Source: Oscillospiraceae bacterium (lineage in GTDB: Bacteria > Bacillota > Clostridia > Oscillospirales > CAG-272). From it: a stretch of DNA of 64,000 nucleotides. The position numbers and the translations under genes were made by a program. The stretch covers positions 1 to 64,000 of the forward strand of contig SVTY01000009.1 of the NCBI GenBank assembly GCA_015063535.1, in the 5' to 3' direction. Below, piece after piece: positions 1 to 64,000 of this stretch. A model generated the notes under the pieces. That model searched no databases, was not told where the DNA came from, and saw nothing but the letters and a program-made list of their open reading frames with translations. Positions within the stretch are counted from its first letter, which is position 1, and each line of letters opens with the position of its first letter.

Positions 1-1418
1 TTGCGCTTACCGACGTCGAGAGCGGGAACGAGTATAATACGCTCGTCGTAGCGCTCCTCTCCGTTGACGCAAAGGTAAGAGAGGCAGAGGAAGCGATCGC
101 GAACGCGAACGCGGCTACAAGCGCCGCCAACGCCGCGGCAAGCAGAGCGAACGGCGCCGCAGATCTCGCCGACGAAAAAGCCGCCCTCGCCGATGAAAAG
201 GCAACGGAAGCGAATAACGTCAATATTTCCGCAAGAGCGACCGAAACCGGAGCGGATATTACCGTAACGGATAGATACGGCGTAGAAACTACGGTACATA
301 TCGACACGCTTACCGCCGTCAAAACGTGGGAGGACGTGAGAAACGCCGTTCGCCTCGGTATCGCCCCGAGCCTCTTCCCGGTTGGATATGAGTTCACCGT
401 TGAGAGGGAAGGAAGCGGATCTCATACGTTCGTCGTCAGAGGACACGACCACCACGTAGCCGCGAATAAGAAGCTCACGCACACAATGACGCTCGAAATG
501 AAGCACGTTTACGGCACCTCAAGCACACCCTACAAGGGATTTGTATTTGACGCTACCGAGGCGCTCTATTACGCAGAGACGGAGCTCCCGGCGGGAACGT
601 ATAACTTTACGCTTCTCTCGGGCTACGACGCGACCTACGGAGGCGGAAAAACGCTCTCCTTCACGCTCGCGAATCCCGTCCCGGCGGGCGGCGTAATTAT
701 GTTCCCGTGGGGCTATCAAAAGCAAAGCACAGAAACGAAAATCAGCACTTACGCGAGCAACACCGCGACAACCGCGATCGAGAGCGTTTCTGTAACCGAG
801 GGAGCTTCCGGTACCAACCTCGGAACCGCCGACGGAAATACGCCGAATATGAACCATTCCCACAGAATCCGCTACGGATCGAACAACTACGCGCAGAGCG
901 CCCTTCGTCAATGGCTTAATTCCGACGCCGCTCGCGGTGCCGTATGGACGCCTCAAACGGTATTCGATCGCCCTCCGTCTTGGCATACCGGAACGGACGC
1001 GGCATACGCCGGTTTTTTGAATGGACTTGAGGCGGAGTTCCTCGCGGTCGTTCAGCCCGCGGTCGTTCCTTGCCGCACTAACTCGATCTTTGAGGTAAAC
1101 AGCCTCGACGGTACAGAGTTCGTTATCAATCAGACGTACGATCTCGAGGATAAATTTTTCCTCTTGTCGCGTCCCGAGATATACGGCACGTGGGACAGCA
1201 CTTCCTATAAGGACGGCGAAAGGTTGGAGTTCTACGAAGGTTTGACGGACACGGAGAGAATCAAGTACGACTCCGCGGGTTCCGCGCGGTACTGTTGGCT
1301 TCGCTCGCCGCACCCCTCGAACGCCGGCAACGAGCGCTACGTGGCCACCGACGGCACGTTGAGCAACTACCACGCGGGCCACACTTACGGAGCCGCCCCC
1401 GCTTGTATAATCGCATAA
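1..1418 (+). CDS. DGR target protein, phage receptor-binding type (5' end outside window)
   Basis: The frame beginning at base 3 is open from the window edge to the TAA at 1416-1418, so the gene starts upstream; the GTG at 336 is internal. The first ~110 visible residues are alanine-rich and coiled-coil-like (repeats such as AADLADEKAALADEKA), as in tail fibres. A mixed beta region follows, and the C-terminus contains YCWLRSP and GAAPACIIA around the variable repeat at 1278-1400. Known DGR targets display such residues on a C-type-lectin-like fold to bind ligands; that fold is inferred here. Ten Asn codons of the template are replaced in this protein, by His, Gly, Tyr, Ala and Ser. It sits directly upstream of the avd-like gene, TR and RT. 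Likely role: virion adhesin whose binding surface is diversified. Confidence 0.85.
   Translation, partial: ALTDVESGNEYNTLVVALLSVDAKVREAEEAIANANAATSAANAAASRANGAADLADEKAALADEKATEANNVNISARATETGADITVTDRYGVETTVHIDTLTAVKTWEDVRNAVRLGIAPSLFPVGYEFTVEREGSGSHTFVVRGHDHHVAANKKLTHTMTLEMKHVYGTSSTPYKGFVFDATEALYYAETELPAGTYNFTLLSGYDATYGGGKTLSFTLANPVPAGGVIMFPWGYQKQSTETKISTYASNTATTAIESVSVTEGASGTNLGTADGNTPNMNHSHRIRYGSNNYAQSALRQWLNSDAARGAVWTPQTVFDRPPSWHTGTDAAYAGFLNGLEAEFLAVVQPAVVPCRTNSIFEVNSLDGTEFVINQTYDLEDKFFLLSRPEIYGTWDSTSYKDGERLEFYEGLTDTERIKYDSAGSARYCWLRSPHPSNAGNERYVATDGTLSNYHAGHTYGAAPACIIA
1278..1400 (+). repeat. DGR variable repeat (VR)
   Basis: This 123-base segment aligns without gaps to 1897-2019 (constant offset of 619). 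There are 13 mismatches, at 1311, 1326, 1327, 1338, 1344, 1345, 1363, 1368, 1371, 1377, 1378, 1380 and 1386. Each one lies opposite an adenine in the template (6 to G, 4 to C, 3 to T). The other 20 template adenines and all non-adenine bases are identical. The segment ends in the GC-rich run GGAGCCGCCCCC, the expected place for the initiation-of-mutagenic-homing (IMH) element. It lies 18 bases before the target stop codon. Confidence 0.95.
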
Positions 1419-1428
1419 TCTCAAGATC

Positions 1429-1444
1429 CGCCTCGGTAGAGGCG
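1429..1444 (+). other. Hairpin just downstream of VR (DGR homing hairpin candidate)
   Basis: CGCCTC and GAGGCG form a perfect 6-bp stem closed by the tetraloop GGTA. The hairpin begins 10 bases after the target stop and 28 bases after the VR. In Bordetella phage BPP-1 a short GC-rich hairpin/cruciform with a tetraloop just after the VR is needed for efficient mutagenic homing. Position and shape match; function is inferred. Confidence 0.6.
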
Positions 1445-1461
1445 AGAGAAAGGAAAAGAAT

Positions 1462-1875
1462 ATGAGCGTAAGAAAAGGCGACAGGGGCGAAGGAAAATTA
1501 CAAGTTCTCAACAAAGCCCGGGAATTGAAGAAATACTCCCTCGGGATCGTCAGATCCGAAAAGCATTTTCCGAAATCTACTCGGTGGCTCTACGCCTCAC
1601 CGATCGCCGAAGAGATACGCGAGGCTTGTATTTGCATAAGGCACGCTAACTCGGTTTACGTCTCGAGCGAGGACGAATACCGATACCGCCGTATGGAGCA
1701 AACGAAAGCACACGCGCACCTCGACGCTCTTCTCGATTTGATAGACGACGCCTACGACGCCGGATATATCGAAGGGCGTCAAGCGGAATATTGGACGGGC
1801 TTAATATTACAGACCGACGATCTCCTCAAGGCGTGGATAAAGTCAGATCGGGAAAAATATCAAGAAAACAAATAA
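1462..1875 (+). CDS. avd: Avd-like DGR accessory variability determinant
   Basis: A 137-residue basic, helical protein lying between the target gene and the TR, which is the standard position of Avd. Avd proteins are about 120-130 residues, form a pentameric four-helix-bundle barrel, bind RNA and the reverse transcriptase, and are needed for cDNA synthesis from the TR. Visible support is size, basic N-terminus (MSVRKGDRGEGKL), helix-rich composition (QTKAHAHLDALLDLIDDAYD) and position. AAAGGAAAAG precedes the ATG. The stop lies 21 bases before the TR, so the TR RNA is probably transcribed together with this gene. Confidence 0.8.
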   Translation: MSVRKGDRGEGKLQVLNKARELKKYSLGIVRSEKHFPKSTRWLYASPIAEEIREACICIRHANSVYVSSEDEYRYRRMEQTKAHAHLDALLDLIDDAYDAGYIEGRQAEYWTGLILQTDDLLKAWIKSDREKYQENK

Positions 1876-1896
1876 AGGGCGGTTGCTACTCTATTC

Positions 1897-2019
1897 GGTT
1901 CCGCGCGGTACTGTTGGCTTCGCTCGCCGAACCCCTCGAACGCCAACAACGAGCGCAACGTGAACACCGACGGCACGTTGAACAACAACAACGCGAACAA
2001 CACTAACGGAGCCGCCCCC
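1897..2019 (+). repeat. DGR template repeat (TR)
   Basis: A non-coding, adenine-rich copy of the VR in the avd-RT gap. It has 33 adenines over 123 bases, many in AAC triplets such as AACAACAACAACGCG. Read in the VR frame it encodes 13 Asn, of which 10 differ in the VR. AAC-rich templates are typical of DGRs because adenine mutagenesis of AAC reaches many amino acids without making stop codons. At its 3' end the TR has six Cs (2015-2020) and then GATTGT, while the VR has five Cs and then GCTTGT. This is the expected IMH*/IMH difference that keeps TR as donor and VR as recipient. Confidence 0.95.
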
Positions 2020-2112
2020 CGATTGTGAGAATTGCCAGTATCAAGTAGTCAAAAGACCAAAGCAGAGCACCTCACACAAGGAGCGACCGTCCTATCTCCA
2101 AAGGAGGGAAAA

Positions 2113-3213
2113 ATGCGGGCGACGAAGGTATCTTGCGAGATAGCCCTTTTAACAGCGCCCGCGGCAATTATGCCATACGAGAAAGTTATTTCATTCGACG
2201 CGCTATATCGCGGCTTGAAAATGAGCTGTAAAAATATACGGTGGAAAGATAGCACCGTAGGCTATGAAGGTAACGCCCTCAAAAACACGTATAGGCTCCG
2301 TCAGAGCTTGCTCAAAGGAACCTATAAAATTGACCGCTACCAACATTTCACCATTTACGAGCCGAAAAAGCGCGAGATCGTAGCTACCCGAATCAAAGAT
2401 CGTCAATTTCAAAGGGCGCTTTGCGATAACGGTTTCTATGACGAAATCACAAAATCCTTTATCGCCGATAATTGCGCTTGTATGAGAGGAAGAGGAGTAG
2501 ACTATACCCTCGACCGAATTACAGCGCACCTCCGGCGATACTACGCAAAGAACGGCGCCTCGGGGTGGGTGCTGAAATGCGATATTCACCATTATTTCCC
2601 GAGCATACGGCACGACGTAGCAAAGGCGGCTATTTGTAAGCGGGTTAAAGACCGCGAAATAGCTTTCCGAGCTTGCGAGATAGTGGATAGCTTCGGAGAT
2701 ATAGGGATCGGGCTCGGTTCTCAAGTATCGCAACTCGTAGCGCTTGCGGTTCTCGACGATCTCGATCACTATATCAAAGAGCGCCTCCGTGTAAAGCATT
2801 ACGTGCGGTATATGGACGATTTTGTGCTTATACATCACGACAAAGAATTTTTGAAACGCTGTAAAACGGAGATCGAGGAGTTTCTTTCCCGGATAGGGTT
2901 AGAGCTCAACAAAAAGACCTCTCTTTACCCCTTGCGGCAAGGCGTAAATATGCTTCAATGGAAATTTATCGTAACGGAATCCGGAAGGATCCTTCGTAAA
3001 ATGAGCAAAAAGAAGCAAGGAAAGCAACGTCGAAAGCTCAAGAAGCTTTACGCAAAAGAGCAAAGCGGCGAATACGCGCAAGGAACGGCGAGAGAATCTC
3101 TTACCTCGTGGATCGCAAACGCCGCCCGCGGCGATACGTACCACGAACAAAGAAAAATGATAAAATTCTATAACGATATGGAGGAAAGCTATAATGAAAA
3201 ACGACAACCATAA
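2113..3213 (+). CDS. DGR-type reverse transcriptase
   Basis: A 366-residue reverse transcriptase that would copy the TR RNA with adenine-specific errors. Visible motifs are the palm motif KCDIHHYFPSI (Asp157), LGSQVSQL (about 201-208) and the catalytic YMDD (233-236). The SQ in the fourth motif is a mark of DGR reverse transcriptases; group II intron enzymes usually have SP. The C-terminus is basic (SKKKQGKQRRKLKKLY), fitting the thumb/RNA-binding end. The ATG at 2113 is chosen because AAGGAGG lies 5 bases upstream; the frame is open further upstream to a TTG at 2032. The stretch 2027-2112 between TR and RT matches the spacer that primes cDNA synthesis in BPP-1. The gene overlaps the next by 20 bases. 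Confidence 0.93.
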   Translation: MRATKVSCEIALLTAPAAIMPYEKVISFDALYRGLKMSCKNIRWKDSTVGYEGNALKNTYRLRQSLLKGTYKIDRYQHFTIYEPKKREIVATRIKDRQFQRALCDNGFYDEITKSFIADNCACMRGRGVDYTLDRITAHLRRYYAKNGASGWVLKCDIHHYFPSIRHDVAKAAICKRVKDREIAFRACEIVDSFGDIGIGLGSQVSQLVALAVLDDLDHYIKERLRVKHYVRYMDDFVLIHHDKEFLKRCKTEIEEFLSRIGLELNKKTSLYPLRQGVNMLQWKFIVTESGRILRKMSKKKQGKQRRKLKKLYAKEQSGEYAQGTARESLTSWIANAARGDTYHEQRKMIKFYNDMEESYNEKRQP

Positions 3214-3571
3214 GCGCCTCGCGAGGATCGAGGCTATGACAAACGCGCAGAGAGCCGAGCTAATGGAGACGCTCAAGGCGGGCTATGAAAAGGCTTGTGA
3301 GGAGAGAGACGAGGAAGGCGCGGCGGAGTTCGCTCGCAAAATCAGAAATAAGCTCCTCGAGGAGAGCGATAATCAAATGATTTTCGACCGAATGGGGCTC
3401 GACGTTCCGAACGGTAGCACGTTCGGCGCTTGGCTCGGTTTCCTTCAAACGCTCGGAAGGATTCTCCTCGGATCGTGGGCTTTGTATAGAAAAGCCCTCC
3501 GAGATCTTCCCGAACAAGAGGGATTCCCCTTCGATGTTAAATTCCCCGAAAAACCGAACGAGGAGGAGTAA
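3194..3571 (+). CDS. Phage tail assembly chaperone-like protein
   Basis: A 125-residue acidic, helical protein overlapping the end of the RT gene, with GGAGG 9 bases before its ATG. It contains ARKIRNKLLEESD near the middle and YRKALRDLPEQEGFPF at the C-terminus. The pattern R-LL--SD ... YR-ALRD-P--EGFP is typical of small phage proteins annotated as tail fibre or tail assembly chaperones. This supports the DGR target being a tail adhesin. No catalytic residues are seen. Confidence 0.65.
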   Translation: MKNDNHKRLARIEAMTNAQRAELMETLKAGYEKACEERDEEGAAEFARKIRNKLLEESDNQMIFDRMGLDVPNGSTFGAWLGFLQTLGRILLGSWALYRKALRDLPEQEGFPFDVKFPEKPNEEE

Positions 3572-3574
3572 AAA

Positions 3575-3757
3575 TTGTCTTTATTGGAAATAATCGAGCG
3601 CCTTTGCGAAATTGCTCGCTTGCAAGCCGAGATCATAAGCAAGCAAGCGGAAGAAATCGAGCAAGCAAAGATCGCGGATTCTGTATCGGAGGAGCTTCGC
3701 GAAATGCGAAGCCGCGCCGAACGCGAGCTCGCTACCGTTTTCAAGGAGTACAATTAA
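3575..3757 (+). CDS. Small phage coiled-coil protein
   Basis: A 60-residue protein starting with TTG; AGGAGG lies 8 bases upstream and the start is 3 bases after the preceding stop. It is almost entirely amphipathic helix rich in Glu, Arg and Ala (IISKQAEEIEQAKIADSVSEEL). Many phages carry such a peptide between the tail chaperone and the holin. Family and function are not recognised. Confidence 0.55.
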   Translation: MSLLEIIERLCEIARLQAEIISKQAEEIEQAKIADSVSEELREMRSRAERELATVFKEYN

Positions 3758-3762
3758 AGAGT

Positions 3763-4113
3763 ATGCTTGAAAAAATTTTACCGCCTATTCTTTCGATCCT
3801 CTTCGGTTGGCTCGCTTCGTTTCTGACGATCGCAAAATCCAAAAGCAAAGAGCGAAAAGACAGAGACCGAGCCGTAGAGGACGGGCTCGAAGCCCTCCTC
3901 CGCGCCGAGATCATACGGCAATACGAAAAGTACAGCGAGAGGGGTTTTTGCCCTATCTACGCAAAAGAAGCGCTCAAACGAGAATACGGCTCGTATCACG
4001 CGCTCGGAGGGAACGACGTCGCGACGGAGCTCTACCATAAGATTTTAGAGCTTCCCACGGATCCACCGCGCGACCACGATCCCACAGAATACAAAAAACA
4101 TCATAACGAATAA
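3763..4113 (+). CDS. Phage membrane-anchored protein next to holin
   Basis: A 116-residue protein with one N-terminal hydrophobic segment (PPILSILFGWLASFLTI) followed by a charged region. AAGGAG precedes the ATG. The C-terminal part (YEKYSERGFCPIYAKEA, YHALGGNDVATELY) resembles a conserved small protein found beside holins in Firmicutes phages. It may be part of the lysis module, but its role is unknown. The same frame is open upstream to 3604; the ATG at 3763 is preferred for its ribosome site and hydrophobic start. Confidence 0.6.
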   Translation: MLEKILPPILSILFGWLASFLTIAKSKSKERKDRDRAVEDGLEALLRAEIIRQYEKYSERGFCPIYAKEALKREYGSYHALGGNDVATELYHKILELPTDPPRDHDPTEYKKHHNE

Positions 4114-4128
4114 AAAGGAGATTTTCAA

Positions 4129-4515
4129 ATGAAAGAGTTTTTTATGAGTAATTGGGCGAGCCTTCTCGTGATCCTCGTCTTTGTAGCTACCCTCGTAATT
4201 CTTGCTATCAGAGGCAAGAAGGATATTGTAGCGAAGATCCTCTACGCGCTCGTTACCGAGGCGGAGAAGATCTACGGCGGCGGTACGGGATCCGTAAAGT
4301 TCGCCTACGTCGTCGAGAAAGCCTATTCCTATCTCCCGGCGATCCTCAAGGTATTTATTACATACGAACGACTCAAGACAATGATCGAGGACGCCCTCGC
4401 CGCCGCTAAAATCAAGTGGGCGGAAGAGGCGGGGATCTCCGATTATTTGAAAGAGCCCGAGCTCCTCGTAGGTGAGCCTGTCAACGTGGACGCCGCCTCC
4501 GATAACGAAAAGTAA
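4129..4515 (+). CDS. Phage holin, LL-H family-like
   Basis: A 128-residue protein with one strong N-terminal membrane segment (WASLLVILVFVATLVILAI) followed by a helical soluble part (LVTEAEKIYGGGTGSVKFAYVVEKAY). This layout and the AEKIYGGGTG-KF segment match LL-H-type holins (Phage_holin_6_1). Holins open the inner membrane so that the lysin reaches the wall. AAAAAGGAG precedes the ATG. It is the last phage gene before the terminator at 4528; no endolysin gene is visible between it and the tRNA. Confidence 0.7.
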   Translation: MKEFFMSNWASLLVILVFVATLVILAIRGKKDIVAKILYALVTEAEKIYGGGTGSVKFAYVVEKAYSYLPAILKVFITYERLKTMIEDALAAAKIKWAEEAGISDYLKEPELLVGEPVNVDAASDNEK

Positions 4516-4527
4516 TATTTGAACAAC

Positions 4528-4564
4528 AAAAAGCCGCTCGACAATAACGCCGGGCGGCTTTTTT
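4528..4564 (+). terminator. Terminator closing the prophage late genes
   Basis: AAAGCCGC and GCGGCTTT form the stem; the loop is about 17 bases and a T run follows. It begins 13 bases after the holin stop. Confidence 0.8.
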
Positions 4565-4566
4565 CT

Positions 4567-4599
4567 ATTTGGAATCCATTTGGAATCTATTTGGAATTT
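4567..4599. repeat. Three 11-bp direct repeats at the prophage edge
   Basis: ATTTGGAAT recurs three times at an exact 11-bp period (4567, 4578, 4589), roughly one helical turn, between the phage terminator and the tRNA-Ala terminator. Iterated short repeats next to a phage/tRNA junction could be recombinase or excisionase arm sites; this is inference only. Confidence 0.6.
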
Positions 4600-4608
4600 G
4601 AAAGGAAA

Positions 4609-4633
4609 AAGCAGAGGCTTTTAACCTCTGCTT
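4609..4633 (-). terminator. Terminator of tRNA-Ala
   Basis: AAGCAGAGG and CCTCTGCTT form a 9-bp stem with a 7-base loop. Read on the minus strand it is followed by TTTTCC. It lies 62 bases past the tRNA 3' end. Confidence 0.7.
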
Positions 4634-4695
4634 ATTACCGCACCGAAACAGCCGCCCGTAAATATAAAATAGACGTGTTCGGATAGGTGGGGTTT

Positions 4696-4771
4696 TGGTG
4701 GAGCATAGGGGATTCGAACCCCTGACCCCAACACTGCCAGTGTTGTGCGCTCCCAACTGCGCTAATGCCCC
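4696..4771 (-). tRNA. tRNA-Ala (GGC)
   Basis: The 76-base reverse strand folds into a full cloverleaf with encoded CCA. The acceptor stem GGGGCAT pairs with ATGCTCC (one G-U), the anticodon loop is CTGGCAG and the T arm is GGGTTCGAATCCC. Its 3' end faces the prophage, the usual layout when a phage has integrated into a tRNA 3' end. Confidence 0.95.
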
Positions 4772-4781
4772 GACATGCAAT

Positions 4782-4810
4782 ATTATACCTTATAATCCGT
4801 TGCTTGTCAA
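4782..4810 (-). promoter_or_regulatory. Sigma-A promoter of tRNA-Ala
   Basis: On the minus strand TTGACA (4805-4810) and TATAAT (4782-4787) are separated by exactly 17 bases. The -10 lies 10 bases before the tRNA. Confidence 0.85.
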
Positions 4811-4853
4811 GGTGTTTTGAAAAAATATTTAAAAAAGAAAGCGAGAAGAGAAC

Positions 4854-4886
4854 CCCCCTTTCCCGAAGAAATATCGGGAAAGGGGG
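4854..4886 (-). terminator. Hairpin after the TIM-barrel gene
   Basis: CCCCCTTTCCCGA and TCGGGAAAGGGGG form a 13-bp stem with a 7-base loop, 12 bases past the stop of the minus-strand gene ending at 4899. The tail is pyrimidine-rich, not a pure T run. Confidence 0.6.
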
Positions 4887-4898
4887 CGTGAAAAAGTT

Positions 4899-5681
4899 TT
4901 ATTTTTTGTATTTTGCCAGGAAATCGGCACTCATTTGCAGACTGTTGAAGGGAGTGCCTGCCCAAGAACCGTCCTGCTCGACCACATAATGCTTGACACC
5001 GATGCGCTCGGCAGTATCCATGATCTTATCCCAAGACAAATTGCCGTTGCCTACCTCGGTCACATCGGGAAGCAGCTTGCCGGTGGCGGCATCCTTCTTC
5101 AGGTACATGTCCTTCAGATGCAGAATGTCGATTCGTCCCGCCAGCTTTTCCATCCAGTCTATCACATCAGCACCTGCGGCGGCAACCCAGCAGGTATCCA
5201 GCACAAAAGAAATATTGTTGGGATCCAGCTCCTCGTACAACAGATCCATCAACGTCTTTTTGCCGTCGATCCGCATAAATTCAAAGTTGTGGTTGTGGTA
5301 GGTCAGCTTGAAGCCTTCCTTGGCATATTGCTCGGCGGCGGTGTTGTAGGCTTGAATAAAATTTTTTAAACCGTCCAGATTTTCACGTGCCTCTTTCGGC
5401 ATGCCGCCGATTCCGATATTTTTTGTGTTCCAAAGCGTGTGAAGCTCCATGGTCTTGGCGGGATCATTGATGATCTGAGTGTAGCTGTAATGTGTGCCGA
5501 TGATGGAAATGCCGTGCTTGGAAAGCAGCTCTGCAAAACGCTTTTCGTCAAAGGCGCAGCCTGCCGTGTGCGCCTCGGTATAACCAAGCTTTGCCAGCTT
5601 TCCAAAGGCTACATCGGCAAAATCCTCGTCCTTCATGTAGTCTCTGATTGTGTACAACTGTACGCCTAATTTGTTAAACAT
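4899..5681 (-). CDS. TIM-barrel sugar isomerase/epimerase
   Basis: About 260 residues of the xylose-isomerase-like TIM-barrel family (IolE/hydroxypyruvate isomerase group), which interconvert or epimerise sugars using a divalent metal. Visible signatures are GVQLYTIRD at the N-terminus, LTYHNHNFEF and ILHLKDM, which carry typical His/Glu/Asp metal ligands. The start has two close ATGs; the second (5681) is chosen because AAGGAG sits 8 bases before it and only 2 before the first. It resembles the protein at 25943 (shared HNHxFEF...LLYEE block), so the two are paralogues. The substrate is unknown. It is the last minus-strand gene before tRNA-Ala. Confidence 0.8.
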   Translation of the reverse strand: MFNKLGVQLYTIRDYMKDEDFADVAFGKLAKLGYTEAHTAGCAFDEKRFAELLSKHGISIIGTHYSYTQIINDPAKTMELHTLWNTKNIGIGGMPKEARENLDGLKNFIQAYNTAAEQYAKEGFKLTYHNHNFEFMRIDGKKTLMDLLYEELDPNNISFVLDTCWVAAAGADVIDWMEKLAGRIDILHLKDMYLKKDAATGKLLPDVTEVGNGNLSWDKIMDTAERIGVKHYVVEQDGSWAGTPFNSLQMSADFLAKYKK

Positions 5682-5824
5682 AATCATTTCTCCTTAAATT
5701 TTATAATTTATTCATCTATTGTTTATACAATTCTTTTTGTTCGGACACACCTTTGTTACAAAAAACGGGAAAAAACTATGTATTTTGGCAAATTTTTTCT
5801 TGTTTTTGGTAAAGTTTTCTTTTG

Positions 5825-5854
5825 CCTACTTTTCTTTTTTAAAAGAAAAGTAGG
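5825..5854 (-). repeat. Family A hairpin, copy 1
   Basis: A perfect 14-bp stem CCTACTTTTCTTTT/AAAAGAAAAGTAGG around TT, starting 8 bases past the glnN stop. Family A is defined by this stem shape, an AAAAGAAAA-type arm, and a flank reading CAAAAGAAAAC on the gene-sense strand. It may act as a 3' end or RNA-stability structure; it lacks a normal T tract. Confidence 0.8.
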
Positions 5855-5862
5855 ACGCATCC

Positions 5863-7956
5863 TTATACATTGAACATCAGATCGCCGTAGGTAGGCAGGG
5901 GCCAATATTCGGAGGAGGTCAGGGTCTCCATTTCATCCACAGTCGAGCGGAGCGCAGTCATTGCCGGTAAAACCAGATCTCGGTAGGCTTCTGCTTTTTC
6001 TGCCATACCGCAGACGGCGGCTGCCTTTCGATCGACGGATTTGAGCATCTCCAGTTCCGTAAATGCCCGATCGTTGAGGATCGAGAGCCGGCGGAGAATC
6101 TCCTTTTCCGCCTTACAGGAAAGGTCGGGCAGAACCGACTGCTTGGCACTGACGGCACTTGCCAGATCGGCAAGGTAGGCACTGACGGCGGGGATGATAT
6201 CCCGACTTGCCATTTCGATCATGGTAAGGGCTTCGATGTTGACGGTCTTGGCGTAGTTCTCAAAGAGGATCTCCTCACGGGAGTCGATCTCGATCTTACT
6301 CATGACCCCGTGACGGGCAAACATCTCTACATTTTTGGGCGCATTGAAGCACTTGAAGGCATCCACCGAGGTGGGCAGATTCAACAGCCCTCTGCGAGCA
6401 GCCTCCTCCGTCCATTCCTTGGCATATCCGTTGCCGTCGAAGATGATGCGCTCATGGGTGGCAAAGGTCTGACGGAGCAATTCCGTAATGGCGGTATCCA
6501 AATTCTCGGCACCCTCCAGCGCATCGGCGAACTGACGGAAGCTTTCAGCAACGGTGGTGTTCAGTACGATATTGGGCATAGCGATATTCTGCGATGAGCC
6601 GAGCATACGGAACTCAAACTTATTGCCCGTAAAGGCGAAGGGAGAGGTGCGGTTGCGGTCGGTGGTATCCTTGCGGAAGGTGGGGATGGTAGGAATGCCC
6701 AGATCCATCACACCGGCACGCACGCCCTCATAGGTCTTTCCGTCGATGATGGCACGGATGATCTGCTCCAGCTCTTCGCCCAAGAAAATGGAAACGATGG
6801 CAGGGGGCGCTTCGCCGCCTCCCAGACGGTGGTCGTTGCCTGCATAGGCGACCGAGATCCGCATCAGATCCTGATAATCGTCCACGGCTTTGATGATCGC
6901 CGCCAAGATCAGAAGGAATTTGATATTTTCGGCAGGGGTCTTTCCCGCATCCAACAGGTTCTTGCCTTCGTCGGTGATGAGTGACCAGTTGTTGTGCTTG
7001 CCCGAGCCGTTGACTCCTTCAAAGGGCTTTTCGTGGAGCAGGCAGACAAGACCGTGCCGCTCGGCAATCTTCTTCATGTATTCCATAATCAGCAGATTAT
7101 GATCCACCGCCGTGTTGGTGGTGGCATAGATGGGTGCCAGCTCATGCTGAGCGGGAGCCGCCTCGTTGTGCTTGGTCTTGGAGTTGATGCCAAGTGTCCA
7201 AAGAGCCTCGTCCAGATCTGCCATATATGCCGCAATGCGGGGCTTGATGGGGCCGAAGTAGTGATCCTCCATTTCCTGTCCCTTGGGAGCGGGCGCACCG
7301 AACAGGGTCCTGCCCGTAAAGCGGAGATCCTTCCGCAGATCGTACAGCTCCTTGTCGATGATGAAGTATTCCTGCTCGGCGCCCACGGTGGTGGTCAGTC
7401 GACGGCAGGTGGTATCTCCCAGTATGCGGAGCAGCCGCAACCCTTGATTACTGATGGCATCCATAGAGCGGAGCAGAGGGGTCTTGGTGTCCAGTGCCTC
7501 ACCCGTATAGGAGCAGAAGGCGGTGGGGATGTAGAGGGTACCGTCCTTGACGAAGGCATAGGAGGCAGGGTCCCACGCCGTATAGCCTCTTGCCTCAAAG
7601 GTGGCGCGCAGACCGCCGGAGGGGAAGGAGGAGGCATCGGATTCTCCCTTTATCAATTCTTTTCCCGAAAATTCCATGACGACCTTGCAATTGCCGACGG
7701 GGGCAATGAAGGAGTCGTGCTTTTCGGCAGTGACGCCCGTCAAGGGCTGGAACCAATGGGTATAGTGGGTGGCTCCCTTTTCGATTGCCCAGTCCTTCAT
7801 GGCGTTTGCCACAACGTCAGCAACCGATTTGTCAATGGTTCGTCCCGTGGCAATGGTCTTGGTCAGGGATTTGTAGACCTCTCTGGGAAGCCGTTCCCGC
7901 ATGACATCGTCGTTAAAGACCATACTGCCGAAGATTTCGGATACTCTCTTTTCCAT
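5863..7956 (-). CDS. glnN: Glutamine synthetase type III
   Basis: A 697-residue enzyme making glutamine from glutamate, ammonia and ATP in the cytoplasm. The length (~700) separates GSIII from the ~450-residue GSI. Visible GS landmarks are VGAEQEYF (metal-binding Glu), HNEAAPAQHELAPIY, GVNGSGKHNNWS and the C-terminal ENYAKTVNIEALTM typical of GSIII. GAGGT lies upstream of the ATG, and a consensus promoter lies 32 bases before the start, so it is its own unit. No nitrogen-regulator site was recognised. Confidence 0.95.
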   Translation of the reverse strand: MEKRVSEIFGSMVFNDDVMRERLPREVYKSLTKTIATGRTIDKSVADVVANAMKDWAIEKGATHYTHWFQPLTGVTAEKHDSFIAPVGNCKVVMEFSGKELIKGESDASSFPSGGLRATFEARGYTAWDPASYAFVKDGTLYIPTAFCSYTGEALDTKTPLLRSMDAISNQGLRLLRILGDTTCRRLTTTVGAEQEYFIIDKELYDLRKDLRFTGRTLFGAPAPKGQEMEDHYFGPIKPRIAAYMADLDEALWTLGINSKTKHNEAAPAQHELAPIYATTNTAVDHNLLIMEYMKKIAERHGLVCLLHEKPFEGVNGSGKHNNWSLITDEGKNLLDAGKTPAENIKFLLILAAIIKAVDDYQDLMRISVAYAGNDHRLGGGEAPPAIVSIFLGEELEQIIRAIIDGKTYEGVRAGVMDLGIPTIPTFRKDTTDRNRTSPFAFTGNKFEFRMLGSSQNIAMPNIVLNTTVAESFRQFADALEGAENLDTAITELLRQTFATHERIIFDGNGYAKEWTEEAARRGLLNLPTSVDAFKCFNAPKNVEMFARHGVMSKIEIDSREEILFENYAKTVNIEALTMIEMASRDIIPAVSAYLADLASAVSAKQSVLPDLSCKAEKEILRRLSILNDRAFTELEMLKSVDRKAAAVCGMAEKAEAYRDLVLPAMTALRSTVDEMETLTSSEYWPLPTYGDLMFNV

Positions 7957-7987
7957 GTTGTTTTACCTCATTCTTTTAGATTCTTTC

Positions 7988-8016
7988 ATTATATATCATA
8001 ATAGGGGTGTTGTCAA
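7988..8016 (-). promoter_or_regulatory. Promoter of glnN
   Basis: TTGACA (8011-8016), 17-base spacer and TATAAT (7988-7993) on the minus strand. Confidence 0.85.
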
Positions 8017-8040
8017 GGGGATTTGACGAATTTTCTTTTA

Positions 8041-8067
8041 CGGACAGTCGAGGACGCCTGTCCCTAC
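8041..8067. repeat. Family C repeat, copy 1
   Basis: CGGACAGTCGAGGACGCCTG plus TCCCTAC. It differs at one base from the copy at 23530-23556 and also recurs inverted at 23622-23647. Confidence 0.8.
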
Positions 8068-8125
8068 GGTTTTTTATACATAGTACAAATAAGTAAACAT
8101 ATTTTTTGTCGTGTTTTCTTTTTTG

Positions 8126-8157
8126 GTACTTTTTTCTTTTTTAAAAGAAAAAAGTAC
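8126..8157 (-). repeat. Family A hairpin, copy 2
   Basis: A perfect 15-bp stem GTACTTTTTTCTTTT with TT between the arms, 7 bases past the PBP2 stop. Confidence 0.8.
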
Positions 8158-8164
8158 AAGTTCC

Positions 8165-10159
8165 TTATTCTCTGAAATATTCCTCCATCACACGGCTGAC
8201 GGCAAGGGCGGCACGGGAGCCGACGGCACCCTCCTCGATGATACAGGAGACGACCAGCTCTGGATCCTCCAAGGGAGCGAAGCCGCAATAGATGGCGTAT
8301 GCCTCCTTTCCGTCCACCTCGGCGGTACCTGTTTTTCCGCCTGTGGCGCAGGGGAGGTTTTTGAAATAGCCGCTGAGGGTATCGCTCCCGCTTACCACCT
8401 GTCCCATTGCCTCTATCAGCAGGGCATAGGTGGGGTCGGAGATCGTGACCCGATCGGCGATCTGCGGCTCGGTGGTTTGCAAAATTTCGCCGGTATAGAA
8501 GGCTCTGACCGAATCCAACAGGTGGGCATTGTACCGTGTTCCGCCGTTGACCACGGAGGATACATAGACACTGAGCTGAAGGGGGGTATAGCCATGATCG
8601 GACTGCCCGATGGCGGCAGAGAGGTCATCACCCTTCTGCCAATCCATCAGTCCGTTTTCCTCCCGATAGGCGGAGCCTGCCACGATGCCTGTCCGTTCGG
8701 ACAGCTCGATGCCCGTGTCCGTACCCAGTCCCAAACGGCGGGTATAGTCGGTCATGGCGTCGATGCCCATGGATTCGCCCAAATAATAGAAGAAGACGTT
8801 GCAGGATTCCCGAATGGCATCCACCACGTTCATTTCGCCGTGCTCGGCAAGACAGGTGGGGTTATGCAGATGGGGGTATATGCCCGTACAGGTCTGCGTG
8901 ACCGATTCGTTGACGGCATTTGTTTCCAGTGCCGCCAGTGCCGCTCCGATCTTATAGGTCGAACCGGGGGCATAGACACCCTGCAAGGCTCGGTTGTAGA
9001 GAGGCAGATTGCCGTCTGCCAAAAGAGAGGCATAGTAGTCGGCATCGTCAAAGCGGGTCAGGTCATAGGTGGGGTAGGAGGCGATGGCAAGCACCTCGCC
9101 CGTATCGGGGTCAAGGACGGTGATCGCACCCGCATCGGCGGCTCTGATCTGCTCGACGTTTTCCTTTAAGCCGTCCTCGGCGGCACGCTGGAGATCTATG
9201 TCGATGGTCAGATACACGTCATTGCCGCTTTGCGGCTCGGTCTCGTAGTATTTTTCGATCTGATTGCCTCGGTCATCGTAGCGGATGACCATGGTGCCGT
9301 CCTTTCCGCGGAGCCATTCCTCAAATGCCGCCTCACAGCCCGACAGCCCGACAAGGGCATCCAGATCATAGTCATGCTCCAAGTAATAATCGGCGTTCTC
9401 CGCCGTGATGCGGCCAAGCTGTCCGAGAATGTGGGAGGCAACGCCGGGGTAGGGATAGACCCGTTCGGCTCGGATCTCAAAATTGACCCCCTCGATGTTG
9501 GATTCCTCCAAGCGGGTGATGATCTCTCGGTTGACATCCTTGGCGACAGTATAGGAGGCATAAGCACCGAAATCCGCCCGCTCCATTTCGTAGTAGAGCC
9601 GCATGAGATGGGTGATCTCCTCGTCGGTGTACAGGGTCTCCGATAGCTTATAGCGTTTTTTCAGATAGCTCATGACACCGTCGGCGGTGGCTTCGCATTC
9701 ATTGCGCTCGCAGAAGCGTTCAAAATGGTAAAAATCGTTGGAATCCTTGTCCTTTGCCGCCGCTGTCAGCTTCATTTTGGGATAGGTTCCCTCCAGAACG
9801 AAGCAGTCAGCCGACAGCTTGTCCCCATTGCCCGTTTCAAGGATCGCCTCCACCGTGGCAAGCAGGGACAGATTCACCTCTCTGCGTGTGTCGGGCATGG
9901 CACCGTATTCGTAGATCAGGTCATAGCCCGTGGAGTTGCCTACCAGCAACACGCCGTTGCGGTCGTAGATCTCGCCCCGCACACCGGGTACGGTGTAGGT
10001 GCGGATGTAGCCCTCCTCCTGAGCAGCACCGCCTCCCTCCCGAAGCTGTACGACCGCCATCGTGATGAGAAAGGCGGCGCACAGCACGGCGAAGATCAGC
10101 CCAAGCGTCAGATATCGGGCGAATAAATGAGGGCGTTTGCCCGATTTGGGTCGCTGCAT
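8165..10159 (-). CDS. mrdA: Class B penicillin-binding protein 2 (elongation transpeptidase)
   Basis: A 664-residue transpeptidase of the rod complex that cross-links peptidoglycan during side-wall growth. One N-terminal membrane anchor (LTLGLIFAVLCAAFLI) is followed by a PBP dimer domain (GVRGEIYDRNG). The catalytic domain has STYK (SxxK, about residue 400), SCN (SxN) and KTGT (about residue 608). The ATG at 10159 is chosen because AAAGGAG lies 7 bases upstream; a longer frame reaches 10207. It is the last gene of the maf-mreBCD cluster, which supports the PBP2 call over a sporulation or FtsI-type enzyme. Confidence 0.9.
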   Translation of the reverse strand: MQRPKSGKRPHLFARYLTLGLIFAVLCAAFLITMAVVQLREGGGAAQEEGYIRTYTVPGVRGEIYDRNGVLLVGNSTGYDLIYEYGAMPDTRREVNLSLLATVEAILETGNGDKLSADCFVLEGTYPKMKLTAAAKDKDSNDFYHFERFCERNECEATADGVMSYLKKRYKLSETLYTDEEITHLMRLYYEMERADFGAYASYTVAKDVNREIITRLEESNIEGVNFEIRAERVYPYPGVASHILGQLGRITAENADYYLEHDYDLDALVGLSGCEAAFEEWLRGKDGTMVIRYDDRGNQIEKYYETEPQSGNDVYLTIDIDLQRAAEDGLKENVEQIRAADAGAITVLDPDTGEVLAIASYPTYDLTRFDDADYYASLLADGNLPLYNRALQGVYAPGSTYKIGAALAALETNAVNESVTQTCTGIYPHLHNPTCLAEHGEMNVVDAIRESCNVFFYYLGESMGIDAMTDYTRRLGLGTDTGIELSERTGIVAGSAYREENGLMDWQKGDDLSAAIGQSDHGYTPLQLSVYVSSVVNGGTRYNAHLLDSVRAFYTGEILQTTEPQIADRVTISDPTYALLIEAMGQVVSGSDTLSGYFKNLPCATGGKTGTAEVDGKEAYAIYCGFAPLEDPELVVSCIIEEGAVGSRAALAVSRVMEEYFRE

Positions 10160-10190
10160 GTGCTTCTCCTTTCTGAGGGGGCGGTGGATT

Positions 10191-10260
10191 GTGGGGCTTT
10201 GCCCCACGCCCCACCAAAGAAACTTTTTGAAAAAAGTTTCTTTGGAATCTTCAAAAACAT
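10191..10260 (-). repeat. Family B compound palindrome, copy 1
   Basis: Family B joins a short palindrome (GGGGCTTTGCCCC) to a second hairpin about 10 bases on, here CCAAAGAAAC...GTTTCTTTGG, then AATCTTCAAAAAC. It sits just upstream of the PBP2 start, in the gap after the CPBP gene. Confidence 0.8.
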
Positions 10261-10308
10261 TCGAAAATGGGTGCTTATGGAAAATTCTTTGTTTCGTTTT
10301 CTTTTTTG

Positions 10309-10340
10309 GTACTTTTTTCTTTTTTAAAAGAAAAAAGTAC
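10309..10340 (-). repeat. Family A hairpin, copy 3
   Basis: Identical 15-bp stem to copy 2 (GTACTTTTTTCTTTT), 13 bases past the stop of the CPBP protease gene. Confidence 0.8.
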
Positions 10341-10353
10341 GATCCGCCTCCCC

Positions 10354-11415
10354 TTATAACAGCGACAAAACGAAGATCAAGGCGAAGACGGTGAGGGCGG
10401 CGGCAGTGCCGATGTTACAAAAGACATTGGCGACCCGCCCTTCCTTGGGAGGCGGGAGCAAGCCGGGCTCCAGACGGAGCTTTTTTCTTCCTGTGATGAG
10501 GAATACGATACCGCAGACCGAGGCTCCCATCATGACAAGCTCATAGACACCGAGCAGAGCCAAGGGGAGAGTATAGCCGCCGATCAGCTCCAGTAAAGCA
10601 GCGGTATCCATACGGTTCAAGGCATCGGTCAGCGCAGTCAGGGCTTCCTCCTCAAACAGCGGAGCCAGTCTGTCCAAGAGCCAAGGGGCAAAGACACCGC
10701 CCAACAGATTGATCAGCGCATGGTAGAGGATCGTATAGCGGATCCGACCTGTTTTGATATAGATGACGGCGAACAGGGCACCCAGCAAAAAGGCATAGAA
10801 AAATTGGAACAGGTTGCCGTGCACCAGCCCGAAGATGGCGGCGGACAGCACAACAGCATAGCCCTCACCGAGAGGCATGAGGCGGTCGCACAGAATTTTG
10901 CGGAACACCAGCTCCTCCAAGATGGGAGCGATGATCGCCATAAAGAGCAGATTGATCCACCACGCCTGCCCGGAGGTTGCCGCCGCTACGGGGTTGGTCA
11001 GACTTCTGCCCAGTGCCATTTCAAAGGAAAGGATGATGAATTGTCCGATGTAGTTACCCGCCATCATCAGCGTTACGGCTACGCAAAGTCCCGCAAACCA
11101 GTTGCCTGCTCCCATTTTGTCGGGCTGTACCCGATCGCGGGGGAGGCGGGACAGGATAAGATAGAATGCGGGGAAGGCGAGTCCGTACAGGGGAAGAATG
11201 GACAGCAGATTGGATACGATCGCATTTTCTGCAAGATTGGGCAGAAAGCGAAGAACCAGATAGGACAGGGCAAAGTTGCCGAGGTAAAAGAGCAGCATCA
11301 GCGCAAAGGCAGCAAAGCCGACGGTGGAAAAATAGCGCTTGGCGTCTCGCTCCGAAAGCATGCCGGTGTCAAGCTCTCTGGTGAATTTCATTTTTTTGAA
11401 GGATGGATTGTTCAT
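10354..11415 (-). CDS. CPBP family intramembrane metalloprotease
   Basis: A 353-residue polytopic membrane protein of the CAAX protease/bacteriocin-processing (Abi) family. The family motifs are visible: EELVFRKIL (EExxxR), FGLVHGNLFQFF (FxxxHxxxx) and LYHALINLLGG (HxxxN). Eight or so membrane segments surround them. Members cleave or modify membrane substrates and are often linked to bacteriocin self-immunity. The gene lies between mreD and PBP2 in the cell-shape cluster; whether it serves the elongation complex is unknown. AGGAAC precedes the ATG. Confidence 0.85.
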   Translation of the reverse strand: MNNPSFKKMKFTRELDTGMLSERDAKRYFSTVGFAAFALMLLFYLGNFALSYLVLRFLPNLAENAIVSNLLSILPLYGLAFPAFYLILSRLPRDRVQPDKMGAGNWFAGLCVAVTLMMAGNYIGQFIILSFEMALGRSLTNPVAAATSGQAWWINLLFMAIIAPILEELVFRKILCDRLMPLGEGYAVVLSAAIFGLVHGNLFQFFYAFLLGALFAVIYIKTGRIRYTILYHALINLLGGVFAPWLLDRLAPLFEEEALTALTDALNRMDTAALLELIGGYTLPLALLGVYELVMMGASVCGIVFLITGRKKLRLEPGLLPPPKEGRVANVFCNIGTAAALTVFALIFVLSLL

Positions 11416-11451
11416 AGCATTTGGTTCCTATTTTGTATGGTTTTCTTTTTG

Positions 11452-11481
11452 GTTCTTTTTCTTTTTTAAAAGAAAAAGAAC
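11452..11481 (-). repeat. Family A hairpin, copy 4
   Basis: A 14-bp stem GTTCTTTTTCTTTT with its exact complement, 14 bases past the mreD stop. Relative to copy 2 both arms change together, which keeps the pairing. Confidence 0.8.
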
Positions 11482-11495
11482 AATTTTGATTCGTT

Positions 11496-12044
11496 CTATC
11501 TTATTCCGTCCTGTCGCCGTTCCTTGGCGAGATGAGCGCACAGAAGGCAGAGCGCATACAGGGGCAGAGCGCAGAGGACGGTCAGCAAAAGCTCGGGTAA
11601 GAGGCTGCTCTTCAGGATCGAAAGAGGAGATATGCCGCCGAGTGCCGCCCGCAGGGCGGAATACCCCATTCTCAACAGAGCGGCGGGGAGCATCAGAAGC
11701 AAAAAAGACCAAAAGCGGGGGAGCATCTTTTCGGCAAGAATACCCGCAAGCACCACGGTCAACAGATAAAAGAGCGGTGTGAACGATACGCCCGTGCTAC
11801 CGAGGGCATCGCACAGAAACCCTCCCGCAATGGCAAGGATCGCCACAGTGGGGCGATTCTCCAGCAGAGTCAGCGCCATGAGCGCACCGAGAAGCAGATC
11901 GGGAGTGGCGGGAAGGAAGGAAAGTCCCGTAAAGAAGGAGCATTGCGCCGCTGTCAGAAGCAGGAGCAACAGTCCGTAGATCAGGCTCCGTTTGAGCAGC
12001 TCGGGGCGGAAGCCTCCGCCCCGGCGGGAGGATCGGTGACGCAT
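11496..12044 (-). CDS. mreD: Rod shape-determining protein MreD
   Basis: A 182-residue hydrophobic protein with about five membrane segments, normal for MreD. MreD links MreC to the cytoskeleton and PBP2 in the elongation complex. The start at 12044 is chosen because GGAGGAG lies 7 bases upstream and the ATG is one base from the mreC stop; an earlier in-frame ATG lies inside mreC. Weak sequence conservation is usual for MreD, so context (directly after mreB-mreC) carries the call. Confidence 0.88.
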   Translation of the reverse strand: MRHRSSRRGGGFRPELLKRSLIYGLLLLLLTAAQCSFFTGLSFLPATPDLLLGALMALTLLENRPTVAILAIAGGFLCDALGSTGVSFTPLFYLLTVVLAGILAEKMLPRFWSFLLLMLPAALLRMGYSALRAALGGISPLSILKSSLLPELLLTVLCALPLYALCLLCAHLAKERRQDGIR

Positions 12045-12045
12045 A

Positions 12046-12891
12046 TCAGCTCTCCTCCCCATAGCCCAGCAGGATCATCATACGCACGGTCCCATCCTCT
12101 GCGGAAAGGTCTGCCGCCGGCTGAATGATCGCCGTCAGTGTGCGGGTGTATTCGTCAGCCTCAATGGCGGTGATCTCCCCCACAGGAAGCCCCGACGGAT
12201 AGATGCTCTCCGAGCCGCCTGCGGTATAGACCAGATCGCCGATACGGAGGTCGGCACTGCTTTCGATGTAGGTCATGCGGCAAATGCCCTCCGCCCGCAG
12301 GGCGGGATCGCCCTCAACCACGCCGGTGACACCGGCTCGGTCGGTATAGACACCCACGGCGCCTGCCGTTTCGGCAATGCTGACCACGTGGCACCAATCA
12401 AGACCGACCTCCTTGACATACCCGAACACGCCCTTGGCGGTGATGACGGTCATTTTGGCTTTGACTCCGTGTACGCTTCCCTTATCCAAGGTCAGCACGG
12501 TGGAGTAGGCATCGGAGGAGCGGGCGATCACACGGGCATCCGCCATGGAGAAGCCGCCTGTTTGCTGTGAAATATTCAGATAGGTTTTCAGCCACGCATT
12601 TTCCTCCTGCAGGAGCGTGACATCCCGTTGCTGTTCCTTCAGCGCTTCATTTTCGGCTCTTAGGGCTTCGTTTTCTGCGGTCAGCCGTTTATGATCCCGA
12701 AAGACCGACACAAAGCCGTCCACGGCATCTGCCGCCCGTGCGCCGCAATAGGCGAAGGGCTTGGCGACCGTATTGACCGCCGCACGCAGAGGCCCTGTGA
12801 CCCCAAAGGCGGCAAGGAGCGCCGTTGCCGCTGCCAAAAGTACAGCGAGGATCAGGCAGACGGCAAAAAATCGGGACTTGAGAAATTTCAT
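12046..12891 (-). CDS. mreC: Rod shape-determining protein MreC
   Basis: A 281-residue protein with one N-terminal membrane anchor (FFAVCLILAVLLAAATALLA), a coiled coil (LTAENEALRAENEALKEQ) and a C-terminal beta domain. This is the standard MreC layout of ~270-300 residues. MreC scaffolds MreB, MreD and PBP2 on the outer face of the membrane. AAGGAG lies 11 bases before the ATG. It sits between mreB and mreD with short gaps. Confidence 0.93.
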   Translation of the reverse strand: MKFLKSRFFAVCLILAVLLAAATALLAAFGVTGPLRAAVNTVAKPFAYCGARAADAVDGFVSVFRDHKRLTAENEALRAENEALKEQQRDVTLLQEENAWLKTYLNISQQTGGFSMADARVIARSSDAYSTVLTLDKGSVHGVKAKMTVITAKGVFGYVKEVGLDWCHVVSIAETAGAVGVYTDRAGVTGVVEGDPALRAEGICRMTYIESSADLRIGDLVYTAGGSESIYPSGLPVGEITAIEADEYTRTLTAIIQPAADLSAEDGTVRMMILLGYGEES

Positions 12892-12929
12892 TCCGAGGCA
12901 CGCTCCTTTCTTAGTTTGTTAGGGTTTGA

Positions 12930-13937
12930 TTACCGTTCCCGATAGCGGAGCAATCCGTCTCCGTCGGTCGTGGTGCTGATGATCCGCAGAATGCCGTTGC
13001 AAACGCTCTCCATGGGGCGTTTGGCGATCTGCGTTCGAACGCCTGTGCGCTCGGTGATGAGGCGGGCAAGTCCCGGCAGGAGCGCGCCGCCGCCTGTCAG
13101 CAGAATGCCGAAGTCGTACAGGTCGGAGGACAGCTCGGGGGGCGTTTGCTCCAAGGTTTGCTTGACGGTGGCAACGATCTGCTCGATGGCGGGGCTGAGA
13201 GCTTCGTACAGCTCTCGGCTTTGCACCTCCAAGGTCACGCCCATGCGCCGTTGCATGCTCATGCCACTGACCGTCAGGCTTCCTCGGTCAATGTCGGGGT
13301 GGACGGTTCCGATCCGTACCTTCAGCTCCTCGGCGGTCATATCTCCGATGAGGATGCCTCGGGTGGTACGGATATGCTCCACAATGGCGGCGTCCAGCTC
13401 ATCTCCTGCGATCCGCAGAGAATTGGAGGTGACGATACCGCCAAGGCTGATGACGGCGACCTCGGTGGTTCCGCCGCCGATATCGACGATCATTTTTCCC
13501 TTGGGACCCGTTACACGGAGTCCACTGCCAAGTGCCGCCGCCAAAGGCTCCTCGATGAGCGAGACACGACGTGCGCCCGCCCGAAAGACAGCCTCCTCCA
13601 TGGCTTGCTTTTCCACCTCGGTGACCCCGTGGGGAACGCTTGCCACCACGATGGGGCGGCTGAAGGTAGAGAGGGCGCCGATGTGTTGAAAATAGGTGCG
13701 GAGCATGCCTGCGGTGACCTCGGCATCGGTGATGACTCCGTCCTTTAGGGGACGGAATGCCTGAATGCCAATGGGGGTCTTGCCCATCATGCGCTTGGCT
13801 TCCATGCCTTGCGCCAAGATCTCTCGGGTCTGACGGTTGATCGCCACGGCGGAGGGACATCGGATCACAATGCCCGCACCCTTCATGCAGATCAGCGTAT
13901 TGGCGGTACCTAAGTCCACCCCGACTGTCTTTGCCAT
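12930..13937 (-). CDS. mreB: Rod shape-determining protein MreB (actin-like)
   Basis: A 335-residue actin-family ATPase that guides side-wall synthesis. Visible signatures are GVDLGTANTLI (phosphate 1), MIVDIGGGTTEVAVI (phosphate 2) and ILLTGGGALLPGLA (adenosine loop). The start at 13937 is chosen because AAAGGAG lies 7 bases upstream. The frame is open upstream into a family B repeat and that extension is not protein-like. Together with the neighbouring mreC, mreD and PBP2 it points to a rod-shaped cell. Confidence 0.96.
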   Translation of the reverse strand: MAKTVGVDLGTANTLICMKGAGIVIRCPSAVAINRQTREILAQGMEAKRMMGKTPIGIQAFRPLKDGVITDAEVTAGMLRTYFQHIGALSTFSRPIVVASVPHGVTEVEKQAMEEAVFRAGARRVSLIEEPLAAALGSGLRVTGPKGKMIVDIGGGTTEVAVISLGGIVTSNSLRIAGDELDAAIVEHIRTTRGILIGDMTAEELKVRIGTVHPDIDRGSLTVSGMSMQRRMGVTLEVQSRELYEALSPAIEQIVATVKQTLEQTPPELSSDLYDFGILLTGGGALLPGLARLITERTGVRTQIAKRPMESVCNGILRIISTTTDGDGLLRYRER

Positions 13938-13976
13938 CGGTATGCTCCTTTCTTTTGCAGTTTGTGTTTGAGTTTT

Positions 13977-14050
13977 TGGGGCTTTGCCCCAAACCCCACC
14001 AAAGAAACTTTTTGGAAAAAGTTTCTTTGGAATCTTCAAAAACTTTTGGG
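13977..14050 (-). repeat. Family B compound palindrome, copy 2 (inside maf-mreB gap)
   Basis: GGGGCTTTGCCCC is followed by the AAAGAAAC...GTTTCTTT hairpin and AATCTTCAAAAAC, nearly identical to copy 1. It fills most of the gap between maf and mreB, so a transcript through the operon would fold here. Confidence 0.8.
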
Positions 14051-14054
14051 GAAA

Positions 14055-14642
14055 TTACCCCAAATATTCTCCCGTGACCTCAAAAAAGAGGCGGTTGAGG
14101 GTATGGACGGGCAGCCCCACCACGTTGAAATAGCAGCCGTCAATGCCTCGGATCCATTTGGAGAACCGACCTTGGATGCCGTAGGCTCCTGCTTTATCGA
14201 AGGGATCGCCTGTGTTGATGTATGCTTGCAATTCCTCGGGCGGGATGTGATCGACCCGCACGGTCGTGCAACATGCGGCAGTCGCAGTGACGCCTCCGAC
14301 GGTGATCCCCACGCCTGTGACGACGGTATGCTCCTTGCCCGACAGCAGGCGAAGCATCCGCATGGCGTCATCTGCATCCTTGGGCTTGCCGAGAATTTGA
14401 GTATCGGTCGCCACCACCGTATCGGCGGAGAGGATGACCGCATCGGCAGGCTCTCCTCGGAGCTGCAGTGCCTTCCACGCCGCCTGTCCCTTTCGCTTTG
14501 CCAATTCGGTGGCATAGGCACAGGGGTCGGAGAGGGTACAGCTTTCATCCGTGTCGGCAGACAGGACGGTAAAGGATACGCCAAGACCCGAAAGGATCTC
14601 CCTTCGTCTGGGGGACGCAGAAGCAAGAATGATCGTTGACAT
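14055..14642 (-). CDS. maf: Maf family nucleotide pyrophosphatase
   Basis: A 195-residue Maf protein, which hydrolyses non-canonical or pyrimidine nucleoside triphosphates and is linked to septum control. The signature ILASASPRRREIL is at the N-terminus, with the catalytic SADTVV segment in the middle and YGIQGRFSKWI near the end. The ATG at 14642 places the signature at the N-terminus as in the family; its ribosome site is weak. It is the first gene of the shape cluster and has a promoter 79 bases upstream. maf next to mreBCD is a common order in Firmicutes. Confidence 0.92.
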   Translation of the reverse strand: MSTIILASASPRRREILSGLGVSFTVLSADTDESCTLSDPCAYATELAKRKGQAAWKALQLRGEPADAVILSADTVVATDTQILGKPKDADDAMRMLRLLSGKEHTVVTGVGITVGGVTATAACCTTVRVDHIPPEELQAYINTGDPFDKAGAYGIQGRFSKWIRGIDGCYFNVVGLPVHTLNRLFFEVTGEYLG

Positions 14643-14721
14643 CGTAATAAATTCCGTTTCTGTTGGACTTGATTGGGGCAAAGTACCCCAAAAATGGGTA
14701 TACCTCACCATTATCCTTATC

Positions 14722-14750
14722 ATTATATCACAGATGGTCGTTTTTTTCAA
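14722..14750 (-). promoter_or_regulatory. Promoter of the maf-mreBCD cluster
   Basis: TTGAAA (14745-14750), 17-base spacer and TATAAT (14722-14727) on the minus strand, ahead of maf. Confidence 0.75.
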
Positions 14751-14777
14751 GATATATTAAGAATTTGTAATAAAAAA

Positions 14778-14807
14778 CCTACTTTTCTTTTGAAAAAGAA
14801 AAGTAGG
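14778..14807. repeat. Family A hairpin, copy 5
   Basis: A 13-bp stem CCTACTTTTCTTT/AAAGAAAAGTAGG with TGAA between the arms. It uses the same arm sequence as copy 1 and leads straight into the 54-bp tandem repeat. Confidence 0.75.
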
Positions 14808-14920
14808 CAAAAGAAAACATGAGCAAATTTCTCCTTAAAGTTCAGCAAAAAAGGAAGCAGGCAAAAGAAAACATGAGCAAATTTCTCCTTAAAGCTCGGC
14901 AAAAAAGGAAACAGGCAAAA
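14805..14920. repeat. 54-bp tandem repeat (two copies plus start of a third)
   Basis: AGGCAAAAGAAAACATGAGC recurs at 14805 and 14859, and AGGCAAAA again at 14913, an exact 54-bp period. The two full units differ at only a few bases. Its first bases are the CAAAAGAAAAC flank of family A, so the array may have grown from that element. It could be read as an 18-codon repeat (MSKFLLK...), but no ribosome site supports translation. Confidence 0.75.
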
Positions 14921-14932
14921 TTTTCTTTTTTG

Positions 14933-14964
14933 GTACTTTTTTCTTTTTTAAAAGAAAAAAGTAC
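14933..14964 (-). repeat. Family A hairpin, copy 6
   Basis: Same GTACTTTTTTCTTTT stem as copies 2 and 3, 19 bases past the wecB stop. Confidence 0.8.
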
Positions 14965-14983
14965 AATCCGCATCCCCGCATTC

Positions 14984-16084
14984 TTACAATCGTTCCAAAT
15001 ATTCGGCGATCCGCCGACAGGCAAAGCCGTCCCCATAGGGGTTGGGTGCCCGAGACATTACCGCATACAGAGCCTCATTCTCCAACAGCTCCCGAACACC
15101 CCGATAGACCGATCCCTCTCCCGTTCCCACAAGGCGCATACAGCCTGCCTCCAGGCCCTCGGGACGCTCGGTGGTATTCCGCATGACCAGCACCGGCTTT
15201 CCCAAGGCGGGAGCCTCCTCCTGCAAGCCGCCGCTGTCGGTCAGCACCAAATGGCACCGTGCCAAAAAATTATGAAAATCCAACACCCCCAACGGCTCGA
15301 TCAGCCGCAGTCGATCGCAATCTCCCAATTCCTCCCATGCGATCTGGCGTACCGCAGGGCCCGGATGGACGGGATACAGCAGCTTCACATCGGGAAATTC
15401 CGCAAGGATCCGACGGATCCCCCGAAACATGCTCCGCATGGCACTGCCCCGACTCTCCCGACGGTGTGCGGTCAGCAGGATCAGCCGACTGTCCTTCGCC
15501 CATTCCAGCTCGGGGTGGCTGTATTCCTTCCTCACCGTGACCCGCAACGCATCGATCCCCGTATTTCCCGTTACGGCGATCCGATCAGACGGAACGCCCT
15601 CCCGACGGAGATTCTCCGCCGCCCGCTCGGTGGGTGCAAAATGGTGTGCCGCAAGCAACCCCACCGCCCGACGGTTCCACTCCTCGGGATAGGGAGCGGA
15701 CAGATCATAGGTACGAAGTCCCGCCTCCACATGCGCCACGGGGATCCCGCAATAAAAGCAGGCAAGAGCCGCCGCAAAGGAGGTGGCTGTGTCGCCGTGT
15801 ACCAAGACCAGCTCGGGCGACTCCCGCACAAGGATCGGACGAAGCCCCGCCAATACGCCGCAGGTCACGTCAAACAGATCCTGCCCCTCCTTCATCATGT
15901 TCAGATCCTCGTCGGGAACCACATCAAACAGGCGCAAAACTCCGTCCAACAGCTCCCGATGCTGTCCTGTTACACAAACAAAGCAGGAAAACCCCCGCTC
16001 CTTCAGCTCTCGGATCAACGGACAGAGCTTCACTGCCTCGGGACGTGTCCCGAATATCACCATCAGCCTTTTTTTCTCCCACAT
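14984..16084 (-). CDS. wecB: UDP-N-acetylglucosamine 2-epimerase (non-hydrolysing)
   Basis: A 366-residue enzyme interconverting UDP-GlcNAc and UDP-ManNAc, the precursor for wall teichoic acid linkage units or capsule. Family blocks are visible: VIFGTRPEAVKLCPLI at the N-terminus, VHGDTATSFAAALA and VAHVEAGLRT in the middle, and NTTERPEGLEAG, part of the nucleotide site, near the end. The ATG at 16084 is supported by AAGGAG and gives the family's usual length. It stands alone, with no glycosyltransferase cluster beside it. Confidence 0.93.
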   Translation of the reverse strand: MWEKKRLMVIFGTRPEAVKLCPLIRELKERGFSCFVCVTGQHRELLDGVLRLFDVVPDEDLNMMKEGQDLFDVTCGVLAGLRPILVRESPELVLVHGDTATSFAAALACFYCGIPVAHVEAGLRTYDLSAPYPEEWNRRAVGLLAAHHFAPTERAAENLRREGVPSDRIAVTGNTGIDALRVTVRKEYSHPELEWAKDSRLILLTAHRRESRGSAMRSMFRGIRRILAEFPDVKLLYPVHPGPAVRQIAWEELGDCDRLRLIEPLGVLDFHNFLARCHLVLTDSGGLQEEAPALGKPVLVMRNTTERPEGLEAGCMRLVGTGEGSVYRGVRELLENEALYAVMSRAPNPYGDGFACRRIAEYLERL

Positions 16085-16208
16085 ATTTTCTCTCCTTCTG
16101 TCAAAAGATGCTTTGCGGGTAATCGCCCGCATCTTAATTAGCCTATTGAGAAGAAAAAGCTTTTATGCGTGCGCTTGCCGAAATTTCCGAAAAATTATTT
16201 TTCAACGG

Positions 16209-16273
16209 CAAAAAAAACAGCACGGCTTTCTCCGAGAAATCACAACGTTCTCTTTGATGACCGTGCTGTTTTT
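16209..16273 (-). terminator. Terminator of the amino-sugar operon
   Basis: CAGCACGG and CCGTGCTG pair across a loop that holds a smaller GAGAA/TTCTC stem. On the minus strand a run of eight Ts follows. Confidence 0.8.
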
Positions 16274-16291
16274 TTTAATTTTAATTGTCTT

Positions 16292-18043
16292 TTATCGCAC
16301 GATGTAATACATGCGATACCGCCCTTGCCGATCCTTGGCATAGCGGGAGCGCTTCATGTATTCGAAGGAATCCTCCAGATTGACTCGCTCCATGATCTCG
16401 GTTAGTCGCTCTCCTCGGATCCGTTGCGCCAGCGTATCGGTCGCCTCGGCTCGGGCAGAATCCTCCTCCAAGCGAACCGCCTTCAGATATGCCACCGACA
16501 AATGCTCTCTGGCAATGCGCCGCCGTACCTCCTCCTCGCTCTTTGCCGCTTCCTCCGCCTTGCGGAACAGCTCGTCACACTCATCGATCAGCTCATCGGT
16601 CAGATACTCGGCATCGGGATGATCGTACAACGTCATTTGGTGTCCCTTTACCGCCTCGCACATCCGTGCGATAAATGCCCGAATATAGGGAGCACCCTTG
16701 CCGTATACACCGTCGGTAAACTCGTCGATCACGGTCTGCACATCGGTGTCGGCACGCCACAAAAGACGGGCGATCAGATAGGATTTCAGATCATCCAGTG
16801 CCGCACCGCCGCCATAGGAAAAGTTCCCCTGCTGCAATACACCCTTGACACCGTGGGCTTTGTAATAGCGGATGTTCTCCGCCATCGAAAAGAAATTGGG
16901 AAAGGGCTGGAGGTAGTGACGGTAATTTACCGCATAATCCCAAATATACAAATGGTTACAGATCCTTGACCATTCCTCGATATTCTGTAAAAAGTCCGCA
17001 CATGCGCCCTTCGGGTCACGTGCTGCCACCGTCTCCATGCCGTCACCCCATTCACATTCGATGTTGCACAGCCGAACGATGACGTTCGGGCGGGGCTTGA
17101 CAAGCCTTGGCGCCCGTTTGGAATACTGATAGGCAAAGGTGTGGATCAGAACATCGGGATGCTCCCGCTCGACCTCCTCGGCAATGCGATTGACAAAACG
17201 AAGGATGCTTCCCGCAGGCGTTCCGCCCTCCTCCTCATCCACCGCCCGACAGGCAGGACAGGTACACCAAACCTTTTTGTCATTCTGTGCCACCGAAAAT
17301 ACCCGACATTCGGGATGCTCGGTGATCCATCCCTTGACCCGCTCGGCGGCGATCCGAAGCACATCGGGATGGCTCAGACAGGGCTGCTCTCGATTCCGCA
17401 CTCCGTCCACCTCAGCAAAATACTCGGGATGCGCCTCAAAAAACTCGTTCGGGGGGATCAGATCGTCAAAGGAATGGTGGCAGTTGAAAAATTTGAAGCT
17501 CCCGCCCTTTTCCGCCGACAGATCGCCCAGCGTGGTATTCAGTCGATTCTTGGCGCAAAAGGCACCGTCAAAGGCAAAGCGGAAATAGGCATCCCGATAT
17601 TCGAAATCGGGCACCTCTCTCCAATCCAAGGAGGGAACGGTCAGCGACTCGGTATGCCCGATGACCTCCACATCCTTGGTAAAGGCACGGAACCCCAAAA
17701 ACCGCTCCAAAAAGGCATATACGCCGTACAGCGTTCCTCGGGAGGTCTTTCCCGTAATAAGAATATCCTCACCGCAGGTGCGGATGAGGAAGCCCTCCTC
17801 CCCCAAGGAATCCAGCTCCTCACGGCTTACATACGCTTTGCCGTTCCTCGTTTCATACCCCACAAGGATCTCGGCACTCCTCCGCTCACAGCGGTCGGAA
17901 AAGTAGGGAATAAAGGTTTCCGTCGCCTCATAGATGTACTTTTGCAGCTCCGATGCTGCATAGCGGTCGCAAGCGGTGGAGAGATTGGCACCCACGATGT
18001 GATAGAAGCACCGACCGTTCTTGATGATCTCATATTGCTTCAT
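16292..18043 (-). CDS. DUF4838 protein, glycosidase-like
   Basis: A 583-residue protein with an N-terminal domain like those preceding GH20/GH67 glycosidases and a central DUF4838 region (FSVAQNDKKVWCTCPACRAV, LCNIECEWGD). It has no signal peptide. The DUF4838 family resembles alpha-glucuronidase and hexosaminidase barrels but is not biochemically defined. Its ATG overlaps the murQ stop (ATGA, 18040-18043), so the two are translationally coupled. Beside murQ and a sugar-kinase fusion, a role on amino-sugar or muropeptide fragments is inferred. An intracellular location would fit imported fragments. Confidence 0.75.
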   Translation of the reverse strand: MKQYEIIKNGRCFYHIVGANLSTACDRYAASELQKYIYEATETFIPYFSDRCERRSAEILVGYETRNGKAYVSREELDSLGEEGFLIRTCGEDILITGKTSRGTLYGVYAFLERFLGFRAFTKDVEVIGHTESLTVPSLDWREVPDFEYRDAYFRFAFDGAFCAKNRLNTTLGDLSAEKGGSFKFFNCHHSFDDLIPPNEFFEAHPEYFAEVDGVRNREQPCLSHPDVLRIAAERVKGWITEHPECRVFSVAQNDKKVWCTCPACRAVDEEEGGTPAGSILRFVNRIAEEVEREHPDVLIHTFAYQYSKRAPRLVKPRPNVIVRLCNIECEWGDGMETVAARDPKGACADFLQNIEEWSRICNHLYIWDYAVNYRHYLQPFPNFFSMAENIRYYKAHGVKGVLQQGNFSYGGGAALDDLKSYLIARLLWRADTDVQTVIDEFTDGVYGKGAPYIRAFIARMCEAVKGHQMTLYDHPDAEYLTDELIDECDELFRKAEEAAKSEEEVRRRIAREHLSVAYLKAVRLEEDSARAEATDTLAQRIRGERLTEIMERVNLEDSFEYMKRSRYAKDRQGRYRMYYIVR

Positions 18044-18864
18044 TGTTTCTCTTCCTCTGTGCGGTAAGCCGTCACCGCCGCCCGAATGGTAAAGCCGTTC
18101 TCCGCCAACAGCCGTTCCGAGGTCGCATAGTCTGCTCCCGTAATATCGCAAACGATACGGATCATCCGATCCCTCAGCTTAACATTGGTGGGTTGCAGAT
18201 TCACCATCAGATTTTCATACACATGTCCCAGCTTCACCATCACCGAGGTGGAGATCATGTTCAGGATCATCTTGTGGGCGCTCCCCGCCTTCATGCGGGT
18301 AGAGCCGGTCACCACCTCCGCTCCCGTATCGGGATGGATACCGATGTCCGCTACCTGCTCGATAGGACACCCTTCGTTGCACGAAAGAGCCACACGCAGA
18401 GCACCCACCTCTGTCGCCAGATCGAAGGCACCCAGCACATAGGCGGCGCCTCCCGCCACCGAGATACCGACCACACAGTCTACCTCAGTCAGAGTATGAG
18501 CGGCAAGATCGGCGTAGCCGCTCTCTCGGCTGTCCTCCGCACTCTCTCCCGCACGGTAAAGGGCTTCGTATCCGCCCGCCATCACGCCGACCACCAGCTC
18601 ATGAGGGACCCCATAGGTAGGAGGGCATTCGGAGGCATCCAGAACGCCTAAACGTCCCGAGGTACCGCAGCCTACATAAAAGAGGCGTCCGCCCCGACGC
18701 ATCCGCTCGGCAATGGCATCCACCGCCTGTCCGATGGCATAAAGCTCGGTTTCCACCGCACGGGCGGCGTTCAGATTTTCCTCCTGCATGATCGCCAGCA
18801 TCTCGGAGGTAGGCATGGTATCCAAATGTGTTGTTTTTTCATTTCTTCGTTCGGTCTTTAACAT
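18040..18864 (-). CDS. murQ: N-acetylmuramic acid 6-phosphate etherase
   Basis: A 274-residue SIS-fold lyase that splits the D-lactyl ether of MurNAc-6-phosphate to give GlcNAc-6-phosphate, a step of wall recycling. Signatures are LFYVGCGTSGRLGVLDASE, GVMAGGYEAL, GSTRMKAGSAHKMILN and MVNLQPTNVKLRDR. Length is a little under the ~300 of E. coli MurQ, missing part of the C-terminal tail. GAGGAG lies before the ATG and the gap from the upstream kinase is 2 bases, so it is in one operon with it. Confidence 0.94.
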   Translation of the reverse strand: MLKTERRNEKTTHLDTMPTSEMLAIMQEENLNAARAVETELYAIGQAVDAIAERMRRGGRLFYVGCGTSGRLGVLDASECPPTYGVPHELVVGVMAGGYEALYRAGESAEDSRESGYADLAAHTLTEVDCVVGISVAGGAAYVLGAFDLATEVGALRVALSCNEGCPIEQVADIGIHPDTGAEVVTGSTRMKAGSAHKMILNMISTSVMVKLGHVYENLMVNLQPTNVKLRDRMIRIVCDITGADYATSERLLAENGFTIRAAVTAYRTEEEKQ

Positions 18865-18866
18865 CG

Positions 18867-20030
18867 TTATTTCTCCTCACCTTTTTCGATTTTTTCATAT
18901 TCGTCGGTCTTTTTCAAGCCCGCCACATATAATGCACCCCACACGGGAGCTGTTGTACAAATTCGCACGCAGAAGCGGCGACTGCTTTTTTGCGCCAATG
19001 CTTCACGGATCAAAGGCAATAAAATGCTTCCGTCTCCTACGGACACGCCGCCGCAAAGGACGACCGATATGGACGATTCGGCGGGAAGATAGCGGCTTGA
19101 CCGCTGTATCAGCTCGGCGACCTCCTCCACATTTTTTTGAACGATCTGCCCCGCAACCGTGTCTCCTTGGCGGTATGCTTCAAAGACAAGGGGAGCAAAC
19201 GAGGCGATCTTTTTCTTGCCTCCCGTATAAAAATCCGACAGAGAATCCAAAATTGTTTTTTTGTCGCAATGCGCTCGAAGAAGCTCGGTCAGCACCGTTG
19301 GCTCGCCGCTGCCCTCCTCGTGCCACAAGGCGGCAAGAATGGCATCCCGACCGAAGGCATAGCCGCTGCCCTCTTCGCCGAACAGATAGCCGTATCCGCC
19401 CACACGGTACCGAACCCCTTCCCGTTGTGCAAAGGCGATCGACCCTGTTCCGAGAATCACGGCAATGCCGTCGGAATCGCCCAATCCCACGGCAACGGCG
19501 TTGCGGGCATCACTCTCATTGCCCACTGCGCCAAACCGCAGCCGACGGAGAAATTCGCCGATCTTGACCTCCGCCTCGCCCGTGATCCCGCCGGAAAGAC
19601 CGGCAAAGACCGAAATGCTCCGACGGGGACGGTCACCGCAGACGGCTTCGATCCCTTCCGACAGCAAGCGAATGGTCTCGTCAAGCCCCACATCGTTGGG
19701 ATTGGAGCCGGACAGCACCGTGCGTGCAAGGACCTCTCCCTGCCCGTCGGTCAAAACAAATTCGGTCTTTGTTCCGCCACCGTCGATCCCCAAATAATAG
19801 TTGATCTCAAAGCTCTCCCGAAGCAGGCTGTCGATATCGATCTGCAAGCGATCTGCCAACAGGGGAAGCACCGAAGCGGGGGGCATCCCCCGTCCGCTTT
19901 CCCACTTGCTCACCGCCTTTTCCGAATAGCAAAGCGCCTCTGCCAGCTGCTTTTGGGTCAAGCCAAGCTCCCGCCTGCGTCGCCGCAGATTTTCGGCAAA
20001 GGCTTGCTCGGTTCTGTCCACTCTCTCCAT
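18867..20030 (-). CDS. XRE-type HTH fused to BadF/N-acetylglucosamine-kinase-like ATPase
   Basis: A 387-residue two-domain protein. Residues ~10-66 form an XRE/Cro helix-turn-helix (RRRELGLTQKQLAEALCYSEKAVSKWE). From ~78 an ASKHA kinase begins (YYLGIDGGGTKTEFVLTDG) with ILGTGSIAFA and VVLCGGVSVGDGS nucleotide-site blocks, as in the BadF/GlcNAc-kinase family. AAAGGAG lies 6 bases before the ATG at 20030. First in an operon with murQ, it probably phosphorylates an amino sugar such as MurNAc or GlcNAc. The fused DNA-binding domain suggests it also senses the substrate and controls the operon; that is inference. Confidence 0.85.
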   Translation of the reverse strand: MERVDRTEQAFAENLRRRRRELGLTQKQLAEALCYSEKAVSKWESGRGMPPASVLPLLADRLQIDIDSLLRESFEINYYLGIDGGGTKTEFVLTDGQGEVLARTVLSGSNPNDVGLDETIRLLSEGIEAVCGDRPRRSISVFAGLSGGITGEAEVKIGEFLRRLRFGAVGNESDARNAVAVGLGDSDGIAVILGTGSIAFAQREGVRYRVGGYGYLFGEEGSGYAFGRDAILAALWHEEGSGEPTVLTELLRAHCDKKTILDSLSDFYTGGKKKIASFAPLVFEAYRQGDTVAGQIVQKNVEEVAELIQRSSRYLPAESSISVVLCGGVSVGDGSILLPLIREALAQKSSRRFCVRICTTAPVWGALYVAGLKKTDEYEKIEKGEEK

Positions 20031-20079
20031 CTGTTTCTCCTTTTTTTGCCAAGCTTTGTCAAATTTCTTCTGTAAGTAT

Positions 20080-20108
20080 ATTTTAGCAGATTTTTCTTTC
20101 ATTTGCAA
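20080..20108 (-). promoter_or_regulatory. Promoter of the kinase-murQ-DUF4838 operon
   Basis: TTGCAA (20103-20108), 17-base spacer and TAAAAT (20080-20085) on the minus strand, 49 bases before the ATG. Confidence 0.65.
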
Positions 20109-20134
20109 CCTTCTTTTTGTGGATTTTTCGGAAG

Positions 20135-20157
20135 AAACTCTACAAATCGTAGAGTTT
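20135..20157. promoter_or_regulatory. Perfect inverted repeat, candidate operator
   Basis: AAACTCTAC and GTAGAGTTT, a 9-bp perfect inverted repeat with the 5-base centre AAATC. It is 26 bases upstream of the -35 of the amino-sugar operon, in the divergent gap before the response-regulator gene. Either the fused XRE domain or the response regulator could bind it. Confidence 0.55.
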
Positions 20158-20297
20158 TGAAGAAAACGAAGCAGATATTGCGGTACAAAAAAACAAATGT
20201 TGCCCGTTGAAAATTCGGAAAAACCGCAAAACGCAAACAAAACGTTAACAATTCTATGCTACAATATGAATACCTGAGCATTTTGCAAGGAGGAAGT

Positions 20298-20969
20298 ATG
20301 TTTAAAATTTTAGTTGTAGAGGATGATAGGGATCTGAACCGCAGTGTCTGCTCCTTTCTCAATCACAGCGGATATGAGGCAGTGGGCTGTCTCGGAGCGG
20401 AGGATGCCTATGACGAGATGTACAAGACCACCTTCGATCTGATCGTTTCGGACATCATGATGCCGAACATCGACGGCTTTGAGTTTGTGGGGACCGTGCG
20501 CTCCCTCAATCAGGAGATACCGATCCTTTTTATGACCGCCCGTGACGATTTTGCCTCCAAGCAGCGGGGCTTCCGCATCGGCATTGACGATTACATGACC
20601 AAGCCCATCGACCTTGATGAGCTGTTTTTGCGGATCGGTGCTCTGCTTCGCCGTGCCAAGATCGCCTCCAGCCGTCGGCTTGAGGTCGGCAATTTTGTCA
20701 TGGATGCGGACGAGCGAAGCGCTACGCTGGACGGCGAGGAGATCTCCCTGACGGCAAGAGAGTTTGACCTCCTTTATAAGCTCCTTTCCTACCCCAAAAA
20801 GACCTTTACCCGCACACAGCTGATGGATGAATTTTGGGATGTGGATACCCAATCGGGTACCCGAACCGTGGATGTGTATATGACCAAGCTCCGCGCCAAG
20901 CTCTCCGCCTGCGATTCCTTTGAGATCCAGACGGTTCACGGACTTGGCTACAAGGCGGTGATCAAATGA
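20298..20969 (+). CDS. OmpR/PhoB-type response regulator
   Basis: A 223-residue regulator with a receiver domain (residues 1-115, phospho-acceptor Asp52 in IVSDIMMP, acidic pair ED at 8-9, Lys in DDYMTKPI) and a C-terminal winged helix (LTAREFDLLYKLL ... SGTRTVDVYMTKLRAKL). AAGGAGG lies upstream of the ATG. Its stop overlaps the histidine kinase ATG by 4 bases. The target genes and signal are unknown; the two membrane genes downstream are the most likely functional partners. Confidence 0.93.
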   Translation: MFKILVVEDDRDLNRSVCSFLNHSGYEAVGCLGAEDAYDEMYKTTFDLIVSDIMMPNIDGFEFVGTVRSLNQEIPILFMTARDDFASKQRGFRIGIDDYMTKPIDLDELFLRIGALLRRAKIASSRRLEVGNFVMDADERSATLDGEEISLTAREFDLLYKLLSYPKKTFTRTQLMDEFWDVDTQSGTRTVDVYMTKLRAKLSACDSFEIQTVHGLGYKAVIK

Positions 20970-22063
20970 AGGGGGAGAAGCGCTTTCGGCGCATTTTGCG
21001 TGCGGTCAGCCACTTTTTTATCTTCTTTTTGGTGTTCGGCTTTGTCATCACCTGCAGCACCATGCTGTTTGTCACGGTGCTGTCCGAAAGCACGGGGCTT
21101 GTGCTGACCGACGAAAACGTGAGCCTGTCCGCCAAGCTGACCTTTTGGAATGCCGTTCTGCTCAGCCTGCTGTTTACGGTTGTGGATACCGTCCGTCGGA
21201 AATGGACGGTAGACCGTCCCGTTCGGCAGATCACCGAAGCCGCCTCCAAAATGATCCAAGGAGATTTCCGTGTTCGCATCAAGCCGTCGGCTCACTTTGG
21301 CGCGCAGGAGCAATTTCAAGAGGTGATCGCATGTATCAATACCATGGCGGAGGAGCTGTCGGGCGTGGAGACCCTGCGAGCCGATTTTATTGCCAACGTG
21401 TCCCACGAGATGAAGACCCCCCTTGCGGTCATGCAAAATTACGGAACACTTCTGCAAGACCCCGACCTGCCCGAGGAAAAGCGGCTGGAATATGCCAAGG
21501 CGATCACCGAAGCCTCTCGCCGTCTTGCCGATATGATGACCAATATTCTCAAGCTGAATCGGCTGGAAAATCAGCAGATCTACCCCAAGGCAGAAACGTA
21601 CGACCTGAGCGAGCAGCTTTGTGAATGTCTCCTTCAGTACGAGACCGTATGGGAGAAGCGGGGGATCGCCATCGAGACCGAGCTTGAGGAGGGCGTGAGC
21701 ATCGTAGCCGACAGCGAATTGCTCTCTCTTGTGTGGAACAACCTGTTTTCCAACGCCTTCAAATTTACCGACGAAGGGGGAACGGTCAGCCTGTCCTTGT
21801 CGGCGGACGACCGATTTGCCGTGGTTCGTATCAAGGATACGGGATGCGGCATGACGCCCGAGGTAGGGGCGCATATTTTCGAAAAATTCTATCAGGGAGA
21901 CCGCTCCCGTGCCACACAGGGGAACGGACTGGGGCTTGCCCTTGTGAAGCGTGTGGTGGATATTTTGCAGGGCGAGATCGCCGTGGAAAGCACGCAGGGG
22001 GTCGGTACGACCTTTACGGTCAGAATCAGGAGGACGGGCAATGAATTGGAAAAAACTCGGTAA
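20966..22063 (+). CDS. Sensor histidine kinase
   Basis: A 365-residue kinase partner of the preceding regulator. Two N-terminal membrane segments (~16-40 and ~58-75) enclose only a very short outer loop, so it probably senses within the membrane or through a partner. A HAMP-like linker (VRQITEAASKMIQGDF) leads to the HisKA box NVSHEMKTPLAVM (His147) and the ATPase domain (NNLFSNAFKFTDEG; DTGCGM; GNGLGLALVKR). Start and stop overlap its neighbours, so the four genes from 20298 to 23337 form one operon. Confidence 0.93.
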   Translation: MKGEKRFRRILRAVSHFFIFFLVFGFVITCSTMLFVTVLSESTGLVLTDENVSLSAKLTFWNAVLLSLLFTVVDTVRRKWTVDRPVRQITEAASKMIQGDFRVRIKPSAHFGAQEQFQEVIACINTMAEELSGVETLRADFIANVSHEMKTPLAVMQNYGTLLQDPDLPEEKRLEYAKAITEASRRLADMMTNILKLNRLENQQIYPKAETYDLSEQLCECLLQYETVWEKRGIAIETELEEGVSIVADSELLSLVWNNLFSNAFKFTDEGGTVSLSLSADDRFAVVRIKDTGCGMTPEVGAHIFEKFYQGDRSRATQGNGLGLALVKRVVDILQGEIAVESTQGVGTTFTVRIRRTGNELEKTR

Positions 22064-22922
22064 AGCACTTTTGTTTCCGCACATCGCACTTATGATCGTC
22101 TTGATCCCTGTCTCTGCGGTCTTTTTGGTGTATGCCATGGTGTTTGTGGGAACCGAATCGGGCATAGCGTATATTTCCTATGTCCTTGCGGCGTATACCC
22201 TGACGGTCTGGTGCTGTAAGATACCCCATCTCATTCGGTTCTTTCGAACCTTCAAAAACGAAAACCGATACGCCAGACGGTGGCAGGAGGATGACCGCTT
22301 GCGTGTGAATGTCTCGCTTTTCGGTTCTCTCGTATGGAATGCGGCGTATGCACTTTTGCAGCTTTGGCTGGGATTTTATCACCGCACCTTTTGGTTCTAT
22401 TCGATCGGCGGCTATTATATCTGCCTTGCCGTCATGCGTTTTTTCCTGCTTGTCCATACCAAGCGGTATGCCCCCGGGGAAAAACTGCAAGCCGAAATGG
22501 TGAAATACAGGATCTGCGGATGGGTATTTCTTACCATGAACCTTGCGCTGTCTCTGATCCTGTTCTTTATGCTGTACTGGAACAGAAGCTTTTCGCACCA
22601 TATGATTACGGCAATTGCGATGGCGGCATATACCTTTACGGCATTCACGACGGCAATCGTCAATATCGTCCGATACCGCAAATATAACAGCCCCGTCTAT
22701 TCGGCATCCAAAGCCATCAGCCTTGCCGCCGCCTGCGTGTCGATGCTGACACTGACATCGACAATGCTGACGACCTTCAGCGACGGTACGATGGACGCTT
22801 TTTCGCAAAAGCTCATGTTGGGCGGAGTCGGCGTGGCGGTCCTGTCCGTCGTGCTTGTAATGGCGATTGCCATGATCGTGCAGGGCACCAAAAAAATCAA
22901 GAAAATCAAAGCAGAGGAATGA
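22041..22922 (+). CDS. Polytopic membrane protein of the two-component operon
   Basis: A 293-residue protein with about eight hydrophobic segments and no recognised domain. AGGAGG, inside the kinase coding end, precedes the ATG at 22041, giving a 23-base overlap with the kinase gene. It has no ATPase or transporter motif. By position it could be a target or sensory partner of the small-loop histidine kinase, as seen with bacitracin/antibiotic stress modules, but nothing in the sequence proves this. Confidence 0.7.
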   Translation: MNWKKLGKALLFPHIALMIVLIPVSAVFLVYAMVFVGTESGIAYISYVLAAYTLTVWCCKIPHLIRFFRTFKNENRYARRWQEDDRLRVNVSLFGSLVWNAAYALLQLWLGFYHRTFWFYSIGGYYICLAVMRFFLLVHTKRYAPGEKLQAEMVKYRICGWVFLTMNLALSLILFFMLYWNRSFSHHMITAIAMAAYTFTAFTTAIVNIVRYRKYNSPVYSASKAISLAAACVSMLTLTSTMLTTFSDGTMDAFSQKLMLGGVGVAVLSVVLVMAIAMIVQGTKKIKKIKAEE

Positions 22923-22926
22923 AACA

Positions 22927-23337
22927 ATGGAACAACGGAAGGATAACGAAGGCTTTCAGTATACCTATTCCGCCAAAGAGCAGGCGGAGCTGAAAAGGAT
23001 TCGGGAAAAATATGCGCCCGCAAGCGAGACCGAGGATAAAATGGAACGCCTCCGTCGGCTGGATCGCAGTGTGACCCAAAAGGCACAGATCGTCTCCTTG
23101 GTGTTCGGTGTGATCGGATGTCTTATCATGGGCATCGGCATGAGCTTGGCAATGACCGAGCTTTCGGATATCTTGGGTTCGTATCAAGCGTATGCCATGA
23201 TCATCGGGGTAGTGATCGGCGTTCCCGGTGCTGTTTTGGTAGGACTTGCCTATCCTGTCTACCAGTGGATCGTCAAGCGGGAGCGGAAAAAGATCGCCCC
23301 CGAGATCATCCGCCTTTCGGATGAGCTGATGAAATAA
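22927..23337 (+). CDS. Small conserved clostridial membrane protein
   Basis: A 136-residue protein with a charged N-terminus (FQYTYSAKEQAELKRIREKY), then two membrane segments (SLVFGVIGCLIMGIGMSLAM and MIIGVVIGVPGAVLVGLAY), then a charged tail. Proteins of this pattern are widespread in Clostridia; some carry the doubtful name dihydropteridine reductase, which nothing here supports. The gene starts 4 bases after the preceding stop. Confidence 0.75.
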   Translation: MEQRKDNEGFQYTYSAKEQAELKRIREKYAPASETEDKMERLRRLDRSVTQKAQIVSLVFGVIGCLIMGIGMSLAMTELSDILGSYQAYAMIIGVVIGVPGAVLVGLAYPVYQWIVKRERKKIAPEIIRLSDELMK

Positions 23338-23355
23338 GGAAGCGGGGAAGCGAAT

Positions 23356-23389
23356 GGTACTTTTTTCTTTTAAAAAAGAAAAAAGTACC
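23356..23389 (+). repeat. Family A hairpin, copy 7
   Basis: A 16-bp stem GGTACTTTTTTCTTTT/AAAAGAAAAAAGTACC, 18 bases past a plus-strand stop. Its CAAAAAAGAAAACG flank lies downstream, so its orientation relative to the gene matches the minus-strand copies. Confidence 0.8.
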
Positions 23390-23529
23390 AAAAAAGAAAA
23401 CGAAGAAAAATATTTTTGCCCCTACAATTTTATATATACGAACAACGCACAAATTTCAAGATTTTCTCAAAATCGGTAGGGCGGGGGCTTGCTCCCGCCG
23501 AAAAGAATGAAATTTGAAACGGAATGGAA

Positions 23530-23647
23530 CGGACAGTCGGGGACGCCTGTCCCTACAATCAATTGGGTGCAAAGCCGTTTTGTCTGTACAATGGGCGAGC
23601 TTGCTATGTCTTTACAAACCCGTAGGGACAGGCGTCCCGACTGTCCG
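23530..23647. repeat. Inverted pair of family C repeats
   Basis: The family C sequence (CGGACAGTCGGGGACGCCTG...) at 23530-23556 returns inverted at 23622-23647, one G shorter, around ~65 bases without a gene. The pair could fold as a long hairpin or mark a small non-autonomous element. Confidence 0.75.
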
Positions 23648-23655
23648 TCTTATCA

Positions 23656-23964
23656 TGTTCGCACTCACCTCATTTTTCCGTGTCATCCTGAGCGGAGTGA
23701 AACGAAGCCGAAGTTTTGCGAGGCGCAACGAAGTAAGCGAGCAAAACCGAGGAGCGACAGCGACGAAGGGATCTACAAGCACGTTTTGCTATCTTTTTTT
23801 CGCTAAGAATCATTTCTTACCGAGAAAGGGTCTGGCAAAATCCTCTCCGAGATCCCTGCGAGCCTTCGGCTCTTGCATTTTGACGAATGTTTTCGTCAAA
23901 ATGTTCGACTTCGGGCTTCGCCCTTCGCTCAGGATGACACGGAAAAATGAAGAGAGTGCAAACA
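23656..23964. mobile_element. MITE-like element with 39-bp terminal inverted repeats
   Basis: The ends (23656-23694 and 23926-23964) are inverted repeats matching at 36 of 39 bases and include CCGTGTCATCCTGAGCG. The 231-base interior has no convincing gene. It holds smaller palindromes such as CATTTTGACGA/TCGTCAAAATG and GAGCCTTCGGCTC. No flanking target duplication was identified. It lies between the two-component operon and the tRNA-Leu promoter. A CATCCTGAGCG-type repeat is widespread in bacterial genomes; whether it moves is not known from this window. Confidence 0.65.
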
Positions 23965-24027
23965 TAGCTCACTTACAAGTTGTTATTATACTTGCCGTTT
24001 CTTCCTACACGAAAATTCCCGAACACC

Positions 24028-24056
24028 TTGACAAACCGCTCCGTTTGTGCTATAAT
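24028..24056 (+). promoter_or_regulatory. Consensus promoter of tRNA-Leu
   Basis: TTGACA (24028-24033), 17 bases, TATAAT (24051-24056), both perfect. Confidence 0.9.
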
Positions 24057-24097
24057 AGGATTAATGCGGGCGCGGCTGCCGGAGAACAATTGAATAT

Positions 24098-24180
24098 GCG
24101 GGTGTGGCGGAATTGGCAGACGCGCAAGATTTAGGATCTTGTGTCTATTCGTGCAGGTTCAAGTCCTGTCACCCGTACCA
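24098..24180 (+). tRNA. tRNA-Leu (UAG)
   Basis: An 83-base class II tRNA with encoded CCA. GCGGGTG pairs with CACCCGT, the anticodon stem-loop is CAAGA-TTTAGGA-TCTTG (anticodon TAG), the variable arm is short and the T arm is CAGGTTCAAGTCCTG. Confidence 0.94.
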
Positions 24181-24185
24181 ATCAA

Positions 24186-24214
24186 AAAAGCCACTTGTGT
24201 CTCAGGTGGCTTTT
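24186..24214 (+). terminator. Terminator of tRNA-Leu
   Basis: AAAAGCCAC and GTGGCTTTT form the stem, 6 bases after the tRNA. Confidence 0.85.
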
Positions 24215-24256
24215 CCCATATCCGATCTTATCAAGAGCTAAAGGAGGCGCACTGTG

Positions 24257-25024
24257 ATGGGAGAACCCTTGCATGAATCAACGATCAAACACGCCTTGGG
24301 CGATCGCCCCGTTTCGGTGCGTGTGCTTTCGGTGACCGATTCCACCAACAACGAGGCAAAGCGCCATGCGCTGTCGGGCACAGACGTTCCCACCGCCATT
24401 TTTGCCGAGGAGCAAACGGCGGGACGGGGACGGATGGGAAGGAGCTTTTTTTCTCCCCCTCATACAGGCATCTATCTGTCTCTCCTGCTTCCCGACAGTG
24501 GGGTGCTGACCGACACGGTGGACCTGACCACCGCCGCAGCCGTGAGCGTTCTGCGAGCCATTCGAACGGTCACGGGTATTTCCGTAGGGATCAAATGGGT
24601 CAATGACCTGTACCATCGGCAAAAAAAGGTCTGCGGCATTTTGGCGGAATCCTTTTTGGCGGGAGACAAACGCTACATCGTCATCGGCGTGGGGATCAAT
24701 CTGTACACCGAGGAATTTCCCGAGGAGCTTGCCGAGCGGGCGGGAAGCCTCAGCCCCGCCGACGGATCGCTGAGAACCGCTTTGGCGGCACAGACGGTCG
24801 CCGAGCTGTACGATGCTTGGAAGCATCCGAACCGAGAGGAGCTGATGCGGGAATACCGTGCCGCCTCCGTGGTCTTGGGACGGTCGGTGATCTATACCGA
24901 AAACGGAAGGGAGCATCGGGGGATCGCCGAAGCCATCGACGAGCGGGGCAGATTGCTGGTGCGCCTGTCCGACGGCACGCTTGCCACCCTTGCCAGCGGA
25001 GAGATTTCTTTGCAAACAAATTGA
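24257..25024 (+). CDS. birA: Biotin-protein ligase
   Basis: About 255 residues that attach biotin to carboxyl carrier proteins through biotinyl-AMP. The catalytic signature GRGRMGRSFFSP (residues ~55-66) binds the intermediate; STNNEAK, IKWVNDLY and GILAES complete the active site. It lacks the N-terminal DNA-binding domain of E. coli BirA, so it is a ligase only. AAGGAGG precedes GTG-ATG; the ATG (24257) is chosen, but the GTG at 24254 is equally spaced for initiation. Confidence 0.92.
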   Translation: MGEPLHESTIKHALGDRPVSVRVLSVTDSTNNEAKRHALSGTDVPTAIFAEEQTAGRGRMGRSFFSPPHTGIYLSLLLPDSGVLTDTVDLTTAAAVSVLRAIRTVTGISVGIKWVNDLYHRQKKVCGILAESFLAGDKRYIVIGVGINLYTEEFPEELAERAGSLSPADGSLRTALAAQTVAELYDAWKHPNREELMREYRAASVVLGRSVIYTENGREHRGIAEAIDERGRLLVRLSDGTLATLASGEISLQTN

Positions 25025-25088
25025 AAGACAAAAGTTGTGAAATGCGGAATCTTATGTAAACAAATCGAGAATAAAGAGGGAATAAATT

Positions 25089-25718
25089 ATGAAAAATACG
25101 GCAGAAAAAGGTCGATTCATCGTTCTGGAGGGAATTGACGGCGCAGGAAAAACGACGCAGGCGGCATTGCTGGAGGCGCATCTGATCGCATCGGGCAGAC
25201 AGGTCGTTCGCATGGCGGAGCCGACCGCCTTGGAAAGCGGCATCGCTCTGCGGCGGGCACTCGGCGGAGCGGACAAAAAAAGCGAGTGGGAAATGGCGGC
25301 GCTGTTCGTTTTGGATCGCATTGCCCACAATCTGCACCCCACCGAGGGGATTCACGCGCTGACCGAGCAAGGGGTCGACATTATTTGCGACCGTTATTAC
25401 TATTCCACTCTTGCGTACCAAGGACATTCTACCGATTATGCGTGGGTCAAGGCAATGAATTTGGCTTGCCCCGCCATTCAAAAGCCCGATCTCTGTATCT
25501 ATTTGGATCTGACTCCCGAGCAGAGCTTGGAGCGGATCACGGCAGGACGGCAGACAGTGGAGATCTATGAAAACCGAGAGACCTTGGAGCGGGTACGAAA
25601 CGCCTTTTTCCATGTCTTTCGGGATCTTTCGGATACAGACCGCATTGAGGTGGTCGACGCCTATCGACCCATTGAGGAGATCGCCGCCGATCTGGCAGCC
25701 TTAGCCGATTCCCTCTGA
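25089..25718 (+). CDS. tmk: Thymidylate kinase
   Basis: A 209-residue kinase that phosphorylates dTMP to dTDP. The P-loop GIDGAGKTTQ is at residues ~15-24, the DRYYYSTLAYQG block binds dTMP, and a LID-like segment ITAGRQTVEIYENRETL follows. It lies 64 bases after birA and is probably cotranscribed. Length and motifs are normal for the family. Confidence 0.93.
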   Translation: MKNTAEKGRFIVLEGIDGAGKTTQAALLEAHLIASGRQVVRMAEPTALESGIALRRALGGADKKSEWEMAALFVLDRIAHNLHPTEGIHALTEQGVDIICDRYYYSTLAYQGHSTDYAWVKAMNLACPAIQKPDLCIYLDLTPEQSLERITAGRQTVEIYENRETLERVRNAFFHVFRDLSDTDRIEVVDAYRPIEEIAADLAALADSL

Positions 25719-25842
25719 CAGCAGTTATTTTCAGCTCAAACCGCAGTCTCCCTATCCGACAGCCGAAAAAGTAGGCACAAAAAACGAAAAAAATGACATC
25801 CTTCAACCAAAATTCAATCAAAAACCGCGGCATTCCAAAACT

Positions 25843-25906
25843 CAGCAATATTTGTCTCACAAAACATGCGATTTGACTTGAAAAATCATAAAATATACTA
25901 TATAAT
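25843..25906 (+). promoter_or_regulatory. Promoter with shared upstream block (sugar regulon copy 1)
   Basis: CAGCAATATTTGTCT (25843-25857), 15 bases, TTGACTTGAA (25873-25882), 18 bases, TATAAT (25901-25906). The same blocks at the same spacings lie at 56315-56378 before another sugar-metabolism gene, while the bases between differ. The -35 is the TTGAAA inside TTGACTTGAAA (17-base spacer). The 15-base block may be an activator or repressor site. Confidence 0.7.
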
Positions 25907-25942
25907 AACCGTATAAAGTAAATTTTTATGGAGGTATTTACC

Positions 25943-26758
25943 ATGGCATTACCCGTAGCGGTTCAACTTTATTCGGTTCGTGATGACGCAAAGGCAGATT
26001 TGCGCGGTACACTCAACAAGGTCAAGGCTCTCGGATATGATGGCGTAGAGTTTGCAGGACTCCACGGCAACACGCCTGAGCAGATCAAAGCAATGTGTGA
26101 GGAGATAGGATTGATTCCCGTTTCTGCTCACGTTCCTTATTTGGATATGGTGAAAGACCCTAAGGGAGTGCTGTCTCAATATGCGACCATCGGCTGTAAA
26201 TATGTTGCTGTTCCGTATTTGAATGAAGAGTATCGACCCGGAACCGACAAGTTTCCCGAGGTCATCGAGAATGTGAAAATGATCGGAAAGGTGGCAAAAG
26301 AGCTGGGATTGCAGCTTCTGTACCACAACCACGACTTTGAGTTCGTCAAGCTGGACGGTAAATATGCGTTGGATATCCTGTATGAGGAGGTTCCCGCCGA
26401 GTATTTGCAGACCGAGTTGGATGTTTGCTGGGTCAATGTGGGCGGAGAAAATCCCCCTGCGTACATCAAAAAGTACAGCGGACGTGCGCCTGTTGTTCAC
26501 CTGAAGGACTTTTACGGCGAAAAGTCTGAGGATATGTATGAGCTGATCGGTATTGAAAAGAAGGCTCCCACAAGACCGGGCAATTTCGAGTTCCGTCCCG
26601 TCGGAAGCGGCGTGCAGGACTTCCCCGCCATTCTGAAGGCTGCCGAGGAGGCAGGTGCCGAGTGGGTCGTAGTAGAGCAGGATCAGGCAACCATGGGTCT
26701 GACTCCCATGGAGAGCATTGCCAAAAGCAGAGAATATTTGAAAACCATCGGCTATTAA
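25943..26758 (+). CDS. TIM-barrel sugar isomerase/epimerase
   Basis: A 271-residue xylose-isomerase-like TIM barrel. It contains VAVQLYSVRD at the N-terminus, LLYHNHDFEF, LDVCWVNVGG and VVHLKDF, which hold the probable metal ligands. It is a paralogue of the protein encoded at 4899. The ATG at 25943 is chosen because TGGAGGT lies before it; an ATG at 25928 overlaps that ribosome site. The dehydrogenase gene follows 42 bases later. Pairs of this kind usually oxidise and isomerise inositol, sugar-acid or keto-glycoside substrates; the actual substrate is unknown. Confidence 0.83.
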   Translation: MALPVAVQLYSVRDDAKADLRGTLNKVKALGYDGVEFAGLHGNTPEQIKAMCEEIGLIPVSAHVPYLDMVKDPKGVLSQYATIGCKYVAVPYLNEEYRPGTDKFPEVIENVKMIGKVAKELGLQLLYHNHDFEFVKLDGKYALDILYEEVPAEYLQTELDVCWVNVGGENPPAYIKKYSGRAPVVHLKDFYGEKSEDMYELIGIEKKAPTRPGNFEFRPVGSGVQDFPAILKAAEEAGAEWVVVEQDQATMGLTPMESIAKSREYLKTIGY

Positions 26759-26800
26759 GTCGGTTGGAAATGAATTTTTATTAAACGGAGGAACAAGAAC

Positions 26801-27979
26801 ATGGCAGACAAGTCTATGGACGGATTGAACACCTTTACTGCGGAAGAGCAGAAGGTCGTCGACACCACCAAAAAAATGAGAGTCGGTATCATCGGATGCG
26901 GATGGATCGCAGATTCTCACGCAAGATCCTATCTGAACCAGCCCGACGTAGAGATCGTGGCAGGCGCAGATCTGATTCCCGGCAAGGCAGCCGCTTTTAT
27001 GGCAAAGCACGGCATTGAGGGAGCCAAGACCGATTACGCATCCCACAAGGAGATGCTGGAGGACAAGAGTCTGAAGCTGGATGCGGTATCCATTTGTACC
27101 TATAACCGTCAGCATGCACAGCCTGCGATCGATGCACTGAACGCAGGGGTTCACGTCATGCTGGAGAAGCCCTTTACTGTTACTTTGGATGAGGCAGTAG
27201 AGGTCATGAGAGCAGAGAAGAAGAGCGGCAAGGTTCTTTCGATCGGCTTCCAGCCCAGAATGGACGAGAATATGAAGATGATCAAGAAGATCGTCGACTC
27301 CGGCGAGCTGGGTCAGATCTACTACATCCAGACCGGCGGCGGACGCCGTCGCGGCATTCCCACGCCTTTCGGTACCACCTTTATTGAGGACAAGACCGCA
27401 GGATTGGGTGCACTTGGTGACATTGGATGCTATTCTTTGGATCTCGTGCTGAATGCCATTGGCTATCCGAAGCCCTTGACGGTTTCGGGCTACAAGTCTG
27501 CTTTCTTCGGAACCGATCCCAAGTATTCGGGCTATAAGGCAGGCAAGGGTGAGGAATATTCCAAGCTGTTCGGCGTGGATGACTTCGCAGCCGCATTCGT
27601 TCGTTTGGAGGGCGGGATCATTCTCGACTTCCGTATCGCTTGGGCGATGAACCTCGACACTCCCGGTGACACCATCATCATGGGTACCAAGGGAAGCCTG
27701 AGAGTTCCTTCCACCGAATGCTGGAACGGAACCTTCCATGCTCCTATGACGGTGTACCACGAGGTGGCAGGTGCTCAGGTTGCTACCGAGATCCCGCTGA
27801 AGAAGACCAACGAGGGTCTGTTCGATCTGAAGATCCGTACCTTCCTGGATGCGTGCAAGAACGGAACGCCCGCTCCCGTACCCTCTTCTCAGATCCTGTA
27901 CAACCAGGCGATCATCGACGGAATTGCCAAGTCCGCAGAGGCAGGCAGAGAAGTAGAGATCGTGATCCCCGAGATCTGA
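26801..27979 (+). CDS. Gfo/Idh/MocA family oxidoreductase
   Basis: A 392-residue NAD(P)-dependent sugar dehydrogenase. The Rossmann motif GIIGCGWIADSHA begins at about residue 30 after an extra N-terminal segment, and the conserved MLEKPF follows near 120. A C-terminal alpha/beta substrate domain includes GALGDIGCYSLDLVL, which holds the usual catalytic Asp and His-equivalent positions. GGAGG precedes the ATG. Forms a two-gene operon with the TIM-barrel gene, ending at a strong terminator. Confidence 0.9.
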   Translation: MADKSMDGLNTFTAEEQKVVDTTKKMRVGIIGCGWIADSHARSYLNQPDVEIVAGADLIPGKAAAFMAKHGIEGAKTDYASHKEMLEDKSLKLDAVSICTYNRQHAQPAIDALNAGVHVMLEKPFTVTLDEAVEVMRAEKKSGKVLSIGFQPRMDENMKMIKKIVDSGELGQIYYIQTGGGRRRGIPTPFGTTFIEDKTAGLGALGDIGCYSLDLVLNAIGYPKPLTVSGYKSAFFGTDPKYSGYKAGKGEEYSKLFGVDDFAAAFVRLEGGIILDFRIAWAMNLDTPGDTIIMGTKGSLRVPSTECWNGTFHAPMTVYHEVAGAQVATEIPLKKTNEGLFDLKIRTFLDACKNGTPAPVPSSQILYNQAIIDGIAKSAEAGREVEIVIPEI

Positions 27980-28000
27980 ATCGGAGAATAAAGGTCTACC

Positions 28001-28034
28001 GATGCCCCCATCGCAAGCGATGGGGGCATCTTTG
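28001..28034 (+). terminator. Terminator of the TIM-barrel/Gfo-Idh operon
   Basis: GATGCCCCCATCGC and GCGATGGGGGCATC form a 14-bp perfect stem with AA between the arms, then TTTG. Confidence 0.9.
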
Positions 28035-28148
28035 TCTGAAAGAAGGATCTTCTTGCATTTTTTGTCGCTCGTTCTGTCAGTTGAGGTGAGAGAAACTCGG
28101 AAAAACGGGAAAAAATTGCAAAGTTTTTGAAATTTTTTCAATTCCCTC

Positions 28149-28177
28149 TTGCAAAATCGCAAAAATAATGGTATAAT
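28149..28177 (+). promoter_or_regulatory. Promoter of the citrate synthase gene
   Basis: TTGCAA (28149-28154), 17 bases, TATAAT (28172-28177). Confidence 0.75.
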
Positions 28178-28206
28178 AAAAAAGATATCATCATGGAGGA
28201 GCCAAA

Positions 28207-29586
28207 ATGGAGAAAAGAAATATGGAAGAAAAAACCGAGCTTGCGCAAAAACGGGTTTTTGAGACCTGTTTGGAGGCGGCTCAGGAGGCAAATACCATTC
28301 CGCAGGAGGCGATCTCTAACTTCCGTGTGAAGCGGGGCTTGCGGGAGCAGGACGGCACCGGCGTTTTGGCGGGTGTGACGAAGGTCGGCAACGCCCACGG
28401 CTATGTGCTGTATGAGAACGAACGGATCGCTGATGAAGGAAAGCTGGAATATCGGGGCTTCAATATGTCCGCCTTGGTGGACGGCGTCAGTGCAGAGAAC
28501 CGCTACGGCTTTGAGGAATGTGCCTATATTTTGCTGTTCGGGAGACTGCCGAGCCGAGAGGAGCTGGCGGATTTCACCGCACTTCTGGCAAGCAAGCGGC
28601 ATCTGCCGCCTCGCTTTACCGAGGATATTCTGATGAAGGCACCATCGCCCTCTATCATGAATAAAATGTCGATGGGCGTTTTGGCACTGTATGCGTACGA
28701 CGAAAATCCCGACGATACCGAGCTGTCCAATATGCTCCGTCAGAGCATAGAGATCATTGCCCGCTTGCCGCAGATCGCCGCTCATGCCTATGCGGTGTAT
28801 CGCAGCTATTTCTTTAACAAGAGTCTGAATCTGCATACGCCCAAGGACGAGCTGAGCACGGCGCAAAACTTCTTGCGGATGCTCCGTCCCGATAAGCAAT
28901 ATACCGAGGAGGAGGCGCATTTGCTTGATCTTTGCATGATGATCCATGCCGAGCATGGCGGCGGAAACAACTCCACCTTCTCTTGCCGTGTGCTGTCCTC
29001 ATCGGGAACCGATACCTACTCTGCCATCAGTGCCGCCATCGGTTCGCTGAAGGGCCCCTTGCACGGCGGTGCCAATATCAAGGTACAGCAGATGTTCGAT
29101 TGCATGAAGGAGGATCTGCGGGATATCCGAGACGAGGAGGAGGTAGCGGCATACATCCAAAAGCTGCTCAACAAGGAAGCCTACGACCGTTCGGGTCTGG
29201 TATACGGTATGGGACATGCCATCTACACCAAATCCGACCCCAGAGCAGTCATGCTGAAGAAATATGCAGAGGAGCTGGCGATCAAAAAGGGCTACGGAGA
29301 CGATTTTTGTCTGCTGGAGACCATCGAGCGGCTCACACCTTCTCTGTTCAATGCGCATAAGGGAACCAACAAGCCGATGTGCGCCAATGTGGATCTGTAT
29401 TCGGGTCTGGTCTATCGGATGCTGGGGATCCCCACCGAGCTGTACACGCCGCTGTTCGCCATCTCCCGTGTGGCGGGCTGGTGTGCTCATCGCATTGAGG
29501 AATTTCAGACTGCCAAGAAGATCATTCGTCCCGCTTATAAAAATATCGAAAAGCCGAAGGAATATATTCCACTGGAAAACAGATAA
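28207..29586 (+). CDS. gltA: Citrate synthase
   Basis: A 459-residue enzyme joining acetyl-CoA and oxaloacetate. The active-site blocks are visible: HAEHGGGNNSTF, GPLHGGAN (catalytic His), GMGHAIYTKSDPRA (catalytic His and substrate Arg) and CANVDLYSG (catalytic Asp). The N-terminus is longer than in short archaeal-type enzymes. GGAGG precedes the ATG. No aconitase or isocitrate dehydrogenase lies next to it, so it is a stand-alone entry enzyme, probably for glutamate synthesis. Confidence 0.94.
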   Translation: MEKRNMEEKTELAQKRVFETCLEAAQEANTIPQEAISNFRVKRGLREQDGTGVLAGVTKVGNAHGYVLYENERIADEGKLEYRGFNMSALVDGVSAENRYGFEECAYILLFGRLPSREELADFTALLASKRHLPPRFTEDILMKAPSPSIMNKMSMGVLALYAYDENPDDTELSNMLRQSIEIIARLPQIAAHAYAVYRSYFFNKSLNLHTPKDELSTAQNFLRMLRPDKQYTEEEAHLLDLCMMIHAEHGGGNNSTFSCRVLSSSGTDTYSAISAAIGSLKGPLHGGANIKVQQMFDCMKEDLRDIRDEEEVAAYIQKLLNKEAYDRSGLVYGMGHAIYTKSDPRAVMLKKYAEELAIKKGYGDDFCLLETIERLTPSLFNAHKGTNKPMCANVDLYSGLVYRMLGIPTELYTPLFAISRVAGWCAHRIEEFQTAKKIIRPAYKNIEKPKEYIPLENR

Positions 29587-29590
29587 CGAA

Positions 29591-29620
29591 CAAGGCGACC
29601 TGCTGTGGCAGGTCGCCTTG
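29591..29620. terminator. Bidirectional terminator between convergent genes
   Basis: CAAGGCGACCTGC and GCAGGTCGCCTTG form a 13-bp stem with a TGTG loop, between the citrate synthase stop and the stop of the minus-strand hydrolase. Confidence 0.85.
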
Positions 29621-29624
29621 TGAT

Positions 29625-30500
29625 TTACTTATAGAAGTCGTGATTTCCGATGGTGAAGGCAAAGGGGCGGTTCTTGGAGATCCAGTTGCTGGTGGCAATA
29701 CGGGGATTCATAAAGAACAGAATATCCTCCGAAATGCGGTAGCCGTCCAGACAGATCTTCGCCGCAATGATGGCAGATGCGGTGGGTTTTTTGTAGATCG
29801 TTCCCATGGCAACGGGAGAAAATTGCGTTCCGCCGACCCTGTCGAAGATCACGCCGTAAACCGTGTTGGGGAACTGTCGGCTTTCTACCCGATTCAGCAC
29901 CACGTTGCCGACCGCAATTTGTCCGTACAGGCTCTCTCCGCCCGCTTCGGCACTGATGATGCGAGACAGCCAGTACAGATCATTCGCATTGTAGTAGGCA
30001 GAGCCCGACTGTAAGGTCTTTCCCGTTGAGGTCAAGACCACGGTTCGGGTGGCATGATTCCATTCCACCTCAACGCAAAACGCCTTGGCAATGGGGCGGA
30101 TCGGCACAAACAGACGGTCACTGATGTTGCGTACCTTCTGATTGAAATAGAAGTATCTGCCCGAGGCAACGATATAATATCCGCCGTCGGTGACCGTCAC
30201 CGTGGTGTTACCCTTTTTGACCGTTGCCGTAGCGGTCTTGGCATCCCAGGTGATGGAATCTGCGCCTACCAGCTCCGAAAAGCTCCGAAGCGGAACATAT
30301 GTAACCGAGTCCAAAATGACCGCTTCGTTTTGCAGAACACGTTTGGAATCCATGGTTACCGAAACCGAAGCCGCTCCTTCGGGGAATTGATAGCCTCCCG
30401 AAGCCGCTGCGGCAGAGATCGTCATGCCTGCGGCAAGCAGAGCGGCGATCACTCCCACGTTCACACGCTTCCATAGCCGTTTGATGTTGGTTGCTTTCAT
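29625..30500 (-). CDS. Secreted SleB-type cell wall hydrolase with copper-amine-oxidase-like N-domains
   Basis: A 291-residue exported protein. A signal peptide (VGVIAALLAAGMTISAAAA) is followed by two copper-amine-oxidase N-terminal-like repeats (VTYVPLRSFSELVGA; RLFVPIRPIAKAF), a wall- or sugar-binding module common in Clostridia. The C-terminal ~120 residues are a SleB/Hydrolase_2 domain (IISAEAGGESLYGQIAVGNVVLNRV) with the catalytic Glu in SAEAGGE. Members cut spore cortex peptidoglycan. AGGAGG precedes the ATG. Role in germination is likely but not shown, since no ypeB lies nearby. Confidence 0.88.
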   Translation of the reverse strand: MKATNIKRLWKRVNVGVIAALLAAGMTISAAAASGGYQFPEGAASVSVTMDSKRVLQNEAVILDSVTYVPLRSFSELVGADSITWDAKTATATVKKGNTTVTVTDGGYYIVASGRYFYFNQKVRNISDRLFVPIRPIAKAFCVEVEWNHATRTVVLTSTGKTLQSGSAYYNANDLYWLSRIISAEAGGESLYGQIAVGNVVLNRVESRQFPNTVYGVIFDRVGGTQFSPVAMGTIYKKPTASAIIAAKICLDGYRISEDILFFMNPRIATSNWISKNRPFAFTIGNHDFYK

Positions 30501-30550
30501 GAAGTTTACCTCCTGTCATAACTTGCCGAGTGTTACCCGACTGTGCTTTT

Positions 30551-30579
30551 ATTATACAGGAAATCGTCACGAAATGCAA
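30551..30579 (-). promoter_or_regulatory. Promoter of the SleB-like gene
   Basis: TTGCAT (30574-30579), 17 bases and TATAAT (30551-30556) on the minus strand. Confidence 0.7.
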
Positions 30580-30655
30580 CCCTCAATATTTTGCAATACA
30601 GGAATAATTCTCCACATTGTCAAAATGTTGATTAAAAAACATCATTTATATGGAA

Positions 30656-30692
30656 AGAGTGGTGTGCTTTGTATGGGAAAGCACACCACTCT
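30656..30692 (-). terminator. Terminator of the lipoprotein gene
   Basis: AGAGTGGTGTGCTTT and AAAGCACACCACTCT form a 15-bp perfect stem with a 7-base loop, then TTTCC on the minus strand. Confidence 0.8.
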
Positions 30693-30723
30693 GTGATGAA
30701 GCTGTGAATGTTTTCAAAAGTTC

Positions 30724-31578
30724 TTATCGTTTTGGAAAGTGCGGTGCATCCAGTACGACCGAAGGAGCATCATATAAGATCGGAGCGGATAGATCGGCAG
30801 AGCCGCCGATGGCGAGGAGCTTCCGTCCGGCAACGAGTGCCACTTCGGTGGCACTTACGGTCAGCTTGCCGTCCGATACCGTCACAAGCCCTTGGGCGGT
30901 CTCATCCTTGGCGGCAACGATCCCACGCTCAGCGGCGGTTACGGTCAAAGCACCGCCCGACAGGATCAGCGCATCCCGCACCCAAAGCCCCATGTCGGGG
31001 GCGGACAGTGTCACCGAGCCGCTTTCCACGGTAACGGTCTGCGTGCAGGAAAGAGCGGCTTGTCTTCGCCCGCTCAGGATCAGCGAGCCGCTTCCTCTCA
31101 AAACCAGTTGGCAGGATGCCTCTAAGCAGGCGGCAGGAAGCCGTTCCTCCTTGGGCGCAGCATCGGTATCGGTCAGACGGTTCACCGTTCCCTCCGCCGT
31201 TTCCAGAATGACACAGGCGGCGGCTTCGATCACAAGAGGCGTGGTACGGGAGGAGGACAGGGAAACGCCGTCAAGGATCAGATGAAGGGTTTCGTGTGGC
31301 GCAGAGATGCGCAGACAGCCGTCGTTCAGCGTGCCGGATATCCGATAGGTACCGCCCCTTTGAAGGGTCAGAATGTCCTCCTTGGCAGAGATATCCTCTG
31401 CCTTGCCGGTGTAGGTATACCGTCTGCCCTCCAACAGAAGATGTCCTTCTTCCGCATCGGATGTGTCTGCGGGATCGGTGAGTGCCATCTCGGTCGGTAC
31501 CGAGCCGTCGGAGTTGGGCGCACAGGCACTCAGACAGAATAAACAAGCAAACAGGACGAAAAGAAATCGACGGTTCAT
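30724..31578 (-). CDS. Lipoprotein with carbohydrate-binding Cthe_2159-like fold
   Basis: A 284-residue lipoprotein: signal peptide with lipobox LSAC (Cys at ~19), then a repetitive right-handed beta-helix-like region rich in short strands and Gly/Ser turns (LVLRGSGSLILSG, VTVESGSVTLSA, ILSGGALTVTAA). The pattern matches the carbohydrate-binding Cthe_2159/DUF4353 family, which binds pectin- or cellulose-type glycans. AAAGGAGG precedes the ATG. It lies 82 bases after the transporter gene. Confidence 0.75.
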   Translation of the reverse strand: MNRRFLFVLFACLFCLSACAPNSDGSVPTEMALTDPADTSDAEEGHLLLEGRRYTYTGKAEDISAKEDILTLQRGGTYRISGTLNDGCLRISAPHETLHLILDGVSLSSSRTTPLVIEAAACVILETAEGTVNRLTDTDAAPKEERLPAACLEASCQLVLRGSGSLILSGRRQAALSCTQTVTVESGSVTLSAPDMGLWVRDALILSGGALTVTAAERGIVAAKDETAQGLVTVSDGKLTVSATEVALVAGRKLLAIGGSADLSAPILYDAPSVVLDAPHFPKR

Positions 31579-31660
31579 GTAGCCTCCTTTTGCCCATATC
31601 GGGCGAGTCGGGTCTGCGCTTGGCAGAGAAGCAGCTCCGTATCTTTTTTCGTCCTGATTT

Positions 31661-32815
31661 TTATGATGGCTTCACGGCATCCTCCGAGGAGGTTTGCCGT
31701 TTTTTGGTTTTGGTCTGCACGAACTGCTTGACCGTGCTGTAAAGAACCGAGGCGATGGGAACGCCCAGAAGCATGCCTGCAATGCCGAAGGAGGAGCCGA
31801 CCGTCACGGCGATCAGAACCCATATGCCCGGCAAGCCCACCGACCGCCCTACCACACGGGGATAGATCAGATTTCCCTCTACCTGTTGCAGAACAATAAT
31901 GAAGATCACGAACCAAAGCGCACGGAGGGGATCCTCCATCAGGATCAGAAAGGCGCCGATGCCCGTGCCGATCAATGCGCCGAAGATCGGGATCAGGGCG
32001 GTCACGCCCACCAAGACCGAGATCAGCAGAGGGTAGGGCATTCCAAACAACAGCATCCCCGCAAAGCATAGGACGCCGATGATGACCGCTTCGGTCAGCT
32101 GTCCCGTCAAAAATCGAGCGAAGGTGCCCTCACACAGACGGAAGAAGCTGAGGAGCCTTTCGGCGTTTTTTTCGGAAAACAGCGAGTACAGCAATTTTTT
32201 TGCCTGTCCGCCCAAACGCTCCTTTTGCGCCAAAATATAGATTGCGATCACGAAGGAAAGAAGGACGTCCAGAGTCAGAAGAAAGGTGGATAGGAGCCAC
32301 TCAAGAGAAGCCCCCAAAACACGGTGTCCGTGCTCGGCAAAATACTCTGCCAAAAGTGCCTCCAGTCCGTCACCGCTCAGATTCAAGGAGGGAAGGGAGA
32401 TCGGGACAGAATGTGCCGCCAGCCAATCGGAGAGGCTCTGAATGCCCTTTTGAAGAAGGGCGAGGTAGTCGGGAATGCGAGACAACAGCTCGCTGACCGT
32501 CTCAAGCAGCCGAGGAATGACGGCGGCGCACAACAGGATGAGAAGCCCCGCCAAAAGCAGCAGACAAAGGGTCAGACAGCTTGCTCGCCGCAGCCTGCGC
32601 CTGTCGCCGCCCCATCGGCGGATCCACAGACCTTCAAAAAAACGCAACGGAAGGTTGAGAACAAAGGCGACAGCCAGTCCGCCCAAAAGGGGAGCAAGCA
32701 CACCTGTCAGCCATGTCAGCAAAAGAAGCAGAGCATCGTGATGAACCAGCGCAAAGACGATCAAAAAGCCCATACAGAGCCACAAAAAATGTCGGGCAGA
32801 CGGCTTATGATCCAT
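31661..32815 (-). CDS. AI-2E family transporter-like membrane protein
   Basis: A 384-residue protein with about eight membrane segments and a central coiled/amphipathic region, the layout of the AI-2E (PerM/TqsA) family. The family block is GVTALIPIFGALIGTGIGAFL, followed by QVEGNLIYPRVVGRSVGLPGIWVL. Members export or exchange small molecules or ions; the substrate cannot be told. AGGAAGGAG lies before the ATG at 32815; the frame runs further upstream without ribosome-site support. A perfect inverted repeat lies 55 bases upstream of the start. Confidence 0.88.
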   Translation of the reverse strand: MDHKPSARHFLWLCMGFLIVFALVHHDALLLLLTWLTGVLAPLLGGLAVAFVLNLPLRFFEGLWIRRWGGDRRRLRRASCLTLCLLLLAGLLILLCAAVIPRLLETVSELLSRIPDYLALLQKGIQSLSDWLAAHSVPISLPSLNLSGDGLEALLAEYFAEHGHRVLGASLEWLLSTFLLTLDVLLSFVIAIYILAQKERLGGQAKKLLYSLFSEKNAERLLSFFRLCEGTFARFLTGQLTEAVIIGVLCFAGMLLFGMPYPLLISVLVGVTALIPIFGALIGTGIGAFLILMEDPLRALWFVIFIIVLQQVEGNLIYPRVVGRSVGLPGIWVLIAVTVGSSFGIAGMLLGVPIASVLYSTVKQFVQTKTKKRQTSSEDAVKPS

Positions 32816-32869
32816 ATGTTCTCCTTCCTGCGTTTTGAGCAATGTGCCGTATGACGCTTTCGGTAGCGG

Positions 32870-32893
32870 CACTATCCATATATACGGATAGTG
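32870..32893. promoter_or_regulatory. Inverted repeat upstream of the AI-2E family gene
   Basis: CACTATCC and GGATAGTG, a perfect 8-bp inverted repeat with an 8-base AT-rich centre, enclosed by CGG/CCG. It lies 55 bases before the ATG. Operator or 5' UTR hairpin; the binding factor is unknown. Confidence 0.45.
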
Positions 32894-33009
32894 TTGCCGA
32901 TTTATGACAAAGAATTTGTAAAAAAATTGTAAAAGCATACGGCGGAGATATTGTTGAAAAAGGGAAAGGAGGGAGGTGGTACGGCTTCGCCCTGCAAAAT
33001 AATAAAAGA

Positions 33010-33034
33010 AACGCACCGCAAAAGCGATGCGTTT
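33010..33034 (-). terminator. Terminator of tRNA-Glu
   Basis: On the minus strand AAACGCATCGC and GCGGTGCGTTT pair around TTTT, then CTTTTATTATTTT. Confidence 0.8.
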
Positions 33035-33038
33035 GTTT

Positions 33039-33113
33039 TGGTGACCCGTACGGGAATCGAACCCATGTTTCCAGCGTGAGAGGCTAGCGTCTTAGCCGCT
33101 TGACCAACGGGCC
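33039..33113 (-). tRNA. tRNA-Glu (CUC)
   Basis: A 75-base cloverleaf with encoded CCA. GGCCCGT pairs with ACGGGTC, the anticodon loop is CTCTCAC (anticodon CTC) and the T arm is GGGTTCGATTCCC. Confidence 0.93.
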
Positions 33114-33132
33114 ATTGCTTGACAGCTTGATT

Positions 33133-33161
33133 ATTATACCACATTCTTTTCAAAAATGCAA
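33133..33161 (-). promoter_or_regulatory. Promoter of tRNA-Glu
   Basis: TTGCAT (33156-33161), 17 bases and TATAAT (33133-33138) on the minus strand. Confidence 0.75.
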
Positions 33162-33190
33162 TACCTTTTTGAAAAAAAGTTTAAAAATTC

Positions 33191-33271
33191 TTGAAAGTTT
33201 TTGGAAATCATAAAACCTTTTTCCAAAAAGGTTTTATGTGGGGTGTGGGGCAAGCCCCACAAAAGAAAACC
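33191..33271 (+). repeat. Family B compound palindrome, copy 3
   Basis: Plus-strand orientation: a CATAAAACCTTTTT/AAAAAGGTTTTATG-type stem, then GTGGGGTG and GTGGGGCAAGCCCCAC. The stem differs from copies 1 and 2 on both arms together. It ends in CAAAAGAAAACC, the same flank as family A. Confidence 0.75.
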
Positions 33272-33272
33272 A

Positions 33273-33300
33273 AAAGGCTGTTGCAAACGCAACAGCCTTT
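33273..33300 (-). terminator. Terminator of the thiI operon
   Basis: AAAGGCTGTTGC and GCAACAGCCTTT form a 12-bp stem with a 4-base loop, 13 bases past the thiI stop, followed by TTTGG on the minus strand. Confidence 0.85.
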
Positions 33301-33312
33301 ATCTTTGTTCAC

Positions 33313-34494
33313 TCAATACTCCGCCTTGATATGCACCGTATACAGCGTACCCATGGCTTCCTCCACCAAAGCGGCGAAGTCCAGCTTGTTTTCCTGCACG
33401 AGAACCTTCGCAAGCTCAGGCTTCGTTCTCGGATGCTTAGGCGTAAACACCGTACAGCAATCCTCATAGGGCTGAATGGACGTCTCAAATGCCCCAATCT
33501 TGCGGGAGATCGTCACGATCTCCTCCTTGTCCATGCCGATACAGGGACGGAACACGGGCATGCTCACCGCCGCATCGGTCACGCCCAACGCCTGCATGGT
33601 CTGCGACGCTACCTGCCCCAGGCTCTCGCCCGTGATCAGTGCCGCACAATTCTTTTCCTTCGCTACCCGTTCGGCAATGGTCATCATGTACCGACGGAGC
33701 AGCAGCGTAAAGTAATCCTCCTCGCATGCCCGCACCAGCTCCTCCTGAATGTGGGTCAGCGAAACAACATGCACATAAATATCTCCCGCATATTCCGCAA
33801 CGATCCGAGCCAGCTCCAAAACCTTGTCTCTGGCGCGCTCACTGGTGTAGGGGAAGGATTCAAAATGAATCGCATCCAACCGCACGCCCCGCTTTGCCAT
33901 CATCCAGCCCGCCACGGGCGAGTCGATGCCGCCCGACAGAAGCAACAGTCCCTTGCCGTTCGACCCCACGGGCATGCCGCCCGCTCCCTTGAACTGTCCG
34001 GCGGAAATGTATGCGCCAAACTCTCGGATCTCCACCTTCACGATCACATCGGGATGATGCACGTCCACCCGAATGCGGGGGCATGTATCGAGAATCACCC
34101 CGCCGATCTCTCGGGATATCTCCATGGAATCGAGAGGAAACGCCTTGTCCGACCGCTTTGCCTCTACCTTAAAGGTTCGCTTGCCCTCCAAAAAGGCGGG
34201 AATATAGTCTGCCGCCGTGCGTGAGATGTCCTCCATGCTCTTCTCGCATACGGCGGCACGGGAAATGGCAACAATGCCGAATACCTTGGAAGCCGCCTCA
34301 AACATGCCGTCCATGTCGGCACTGTCATCCATCGGCTCAATGTAGATGGTGCTCTGCGCCCGATAGACGTCAAAATTGCCGTAGCACGCCGCTCGCTTTT
34401 TCATTTCACGGCTCAGCATGTCCTCAAAGCTCTTTCTGTTGGCGCCCTTCAGAACGATCTCGCCGTATTTGCACAGCAAAATTTCCTTCGTCAT
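33313..34494 (-). CDS. thiI: tRNA 4-thiouridine synthase
   Basis: A 393-residue enzyme making 4-thiouridine at position 8 of tRNA and often supplying sulfur for the thiamine thiazole. It has the ferredoxin-like/THUMP N-half (KTFKVEAKRSDKAFP region) and a PP-loop ATPase (LLLLSGGIDSPVAGWMM at ~185-200). It lacks the C-terminal rhodanese domain of E. coli ThiI, as is usual in Gram-positives. No cysteine desulfurase lies beside it. Its ATG overlaps the stop of the DUF2007 gene by 4 bases (coupling). Confidence 0.93.
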   Translation of the reverse strand: MTKEILLCKYGEIVLKGANRKSFEDMLSREMKKRAACYGNFDVYRAQSTIYIEPMDDSADMDGMFEAASKVFGIVAISRAAVCEKSMEDISRTAADYIPAFLEGKRTFKVEAKRSDKAFPLDSMEISREIGGVILDTCPRIRVDVHHPDVIVKVEIREFGAYISAGQFKGAGGMPVGSNGKGLLLLSGGIDSPVAGWMMAKRGVRLDAIHFESFPYTSERARDKVLELARIVAEYAGDIYVHVVSLTHIQEELVRACEEDYFTLLLRRYMMTIAERVAKEKNCAALITGESLGQVASQTMQALGVTDAAVSMPVFRPCIGMDKEEIVTISRKIGAFETSIQPYEDCCTVFTPKHPRTKPELAKVLVQENKLDFAALVEEAMGTLYTVHIKAEY

Positions 34495-34772
34495 TCGTCC
34501 TCATCCTCCTCGGTTTGGTCGGAAGGTGCGATCAACGCCAAAGCAAGCTCCAGCTGCTCCTTCCGCACAAACAGATCGGTGCCGAATACCGAAAATCCGG
34601 CGATCACCTTCATCATGGTGCCGCTCCCCCGCTCCTTTTTCAGATACGGGATCTCGGCATCGGTCAAAATGCTTTCCAGAATCATCAATTGTGTCGGATC
34701 ATAGACCGTCGTCAAAAGTGCCAACGACTCGTCGTGGGCACTGACCCGATCCAAGCCAAACAAAGAATCCAT
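34491..34772 (-). CDS. DUF2007-like small protein
   Basis: A 93-residue acidic protein with the DUF2007 pattern: an N-terminal LLTTVYDPTQLMILESILTDAEIPYL helix-strand and GTDLFVRKEQLELALALI. DUF2007 members are small ferredoxin-like proteins called putative signal transducers; function is unknown. It lies between the exonuclease and thiI with coupling to thiI. Confidence 0.8.
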   Translation of the reverse strand: MDSLFGLDRVSAHDESLALLTTVYDPTQLMILESILTDAEIPYLKKERGSGTMMKVIAGFSVFGTDLFVRKEQLELALALIAPSDQTEEDEDE

Positions 34773-34785
34773 GGTCGTCTCCTTC

Positions 34786-35868
34786 TCAGTTTGCGTAATA
34801 ATTGGGGAAGAGAACCTCCCATACCTTCATGCAGGCGACGGTGTCGGCGGCAGAGGTGTGGGCGATGCCGTCCCATTCGATCTCAAAGCACGCCATGGCG
34901 TCGGTCAGCGACGCATGGGACAGATCGGGACGGTGCTCGGTGATGTAGCGAACGTATTCCTGTGCACAGCAACGGATCTTTTCGTGCAATGCTTCCCGCT
35001 CCTCGGCGGTATCGTAGATGTACTTGATGTGGCTGTAATCGGTCGAAACACCGTAGGCGATGATGTTCTCCGCCTCATCGAAGATCGCACGGATCTTCGG
35101 CCCCAGCTCGTCCATCGTCGGCGCATCCACCACCATGTCGGGGGTGATCCCATGGATCTTTTCGGTGTTCTTCCACTTTTTCTTTTTCTTGGGACGAACC
35201 AGCGTGTCCATGATCAGCTTACCCGTCGCATCCACAATGGTCACCGACAGAATTTCGTCATGATCGTAAAAGCCGGTCAGCTCCAGATCGAAGAACAGAA
35301 CCTTTTCACGGGGCATGTTGTATGCCGCCTGACGGTGCGCATCTCCCTCCGCGCGGCGAACGGCAAGCTCCGCCTCATAGCAGGCACGGCACAGCTTCTT
35401 CTTGTATCGGATGTCCTTGCCGCACTTGGCGCAGTTCAGCGGAAGCCGCTTGGCGGTGCGCTTGTCGAAGAAATAAGTCACGCTCTTGTCAGACTTCAGC
35501 GTATACGCCACAGGCTCCTCTACTACCTCATAGTGCATACGCCCCAGCCGCTCCTCCGTGTAATAACCGTTGGCGGCGGCATTTTTTGTGCTCATGCGCT
35601 CAATGACCGTTCCCGAGGGAAGGGTCATTGTGTCATGCTTTGCCTTGGGGAAATACCAGTTTTCGGGCGGAGCTTCGACCACACGGGCAGGATCAAAATA
35701 GTAAATGATCTGCCCGTCTGCCGTGATGTCATAGGCGATGGGCTCACCCGAGGGCATCAGATGCATTTTAGAAAGAGTCTGTCTTGTCAGATAATTCTTT
35801 TTATTTGCTTCTTCGCTTCCGACCTGTCTGATCTTTGCGCCGGAACGAAGGGTCATTTCATTTTTCAA
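34786..35868 (-). CDS. DEDDh 3'-5' exonuclease with a duplicated N-terminal module and zinc ribbon
   Basis: A 360-residue protein. The C-terminal half is a DnaQ/KapD-type exonuclease: LFFDLELTGF (DxE), NIIAYGVSTDYSHI (third Asp) and HTSAADT (His, Asp). The N-terminal half holds two ~75-residue repeats, MTLRSGAKI...PIAYDITADGQIIYYFD and MTLPSGTVI...PVAYTLKSDKSVTYFFD, followed by a zinc ribbon CAKCG...CRAC. The start is TTG at 35868, with CGGAGG 7 bases upstream; an ATG 12 bases on is possible. First gene of the thiI operon. Substrate, DNA or RNA, is unknown. Confidence 0.85.
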   Translation of the reverse strand: MKNEMTLRSGAKIRQVGSEEANKKNYLTRQTLSKMHLMPSGEPIAYDITADGQIIYYFDPARVVEAPPENWYFPKAKHDTMTLPSGTVIERMSTKNAAANGYYTEERLGRMHYEVVEEPVAYTLKSDKSVTYFFDKRTAKRLPLNCAKCGKDIRYKKKLCRACYEAELAVRRAEGDAHRQAAYNMPREKVLFFDLELTGFYDHDEILSVTIVDATGKLIMDTLVRPKKKKKWKNTEKIHGITPDMVVDAPTMDELGPKIRAIFDEAENIIAYGVSTDYSHIKYIYDTAEEREALHEKIRCCAQEYVRYITEHRPDLSHASLTDAMACFEIEWDGIAHTSAADTVACMKVWEVLFPNYYAN

Positions 35869-35912
35869 GGAATGCCTCCGAATTTCGCAATGAAATAAAA
35901 TCAACAAATTTT

Positions 35913-35941
35913 ATTATATCACAGTTTGTCGAATCTGTCAA
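35913..35941 (-). promoter_or_regulatory. Promoter of the exonuclease-DUF2007-thiI operon
   Basis: TTGACA (35936-35941), 17 bases, TATAAT (35913-35918) on the minus strand. The rest of the 318-base divergent gap shows only the plus-strand promoter at 36098. Confidence 0.85.
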
Positions 35942-36097
35942 GATACAATTTGGAAAGAGAGCGAAGAAAAAGCACTTTCTTTTGCGAAAGGATAACAGCC
36001 TTCCGTGCAGGCTTGGCGATTTTTTCAGCTTTCTCGCAGCGGGATTTCCAACCCTCCCATAAAATTCACGATTTTTCAAAAAAATCCGTCTTTTACA

Positions 36098-36126
36098 TTG
36101 ACACGGTTTCATTTATCGTGTATAAT
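36098..36126 (+). promoter_or_regulatory. Consensus promoter of the phosphoribosyltransferase gene
   Basis: TTGACA (36098-36103), 17 bases, TATAAT (36121-36126), both perfect. Confidence 0.9.
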
Positions 36127-36186
36127 ATACCATGAGGCGGTATGCCTTCAAAAATTCTTAAACATCATAGAAATGGAGTGGAACTC

Positions 36187-36750
36187 ATGTCAAAGCTGAC
36201 CTATCCCATGACCATTGCGGGCGTAAAGAGGGAGTTGCCCCTTTGCCCCCTGAATGATACGCTGATGATCGGTGCCTTTGTTATCTTCGGAGACCCCGAG
36301 CTGACCACCGCCTGTGCCGAGGCACTGCTCAAAAAAGCTCCCGCATACGACTACCTTATCACCGCCGAGGCTAAGGGCATCCCGCTGGTGCATGAAATGG
36401 CAAGACTTGCCGGCAATCAAAAATATTTTCTGGCAAGAAAAGCCCCCAAGCTGTACATGGACGGCGTGCTTGAGGTAACGGTGCATTCCATTACCACCGC
36501 CAAGGAGCAAAAGCTGTACTTAGACGGCGCCGATGCCGCCCTCATGAAGGGAAAGCGTATCCTCATCGTCGATGATGTGATCTCCACGGGAGAATCTCTC
36601 CATGCACTGGAATCTCTTGTCGAACAGACCGGCGGCGTGATCTGCGGAAAAATGGCGATCCTTGCCGAGGGAGATGCGCAGAACCGAGAAGACCTTATCT
36701 ATCTTGAAAAGCTCCCCCTCTTCGACCGCAACGGCAACGTGATCGAATAA
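36187..36750 (+). CDS. Type I phosphoribosyltransferase, adenine/xanthine-type
   Basis: A 187-residue enzyme joining a base to PRPP. The PRPP motif is ILIVDDVISTGES (residues 125-137), with YLITAEAKGIPL as the upstream flexible-loop region. The spacing resembles adenine and xanthine phosphoribosyltransferases (apt/xpt). The exact purine cannot be told. TGGAG lies before the ATG; a longer frame reaches 36142 without support. It has its own strong promoter and no purine riboswitch was seen. Confidence 0.83.
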   Translation: MSKLTYPMTIAGVKRELPLCPLNDTLMIGAFVIFGDPELTTACAEALLKKAPAYDYLITAEAKGIPLVHEMARLAGNQKYFLARKAPKLYMDGVLEVTVHSITTAKEQKLYLDGADAALMKGKRILIVDDVISTGESLHALESLVEQTGGVICGKMAILAEGDAQNREDLIYLEKLPLFDRNGNVIE

Positions 36751-36754
36751 AATT

Positions 36755-36832
36755 TTTGAAAGTTTTTGAAGATTTTCAAGAAACTTTTTTCAAAAAGTTT
36801 CTTGAATGGGGTTTGGGGCAATGCCCCAAAAT
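36755..36832 (+). repeat. Family B compound palindrome, copy 4
   Basis: Plus-strand orientation: GAAGATTTTCAAGAAACTTT paired with AAAGTTTCTTGAA, then GGGGTTTGGGGCAATGCCCC. It immediately follows the phosphoribosyltransferase stop, so it may form the transcript end. Confidence 0.75.
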
Positions 36833-36861
36833 AACCAATCCCCCCAAGAAAGGATAATAAA

Positions 36862-38649
36862 ATGGCAGAATTATTAAGAGAGACCGATAAGCGTACCCAC
36901 TATTGCGGCACGCTGTCGGCAAACAATGTAGGCGAGCGTGTCTGCGTCATGGGATGGGCGCAGAAGCAAAGAGACCTTGGTGCGCTCATTTTCATCGACC
37001 TACGGGACAGAAGCGGTATCGTCCAGCTGGCGTTTGACGATAAGACCGACCCCACGATCTTTGAGGCGGCATTCGGCGTGCGTGCCGAATTTGTCCTGTG
37101 CGCCAAGGGAACCGTCCGCCGCCGAGGCGAGGGAGCGGTCAATCTGAACCTTCCCACGGGTGAGATCGAGATCGCCGTCGATGACTTTCGCATCCTGTCG
37201 GTTTCCGAAACGCCTCCCTTTGAGATCGTGGAGGATAGCCGAGTCAACGCCGAGCTTCGTTTGAAGCACCGCTATTTGGATCTTCGCCGTCCCGATATGC
37301 AGGGACGGATCATGGCACGCTCCCGCATCTCCAAGATCGCCCGAGACTACTACGCCGACAATGGCTTTGTCGATATCGAGACCCCCAATCTCTGTAAGCC
37401 CACCCCTGAGGGAGCCAGAGACTATCTCGTCCCCTCCCGTGTGCATAAGGGAAAATTTTACGCACTGCCCCAATCTCCTCAGCTCTATAAGCAGCTGCTG
37501 ATGGTCGCAGGCTTCGACCGCTATTTCCAGATCGCCCGTTGCTACCGCGACGAGGATCTGCGTGCCGACCGTCAGCCTGAGTTTACGCAGATCGACACCG
37601 AAATGTCCTTCGTCACGGCAGACGACGTCATGAAGATGCACGAGGGCTTCCTCAAAAAGGTCATGAAGGACTTTTGCGGCAAGGACATCACCGAGGACTT
37701 TATCCGTATGCCCTATGCCGAGGCAATGGAGCGCTTCGGATCGGACAAGCCCGACATCCGATTCGGCTATGAGCTGACCGACCTGTCCGAGACCGTGAAG
37801 AATTGCGGCTTTAAGGTCTTTTCGGGTGCTGTCGAGAACGGCGGCTCGGTACGAGGGATCAATGTCAAGGGCGGTGCCAAATTTTCCCGTAAGGAGATCG
37901 ACGCCCTTACTGAATTTGTCAAATCCTACCGTGCCAAGGGACTGGCGTGGCTCAAGTGGGCGCCTACGGGCGAAATTTCCTCCTCCTACGCCAAATTCCT
38001 GACCGATGAGGAGAACGAGGCGATCAAAAAGGTCATGAACGCCGAGGCAGGCGACCTGGTGCTCATCGTTGCCGACCGCAACCGTGTGGTGTTCGACTCT
38101 CTCGGAGCTCTTCGCTGTGAGTGCGCCAAGAGAATGAATATTCTTGATCCCTTTGACTTCAAATTTCTGTGGGTCACCGAGTTCCCCCTGCTGGAGTACA
38201 GCGAGGAAGACGGCAGATTTTACGCCATGCACCACCCCTTCACCTCTCCCATGGACGAGGATCTTACCTACCTTGACAGCGACCCCGGCAGAGTCCGTGC
38301 GAAAGCCTATGACATCGTGCTGAACGGCACTGAGCTGGGCGGCGGTTCCATTCGGATCCATGACGGTGCGATCCAAACCAAAATGTTCGAGGTGCTGGGA
38401 CTTAGCAAGGAGGAAGCCCAAGCCAAATTCGGCTATCTGCTGGACGCCTTCCGCTATGGCGTACCGCCCCACGGCGGACTTGCCTTCGGCTTTGACCGCC
38501 TTGTGACTCTCCTTCTCGGTCTGGAGGATATCCGGGACGTCATCGCCTTCCCGAAGGTGCAGAACGCCTCCGAGCTGATGACCAAATGCCCCTCCGAGCC
38601 CGACGCAGGTGCCCTTGCCGAGCTGGGAATTCAGATCGTTAGTGACTGA
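36862..38649 (+). CDS. aspS: Aspartyl-tRNA synthetase, bacterial type
   Basis: A 595-residue class II synthetase with an N-terminal OB fold (ERVCVMGWAQKQRDLGALIFIDLRD), catalytic motif 2 (FQIARCYRDEDLRADRQPEFTQ), an inserted GAD domain, and motif 3 (GLAFGFDRLVTLLLG) near the end. AAAGGA lies before the ATG. Size and the GAD insert fit the bacterial type that charges tRNA-Asp; asparagine-discriminating status cannot be read with confidence. Confidence 0.96.
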   Translation: MAELLRETDKRTHYCGTLSANNVGERVCVMGWAQKQRDLGALIFIDLRDRSGIVQLAFDDKTDPTIFEAAFGVRAEFVLCAKGTVRRRGEGAVNLNLPTGEIEIAVDDFRILSVSETPPFEIVEDSRVNAELRLKHRYLDLRRPDMQGRIMARSRISKIARDYYADNGFVDIETPNLCKPTPEGARDYLVPSRVHKGKFYALPQSPQLYKQLLMVAGFDRYFQIARCYRDEDLRADRQPEFTQIDTEMSFVTADDVMKMHEGFLKKVMKDFCGKDITEDFIRMPYAEAMERFGSDKPDIRFGYELTDLSETVKNCGFKVFSGAVENGGSVRGINVKGGAKFSRKEIDALTEFVKSYRAKGLAWLKWAPTGEISSSYAKFLTDEENEAIKKVMNAEAGDLVLIVADRNRVVFDSLGALRCECAKRMNILDPFDFKFLWVTEFPLLEYSEEDGRFYAMHHPFTSPMDEDLTYLDSDPGRVRAKAYDIVLNGTELGGGSIRIHDGAIQTKMFEVLGLSKEEAQAKFGYLLDAFRYGVPPHGGLAFGFDRLVTLLLGLEDIRDVIAFPKVQNASELMTKCPSEPDAGALAELGIQIVSD

Positions 38650-38669
38650 TGAGGAAGTAAGGGACGCGA

Positions 38670-38720
38670 TGGGGAAACTTCTTGCAAGAAGTTTCCCCAT
38701 ACCCCTTCAAGAACCTTCAA
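38670..38720. repeat. Degenerate family B palindrome, copy 5
   Basis: GGGGAAACTTCTTG and CAAGAAGTTTCCCC form a perfect 14-bp stem, then ATACCCCTTCAAGAACCTTC. The unit is shortened compared with other copies. It lies 20 bases past the aspS stop and may serve as its terminator. Confidence 0.65.
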
Positions 38721-38793
38721 AAAATAATTTTGTTTTCTTTTTGCTTGTTTTTTTGCAAATAAACAAGAATATTTTTGTTCAGTTTTCTTTTTG

Positions 38794-38825
38794 CTTACTT
38801 TTTCTTTTTTAAAAGAAAAAGTAAG
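38794..38825 (-). repeat. Family A hairpin, copy 8
   Basis: A 15-bp stem CTTACTTTTTCTTTT with TT between arms, in the orientation usual for minus-strand genes although both neighbours are plus strand. It lies 23 bases before the next start codon. Confidence 0.75.
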
Positions 38826-38848
38826 ACATCTTTCCCACCGAGGTAACT

Positions 38849-39427
38849 ATGAACCATTTTTTTGCCTACATGGCACGCATGAAGCTCATCAAGCGTTGGA
38901 GCCTGATGAAATCGGTCAGCGAAGAGAATATTGCCGAGCATAGCGCGCAGGTAGCGCAGATCGCCCATGCGCTGGCGGTCATCAAAAACCAAAAATTCGG
39001 CGGCACGCTGAATGCCGACCGTGTAGCCACCCTTGGACTGTACCATGAAACGTCGGAGGTGCTTACCGGTGATCTTCCTACACCCATCAAATATTATAAC
39101 CCCGAGATCCGCAAGGCGTATAAGGACATCGAAGCGGTTGCCAACGAAAAGCTCTTGTCCATGCTGCCCGATGAGCTGACGGCGGCGTATCGTCCCTTGG
39201 TGTGTGCCGAAGAGAATACCTATGAATATCGGTTGGTCAAGGCGGCGGATAAAATTGCGGCGTATATCAAGTGCATTGAGGAGAGCCGAAGCGGCAATCG
39301 GGAATTTGCCCGAGCAGAGGAAGCTCTGCGGGCAGAGGTTGAGAGATATTACGAATACCCCGAGGTCAAATATTTCTGTGATACCTTCCTTGATACCTTT
39401 CGCAAGACATTGGACGAATTGGAATAA
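38849..39427 (+). CDS. YfbR-like HD-family nucleotidase with an HE pair
   Basis: A 192-residue protein closely similar to E. coli YfbR, a 5'-deoxynucleotidase that removes phosphate from dNMPs. Shared blocks are the N-terminal SxENIAEHSAQV (His31), GLYHETSEVLTGDLPTPIKY (His66) and LVKAADKIAAYIKC. YfbR has His-Asp at the central metal pair; here it is His66-Glu67. Glu could still bind metal, and related clostridial proteins often show it, but activity should not be assumed. It lies 32 bases before the TIM-barrel gene. Confidence 0.82.
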   Translation: MNHFFAYMARMKLIKRWSLMKSVSEENIAEHSAQVAQIAHALAVIKNQKFGGTLNADRVATLGLYHETSEVLTGDLPTPIKYYNPEIRKAYKDIEAVANEKLLSMLPDELTAAYRPLVCAEENTYEYRLVKAADKIAAYIKCIEESRSGNREFARAEEALRAEVERYYEYPEVKYFCDTFLDTFRKTLDELE

Positions 39428-39459
39428 CAAAATAAACAACAAGAAACAGGACAATTGTC

Positions 39460-40218
39460 ATGAAATACGGATTACAGCTTTACAGTGTGCGGGATGTAGC
39501 TGCACAAAACTTTGAGCAGACCCTTAAGCAGGTTGCCGAAATGGGCTACAGCATGGTCGAAACGGCAGGCTTTTTCAACCATAGTGCCGAGGAGGTGAAG
39601 GCGATGCTGACACATTACGGCTTAACGATTTGTAGTACACATACCGGCTACAAGCAGGTATTCAATGATTTTGAGAACACCTTGGATTACCACAAGAAGG
39701 TAGGCTGTCAGAATATCATTCTGCCCGGCGCCCCCTTTTCCACAAAGGAGGAGCTTGACTATACCGTCGATGCCATCAATCGCTGTCAGCCTATCATCGA
39801 AGCCGAAGGCTTACGGCTTCATTATCATAATCATTCTGATGAATTTTTGCCAAATAAAGACGGTCTTATCGCAGAGGAGGAGCTGGCAAAGCGTACCAAT
39901 ATTTTGTTTGAGATCGACACCTTTTGGGCGTTCAATGCAGGCTTGCGAGCAATTGATGTGATGGAAAAGTATCGTGACCGATTGGCATTTATCCACCTCA
40001 AGGATGGCATCCCGCAGGAGCGAAGCGACCCGAACGGACATGCGCAGGGCAAGTCTATCGGAAGCGGCGAAGCGCCAATCAAAGAGGTACGTCAAAAGGC
40101 AAAGGAGATGGGGCTGACGATCGTGGTCGAAAGCGAGGGCTTGGAGCCGAACGGACTCGCAGAGGTCAAGCGTTGTATCGACTTCCTTAAAAAGCTGGAT
40201 GCTGAAGAAGAAATGTAA
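39460..40218 (+). CDS. TIM-barrel sugar isomerase/epimerase (third in window)
   Basis: A 252-residue xylose-isomerase-like TIM barrel with YGLQLYSVRD at the start, LHYHNHSDEF, ILFEIDTFWAF and AFIHLKDG carrying probable metal ligands, and VVESEGLEP near the end. It is more divergent from the 4899 and 25943 proteins than those are from each other. Its ribosome site is weak. It follows the YfbR-like gene and ends at a strong terminator. No dehydrogenase partner is adjacent. Confidence 0.82.
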   Translation: MKYGLQLYSVRDVAAQNFEQTLKQVAEMGYSMVETAGFFNHSAEEVKAMLTHYGLTICSTHTGYKQVFNDFENTLDYHKKVGCQNIILPGAPFSTKEELDYTVDAINRCQPIIEAEGLRLHYHNHSDEFLPNKDGLIAEEELAKRTNILFEIDTFWAFNAGLRAIDVMEKYRDRLAFIHLKDGIPQERSDPNGHAQGKSIGSGEAPIKEVRQKAKEMGLTIVVESEGLEPNGLAEVKRCIDFLKKLDAEEEM

Positions 40219-40222
40219 ATAA

Positions 40223-40258
40223 AAAAGGCGCGAGAACATCGTTCTCGCGCCTTTTTTA
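40223..40258. terminator. Bidirectional terminator
   Basis: AAAGGCGCGAGAAC and GTTCTCGCGCCTTT form a 14-bp stem with an ATC loop, with A and T runs on both sides, between convergent genes. Confidence 0.9.
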
Positions 40259-40894
40259 TTCCAGTTCCAAGCTGTCTGCGTTCAAAAATTCGTGTGCGCT
40301 GATGAGGGAATCGGCAGCGATCAGCTTGGTCGCACCGCAGCGATTGCAGGTTACCCGCACTCCGTCTCTGCCGATCTCGGCATCATAATCTCCTTCCACA
40401 CCTTCGGGACAGCGGCAGCGGATCCTTCCTTCGGCATCCAGCTCCTTGATCACGTAGGTCACGATCTCGGTCACCTGCGGATCGGAAAGGATCTGCTCTC
40501 CCTGCAAGGCGTCAAAGCTCTCAAGACCGCTCTTTTCCAGCATATCCAACAGCTTCAGCTCCGTGCGGGACAGCTCCGCCTTTACATGATTGCAGTCCCC
40601 CATCATGCAGATATTGATATCCGAATAGGGGCAGGGAAGAGCAAACAGCTCCTTGCTGAAAAAGACCGACGAGCTGACCGAAAAATGATGTGGGGTCGGA
40701 CAGAGGATGCAGGGAACGGTCAGACGTACCTTGCCGTCCTTGCCGAAACGAATCGTCATTTCGCTTTCGCCGCAGGAGCATTTCAGCTTTACCATATCGG
40801 CACTGAGATTAAAAATTCCGACCGCGCTCATAACCCCTGTGCCGCAGTGCGGACAGCGATATGCCACGGTGGTTTGTTTTGCTTCCAATATCAT
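40256..40894 (-). CDS. Zinc-ribbon-containing protein, CpXC-like N-terminus
   Basis: A 212-residue protein with three Cys clusters in the N-terminal half (YRCPHCG; LKCSCGE; VPCILCPTPHH) and a later CNRCG near the C-terminus. The middle is helical and acidic. The pattern suggests at least two zinc sites. I do not recognise a characterised family. The stop overlaps the terminator of the convergent operon. GAGAAG precedes the ATG. Confidence 0.7.
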   Translation of the reverse strand: MILEAKQTTVAYRCPHCGTGVMSAVGIFNLSADMVKLKCSCGESEMTIRFGKDGKVRLTVPCILCPTPHHFSVSSSVFFSKELFALPCPYSDINICMMGDCNHVKAELSRTELKLLDMLEKSGLESFDALQGEQILSDPQVTEIVTYVIKELDAEGRIRCRCPEGVEGDYDAEIGRDGVRVTCNRCGATKLIAADSLISAHEFLNADSLELE

Positions 40895-40992
40895 ATAGCT
40901 TCTCTTTTCTTTCAGATTGTGAGAACGGTTGGTTGTAAGGAAGAGGGCGCAGACCTTGTGCCGCGCCCGTTCCTGTTCTTATTGTATGCGCC

Positions 40993-42954
40993 TTATGCGT
41001 CAACCGCATTGCAGGCAGAGGTATTTACCTTGATCTTTTCATCCTCGGCACCCGCATAGGTTGCCTCCATATCAGTATAGTATGCCTCAAAATCCTCGTT
41101 CAGCAGAGCGGTCTTGACCTCTACATACCAAAGCTCATTTCCTTCGCCGTACCAGTAGGCAACGGCAAAGGTTCCGTCGGCAAGCTGGATGTAGCTTTCG
41201 GTCAGCGTACCCACACTGTTCTTTTCATCGAACAGCCACTTGTCAAAGGCATCGCTTCCCAGCGTACCCTTGGTGTAATCCTCTATGTGGGTGTGACCCG
41301 TAGCACCGTTTTCATCGGCATAGGCTTCAAAGTCAGCCAAAGACAAATTGTCCTTGGTTATCAAAGCGGAAATTGCTTTGGTAGCATCGGTGGTAGAATT
41401 AAAGAGCATGTATGCTACGTTCCGTGCCTTTTCGGTATCCCGATACTGAGGAGCTCTGAGCAGATATACGGTAACGGAGTAAGCATCCACGGTGGCTTCG
41501 CTGTCTTCGGGAACCGCCGTTTCACTGCCCGTGGTCACGGTCTTGACCTCTCCCGCCTTTCTGCCGTCGGCAAATGCCCAGTCGGAGAAGGACTCTTCGT
41601 CTGCCTTTTGGTCATCGGTAAAGCTTGCTTTGTCGGACTTGGCAGAGCTCATGGCGGAGGTCAGCTTTGCGAACAGATCGCTCTTGGCTTGATTCAGAGC
41701 CTCGGCGTAGGCAACCTTAACCGTGATCTTGTTGATCTCAACGGTGGCATTCTCGTCCGGCTCCTCGGTCTCCTCCAGCTTGACTACCTCTGTGACTTCG
41801 TCCTTTCCGTCCAAAGCTTCCTTCACGGCATCTGCGTAAATCTTGTTTTTCAAGGTCTCCTCCTGCCCCTCGCCTGTAGGCTTTTCTGCATCGCCCAGCG
41901 CATCGGTATACAGATCCTCAAAAACATCTGCCGCTACATATTCGACCACATATTTCTCAAATGCCTCGGCATCGGTCAGCTTTGCCAGCTCCTCGGCAGC
42001 AGCCTTGGCTTTTCCGATCTCGGCAAGATAAGCATCATCGGCTTTCTTCTTGTTGTCGGCATTCTCCAATACCTCGGACAGCTCCGTATCCTCGGACAGC
42101 AGATCGGCGAGTACCTCCTTTGCCACGGTGTCATAGTCTACCGTAAAGGCATAGGACGAATAATCGATACGGTTGTAGGTCTTGGTTCCCGCATTGTAGG
42201 CCTCCTCAATGCGGTTGCTTTCTACCAGATCAGCTTCCAGCTCCTCGGAGATGGCATTCATGCACTTGGTTGCCAGCGCCGAGTATTCCATTGCCTTGCG
42301 TACATCGGATATCGTTACACCCTCACCGTACATGGCGGAAATATAAGCATTCAGCGAATAGCCGTAGGAGGTAGCGGATTCATTCAGCTCGGAGATGGAT
42401 TCCTCAATGGCTTCCTTATCCTCATCCTCTAACTCAATGCCCCGCACATCGGCTTCCTCACAGTATACGAGAACGCCCTTCACGCTCTCTACGGTCTGAT
42501 CCATAAAGTAATCAAACCAAGAGCCCTCAAATTCACCCAGCAGCATGGTATCGTAGTAGGTCACCGCCGTTCCGTCCTCATTGGTCTCGGTGGTATCCCC
42601 TCCGCCGAAGGGCTGATCCTTCAGCGAGGGTGCGCCCTCGGATACATCTAAGCTGAGCATGCTTATGTAGCTGCTGTAATTGTTATGGAAGCTCTGATAC
42701 TGATTTCGGAAATAGTAAGACATCATGTTGACGTTTACCTTGTAGTTTTCGGTTGCCACCGCAGTTCTCATCCGATTGAAAACGCCGTTGGCGGACAAAA
42801 GACTAATTATCACTGTCAGCAGGACGGCAACAGTGACCACCAACGTGATCAGGGTCATCAGCCAACTGGGCATCCCCTTCTTCTTCTTTTGGACATTCAG
42901 GGTCATTCCTTGTGTCTTTGCTCTGTTTACTCTGATTCTGTTTGACTTTCCCAT
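40993..42954 (-). CDS. Membrane-anchored SurA/PrsA-like protein
   Basis: A 653-residue acidic protein with one N-terminal membrane anchor (LMTLITLVVTVAVLLTVIISLL) and a long outer part rich in Ala, Glu, Asp and Thr. The segment after the anchor (YKVNVNMMSYYFRNQYQSF) and the VRKAMEYSALATKCM stretch resemble SurA_N-type chaperone helices. No clear parvulin catalytic domain is visible. Probably an extracytoplasmic folding factor or an inactive relative. Start at 42954 is chosen for AAAGGTGG upstream. Confidence 0.7.
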   Translation of the reverse strand: MGKSNRIRVNRAKTQGMTLNVQKKKKGMPSWLMTLITLVVTVAVLLTVIISLLSANGVFNRMRTAVATENYKVNVNMMSYYFRNQYQSFHNNYSSYISMLSLDVSEGAPSLKDQPFGGGDTTETNEDGTAVTYYDTMLLGEFEGSWFDYFMDQTVESVKGVLVYCEEADVRGIELEDEDKEAIEESISELNESATSYGYSLNAYISAMYGEGVTISDVRKAMEYSALATKCMNAISEELEADLVESNRIEEAYNAGTKTYNRIDYSSYAFTVDYDTVAKEVLADLLSEDTELSEVLENADNKKKADDAYLAEIGKAKAAAEELAKLTDAEAFEKYVVEYVAADVFEDLYTDALGDAEKPTGEGQEETLKNKIYADAVKEALDGKDEVTEVVKLEETEEPDENATVEINKITVKVAYAEALNQAKSDLFAKLTSAMSSAKSDKASFTDDQKADEESFSDWAFADGRKAGEVKTVTTGSETAVPEDSEATVDAYSVTVYLLRAPQYRDTEKARNVAYMLFNSTTDATKAISALITKDNLSLADFEAYADENGATGHTHIEDYTKGTLGSDAFDKWLFDEKNSVGTLTESYIQLADGTFAVAYWYGEGNELWYVEVKTALLNEDFEAYYTDMEATYAGAEDEKIKVNTSACNAVDA

Positions 42955-43003
42955 GATATAGGATCCACCTTTACATTTTTTGATTTTCAAGTTTGATTCT
43001 ATC

Positions 43004-43028
43004 GCAAGGAGGGCAAACGCCTCCTTGC
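43004..43028 (-). other. Hairpin in the leader of the SurA-like gene
   Basis: GCAAGGAGG and CCTCCTTGC form a 9-bp perfect stem. On the minus strand it starts 4 bases after a TATAAT (43032-43037), so it would be the first structure of the transcript. It contains a Shine-Dalgarno-like AAGGAGG far from the ATG. It could stabilise the 5' end. Confidence 0.5.
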
Positions 43029-43132
43029 AATATTATAATCGTATAGAATGATAAAAGATTGAATATTTCGTGAATAGTTTATGAATTTTGAAGAAAAACA
43101 TGCAAAAATGAGAAAAAACTTCCCAAAATCCG

Positions 43133-44809
43133 TCAAACATTCATAATGACGGGCAAAACCATCGGCTTTCGCTTGGTTTTGGAGTACAGATATTTGGATA
43201 GGGTATCCTTTACGCAGGTCTTCAGCTCCATGCGATCGGTTCGGTCTCTGCGGTCGAGACAGTCGTTGATCGCTTGAGCCGCCAGCTGGCGTACCTCCTC
43301 CATCAGCTCCTCGGACTCACGGACATAGACAAAGCCTCGCGAGACGATATCGGGACCCGACAGAAGCAGACGGGCATCGGTATCCACCGAAGCCACCACC
43401 ACGATCAGCCCATCCTGTGCCAAATGGCGGCGGTCACGCAGCACGATGTTGCCCACATCTCCCACGCCGTAGCCGTCCACCAAGATCTTGCCGGCGGGAA
43501 CCGTACCGCCCCACTTGGCGCTCCGCCGATCCAGCTCCAATACCTTTCCGATGTCGGAAATAAAGATGTTCTTGTCCGACATGCCCATATCCAACGCCAA
43601 CTCCCGATTGGCGGCAAGATGGCGGTATTCTCCGTGTACGGGCATGAAGTATTTGGGCTTGATCAGTGCCTGCATGAGCTTGAGCTCCTCTTGGCAGGCG
43701 TGCCCCGATACGTGAACCTCCACGAGGGCATCGTGCAACACACTGACCCCGTTTTTGGAAAGCTCATTGATGATTCGTCCCACCAGCTTTTCATTGCCGG
43801 GAATGGCACTGGAGGAAAGAACGACCAGATCGTTGCGCCCCAGCGTGATTTGGGAGTGATCGGCAAATGCCATGCGGTAGAGTGCCGACATCGGCTCTCC
43901 TTGACTGCCGGTCGTAATCAGTGTGAGCTGTTCGGGCTTGTAGCGCTTGATCTCGTTGATATCGATCAGCACGCCGTCGGGAACTGTCATATAACCAAGC
44001 TCCACTGCCGCACCGATGATATTCAGCATACTGCGCCCCGTAATGGCGACCTTCCGCCCATGGTGTGCGCTGACATTGATAATTTGCTGTACCCGATGTA
44101 CGTTCGAGGAGAAGGTAGCGATCACGATCCGCTTGTCGGGATTGGTGGTGAAGATATATTCGAGGGATTTTCCCACCTTCTTTTCCGAAGGGGTATATCC
44201 CGGTCGCTCCGCATTGGTCGATTCGCACATCAGAAGCAGAACGCCCTTTTTTCCGATCTCCCCAAGTCTTGTAATGTTCATCATCTCCCCGTCGATGGGA
44301 GTGATGTCCAGCTTGAAGTCTCCCGAATGGACGACCGTGCCCACCGGTGTGTTGATGGCAAGACAGCAGGCGTCGGCGATCGAGTGGTTTACATGAATGA
44401 ATTCCACCGAGAAGCAACCCAGCCGCACCGTAGAGCCGGCGTGAACGCAGTGAAGGGCGGGCGTGTGGGGAAGCACATGCTCCTCCAATTTATTTTTGAT
44501 GATGCCCAAGGTCAGATTGGTTCCGTAGATCGGCGGATTGATCTGACGAAGTACATAGGGAATGGCACCGATGTGGTCCTCATGCCCGTGGGTCAGCACG
44601 ATGCCCCGAATTTTTTCCCGATTGGCTTCCAGATAAGAAATATCGGGAATGACCAGATCGATCCCCAGCATATCCTCATCCGGGAAGCCGAGACCGCAGT
44701 CAATGATAATGATGTCGTCCGCATATTCCAGAACGGTCAGATTTTTTCCGATTTCATTCAGACCGCCCAAGGGAATGACACGGAGCTTGCCTTTTTCATT
44801 TTTTGGCAT
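43133..44809 (-). CDS. rnj: Ribonuclease J
   Basis: A 558-residue metallo-beta-lactamase/beta-CASP nuclease with 5'-3' exo- and endonuclease activity in mRNA decay and rRNA maturation. The metal motif HGHEDHIGA is at residues 74-82; beta-CASP blocks include STNAERPGYTPSE, TGSQGEPMSAL and VSGHACQEEL. The C-terminal domain is present. CAGGAG precedes the ATG at 44809. A ~180-base leader lies between promoter and start. Confidence 0.94.
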   Translation of the reverse strand: MPKNEKGKLRVIPLGGLNEIGKNLTVLEYADDIIIIDCGLGFPDEDMLGIDLVIPDISYLEANREKIRGIVLTHGHEDHIGAIPYVLRQINPPIYGTNLTLGIIKNKLEEHVLPHTPALHCVHAGSTVRLGCFSVEFIHVNHSIADACCLAINTPVGTVVHSGDFKLDITPIDGEMMNITRLGEIGKKGVLLLMCESTNAERPGYTPSEKKVGKSLEYIFTTNPDKRIVIATFSSNVHRVQQIINVSAHHGRKVAITGRSMLNIIGAAVELGYMTVPDGVLIDINEIKRYKPEQLTLITTGSQGEPMSALYRMAFADHSQITLGRNDLVVLSSSAIPGNEKLVGRIINELSKNGVSVLHDALVEVHVSGHACQEELKLMQALIKPKYFMPVHGEYRHLAANRELALDMGMSDKNIFISDIGKVLELDRRSAKWGGTVPAGKILVDGYGVGDVGNIVLRDRRHLAQDGLIVVVASVDTDARLLLSGPDIVSRGFVYVRESEELMEEVRQLAAQAINDCLDRRDRTDRMELKTCVKDTLSKYLYSKTKRKPMVLPVIMNV

Positions 44810-44993
44810 AAAATCTCCTGTTTTTGTTGAATTTTGATCGTAATTTGTAAAAAAGCGAAGAAGAAATGACGAAGAAGCAGTGAATAAAGAATGAATAAAA
44901 AGCAAACAAGGAAAGCCTTCCCCTCTCAGACGGTACCGCTCCCCGCCGAGCTGCGCAAGGCATGTATGCTTATATTTTAATAAAAGTAATATT

Positions 44994-45022
44994 ATTATAC
45001 CACAGAACCGCCGCCTTGTCAA
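44994..45022 (-). promoter_or_regulatory. Promoter of rnj
   Basis: TTGACA (45017-45022), 17 bases and TATAAT (44994-44999) on the minus strand, leaving a long leader (about 180 bases) before the rnj ATG. Confidence 0.85.
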
Positions 45023-45036
45023 GTAGATTTTACCAC

Positions 45037-45333
45037 TTATGCCAGCAATAATACGGCAAGCCACAGCAAGGCAACCACCGATGCCCCCACAAGCAGACCG
45101 TACAAAAAGCTAAGAAATCTGCCGCTTCCCGCCTTTTTTTTCTTGTGTCCCGACGACAGCAGATTGCATTCTGCCAGAATGCGGTTGGCTTCCTTTGTCA
45201 TTTCATTGTCTCTGTCTTTTCCTCTCCCCCGTTCCTCCGACAGCTCGGGGCGCAGAACAAAAAACGCCGTTTCAAAATATCGGTTTTTCCGAATTTGAAT
45301 TTGAATCATATTTTTTTGAATTCCTCTGAGCAT
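45037..45333 (-). CDS. Small single-pass membrane protein, unknown
   Basis: A 98-residue predicted protein: basic N-terminus, charged middle (ELSEERGRGKDRDNEMTKEAN) and a C-terminal membrane segment (FLYGLLVGASVVALLWLAVLLLA). GGGAG lies 7 bases before the ATG at 45333. An internal ATG at 45201 would give a 54-residue protein with the same anchor. Tail-anchored layout; no family recognised. Confidence 0.45.
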   Translation of the reverse strand: MLRGIQKNMIQIQIRKNRYFETAFFVLRPELSEERGRGKDRDNEMTKEANRILAECNLLSSGHKKKKAGSGRFLSFLYGLLVGASVVALLWLAVLLLA

Positions 45334-45462
45334 CTCGCTTCTCCCAACGTTTGGCAGTGTTTGTAGTATTGCCCAAAGCCGTCTTTTTCAAACTAAATGT
45401 CTTCGAAAAACGAAAAAATTCTGAAAAAAACCAAATTTTCATAGAAGTTCCAGTATTTGGTA

Positions 45463-45491
45463 TTGACAAGATTCGGGAAATCGTGTATAAT
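45463..45491 (+). promoter_or_regulatory. Consensus promoter of the AbrB-like gene
   Basis: TTGACA (45463-45468), 17 bases and TATAAT (45486-45491). The leader contains GACAGA/TCTGTC (45507-45532) and a TGATC...GATCA palindrome near 45536-45551, possible autoregulatory sites. Confidence 0.85.
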
Positions 45492-45581
45492 AAAGATGTC
45501 ATTCGACAGAAAGAGATGAGAAAATCTGTCATGTATGATCGAAAATGATCATTTTTAGAACTCAAAAGAAAGGAGGCACCT

Positions 45582-45827
45582 ATGAAGTCAACGGGAGTGG
45601 TTCGTAAGGTGGACGAGCTGGGACGTATTGTGTTGCCCATCGAAATTCGTAAAACCTTGGATATTCAGCAAAAGGATGCAATTGAAATTTTTACCGACGA
45701 GGATCGCATTGTGCTGCAGAAGTATCAGCCTGCCTGCATTTTCTGCAACAACATCGAGGATGTGGTGTATTTCAACGGCAAGCGGATCTGCCGCCAATGC
45801 GTAGAAAAATTGAAGAACCAGCTGTAA
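45582..45827 (+). CDS. AbrB/SpoVT-type regulator with C-terminal zinc site
   Basis: An 81-residue protein. Residues 1-50 are the swapped-hairpin DNA-binding domain (STGVVRKVDELGRIVLPIEIRKTL), nearly as in AbrB/Abh transition-state regulators. The tail has CIFC...CRQC (residues ~52-75), a probable zinc site in place of the AbrB multimerisation domain. AAAGGAGG precedes the ATG and the promoter is perfect, so expression should be strong. Confidence 0.9.
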   Translation: MKSTGVVRKVDELGRIVLPIEIRKTLDIQQKDAIEIFTDEDRIVLQKYQPACIFCNNIEDVVYFNGKRICRQCVEKLKNQL

Positions 45828-45828
45828 A

Positions 45829-45862
45829 AAAAGCAGGTCATCGTGCGATGACCTGCTTTTTT
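45829..45862 (+). terminator. Terminator of the AbrB-like gene
   Basis: AAGCAGGTCATCG and CGATGACCTGCTT form the stem with a TG-type loop, then TTTTCTTT. Confidence 0.9.
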
Positions 45863-45876
45863 CTTTAAGAACTGCC

Positions 45877-46650
45877 TTATGCCTTGTTCATTTCCAGCGT
45901 TGTGCATACGGGGTAATGATCCGAGATATAGATGCCGTTTACGGGGATGTCCTCTACAAGATGTGCCTCAAGGGGTTCGGCATTGGTAAAGATATAGTCG
46001 ATCTTGGATTTTGGATCCCGTCTGCCGTAATCGTGGAAGGTATAGGGAAGAGATGCGGTGGCGTCCTTGATATTGGGATAAGCCATTGCCATCGCAATAC
46101 AGGCGGAGTCGGGTTGAGCATTCATATCTCCGGTCAGCACAAACTCTCCTTTGCATTCTGAGATGCGTTGTAGGATCTGTGTCATGCCGAGTACCATCGC
46201 CGTATGTCCCCGATGATCCAGATGGGTGTTGAAAAAGTGGATCGGTTTTTCAGGGCAATCGTTATGGCTCAATTCGGCATGAACATACTGACGGGAATAA
46301 TGGCTCTGATCGCTTCCCGCGTATTGGCTGCCCGGAACCGAGGGCGTGGTGGAAAGGAATTTTGTTTCGTACGAGATCAGCTCAAACGAATCCTTGCGGT
46401 AGGCAAGAGGACAGCTCTCGCCACGGTAGTTTTCGGTTCGCCCACAGCCGAGGATCACATAGGTATCTCCTAAATTTTCTTGCAAAAAGGCACGAGCCGC
46501 GTCCTTTGCCTCCTGAAAGCCGATGAGATCGGGCTTTTCCGTTCGAATGGTTTCCAAAATTCTTTCGGTGCGGTTGGGGAATCGGTTGATCCCGTCAATT
46601 TCCACATCGACACGAAGGTTAAAGGTCATAATTTTTAATTGCATCGTCAT
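45877..46650 (-). CDS. Endonuclease/exonuclease/phosphatase family hydrolase
   Basis: A 257-residue cytoplasmic hydrolase of the EEP (DNase I-like) fold. Motifs are IGFQEAKD (metal Glu), FFNTHLDHRG, LTGDMNAQPDS, KIDYIFT and YISDHYPV with the catalytic His. Such proteins cut phosphodiesters of nucleic acids or phospholipid heads; the substrate is unknown. AGAAAGGA lies before two close ATGs and the first (46650) is chosen. It follows the deacetylase gene by 29 bases. Confidence 0.87.
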   Translation of the reverse strand: MTMQLKIMTFNLRVDVEIDGINRFPNRTERILETIRTEKPDLIGFQEAKDAARAFLQENLGDTYVILGCGRTENYRGESCPLAYRKDSFELISYETKFLSTTPSVPGSQYAGSDQSHYSRQYVHAELSHNDCPEKPIHFFNTHLDHRGHTAMVLGMTQILQRISECKGEFVLTGDMNAQPDSACIAMAMAYPNIKDATASLPYTFHDYGRRDPKSKIDYIFTNAEPLEAHLVEDIPVNGIYISDHYPVCTTLEMNKA

Positions 46651-46679
46651 TATTCCTTTCTCTATTTGCAGCAATACGG

Positions 46680-47504
46680 TCAGGCATTCAGTTTCAGTGT
46701 TTCGCCGGGGGCAACAGAGTGATCTGCGCCGTTGCAACGGAACCATATTGTGCGGGCAGTGGGATTTTTTACGATCGAGCCGTCTGCCGACCAGATCAAA
46801 CGATTGTAGTCTTCGATGTACTCATAGATCTCGATGTTGGTCGCATACCAGATCTCGTCTTCTTTTCCCGCCATACGGTCGGTAAATTCTTCGATCACGT
46901 TCCAGTTGTTGTGATCGTCAAATTCATAGCTGTGTCCCCATAAATAGAACAATTGCGGATGATTGGATACTGACATGGTGATGAATTTGTCTGCCAGCTC
47001 CATCAGACGAGGATTGTTGTGATGACAGGTGGCAGGCATGCGCAACCAGTCGGTGGGGATACCGAAGCGTTCGGTGCTGACGGTGGTACGGGCATACACG
47101 ATGCCGCAGTTGCGGAGCACCTCCACCACGCTGTTGCTGTGCGAACCGTACGGATATGCCATGCCGCGGATCAGGGTGCCGAATTGCTTCTCCAAGGCTT
47201 CCCGATCCTTGAGGATCTCCCATGTGATATTGGCGGGAGAGAGAGTCTCTAAAAACGGATGGGTGTAGGCGTGAACGGCAACCTCATGTCCGCTGTCCTT
47301 GAACAGCTCGGTGATGGCTTGTTCGGTCATACGGCGGTGAACCTGTCCCTCCGGCGCATATAAGCCGCTGTTGACATTGAAGGTACCTTTCATTCCGTGT
47401 TTGTTCAAGATCTCCACCAAACGGATATCCTGCTTCACACCGTCGTCATAGCTGAAGGTCAGTGCCTTGGCTCTGCCTTCGGGAAAACGCATAAGAATTT
47501 TCAT
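46680..47504 (-). CDS. Polysaccharide deacetylase (NodB homology), no signal peptide
   Basis: A 274-residue NodB-fold hydrolase. Visible are TFSYDDG (catalytic and metal Asp), HAYTHPFL (HxxxH-type metal His pair) and RGMAYPYGSHS. No signal peptide or anchor, so it probably acts inside the cell on small N-acetylated sugars rather than on the wall. A C-terminal ~70-residue beta extension is extra. It appears cotranscribed with the EEP hydrolase. Confidence 0.87.
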   Translation of the reverse strand: MKILMRFPEGRAKALTFSYDDGVKQDIRLVEILNKHGMKGTFNVNSGLYAPEGQVHRRMTEQAITELFKDSGHEVAVHAYTHPFLETLSPANITWEILKDREALEKQFGTLIRGMAYPYGSHSNSVVEVLRNCGIVYARTTVSTERFGIPTDWLRMPATCHHNNPRLMELADKFITMSVSNHPQLFYLWGHSYEFDDHNNWNVIEEFTDRMAGKEDEIWYATNIEIYEYIEDYNRLIWSADGSIVKNPTARTIWFRCNGADHSVAPGETLKLNA

Positions 47505-47546
47505 ATTGTTTTACCAACCTTTCTGAAAAAATAGTAAGAGGATTGC

Positions 47547-47612
47547 GGGGCTTTGCCCCACACCCTATTTAAGAACTTTTTGAAAAAAGTTCTTAAAAAT
47601 CTCAAAAACTTA
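47547..47612 (-). repeat. Family B compound palindrome, copy 6
   Basis: GGGGCTTTGCCCC, then TTTAAGAACTTTTT/AAAAAGTTCTTAAA and CTCAAAAAC. The stem arms differ from copies 1 and 2 but still pair. It begins 42 bases upstream of the deacetylase start. The 349-base gap 47505-47853 holds this, family A copy 9 and no supported gene. Confidence 0.75.
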
Positions 47613-47703
47613 AAAGATGGGGGATATCGTTCGATCTCTCGGAGTGAAGATCCAGTCTTATCGGATTGAAAAAGTGCGTGCAAACATGCGCATGTTTTCT
47701 TTT

Positions 47704-47733
47704 GCTTGCTTTTCTTTTTTAAAAGCTTTGAGC
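47704..47733 (-). repeat. Decayed family A hairpin, copy 9
   Basis: GCTTGCTTTTCTTTT on one side but AAAAGCTTTGAGC on the other, so pairing is broken in the middle. It lies ~120 bases past the ftsK stop, in the expected orientation. Confidence 0.55.
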
Positions 47734-47853
47734 ACGACTGCTGCCCAAAGGCAGATACAAGGAGTGCGAAAAGGGAAAAAGCAACGAGCATCACAACCGG
47801 CAGGGCGTGAGGCGACTATGCTTTTGACCGTCCGTAAGTCGCATCCTCCGCAC

Positions 47854-50622
<2,769 letters not shown>

Positions 50623-50697
50623 GGCTCGATGAAGCCCTCCTTATATTGACCAAAATCGGATTATTTTGACGGGGGTTGGGTATCCTATTGTGTGAAG

Positions 50698-50746
50698 CAG
50701 ACAGGAATACAACTTATATTATAGCATAAAACCTGTCTGTGTGCAA
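50698..50746 (-). promoter_or_regulatory. Promoter of ftsK/spoIIIE with flanking inverted repeat
   Basis: TTGCAC (50741-50746), 17 bases and TATAAT (50718-50723) on the minus strand. CAGACAGG (50698-50705) and CCTGTCTG (50732-50739) are inverted around the -10, so a bound protein would cover the promoter. Confidence 0.65.
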
Positions 50747-50799
50747 GGTTTTTTGTATTTTTTATCATTGTTTTTCGAACGAAAAAGGGAGGATCGGCA

Positions 50800-51216
50800 A
50801 TGGCACAACAGTGGGAGTCTGTGGAAAAGAGCAAAAGAAGGCTTCGTCCCGCTTTGCGGTTTTTTCTGTTGGCATTGGCAGGGCTTCTCGCCGGCTTTGC
50901 CAATGGGCTGTTGGGCGCCGGAGGCGGGATCGTGATTGTGTTGGCTCTGGCAAGACTGTTGGAAGGCTCGGAGCTGGAGGGACGGGATCTGTATGCCAAT
51001 GCGCTGTGCATCATGCTTCCCATCTCGGCGGTCTCCTGTCTTCGTTACGCCTTGGCGGGAAATCTGACCACGGAGGGCTTTGGGGTCTATGCGCTTCCCG
51101 CTATCGTGGGAGGCTTATTGGGGGGTGTTTTGCTCTCAAAGCTGAAGGCACCTCTTCTGAAAAAGCTGTTTGGTACGTTGGTCATCTGGTCGGGAATCTT
51201 GCTGATCCTGCGATAG
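50800..51216 (+). CDS. Half-size TSUP (TauE/SafE) transporter subunit 1
   Basis: A 138-residue protein with about four membrane segments. The TSUP repeat motif GFANGLLGAGGGIVIV lies in the first segment. Full TSUP carriers (~250 residues) contain two such halves; here each half is a gene. TSUP proteins move sulfite, sulfonates or related organic anions; the substrate is unknown. A partner half follows 23 bases later. Confidence 0.85.
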   Translation: MAQQWESVEKSKRRLRPALRFFLLALAGLLAGFANGLLGAGGGIVIVLALARLLEGSELEGRDLYANALCIMLPISAVSCLRYALAGNLTTEGFGVYALPAIVGGLLGGVLLSKLKAPLLKKLFGTLVIWSGILLILR

Positions 51217-51239
51217 AAAGGGATGGAAAGGAAGGAACT

Positions 51240-51614
51240 ATGATCGTAGCTATGCTGGCGGCACTTGTGATCGCCGCTTTGTCGGGAATGGGCGTGGGAG
51301 GCGGCGGATTGTTTGTGATCTATCTGTCGCTGTTTACCGATACTCCTCAACTTACGGCACAGGGAATGAACCTGCTGTTCTTTTTGTTTTCGTCGGGTGC
51401 CTCTCTGCCCGTGCATTTGCTGCGGCGGAAGCTGTTGCTTGGCGTGATCGTTTTGATGGCATCTGCCGGGATCGCAGGGGCGTTTTTGGGAACCCTGTTG
51501 GCACGTGTGGTGGCGGGGGGACTGCTGAGGAAGATCTTCGGGGCGATGCTGGTGGTGAGCGGGATCTATTCTCTGAAGCGGAAGGAGACGGTACCCGCTT
51601 TGGCGAAAAAGTGA
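51240..51614 (+). CDS. Half-size TSUP (TauE/SafE) transporter subunit 2
   Basis: A 124-residue protein with about four membrane segments and the second TSUP repeat (ALSGMGVGGGGLFVIYL). AAGGAA precedes the ATG at 51240. The two halves are in different frames with a stop and ribosome site between them, so this is a real two-gene arrangement, not a single frameshift. Confidence 0.85.
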   Translation: MIVAMLAALVIAALSGMGVGGGGLFVIYLSLFTDTPQLTAQGMNLLFFLFSSGASLPVHLLRRKLLLGVIVLMASAGIAGAFLGTLLARVVAGGLLRKIFGAMLVVSGIYSLKRKETVPALAKK

Positions 51615-51656
51615 TCGACCGAATTGAAGATTCCCCGATCTGTCCCGAGAAATTTC

Positions 51657-51700
51657 GACCGAAGGGTTGCCCGTATGGGAGACTTTTTCGGTCTTTTTTT
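51657..51700 (+). terminator. Possible terminator of the TSUP pair
   Basis: GACCGAA and TTCGGTC pair across a 23-base loop, followed by seven Ts. Confidence 0.5.
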
Positions 51701-51838
51701 CGAACGATGGCGAACGATTTTTTGAAAAAGAAAATGCTCTGCGACGGAATGCGACACGTCTTTTCGCAATCATCTGCTACAATACTTATGACCGCTTGAA
51801 AAAGCGAGATCGGATGGAGAAAGGAAAGGACGGCTGAC

Positions 51839-54292
51839 ATGAACGGAAATGAAGGAAAGCTGAAGTCGGCGGCAGAAACGGAGGCACTTCCCAAAGAGGC
51901 GGTGCCGAGCAGGGAGCAGAGCGGGGAAAAAGAGAAAAAGGGCATGTCCGTTTTTTTGACGGAGCTGTTGTTCGGCGTGATGTACGCCCTGTGGGGCTAT
52001 TTGTTGGGAGGCGCCGCCTTGCCCTTTGGCGCAAAGCCTTTGGGGATCGCTCTTTTGTGCAGTGCGGACAGGAGGGTATTCTATATTTTTGCGGGGCTTT
52101 GTGTGTCGGCATGGAATACGCAGGAGAGGATATTTTTGCTTGCGGTCTATGCGGCGGCACTGCTGATTCGTATCTTGGTTCGCTTGGTTTTGGATACGCC
52201 TCGGCTCCGAGCCGATCGAGAGAGGGAGGATGCGGTAACGCTGGGGCATTTGTACCCGCTCTTTTTCTCGGAGCATCTGAGCCTGCGGATGGCAACGGCG
52301 GCAATTGCCTCTTTTGCAGTGGGACTTCGCCGCTTAGCGGTGGGTGGCTTTTTGTACTATGATCTGTACGGAACCCTGTTGGCAATTTTAGTGGCACCTG
52401 TGGCGGTGCTGTTGTTTACCGGGTTTTTTGGAGAAAAAAGTACCAATCTCTACCGTCGCTTGAGCGGATTTTTGGCGATTGCCTTTGCGTTGATCTGGGC
52501 AACGAGGTCGATCACGCTCTACGGCGTTTCCGCCTCTGTATTTGGATGTATGTTCGTTACCCTGTATCTGACAAGAAAGCAGGGGATCGTGGTGGGGGTT
52601 CTGACGGGAACGATTTGCGGACTTGCCGTATCGCCGAGTCTGGCTCCGCTGTTTGCCTTTGCGGCACTTTCCGCAGGCCTTTTGTACGGCGTATCGGTTC
52701 TGTTTGCGGCGACCGCCGCCTTTTCGGCGGGGCTGTCGTGGGGGATCTATGTGAATGGGCTGGGAGCCTTGAACGGGCTGTTGGGCGGATTGCTGACGGC
52801 GGCGGTGCTGTTTGTGGTGCTGGACAAGCTGTTTTTTACCGTGGCGGAATCGGCAGAGGAGGAAGCGGCTGTTGCCCCCGCCGTTGCGGAGGAGGTAGCG
52901 CTTGTCTGTTCTCCCGAGGGTGGTCCGTCGGAGGACAGTCTGCGGTTGGATGACACCAATCGGCGGATCAAGCAGCTATGCGAGAGCTTTTCCTCACTGT
53001 CCGAGGTGTTTTATGCGTTGAGTCGGAAGATGCAGACGCCGGGCGCCGCCGATCTGCGGCAGATCTGCGACAATGCCTTTGATGTGTCCTGTACCGGCTG
53101 TCCCGATCGCTCGGTGTGCTGGTCGGAGCGGTATCATCAGACCTGTGCGGAGGTAGGAAATCTGAGCGCTTTGCTTCATCGGAACGGACATTTGACGCAG
53201 AGTGATCTGCCCGAGGGGATGGCATCTCGATGCGGACGGAGCAAGGATATTCTTGAGGCCATCAATCACAATACCGCCATGCACCAAAAGCAGATCTTGC
53301 AGGGAGACCGAACCGAGATCTTTGCACTGGATTACGGAGCACTGTCCGATCTGTTGTCGGCATCTATGGTGTGTCGGGATGAGGATTATGCCTCCGAACC
53401 GACACTGACCGAACAGCTGTGCGCCGCTTTGACCGAACAGAAGCTGTCGCTACGGGGCGCACGGGTATACGGCGACCGTCGCAGACGGGTGACGGTGTGC
53501 GGGGACGATCGGGAGGCACTGATGCGGGAGCGGGATGCGATCGAGAAGACGGTGTGTCGGGTCTGTCCCTTTCCCGTGGAGGCGGGTGTGCTGACGGATC
53601 GGGAGCTTCCGACCTTGGAATTTACCGAGGCTCTTCGGCTGACGGCGGTGTGTGCAGGACGGAATTGCCTCGCCGACGGAGAGGAAAAATATTGCGGAGA
53701 CACCACGGGAATGTTCCGCCGATCGGACGGATTCTTTTATGCCTTGATCAGCGACGGCATGGGCTCGGGCCGGGAGGCGGCGCTGACCTCCGGGGTCAGC
53801 GGTCTGTTTTTGCGGCGGCTGTTGGAGGCGGGGGCATCCTGTGAGACGACCCTCGGGATGCTGAACGGATTTTTGAGGAATCGGGGCAGCGGAAGCCTAC
53901 ACGAATGCTCCGCAACGGTCGATCTGATGGAATTGGATCTGCTGGGCGGCAAGGCATCCTTTTACAAAAGCGGAGCGGCTCCCACTTATGTGTTCCGAAA
54001 CGGAAGCCTGTTCAAGCTTCGCTCTCATACCGTACCAGTGGGGATCATCCGAGAGCTGGACACTCGCCGTATCGGATTTGATGTTAGCTCGGGCGATGTC
54101 ATCGTGATGGTCAGCGACGGTGTGACAAGGGGCAAGGAGGAATGCCCCTGGCTCTTTGATCTGCTTCGCAGTCAGGGGGAGACAGCCGCTCCCGACCGTC
54201 TTGCCGATCTGATCGTCAAATACGCCAAGAATGAGGGTGCCTGTGATGACATTTCGGTTTTGGTTATCAAACTGAAGGAAGTGGATGTATAA
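51839..54292 (+). CDS. spoIIE: Stage II sporulation protein E (PP2C phosphatase)
   Basis: An 817-residue protein: about ten membrane segments in the first ~340 residues, a central region with the cysteine cluster CTGCPDRSVCW, and a C-terminal PP2C domain (FYALISDGMGSGREAALTS ... DVIVMVSDGVTRG ... DDISVLVIKL). SpoIIE dephosphorylates SpoIIAA to release sigma-F in the forespore and also acts at the asymmetric septum. Its presence is the strongest sign that the organism sporulates. TACAAT lies at 51776-51781, but no matching -35 or sigma-H pattern is clear. Ends at a terminator shared with lepA. Confidence 0.95.
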   Translation: MNGNEGKLKSAAETEALPKEAVPSREQSGEKEKKGMSVFLTELLFGVMYALWGYLLGGAALPFGAKPLGIALLCSADRRVFYIFAGLCVSAWNTQERIFLLAVYAAALLIRILVRLVLDTPRLRADREREDAVTLGHLYPLFFSEHLSLRMATAAIASFAVGLRRLAVGGFLYYDLYGTLLAILVAPVAVLLFTGFFGEKSTNLYRRLSGFLAIAFALIWATRSITLYGVSASVFGCMFVTLYLTRKQGIVVGVLTGTICGLAVSPSLAPLFAFAALSAGLLYGVSVLFAATAAFSAGLSWGIYVNGLGALNGLLGGLLTAAVLFVVLDKLFFTVAESAEEEAAVAPAVAEEVALVCSPEGGPSEDSLRLDDTNRRIKQLCESFSSLSEVFYALSRKMQTPGAADLRQICDNAFDVSCTGCPDRSVCWSERYHQTCAEVGNLSALLHRNGHLTQSDLPEGMASRCGRSKDILEAINHNTAMHQKQILQGDRTEIFALDYGALSDLLSASMVCRDEDYASEPTLTEQLCAALTEQKLSLRGARVYGDRRRRVTVCGDDREALMRERDAIEKTVCRVCPFPVEAGVLTDRELPTLEFTEALRLTAVCAGRNCLADGEEKYCGDTTGMFRRSDGFFYALISDGMGSGREAALTSGVSGLFLRRLLEAGASCETTLGMLNGFLRNRGSGSLHECSATVDLMELDLLGGKASFYKSGAAPTYVFRNGSLFKLRSHTVPVGIIRELDTRRIGFDVSSGDVIVMVSDGVTRGKEECPWLFDLLRSQGETAAPDRLADLIVKYAKNEGACDDISVLVIKLKEVDV

Positions 54293-54295
54293 AAA

Positions 54296-54334
54296 GAAAA
54301 GCACAGAATGCCGATCGGCATTCTGTGCTTTTTT
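54296..54334. terminator. Bidirectional terminator between spoIIE and lepA
   Basis: AAAAGCACAGAATGCCGA and TCGGCATTCTGTGCTTTT form an 18-bp perfect stem, followed by Ts on both strands. Confidence 0.9.
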
Positions 54335-54350
54335 CACATATAGAGAAAGA

Positions 54351-56171
54351 TCAGTTGTCGTCATCCAGCTTGAGGACAGCCATGAAGGCTTCGGGAGAGA
54401 CCTGCACCGAGCCGAGCTGGCGCATCTTCTTTTTACCCTCCTTCTGCTTTTCCAAGAGCTTCTTCTTTCGGGTGATATCGCCACCGTAGCACTTGGCAAG
54501 CACATCCTTTCGCATTGCCTTGACCGTCTCTCTGGCGATGATCTTGGAGCCGATGGCGGCTTGGATCGGAACCTCAAAGAGCTGACGGGGAATGTTATCC
54601 TTCAGCTTCTCGGCGATCTTACGTGCCCGTCCGTACGCCTTTTCCTCGTGGACGATGAAGGACAGGGCATCCACCTGCTCTCCGTTGAGCAGAAAATCTA
54701 GCTTGACCAGCTTACTGGGGACATATTCGCCCAGCTCATAGTCTAAGGAGGCGTAGCCTCGAGAGCGGCTTTTCAAGGCATCGAAGAAATCGTAAATGAT
54801 CTCGTTGAGGGGTAGGTCATAGTGAAGCTCCACTCGGGCGGTATCAATGTATTTCATATCGAGAAAGACCCCCCGTCTGTCCTGACACAGATCCATCAGT
54901 CCGCCCACGTACTCGGTGGGGGTGATGATATTTGCCCGAACCAGAGGCTCATAGGCGACCTCGATCTCGTCGGCGGGAGGGTAGTTGGACGGATTGTCGA
55001 TCCGAACCATTTCACCGCCCTTACGCTTGATCTCATAAATGACCGAAGGGGCGGTGGTGATCAGATCCAGATTGAACTCTCTCTCCAACCGTTCTTCGAT
55101 GATCTCCATATGGAGCAGACCCAAAAATCCGCAACGGAAGCCAAAGCCCAGTGCCACGGAGGTCTCGGGCTCGAATACCAGAGCCGCATCGTTCAGCTGA
55201 AGCTTGTCCAAGGCATCCCGCAGATCTCCGTAGCGGGCGCCGTCGGCGGGGTAAATACCTGCATAGACCATGGGCTGTACCGCCTTAAAGCCGGGGAGTG
55301 CCTCGGCGGTGGGTGTGGTATCTGATGTGACGGTGTCACCGACACGGGTATCTCCCACGCTCTTGATGGAGGCGGTGAGATAGCCCACCTCTCCTGCCGA
55401 AAGGCTGTCTGCCTTTTGCAGTCCGAAGGGGGTCATATAGCCCACGTCCACCACGTCAAAGGTGGCACCGTTGCTCATCAGACGGATCCTGTCCCCGCTT
55501 CGCACCGAGCCGTCAAAGACCCGCACGTTGACCACCACGCCGAGATAGCTGTCATAGTAGGAGTCAAAGATCAATGCCTTCAGAGGGGCGGTCTCGTCTC
55601 CCGACGGAGCGGGAACCTGCTCTACCACCGCCCGAAGCACCTGCTCGATATTCAAGCCTGTTTTTGCCGAGACGGCGGGACAGTCCTCGGCGGGAATGCC
55701 GATGATATCCTCGATCTCGCCTCGCACACGGTCGATATCGGCAGAGGGCAGGTCGATCTTATTGATAACGGGAATGATCTCCAGATCGGCATCCACGGCG
55801 AGATAGGCATTTGCCAAGGTCTGCGCCTCGATGCCTTGGGTGGCATCCACCACCAACAGCGCTCCGTCGCAGGCGTTGAGAGAGCGGGATACCTCATAAT
55901 TGAAGTCTACATGCCCGGGGGTGTCGATGAGATTGAGCTGATAGACCTCGCCGTCCTCGGCGGTATAATGCAACCGAACGGCGCGTGCCTTGATGGTAAT
56001 GCCCCTCTCCCGTTCCAGCTCCATACTATCCAACAGCTGCTCCTCCATCTCTCTTGCCGAGACGGTATCGGTGGCTTCCAGAATGCGGTCTGCCAGTGTG
56101 GACTTTCCGTGGTCGATATGGGCGATGATCGAAAAATTTCGTATATGCGTTTGCTTTTGACTGTTTGTCAT
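54351..56171 (-). CDS. lepA: Elongation factor 4 (LepA)
   Basis: A 606-residue GTPase that acts on the ribosome, helping recover stalled or mistranslocated complexes and initiation. GTPase motifs are [14 protein letters not shown] (P-loop), DTPGHVDF (switch II) and NKIDLPSA; the unique LepA C-terminal domain ends near [26 protein letters not shown]. Length is exactly in the family range. ACGGAG lies before the ATG. Confidence 0.97.
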
Positions 56172-56219
56172 ATTTTACTCCGTAAGCATGTAATTCTTTA
56201 TAAGGGTACCTTAACTAAT

Positions 56220-56248
56220 ATTATATAATATTTTGCTTTTTTTCACAA
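56220..56248 (-). promoter_or_regulatory. Promoter of lepA
   Basis: TTGTGA (56243-56248), 17 bases and TATAAT (56220-56225) on the minus strand. Confidence 0.65.
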
Positions 56249-56314
56249 GTAGGTTTTTGAAAAAAATTCAAAAAGAGAGGGGAATGGGCAAAAAAATCCG
56301 AAAAAATGCAAAAT

Positions 56315-56378
56315 CAGCAATATTTGTCTTGAATAAAATCGAACTTGACTTGAATTTTCGGAGAATTTGGCTTATAAT
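56315..56378 (+). promoter_or_regulatory. Promoter with shared upstream block (sugar regulon copy 2)
   Basis: CAGCAATATTTGTCT (56315-56329), 15 bases, TTGACTTGAA (56345-56354), 18 bases, TATAAT (56373-56378). Block sequences and spacings equal those at 25843-25906. The -35 is TTGAAT within TTGACTTGAAT, 17 bases from the -10. Confidence 0.7.
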
Positions 56379-56426
56379 GACAGTGTATTCTACATAGAGT
56401 GCGATGAATAGGGAAGGAGCATCACT

Positions 56427-57494
56427 ATGAGTATGAACAAAAAACGAGTTGCCGTGATCGGATACGGCGGAATGGGCGGATGGCATGTAAAGCATCTGCT
56501 GGCGAGCGATGTCTGCGAGCTGGCGGGTATTTGTGATAGTAAGGAAGAGAGAAGAGCGTTGGCTCGGGAAAGGGGACTGCATGTATATGAGTCCTTTGAG
56601 GCGGTGCTTGCCGATCCCACGGTGGATCTGCTGACCCTTGCCGTTCCCAATGAGCTGCATATGCCGATGGCGGTGCAGGCGATGGAGGCGGGAAAAAATG
56701 TGATCTCCGAGAAGCCCGTTACGATGAGCTCTGAGGATCTGCAAAGGATGATCGACACGTCCGATCGCACCGGCAAGCTCTTTACCGTGCATCAGAATCG
56801 CCGTTGGGACTGCGATTATCTGATGATGAAGCAGGCGTATGCCTCCGGCGAGCTGGGTGAGGTGTTCGGCGTAGAATCCCGCATTCAGGGGTCTCGAGGA
56901 ATCCCCGGAGACTGGCGAGGTAAGAAGGAGCATGGCGGCGGTATGATCCTTGACTGGGGCGTTCATCTGATCGACCAGATGCTGGGTATCGTATATGATC
57001 GCAAGATCGAGAAGGTATATTGTCGCTGTGATCACATTACCAATTATGAGGTGGATGACGGATTCAAGCTCGATTTGTATTTTGAGGGCGATCTGACGGC
57101 GCGGATTGAGGTGGGAACCTCTCACTTCGTTTCCATGCCTCGCTTTTATATGACAGGAACCAACGGTAGCGCCATCATTCAAAACTGGCAGGAAAATTGC
57201 CGTGTGGTTTGCTGTAAGAACTGGGAAGAGAAGGATGTCATTCCCGTGGTTACCGCAGCGGGCTTGACCAAGACGATGGCCCCCAGAGACGAAAAGACGA
57301 TCTCCGAGCACGAAATTGTGCGTCCCGAGTCCGATGTGCATAACTTCTACCGCAATGTTTGCCGTGCCTTGGACGGTAAGGAGGAGCAGATCGTGACCCA
57401 TGCGCAGGTCATGCGTGTCATGAAGATCATGGAGGCTGCCTTCCGCTCCGACGAGTTGGGTACGCCCGTTGCCATCGACGACAAGATTTGCTAA
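56427..57494 (+). CDS. Gfo/Idh/MocA family oxidoreductase
   Basis: A 355-residue NAD(P)-dependent sugar dehydrogenase. The Rossmann motif is VAVIGYGGMGGWH (residues ~8-20) and the family motif is SEKPVTM near 95. The C-terminal domain contains GGGMILDWGVHLIDQML, with the Asp-His pair used in catalysis by the family. It shares a promoter element with the operon at 25943, so the two probably serve one pathway. AAGGAG precedes the start; a second ATG two codons on is possible. Confidence 0.9.
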   Translation: MSMNKKRVAVIGYGGMGGWHVKHLLASDVCELAGICDSKEERRALARERGLHVYESFEAVLADPTVDLLTLAVPNELHMPMAVQAMEAGKNVISEKPVTMSSEDLQRMIDTSDRTGKLFTVHQNRRWDCDYLMMKQAYASGELGEVFGVESRIQGSRGIPGDWRGKKEHGGGMILDWGVHLIDQMLGIVYDRKIEKVYCRCDHITNYEVDDGFKLDLYFEGDLTARIEVGTSHFVSMPRFYMTGTNGSAIIQNWQENCRVVCCKNWEEKDVIPVVTAAGLTKTMAPRDEKTISEHEIVRPESDVHNFYRNVCRALDGKEEQIVTHAQVMRVMKIMEAAFRSDELGTPVAIDDKIC

Positions 57495-57505
57495 TCACCA
57501 AATAT

Positions 57506-57570
57506 AGTCCTCCCTCATACTATGATATCGAAGGGCAACAGCCCTCGATATTACAAGGGAGGACTTTTTT
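57506..57570 (+). promoter_or_regulatory. Long hairpin that ends in a T run and hides the next ribosome site
   Basis: Outer stem AGTCCTCCCT (57506-57515) with AGGGAGGACT (57556-57565) encloses an inner stem ATATCGA-GGGC/GCCCTCGATAT (57525-57551) with an AACA loop. TTTTTT follows, then the ATG of the small gene. The structure works as an intrinsic terminator for the upstream gene and also buries GGGAGG, the ribosome site of the peptide gene. Confidence 0.8.
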
Positions 57571-57663
57571 ATGAATAACTGTCTGTGCAACCTGTTCGAC
57601 GATAACTGGATCTGGCTGATCATCATTGCTTTGCTGATCATCTTCTGCTGCTGCGGCGGCTGA
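57571..57663 (+). CDS. 30-residue Cys-rich hydrophobic peptide (YjcZ-like)
   Basis: A short gene with GGGAGG 9 bases before the ATG and a terminator after it. The peptide begins MNNCLCNLFDD, has one membrane-spanning stretch (WIWLIIIALLIIF) and ends CCCGG. The layout resembles the small YjcZ/sporulation-membrane peptides of Bacilli and Clostridia, some of them made in sporulating cells. Five cysteines in 30 residues is striking. Similarity is by pattern only. Confidence 0.75.
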   Translation: MNNCLCNLFDDNWIWLIIIALLIIFCCCGG

Positions 57664-57672
57664 GACCGAAGA

Positions 57673-57704
57673 AACAGGGGTGCCTCCTTGGGGGCACCCC
57701 TGTT
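57673..57704. terminator. Terminator after the peptide gene
   Basis: AACAGGGGTGCC and GGCACCCCTGTT form a 12-bp stem, then CTTT. It also lies just past the stop of the convergent murE-like gene. Confidence 0.85.
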
Positions 57705-57706
57705 CT

Positions 57707-59194
57707 TTATGCTTGGGATTGCAGGCAGAATTGTCGGATGATCTCGGTCTCGCTGAATTCCTCCCGCACGCCGCAGACGATCTGGTAGGATTCGTGTCCT
57801 TTGCCCGCCAGCAGAATGATATCCCCCTTTTCCGCATGGGAAAGGGCATATTCGATCGCTTTTTTGCGGTCGGCGATGGCAACGTAGGGACAGGCACCGT
57901 TGGTGAAGTAGGTGGCGATCTCGCTGATGATCGCCGATGGCGCTTCTCGGTCGGGATTATCGGAGGTGAGGATACAGAAGTCGGCATCCCGTGCCGCCAC
58001 CAGCCCCAGCTCCGCACGGCGGATCTGTGTCCGCCCACCCACCGAGCCGAACAGACAGATCAGCCGTTTCGGCTCATACGCCCGCAGGGCTTGCAGTGCC
58101 GCCTTCAGGCTGACGCCGTTGTGGGCATAGTCAATGACCGCTGTCGCCCCACTGGGAAGCTCATGGGTCTCAAACCGTCCCTTGATGCGGATATTCTTCA
58201 GCTTTTCGGCTGCTTCCTCCGGGGTCAACCCCATACGGGAGCAAACGGCAATGGCTGTCATGGCGTTATACACGCTGAATTCTCCCGGAAATGCCACCGA
58301 AACAGGAATACTTTTGGCTCCGTATGTACAGGTGAAGCTGACACCGATCTGCCCGGGAGAGCGGAAATAGGTGATCTCGTCGGCACAAAAGTCCGCTCCC
58401 TTTCGCAGAGAGACACCGATCTTTTCGCAACGGTTGCCGCTGATCATTTCCTCGGCGTATTCGTCATCCGCATTGTAGACGATCTGCTCGGCACCGTAGT
58501 CGGTGAACAGGGAATGCTTACAGCATTTGTAGTCGTCAAAGTCGGGATGCTCATGCTCGCCGATGTGGTCGGGCGACAGGTTGGTAAAAATACAGATCTT
58601 GAACCGAATACCGTGAACCCGTGCCATCTTCAATGCCTGAGAGGAGACCTCCATGACCAATGTCCGCACGCCGGCGTTCAGCATTTTTCGCATATAGAAA
58701 TGCAGATCGTAGCTTTCGGGGGTGGTGTTGACCGTACCGAAGGCATACTCCTTGAAATAAATTCCGTTGGAGCCGATGTAGCCTGTAGGGATCCCGCCCG
58801 CATTAAGGGCGTGATAGATCATCAGAGAGGAGGTGGTCTTTCCCTTGGTTCCCGTGACGCCGATGACGGTCATCTCGTCGGCGGGGTTGCCGAAGAAGGC
58901 GGCAGACAGGCGGGCAAGAGCAATTCGGGTGTTGGGGGTAACGATCACAAAGGCATCGTCGGGAAGCCGTACGGGATGCTCGATCACAAAAACGCGACAC
59001 ATCCGATTGTACGCCGTCCGTGCATAGTCATGCCCGTCGGTGAGAGAGCCGGAGATGCAGACAAAGAGCGAGTCAGAGCCTGCTTTTCGGGAGTCGCTGC
59101 ACAGAGACAGCACCTCCGTCTGCTCGGGATCCAACCCCGAGCGGTTGATCACCTCGGTAAACGGGATGACCTTCATCAATTCACTCAGCAACAT
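57707..59194 (-). CDS. murE: MurE-like UDP-MurNAc-dipeptide ligase
   Basis: A 495-residue Mur ligase that adds the third stem residue to UDP-MurNAc-Ala-Glu. Visible are GVTGTKGKTTSSLM (ATP loop), NTTPESYDLH, EVSSQALKM, FTNLSPDHIGEHEHPDFDDY and IDYAHNGVSL. The substrate motif, DNPR in meso-diaminopimelate enzymes, is DNPDRE here, so the added amino acid is uncertain; Lys, another residue or an unusual branch are possible. It is last in an operon with a racemase, which it overlaps by 10 bases. Confidence 0.88.
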   Translation of the reverse strand: MLLSELMKVIPFTEVINRSGLDPEQTEVLSLCSDSRKAGSDSLFVCISGSLTDGHDYARTAYNRMCRVFVIEHPVRLPDDAFVIVTPNTRIALARLSAAFFGNPADEMTVIGVTGTKGKTTSSLMIYHALNAGGIPTGYIGSNGIYFKEYAFGTVNTTPESYDLHFYMRKMLNAGVRTLVMEVSSQALKMARVHGIRFKICIFTNLSPDHIGEHEHPDFDDYKCCKHSLFTDYGAEQIVYNADDEYAEEMISGNRCEKIGVSLRKGADFCADEITYFRSPGQIGVSFTCTYGAKSIPVSVAFPGEFSVYNAMTAIAVCSRMGLTPEEAAEKLKNIRIKGRFETHELPSGATAVIDYAHNGVSLKAALQALRAYEPKRLICLFGSVGGRTQIRRAELGLVAARDADFCILTSDNPDREAPSAIISEIATYFTNGACPYVAIADRKKAIEYALSHAEKGDIILLAGKGHESYQIVCGVREEFSETEIIRQFCLQSQA

Positions 59195-59940
59195 ATCGCA
59201 GTTCCTTTCATAGGAAAAAATTTCATCAATCGGTCGTCAAAGCCCACAGGCTCCTTGCCGCACAGGCGGAGACAGGCGCAGGCGAGAACCTCCAGGGAGT
59301 CGGTCAGCTCCTCCCCCAAGCCAAGATCCCGTTTCAGCAGGGAAAGCTCGGTACAGCCGAGGATCACCGTGTCACACCCCCGATGGCGGAGCTTGTCCGC
59401 AATGCGGAGAAAGGGCTCTTTTTCGGCGGGTCTTCCTTGCTTGATCTGCTCGTAGATCATGTGGGAGATCACCGCTTGATCCTCCGAGTCACAGGTAACA
59501 TAGTCCAGTCCTACACGGCGGCAGACCTGTTCATAAGCACCTGAGGCGACGGTCCCCTCCGTGGCGAGAACGCCCACACGGCGGAAGCCGCAAAAGCGGC
59601 AAAAGTCTGCGGTCTGGTCGATGATGTTGATAACGGGAACCTCCGAGACGGCAGACAGACGGTCATAAAAATGGTGCGCTGTATTGCAGGGAATGGCGAT
59701 GAGGGAGGCGCCTGCTTCGATCAGCCGACGAACCTCCGCCTGCATGGCGGGGACGGGGTCGGCACAGGAGCGCCCCAAAATAAAATCGGTGCGGTCGGGG
59801 GTATCGGCACGGGAGGAAAGCAGGAAATTCAGATGATCCTGATCCTTTGCGGCTTGGGTGTGAGCGGTCAGAAGCTCACAAAACCGAATGCCGGACATGG
59901 GACCCAGTCCCCCGAGGATCCCGAGAGTTTTTGTATTCAT
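59185..59940 (-). CDS. Aspartate/glutamate racemase family protein
   Basis: A 251-residue PLP-independent racemase. The two active-site cysteines are visible in IAIPCNTAHHF and VILGCTELSLL; the N-terminus is LGILGGLGPMSGI. Family members racemise Asp, Glu or related acids for wall or D-amino-acid supply. It overlaps the murE-like gene and follows an unknown gene by 3 bases, so a cell-wall role is likely. Confidence 0.88.
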   Translation of the reverse strand: MNTKTLGILGGLGPMSGIRFCELLTAHTQAAKDQDHLNFLLSSRADTPDRTDFILGRSCADPVPAMQAEVRRLIEAGASLIAIPCNTAHHFYDRLSAVSEVPVINIIDQTADFCRFCGFRRVGVLATEGTVASGAYEQVCRRVGLDYVTCDSEDQAVISHMIYEQIKQGRPAEKEPFLRIADKLRHRGCDTVILGCTELSLLKRDLGLGEELTDSLEVLACACLRLCGKEPVGFDDRLMKFFPMKGTAICC

Positions 59941-59943
59941 TCT

Positions 59944-60360
59944 TCAAAGCACCTTTCCGAGAGATAAGACCGTGCGAGGGGCGGAGGCAAGCAGACGGCA
60001 CGGTTCTGTCAGGATAAAGCGGCTTTCCAGCTCCCGACAGTAGGGAGAAAGAAGTGTGCGCTGTCCGTCGCTTAAAAGCACCAGCAGGAGCAGACTATCC
60101 TCGCTGTGATCGGCAAGGTCGATCAGCTGTTCGGTAAAAAGCCGTCCGTCCTCCGCCGACATCAGCTCCAAAAAGCCGCATCCGGGATGGAGGCGATCCC
60201 ACAGACTGACACGGGTTCCACAGAGGAGGGAGGACATCCCGTAGTGTAGCCGCAGACGCAGCGCCAGACGGTGCGCAGCAAAACCGTTTCCCAAGATCAC
60301 GGGAAGGACAGCCTCGCTCAGCAATTCTTTTGGTATGTGTTCCGCTTGCGGATTTGCCAT
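59944..60360 (-). CDS. Unknown protein of the murE-like/racemase operon
   Basis: A 138-residue protein starting MANPQAEHIPKELL. A glycine-rich turn (VILGNGFAAHRLALRLRLHYG) suggests a Rossmann-like nucleotide-binding beginning, but the protein is too short for a full enzyme. GGAGGG lies next to the ATG. No family recognised. First gene of the operon. Confidence 0.65.
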   Translation of the reverse strand: MANPQAEHIPKELLSEAVLPVILGNGFAAHRLALRLRLHYGMSSLLCGTRVSLWDRLHPGCGFLELMSAEDGRLFTEQLIDLADHSEDSLLLLVLLSDGQRTLLSPYCRELESRFILTEPCRLLASAPRTVLSLGKVL

Positions 60361-60396
60361 GAGCCCTCCTGCTTTTCTGTACGGTTATGATGGGGG

Positions 60397-60434
60397 AAGT
60401 GTTTCGACAAACACTTCTGTCATTCTATATTGTA
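60397..60434 (-). promoter_or_regulatory. Probable promoter -10 and hairpin of the murE-like operon
   Basis: On the minus strand TACAAT (60429-60434) is followed 12 bases later by AAGTGTTT-cgac-AAACACTT (60397-60416), a perfect 8-bp hairpin at the likely transcript start. No good -35 is seen, so an activator may be needed. Confidence 0.4.
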
Positions 60435-60488
60435 ACATAAAATCACAAAAAAATAAATAGGATATGCAAGAATATTTCAAAAAAACTA

Positions 60489-60517
60489 TTGAAAAATTCT
60501 TGGAAATTGATTATAAT
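60489..60517 (+). promoter_or_regulatory. Promoter of the GNAT-manA-pyk operon
   Basis: TTGAAA (60489-60494), 17 bases, TATAAT (60512-60517). Confidence 0.75.
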
Positions 60518-60551
60518 GGTATGGATTGAAAATCAACGAAAGGGGAGCGGC

Positions 60552-61148
60552 ATGAAACGAGAAACGATTTGTAAAATTTTTTCCGATCTTCCCACCCTGC
60601 ATACGCCTCGTTTGCTCCTTCGTCCCATGCGGGTATCGGATGCCGAGGATATGTTTTGCTATGCCTGTCGGGAGGATGTGACCACCTATCTGCTTTGGTC
60701 TCCTCATCCGTCAATGCGGTATACGGAGGATTATCTGCGGTACATTCAGGGACGGTATTCGCTGGGAGAATTTTACGATTGGGCGGTGGTGGAAAAGGAA
60801 AGCCGCCGCATGATCGGTACCTGCGGCTTTACCCGATTCGAGTTGCCGCACAATAGCGGAGAGCTGGGGTATGTTCTGAATCCCGAATATCACGGAAGGG
60901 GATACGGCACCGAGGCGGCGGACAGAGTGCTTCGCTTTGGCTTTGAGGTGCTGAAGCTCCATCGGATCGAAGCCAAATTTATGCAGGGAAATGAAGCATC
61001 GTTGCATGTAATGGAAAAGCTTGGCATGACCCTTGAGGGGTACCGACGGGAGGGAATGCTGGTGAAAAGCTCCTATCGAACCATCGGCGTTTGCTCGATC
61101 CTGCGCCACGAGTTCGAGGCGGGAAGGCATCGTCGGGATAATTTGTAG
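60552..61148 (+). CDS. GNAT family N-acetyltransferase (RimJ/RimL-like)
   Basis: A 198-residue acetyltransferase of the RimJ/RimL subgroup. Visible are TPRLLLRPMRVSDAEDMF at the N-terminus, ELGYVLNPEYHGRGYGTEAADRVL (acetyl-CoA site Q/RxxGxG/A) and NEASLHVMEKLGMTLEGYRREGM. Substrates range from ribosomal proteins to small amines. The ATG at 60552 is supported by AAGGGGAG. First gene of an operon with manA and pyk. Confidence 0.9.
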   Translation: MKRETICKIFSDLPTLHTPRLLLRPMRVSDAEDMFCYACREDVTTYLLWSPHPSMRYTEDYLRYIQGRYSLGEFYDWAVVEKESRRMIGTCGFTRFELPHNSGELGYVLNPEYHGRGYGTEAADRVLRFGFEVLKLHRIEAKFMQGNEASLHVMEKLGMTLEGYRREGMLVKSSYRTIGVCSILRHEFEAGRHRRDNL

Positions 61149-61166
61149 AAAAGAGGAAATACTATT

Positions 61167-62129
61167 ATGAAGAGATATCCGTTAAAGCTGAGGTATATTG
61201 CCAAATCTGCCATCTGGGGCGGCACACGCCTGAAGGAGCAGTGGGGCAAAGAGATCGAGGGAGATATCATTGCCGAGACATGGGAGCTGACGGTTCGTCC
61301 GAAGGAAATGGCGGTGATCCAAAACGGAGATGCCTCAGGGCGGACGCTGGAGGAGCAGATCGCCGCATGGGGCGGAGACTGTGTGGCTCCCTCCTATCGG
61401 GTGGGAGACCGTTTCCCCATGCTGGTCAAGCTGATCGATGCTGCCGACCGTCTGTCGGTGCAGGTGCATCCCGACGACAGCTATGCCTTGCGTGTGGAAA
61501 ATGACAGCGGCAAGACCGAGATGTGGTATATCGTGGATGCCGAGCCGGGTGCTTCGATCATTTACGGCTTGGCGGAGGACATCGGACGGGAGGAGTTTGC
61601 CCGTGCGGTTGCCGAAAAGCGTATAGACGGTGCCATGAATACGTGTCCCGTGAAGGCGGGCGAAAGCTATTTCATTCCTGCGGGGATGCTTCACGCTATT
61701 GGTGCAGGGATCCTTATTGCCGAGATCCAACAAAATTCCGATCTGACCTATCGGGTCTATGACTATGAACGCCGTCAGGCAGATGGCTCGCTTCGTCCGC
61801 TTCACACCGAAAAGGCGTTGGAGGTGGTGCGCCCCTTTGCCGAAGCGGAGGTGGATGCGCTTCGCTTTGAAAGAGGCAAGGGCGGTGATGAGCTGCTGGC
61901 AAACAGCCGCTATTTTAAGGTGCGGCGGCATGTGCTGAAGGATGAGCGGATCGAATTGTCACGAAACAAAGACAGCTTCACCTCTTTGCTTTGCGTGGAA
62001 GGAGAGGGCGTTCTTTGTCACGACGGAACAGAGTATTCCCTTGGTCGAGGAGACAGCTATTTTATCCCTGCGGGAATGGGAGCATACACCCTCTGCGGCA
62101 GGATGACCGTCCTTTGCTCCGAGCTGTGA
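61167..62129 (+). CDS. manA: Mannose-6-phosphate isomerase, class I
   Basis: A 320-residue zinc enzyme interconverting mannose-6-phosphate and fructose-6-phosphate. Metal and active-site blocks are LSVQVHPDD, GKTEMWYIV and FIPAGMLHAIGAG; the length matches the short Firmicutes type (Bacillus ManA). It starts 18 bases after the acetyltransferase stop and leads into pyruvate kinase, so it links sugar entry to glycolysis. Confidence 0.93.
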   Translation: MKRYPLKLRYIAKSAIWGGTRLKEQWGKEIEGDIIAETWELTVRPKEMAVIQNGDASGRTLEEQIAAWGGDCVAPSYRVGDRFPMLVKLIDAADRLSVQVHPDDSYALRVENDSGKTEMWYIVDAEPGASIIYGLAEDIGREEFARAVAEKRIDGAMNTCPVKAGESYFIPAGMLHAIGAGILIAEIQQNSDLTYRVYDYERRQADGSLRPLHTEKALEVVRPFAEAEVDALRFERGKGGDELLANSRYFKVRRHVLKDERIELSRNKDSFTSLLCVEGEGVLCHDGTEYSLGRGDSYFIPAGMGAYTLCGRMTVLCSEL

Positions 62130-62188
62130 CCGAACCCTGAGTTTAAGAATTGCCAAAAAGTATAGACTGCCAGAAAAGAGGAACCATT

Positions 62189-63601
62189 ATGCGAAAAACA
62201 AAAATTGTATGTACCATCGGTCCTGCCTGTAACAATGAGGAGACGCTGACCGGCATGTGTCTTGCCGGTATGAATGTGGCTCGGTTGAATTTTTCTCACG
62301 GAACCCATGAGGATCACGAAAAGAGTATTGAGCTGATAAAGCGTGTTCGCCAAAAATTGGGACTTCCCATTGCCATTTTGCTGGATACCAAGGGTCCCGA
62401 ATATCGGATCGGAACCTTCCGTGAGGGAAAGGTGATACTGAATGAGGGAGATCCCTTTGTGTTTACCTCCCGGGAGGTAGAGGGGGATGAGCGGTGCGTT
62501 TCGGTCAATTACAAGAATCTGCCCGAGGAGATGGGGCGGGGCGATCGGATCCTTTTGAACAACGGTCTTGTGATCTTTGAGGTGGAGGAGATCTGTGATA
62601 CCGATATCCGTTGCCGTGTGATCGTGGGTGGAGAGCTTTCCAATCGCAAGAGCATGAGCTTTCCGGGGAAGGTGCTGAAGCAGACCTATCTTTCGGAGTA
62701 CGACAAAAGCGATCTGCTGTTCGGAATTGAGCATGAGGTGGATTTTATTGCCTGCTCCTTTGTGTCGGTGCGGCAGGATCTGATCGACGTCAAGGAGTTT
62801 TTGAAGGCGCACGGCGGTGAACAGCTTGACATCATCGCCAAGATCGAAAATCGGTCGGGTGTGGACAATATCAAGGACATCTGCAAGGAATGCGACGGCA
62901 TTATGATCGGACGGGGAGACATGGGAGTGGAGATTCCCTTTGAGGAGCTTCCCGCTATTCAAAAGCATTTGATTACCACTTGTCGACTGCTTGGTAAGCG
63001 AGTTATCACCGCCACCGAAATGCTGGAGTCGATGATCCATAATCCCCGCCCCACCAGAGCCGAGATATCCGACGTTGCCAACGCCGTATACGACGGCACC
63101 AGTGCCATCATGCTGTCGGGCGAGACGGCGGCAGGAAAATATCCTGTGCTGACGGTGGAGACCATGGCAAGGATCGCCTCTCAGACCGAAAAAAATATCC
63201 GGTATACCAAAATTTTCAGGGATTCGGATTTTTTGATCAAAAATGCGGCAGATGCGATTTCCCATTCCACCTGCGGTATGGCGATCGATTTGGATGCCAA
63301 AGCTATCGTGGCATGCTCTCTGTCGGGAATGACCGCACGGATGGTCTCCCGCTTTCGTTGCCCCGTGGATATCATCGGTATGACCACTGATGAGCGGACA
63401 TGGCGCAAGCTGGCTCTTTCGTGGGGCGTGCTTCCCGCCATGAGCGAGAAGTTTTTTTCTACCGATGTACTCTTTTATGAGGCGACCAAGCTCGCCAAGC
63501 AGAGTCTCGGTCTGTCGATGGGGGATCGGGTGGTCATTACCGGCGGTATGACCAACGGTGCTTCGGGCAATACCAATATGATTCGGGTCGAGACGATCTG
63601 A
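62189..63601 (+). CDS. pyk: Pyruvate kinase
   Basis: A 470-residue glycolytic enzyme making pyruvate and ATP from phosphoenolpyruvate. Signatures are TKIVCTIGPA, VARLNFSHG, LLDTKGPEYRIG, IIAKIENRSGVDNI (catalytic Lys) and IMIGRGDMGVEIPFEE. It lacks the extra C-terminal PEP-utiliser domain found in many Bacilli. The ATG at 62189 has GAGGAA upstream. Ends at a strong terminator. Confidence 0.96.
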   Translation: MRKTKIVCTIGPACNNEETLTGMCLAGMNVARLNFSHGTHEDHEKSIELIKRVRQKLGLPIAILLDTKGPEYRIGTFREGKVILNEGDPFVFTSREVEGDERCVSVNYKNLPEEMGRGDRILLNNGLVIFEVEEICDTDIRCRVIVGGELSNRKSMSFPGKVLKQTYLSEYDKSDLLFGIEHEVDFIACSFVSVRQDLIDVKEFLKAHGGEQLDIIAKIENRSGVDNIKDICKECDGIMIGRGDMGVEIPFEELPAIQKHLITTCRLLGKRVITATEMLESMIHNPRPTRAEISDVANAVYDGTSAIMLSGETAAGKYPVLTVETMARIASQTEKNIRYTKIFRDSDFLIKNAADAISHSTCGMAIDLDAKAIVACSLSGMTARMVSRFRCPVDIIGMTTDERTWRKLALSWGVLPAMSEKFFSTDVLFYEATKLAKQSLGLSMGDRVVITGGMTNGASGNTNMIRVETI

Positions 63602-63604
63602 CTC

Positions 63605-63650
63605 TTCGGCTTTCTTCAATTTTTAAAATTTGAAGAAAGCCGAATTTTTT
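63605..63650 (+). terminator. Terminator of the pyk operon
   Basis: TTCGGCTTTCTTCAA and TTGAAGAAAGCCGAA form a 15-bp stem, then six Ts. Confidence 0.9.
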
Positions 63651-63736
63651 ATGCCAAAAAAAGAAAAAATCTGAAAAAAACGTCAAAATTATGTGGTTTT
63701 GTTTCCGAGAAGGAGCAAAAAAACACGGGGGTCATA

Positions 63737-63765
63737 TTTACAAACGAAAAAATTTCTGCTATAAT
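63737..63765 (+). promoter_or_regulatory. Promoter of the AraC-like gene
   Basis: TTTACA (63737-63742), 17 bases and TATAAT (63760-63765). Confidence 0.7.
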
Positions 63766-63822
63766 AAATACAAATAAATCTTGCAAAGCAGGTTTCACAA
63801 ACGGAAAACAGGAGCGTGAGGT

Positions 63823-64000
63823 ATGGAGCGTGAATTGGCAAAGCCCATGCGGCTGACCAAGGCAGAGCTGTTAAAAAGGCGTCCTATCTATCATGATGTG
63901 GTGCTTCATAAGACCGTATATGAGTCGGAGTCCTCGTTTGTCCAGATGTACACCCATGAGCTGATAGAGATCAGCATGGTGACCTCGGGCGGCGGAGTCC
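63823..64000 (+). CDS. AraC-family-like regulator, N-terminus only (cut by window end)
   Basis: The first 59 residues of a protein with AGGAG upstream. The segment YTHELIEISMVTSGGGV matches the start of the cupin sensor domain of AraC/XylS regulators (H--EI-YV--G-G). The DNA-binding end lies beyond the window. It may control a sugar operon to the right. Confidence 0.65.
   Translation, partial: MERELAKPMRLTKAELLKRRPIYHDVVLHKTVYESESSFVQMYTHELIEISMVTSGGGV

Follow-up and report, generated by a model that had tools for sequence, protein, structure and literature searches.

A diversity-generating retroelement with a DUF6273 target in a probable prophage of an Oscillospiraceae bacterium

The first 3.2 kb of a contig from an Oscillospiraceae bacterium (SVTY01000009.1, assembly GCA_015063535.1; positions 1 to 64,000, herein referred to as the window) carry a pair of repeats next to a reverse transcriptase (RT) gene, which raises the question of whether they form a diversity-generating retroelement (DGR), whether this copy still works and what surface it would vary. 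We conclude that positions 1-3213 are almost certainly the DGR of a temperate phage, because the differences between template repeat (TR) and variable repeat (VR) fall at adenines only, the RT belongs to the DGR branch, and an Avd, an IMH-like end, a hairpin and a structured spacer accompany them. The preliminary description of this DNA had reported a target with a 3′ VR, an Avd-like protein, a TR and a DGR RT in the classical order within 3.2 kb, and each lies where it was placed (table 1). It had also called the element complete, which holds except for the 5′ end of the target: window base 1 is also the first base of the contig and falls within the target gene, so that the cassette is otherwise whole and the protein's true N-terminus is encoded beyond the contig edge.

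Table 1. Features of the retroelement and its phage surroundings, in window coordinates.
Feature	Position	Strand	Evidence or remark
DGR target gene, 471 aa, 5′ end cut by contig start	3..1418	+	open frame; phrog_19280
DUF6273 domain with VR inside, predicted C-type-lectin-like	855..1415	+	profile and fold
VR (variable repeat)	1278..1400	+	13/13 mismatches to TR at TR adenines
VR GC-rich 3′ end	1389-1400	+	IMH-like
Hairpin CGCCTC-GGTA-GAGGCG	1429..1444	+	between target stop and avd
avd, 137 aa	1462..1875	+	phrog_3206 E 1.1e-29 ("Avd protein of DGR")
TR (template repeat)	1897..2019	+	repeat search; adenine pattern
Structured spacer RNA (Sp)	2020..2169	+	covariation on 16 sequences; Rfam RT-2
Sp main stems	2024-2029/2071-2076, 2079-2082/2090-2093, 2116-2121/2156-2161, 2124-2134/2137-2149	+	covariation
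DGR reverse transcriptase, 347 aa, motifs LGSQVSQ and YMDD	2170..3213	+	RVT_1, PHROG, tree
Tail fibre assembly chaperone (phage context)	3194..3571	+	Pfam PF16778 E 2.2e-12
Holin-like protein (phage context)	4129..4515	+	PF09682 21 bits, under cut-off 24.9
tRNA-Ala(GGC), probable prophage boundary	4696..4771	-	similarity to viral contig L004 stops at 4570

The repeats carry the clearest signature. The 123-base TR/VR pair, at 89% identity, was the first family returned by the repeat search; the two copies are mismatched at 13 positions, every one of them a TR adenine (hypergeometric P 4.7e-9, with 33 A among 123 TR bases). Read in the target frame, the TR holds 13 AAC codons, 10 of which are altered in the VR and now specify His, Gly, Tyr, Ala or Ser instead of Asn, with no stops, and none of the seven TR adenines outside AAC codons is altered. 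Within the bacterium's own genome (assembly 84% complete), the VR alone matches the TR, and neither RVT_1 nor DUF6273 was found beyond this locus.

These observations suggest a cycle in which the RT, together with Avd, would copy an RNA that extends from the 3′ end of avd through the TR and the structured spacer, with misincorporation opposite template adenines. At the end of the target, the VR would give way to the resulting cDNA, with the GC-rich IMH end and the hairpin behind the VR as guides; because the TR is kept, the cycle could be repeated. AAC codons in the C-terminal, lectin-like DUF6273 would be varied and the phage-bound surface would likely change. Priming, homing and receptor binding are here modelled on the Bordetella phage BPP-1, from whose mechanism no departure was seen in this analysis, and by the same analogy the phage likely varies its host-binding surface.

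Signals of the kind that guide homing lie next to both repeats. Immediately past the ungapped match, the TR continues with GATTGT and the VR with GCTTGT, and because this A-to-C difference is constant in the window and in all 17 close relatives examined, it is, judging from these alignments, a fixed IMH/IMH* mark and not diversified sequence. One relative, L021, has one additional change adjoining this position. The hairpin recurs in 16 of 16 close relatives as an equivalent stem of 7 bp (11 relatives) or 6 bp (five) with a GGTA or GATA loop, the stem letters themselves differing. Hairpins of phage DGRs are described as having a GC-rich stem of 7-10 bp and a GRNA loop and as needed for efficient homing (PMC3240598); the GGTA loop of the window agrees with this, whereas its 6-bp stem is below the reported range. 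Stems of at least 7 bp, a threshold that overlooks 6-bp stems such as that of the window (17 sequences were re-examined for shorter stems), followed the VR in 33 of 112 loci and the TR in nine, and one shuffle of each gave 1. More distant relatives have different stems, many with 4-base loops.

The near-identical relatives of this well-preserved DGR act as a natural experiment. Our scan covered 148 sequences (147 loci and the window), 112 of which held an adenine-biased TR/VR pair under the filter; comparing these all against all gave 46 rows (not independent where they have a locus in common), 32 at ≥97% identity. In 18 of these 32 comparisons the two VRs are the same; the other 14 together hold 234 VR differences (212 opposite TR adenines) against 15 TR differences in all. 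In L046 versus L048, for example, 14 differences occur in 9 kb and all 14 are in the VR opposite TR adenines. Within the clade of the window, L007 and L008, whose RTs are 79% identical to that of the window, have 19 VR differences, 18 of them opposite adenines, and an unchanged TR, and L021 and L026 differ at 18 VR positions, all opposite adenines. The anticipated variation of the VR, mostly at TR adenines and beneath a nearly constant TR, is seen in these 14 comparisons of relatives, but not at the window locus, whose near-copies have the same VR.

These near-copies bear on whether the window copy itself has fallen quiet. Both L003 (one difference in 4506) and L031 (25 in 2715) are identical to the window in the VR, and they were the only matches when a viral collection was scanned with 95 TR bases and the adenines left free; because of this identity, recent activity of the window copy is, from the comparison of sequences, unproven. 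It is conceivable, if unlikely, that the locus is of DGR descent but by now inactive or impaired, its VR differences being old and the copy no longer homing. Beyond the identical VRs, this reading draws on an extra C in the homing-site tract at the TR IMH* (six C in the window TR versus five in the VR), which is confined to the lineage of the window and common only to L003 and L031, and on the existence of decayed relatives: in L017 half of avd and a portion of the TR are gone, and L018, 99.7% identical to L017, has the same short TR/VR spacing. However, the RT and avd frames of the window are open, and its spacer RNA and hairpin are kept. Moreover, the window and L031 share an unbroken 1.5 kb block, none of their 25 differences falling within 1158-2660 (1.8e-9 if evenly spread); this cassette block may have been shared recently between the two, and recent common ancestry of the block can explain the identical VR of L031.

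The DGR reading next raises the question of what is varied. The target matches phrog_19280 (E 7.9e-157, profile positions 177-623 of 623), and its uncut relatives are 564-635 aa long (10 close) or 378-628 aa (eight more distant). The VR starts 46 codons upstream of the target's end, within a variable domain that profile and model comparison assign to DUF6273 and match to a domain whose solved structure is C-type-lectin-like. Among solved structures, the only clear match, by profile and by predicted model alike, is 9qa6, the N-terminal domain of the Thomasclavelia ramosa IgA peptidase, although the model of the target has low confidence across most of the VR (pLDDT about 40-48). By profile and fold the two domains appear to belong to the same family, 9qa6 being part of a bacterial enzyme whereas the DUF6273 of the target belongs to a phage cassette. 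The 9qa6 domain is described as having a C-type lectin-like core (PMC12237041), the N-terminal domain of the IgA peptidase is termed DUF6273 elsewhere (PMC12402451), and a paper on Faecalibacterium phage DGRs lists DUF6273 as a "domain of unknown function" (PMC11792537). Tying DUF6273 to a solved C-type-lectin-like domain is in keeping with DGRs acting, as a rule, on lectin folds. Pfam reported no Ig domain in the target of the window or in that of its full-length relative L083, and the variable domain is C-terminal.

The L083 target opens with a BppU_N baseplate domain, which suggests that the window target is probably a baseplate protein; together with the tail-fibre assembly gene downstream, it supports the earlier designation of the target as a tail adhesin. 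An improbable alternative is that the varied protein serves adhesion to mucus or animal cells and not to the bacterial host. This would fit with the sole clear solved match coming from an IgA-cleaving gut enzyme and with the proposal that tentaclins bind intestinal or immune cells (PMC10743442); however, the domain is described as dispensable for cleavage in the IgA enzyme (PMC12237041), and a BppU_N domain with a tail fibre assembly gene after the RT is the usual setting of host recognition.

The genes beyond the RT support a phage origin of this cassette. The opening 4.5 kb have the appearance of a prophage's right-hand end, the left end being outside the contig: the tail fibre assembly gene is followed by two small genes and then by the holin-like gene, which also matches phrog_15303 (E 1.1e-24), a family of unknown function. 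The locus had been described as part of a prophage, and the neighbouring phage genes and the tRNA-Ala fit a prophage end, but no att repeat was found, the assembly containing no second copy of the 3′ part of the tRNA-Ala. Likewise, the assembly gave no match to the terminase family PF03354. Thirteen of 30 genomes of the genus, compared with a view to an empty site, match the region beside the tRNA (88-100% for the tRNA piece, 67-70% for the neighbouring gene).

The enzymes were assigned by profile, structure and phylogeny. The avd product is 84% identical to that of L083; the NCBIfam Avd model matches it at E 7.5e-5 (23 bits, under the cut-off of 80), and no Pfam family exceeded its cut-off. 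The RT matches RVT_1 (Pfam, E 4.2e-12) and the PHROG RT family (E 2.9e-105), and its LGSQVSQ is presumably the DGR form of that motif. Of the solved chains, the reverse transcriptase 8ub7, which we take to be the BPP-1 enzyme, matches the window RT best (E 2e-26), ahead of a maturase RT at 5e-10. In a tree of 40 rows, the window RT groups with BPP-1 Brt and 29 further DGR RTs in a single branch (100/99), as expected from its earlier assignment to the DGR clade. That the gene is instead another bacterial RT (group II intron, retron or defence RT) beside a chance or duplicated repeat, as might be read into NCBIfam matches to group II, DRT and retron models (none near its cut-off) and the generic RT and DRT models returned by PADLOC, has practically no likelihood, being refuted by the tree, in which three group II and six retron-type RTs stay outside the DGR branch, and by the adenine pattern of TR and VR with Avd nearby.

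The RT of this DGR most likely starts at ATG 2170, because every examined relative, to an identity as low as 66%, has an equivalent ATG. Starts at TTG 2032 and ATG 2113 were considered and rejected, several relatives having in-frame stops 3-4 codons before the equivalent of ATG 2170; the AAGGAGG preceding ATG 2113, moreover, sits within a hairpin of the alignment to Rfam family RT-2.

Between TR and RT, the spacer appears to fold into a conserved RNA. The fold was assessed on 16 sequences (15 distinct) as 32 pairs in six helices: 98.5% of 479 cells are paired, versus 40-51% with the partners slid, and 12 of the 32 pairs show changes on both sides, a number reached in none of 500 shuffles. Further pair types are no more numerous than in shuffles, 69 of 500 of which were as high; helix 2, of two pairs, is weak (83% paired). 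Rfam RT-2 (RF03077), which like the window's Sp lies directly 3′ of a TR and 5′ of an RT, matches the window spacer at 27.7 bits, under the gathering score of 40, which among 17 loci is exceeded by L037 alone (50.3 bits). In BPP-1, the spacer is reported to recruit the RT-Avd complex, and an adenine within it to prime cDNA synthesis (PMC12875486). The closing stem of the window's Sp stops eight bases upstream of the shared RT start codon; two ribosome-binding-like AAGGAG motifs (2078 and 2101) lie far upstream, inside hairpins, and none in the spacer adjoins ATG 2170. We speculate, with considerable doubt, that the spacer RNA also controls the RT in this phage clade; if so, little RT would be translated from a transcript that has folded as template, and the same RNA would either act as template or yield enzyme.

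The closest parallels place this locus among DGRs already described. The BPP-1 DGR (mtd-avd-TR-brt; NC_005357) has the same gene order, RT branch and TR/VR design, and a structured spacer and a hairpin are likewise described for it (PMC3240598, PMC12875486); its att site is listed as identical to the 3′ region of a tRNA, much as tRNA-Ala adjoins the probable prophage end of the window. The two differ in the target (Mtd versus DUF6273), in the RT (31% identical over 67% of the query) and in the hairpin stem (8 versus 6 bp). Nearer in target are Faecalibacterium phages Lelie, CP11, Roos and Pioen, described as prophages with a DGR whose VR lies, as here, at the C-terminus of DUF6273; the N-terminal domain of the Pioen target is said to resemble a Listeria phage tail fibre protein, in contrast to the BppU_N of L083 (PMC11792537). 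DUF6273 targets of DGRs are hence already in print, and the window locus is a further DGR of known type. No link of BppU with DGRs was found in the open-access literature searched. The present analysis contributes a covarying spacer RNA for this clade, connects DUF6273 with a lectin-like domain of solved structure and identifies a baseplate domain in a relative. The window RT is 36% identical to that of Lelie and 29% to that of Pioen. Several of the relatives are loci of Clostridia genomes, some labelled ruminant gut.

None of the 25 differences that separate the window from L031, one of its near-copies, falls inside a 1.5-kb block covering the VR, avd, the TR, the spacer and just under half of the RT, and it is possible that the cassette was recently exchanged.

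TR and VR are mismatched in another related locus, L010, whose TR is identical to that of L013: the L010 VR differs from this shared TR at 12 non-adenine positions, and its mismatches to the TR of L011 comprise 20 at adenines and no others. It seems that recombination has brought together a target and a TR of different origin, or else that the contig is a chimera.

A deletion in L017 has left the 5' half of avd running directly into the middle of the TR, and the TR/VR spacing is 285, versus the usual ~615. The same spacing occurs in L018, which is 99.7% identical to L017; the cassette of these loci is a decayed DGR adjoining an RT with an open frame.

A same-genus genome carries two RTs of the window RT's family (L162 and L165) ~3 kb apart on a single contig; no TR/VR pair was found within the 4 kb surrounding the second, and the pair near the first has 24 adenine mismatches and one other. 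A single TR serves two VRs in L030, each differing from it at 17 positions, exclusively adenines. The VR of L014 has a few additional bases relative to its TR, breaking the match into two pieces, and its length may have been altered during homing.

Coordinates of the features, within each locus
Locus	Feature	Position
Window	Block without differences from L031	1158-2660
L010	Mismatched TR and VR	3169-3911
L014	VR with additional bases	2462-2592
L017	avd-TR deletion	3494-3857
L018	Spacing as in L017	2000-2363
L030	First VR	1652-1764
L030	Second VR	2979-3091
L030	TR	3705-3817
L162, L165	Two RTs ~3 kb apart
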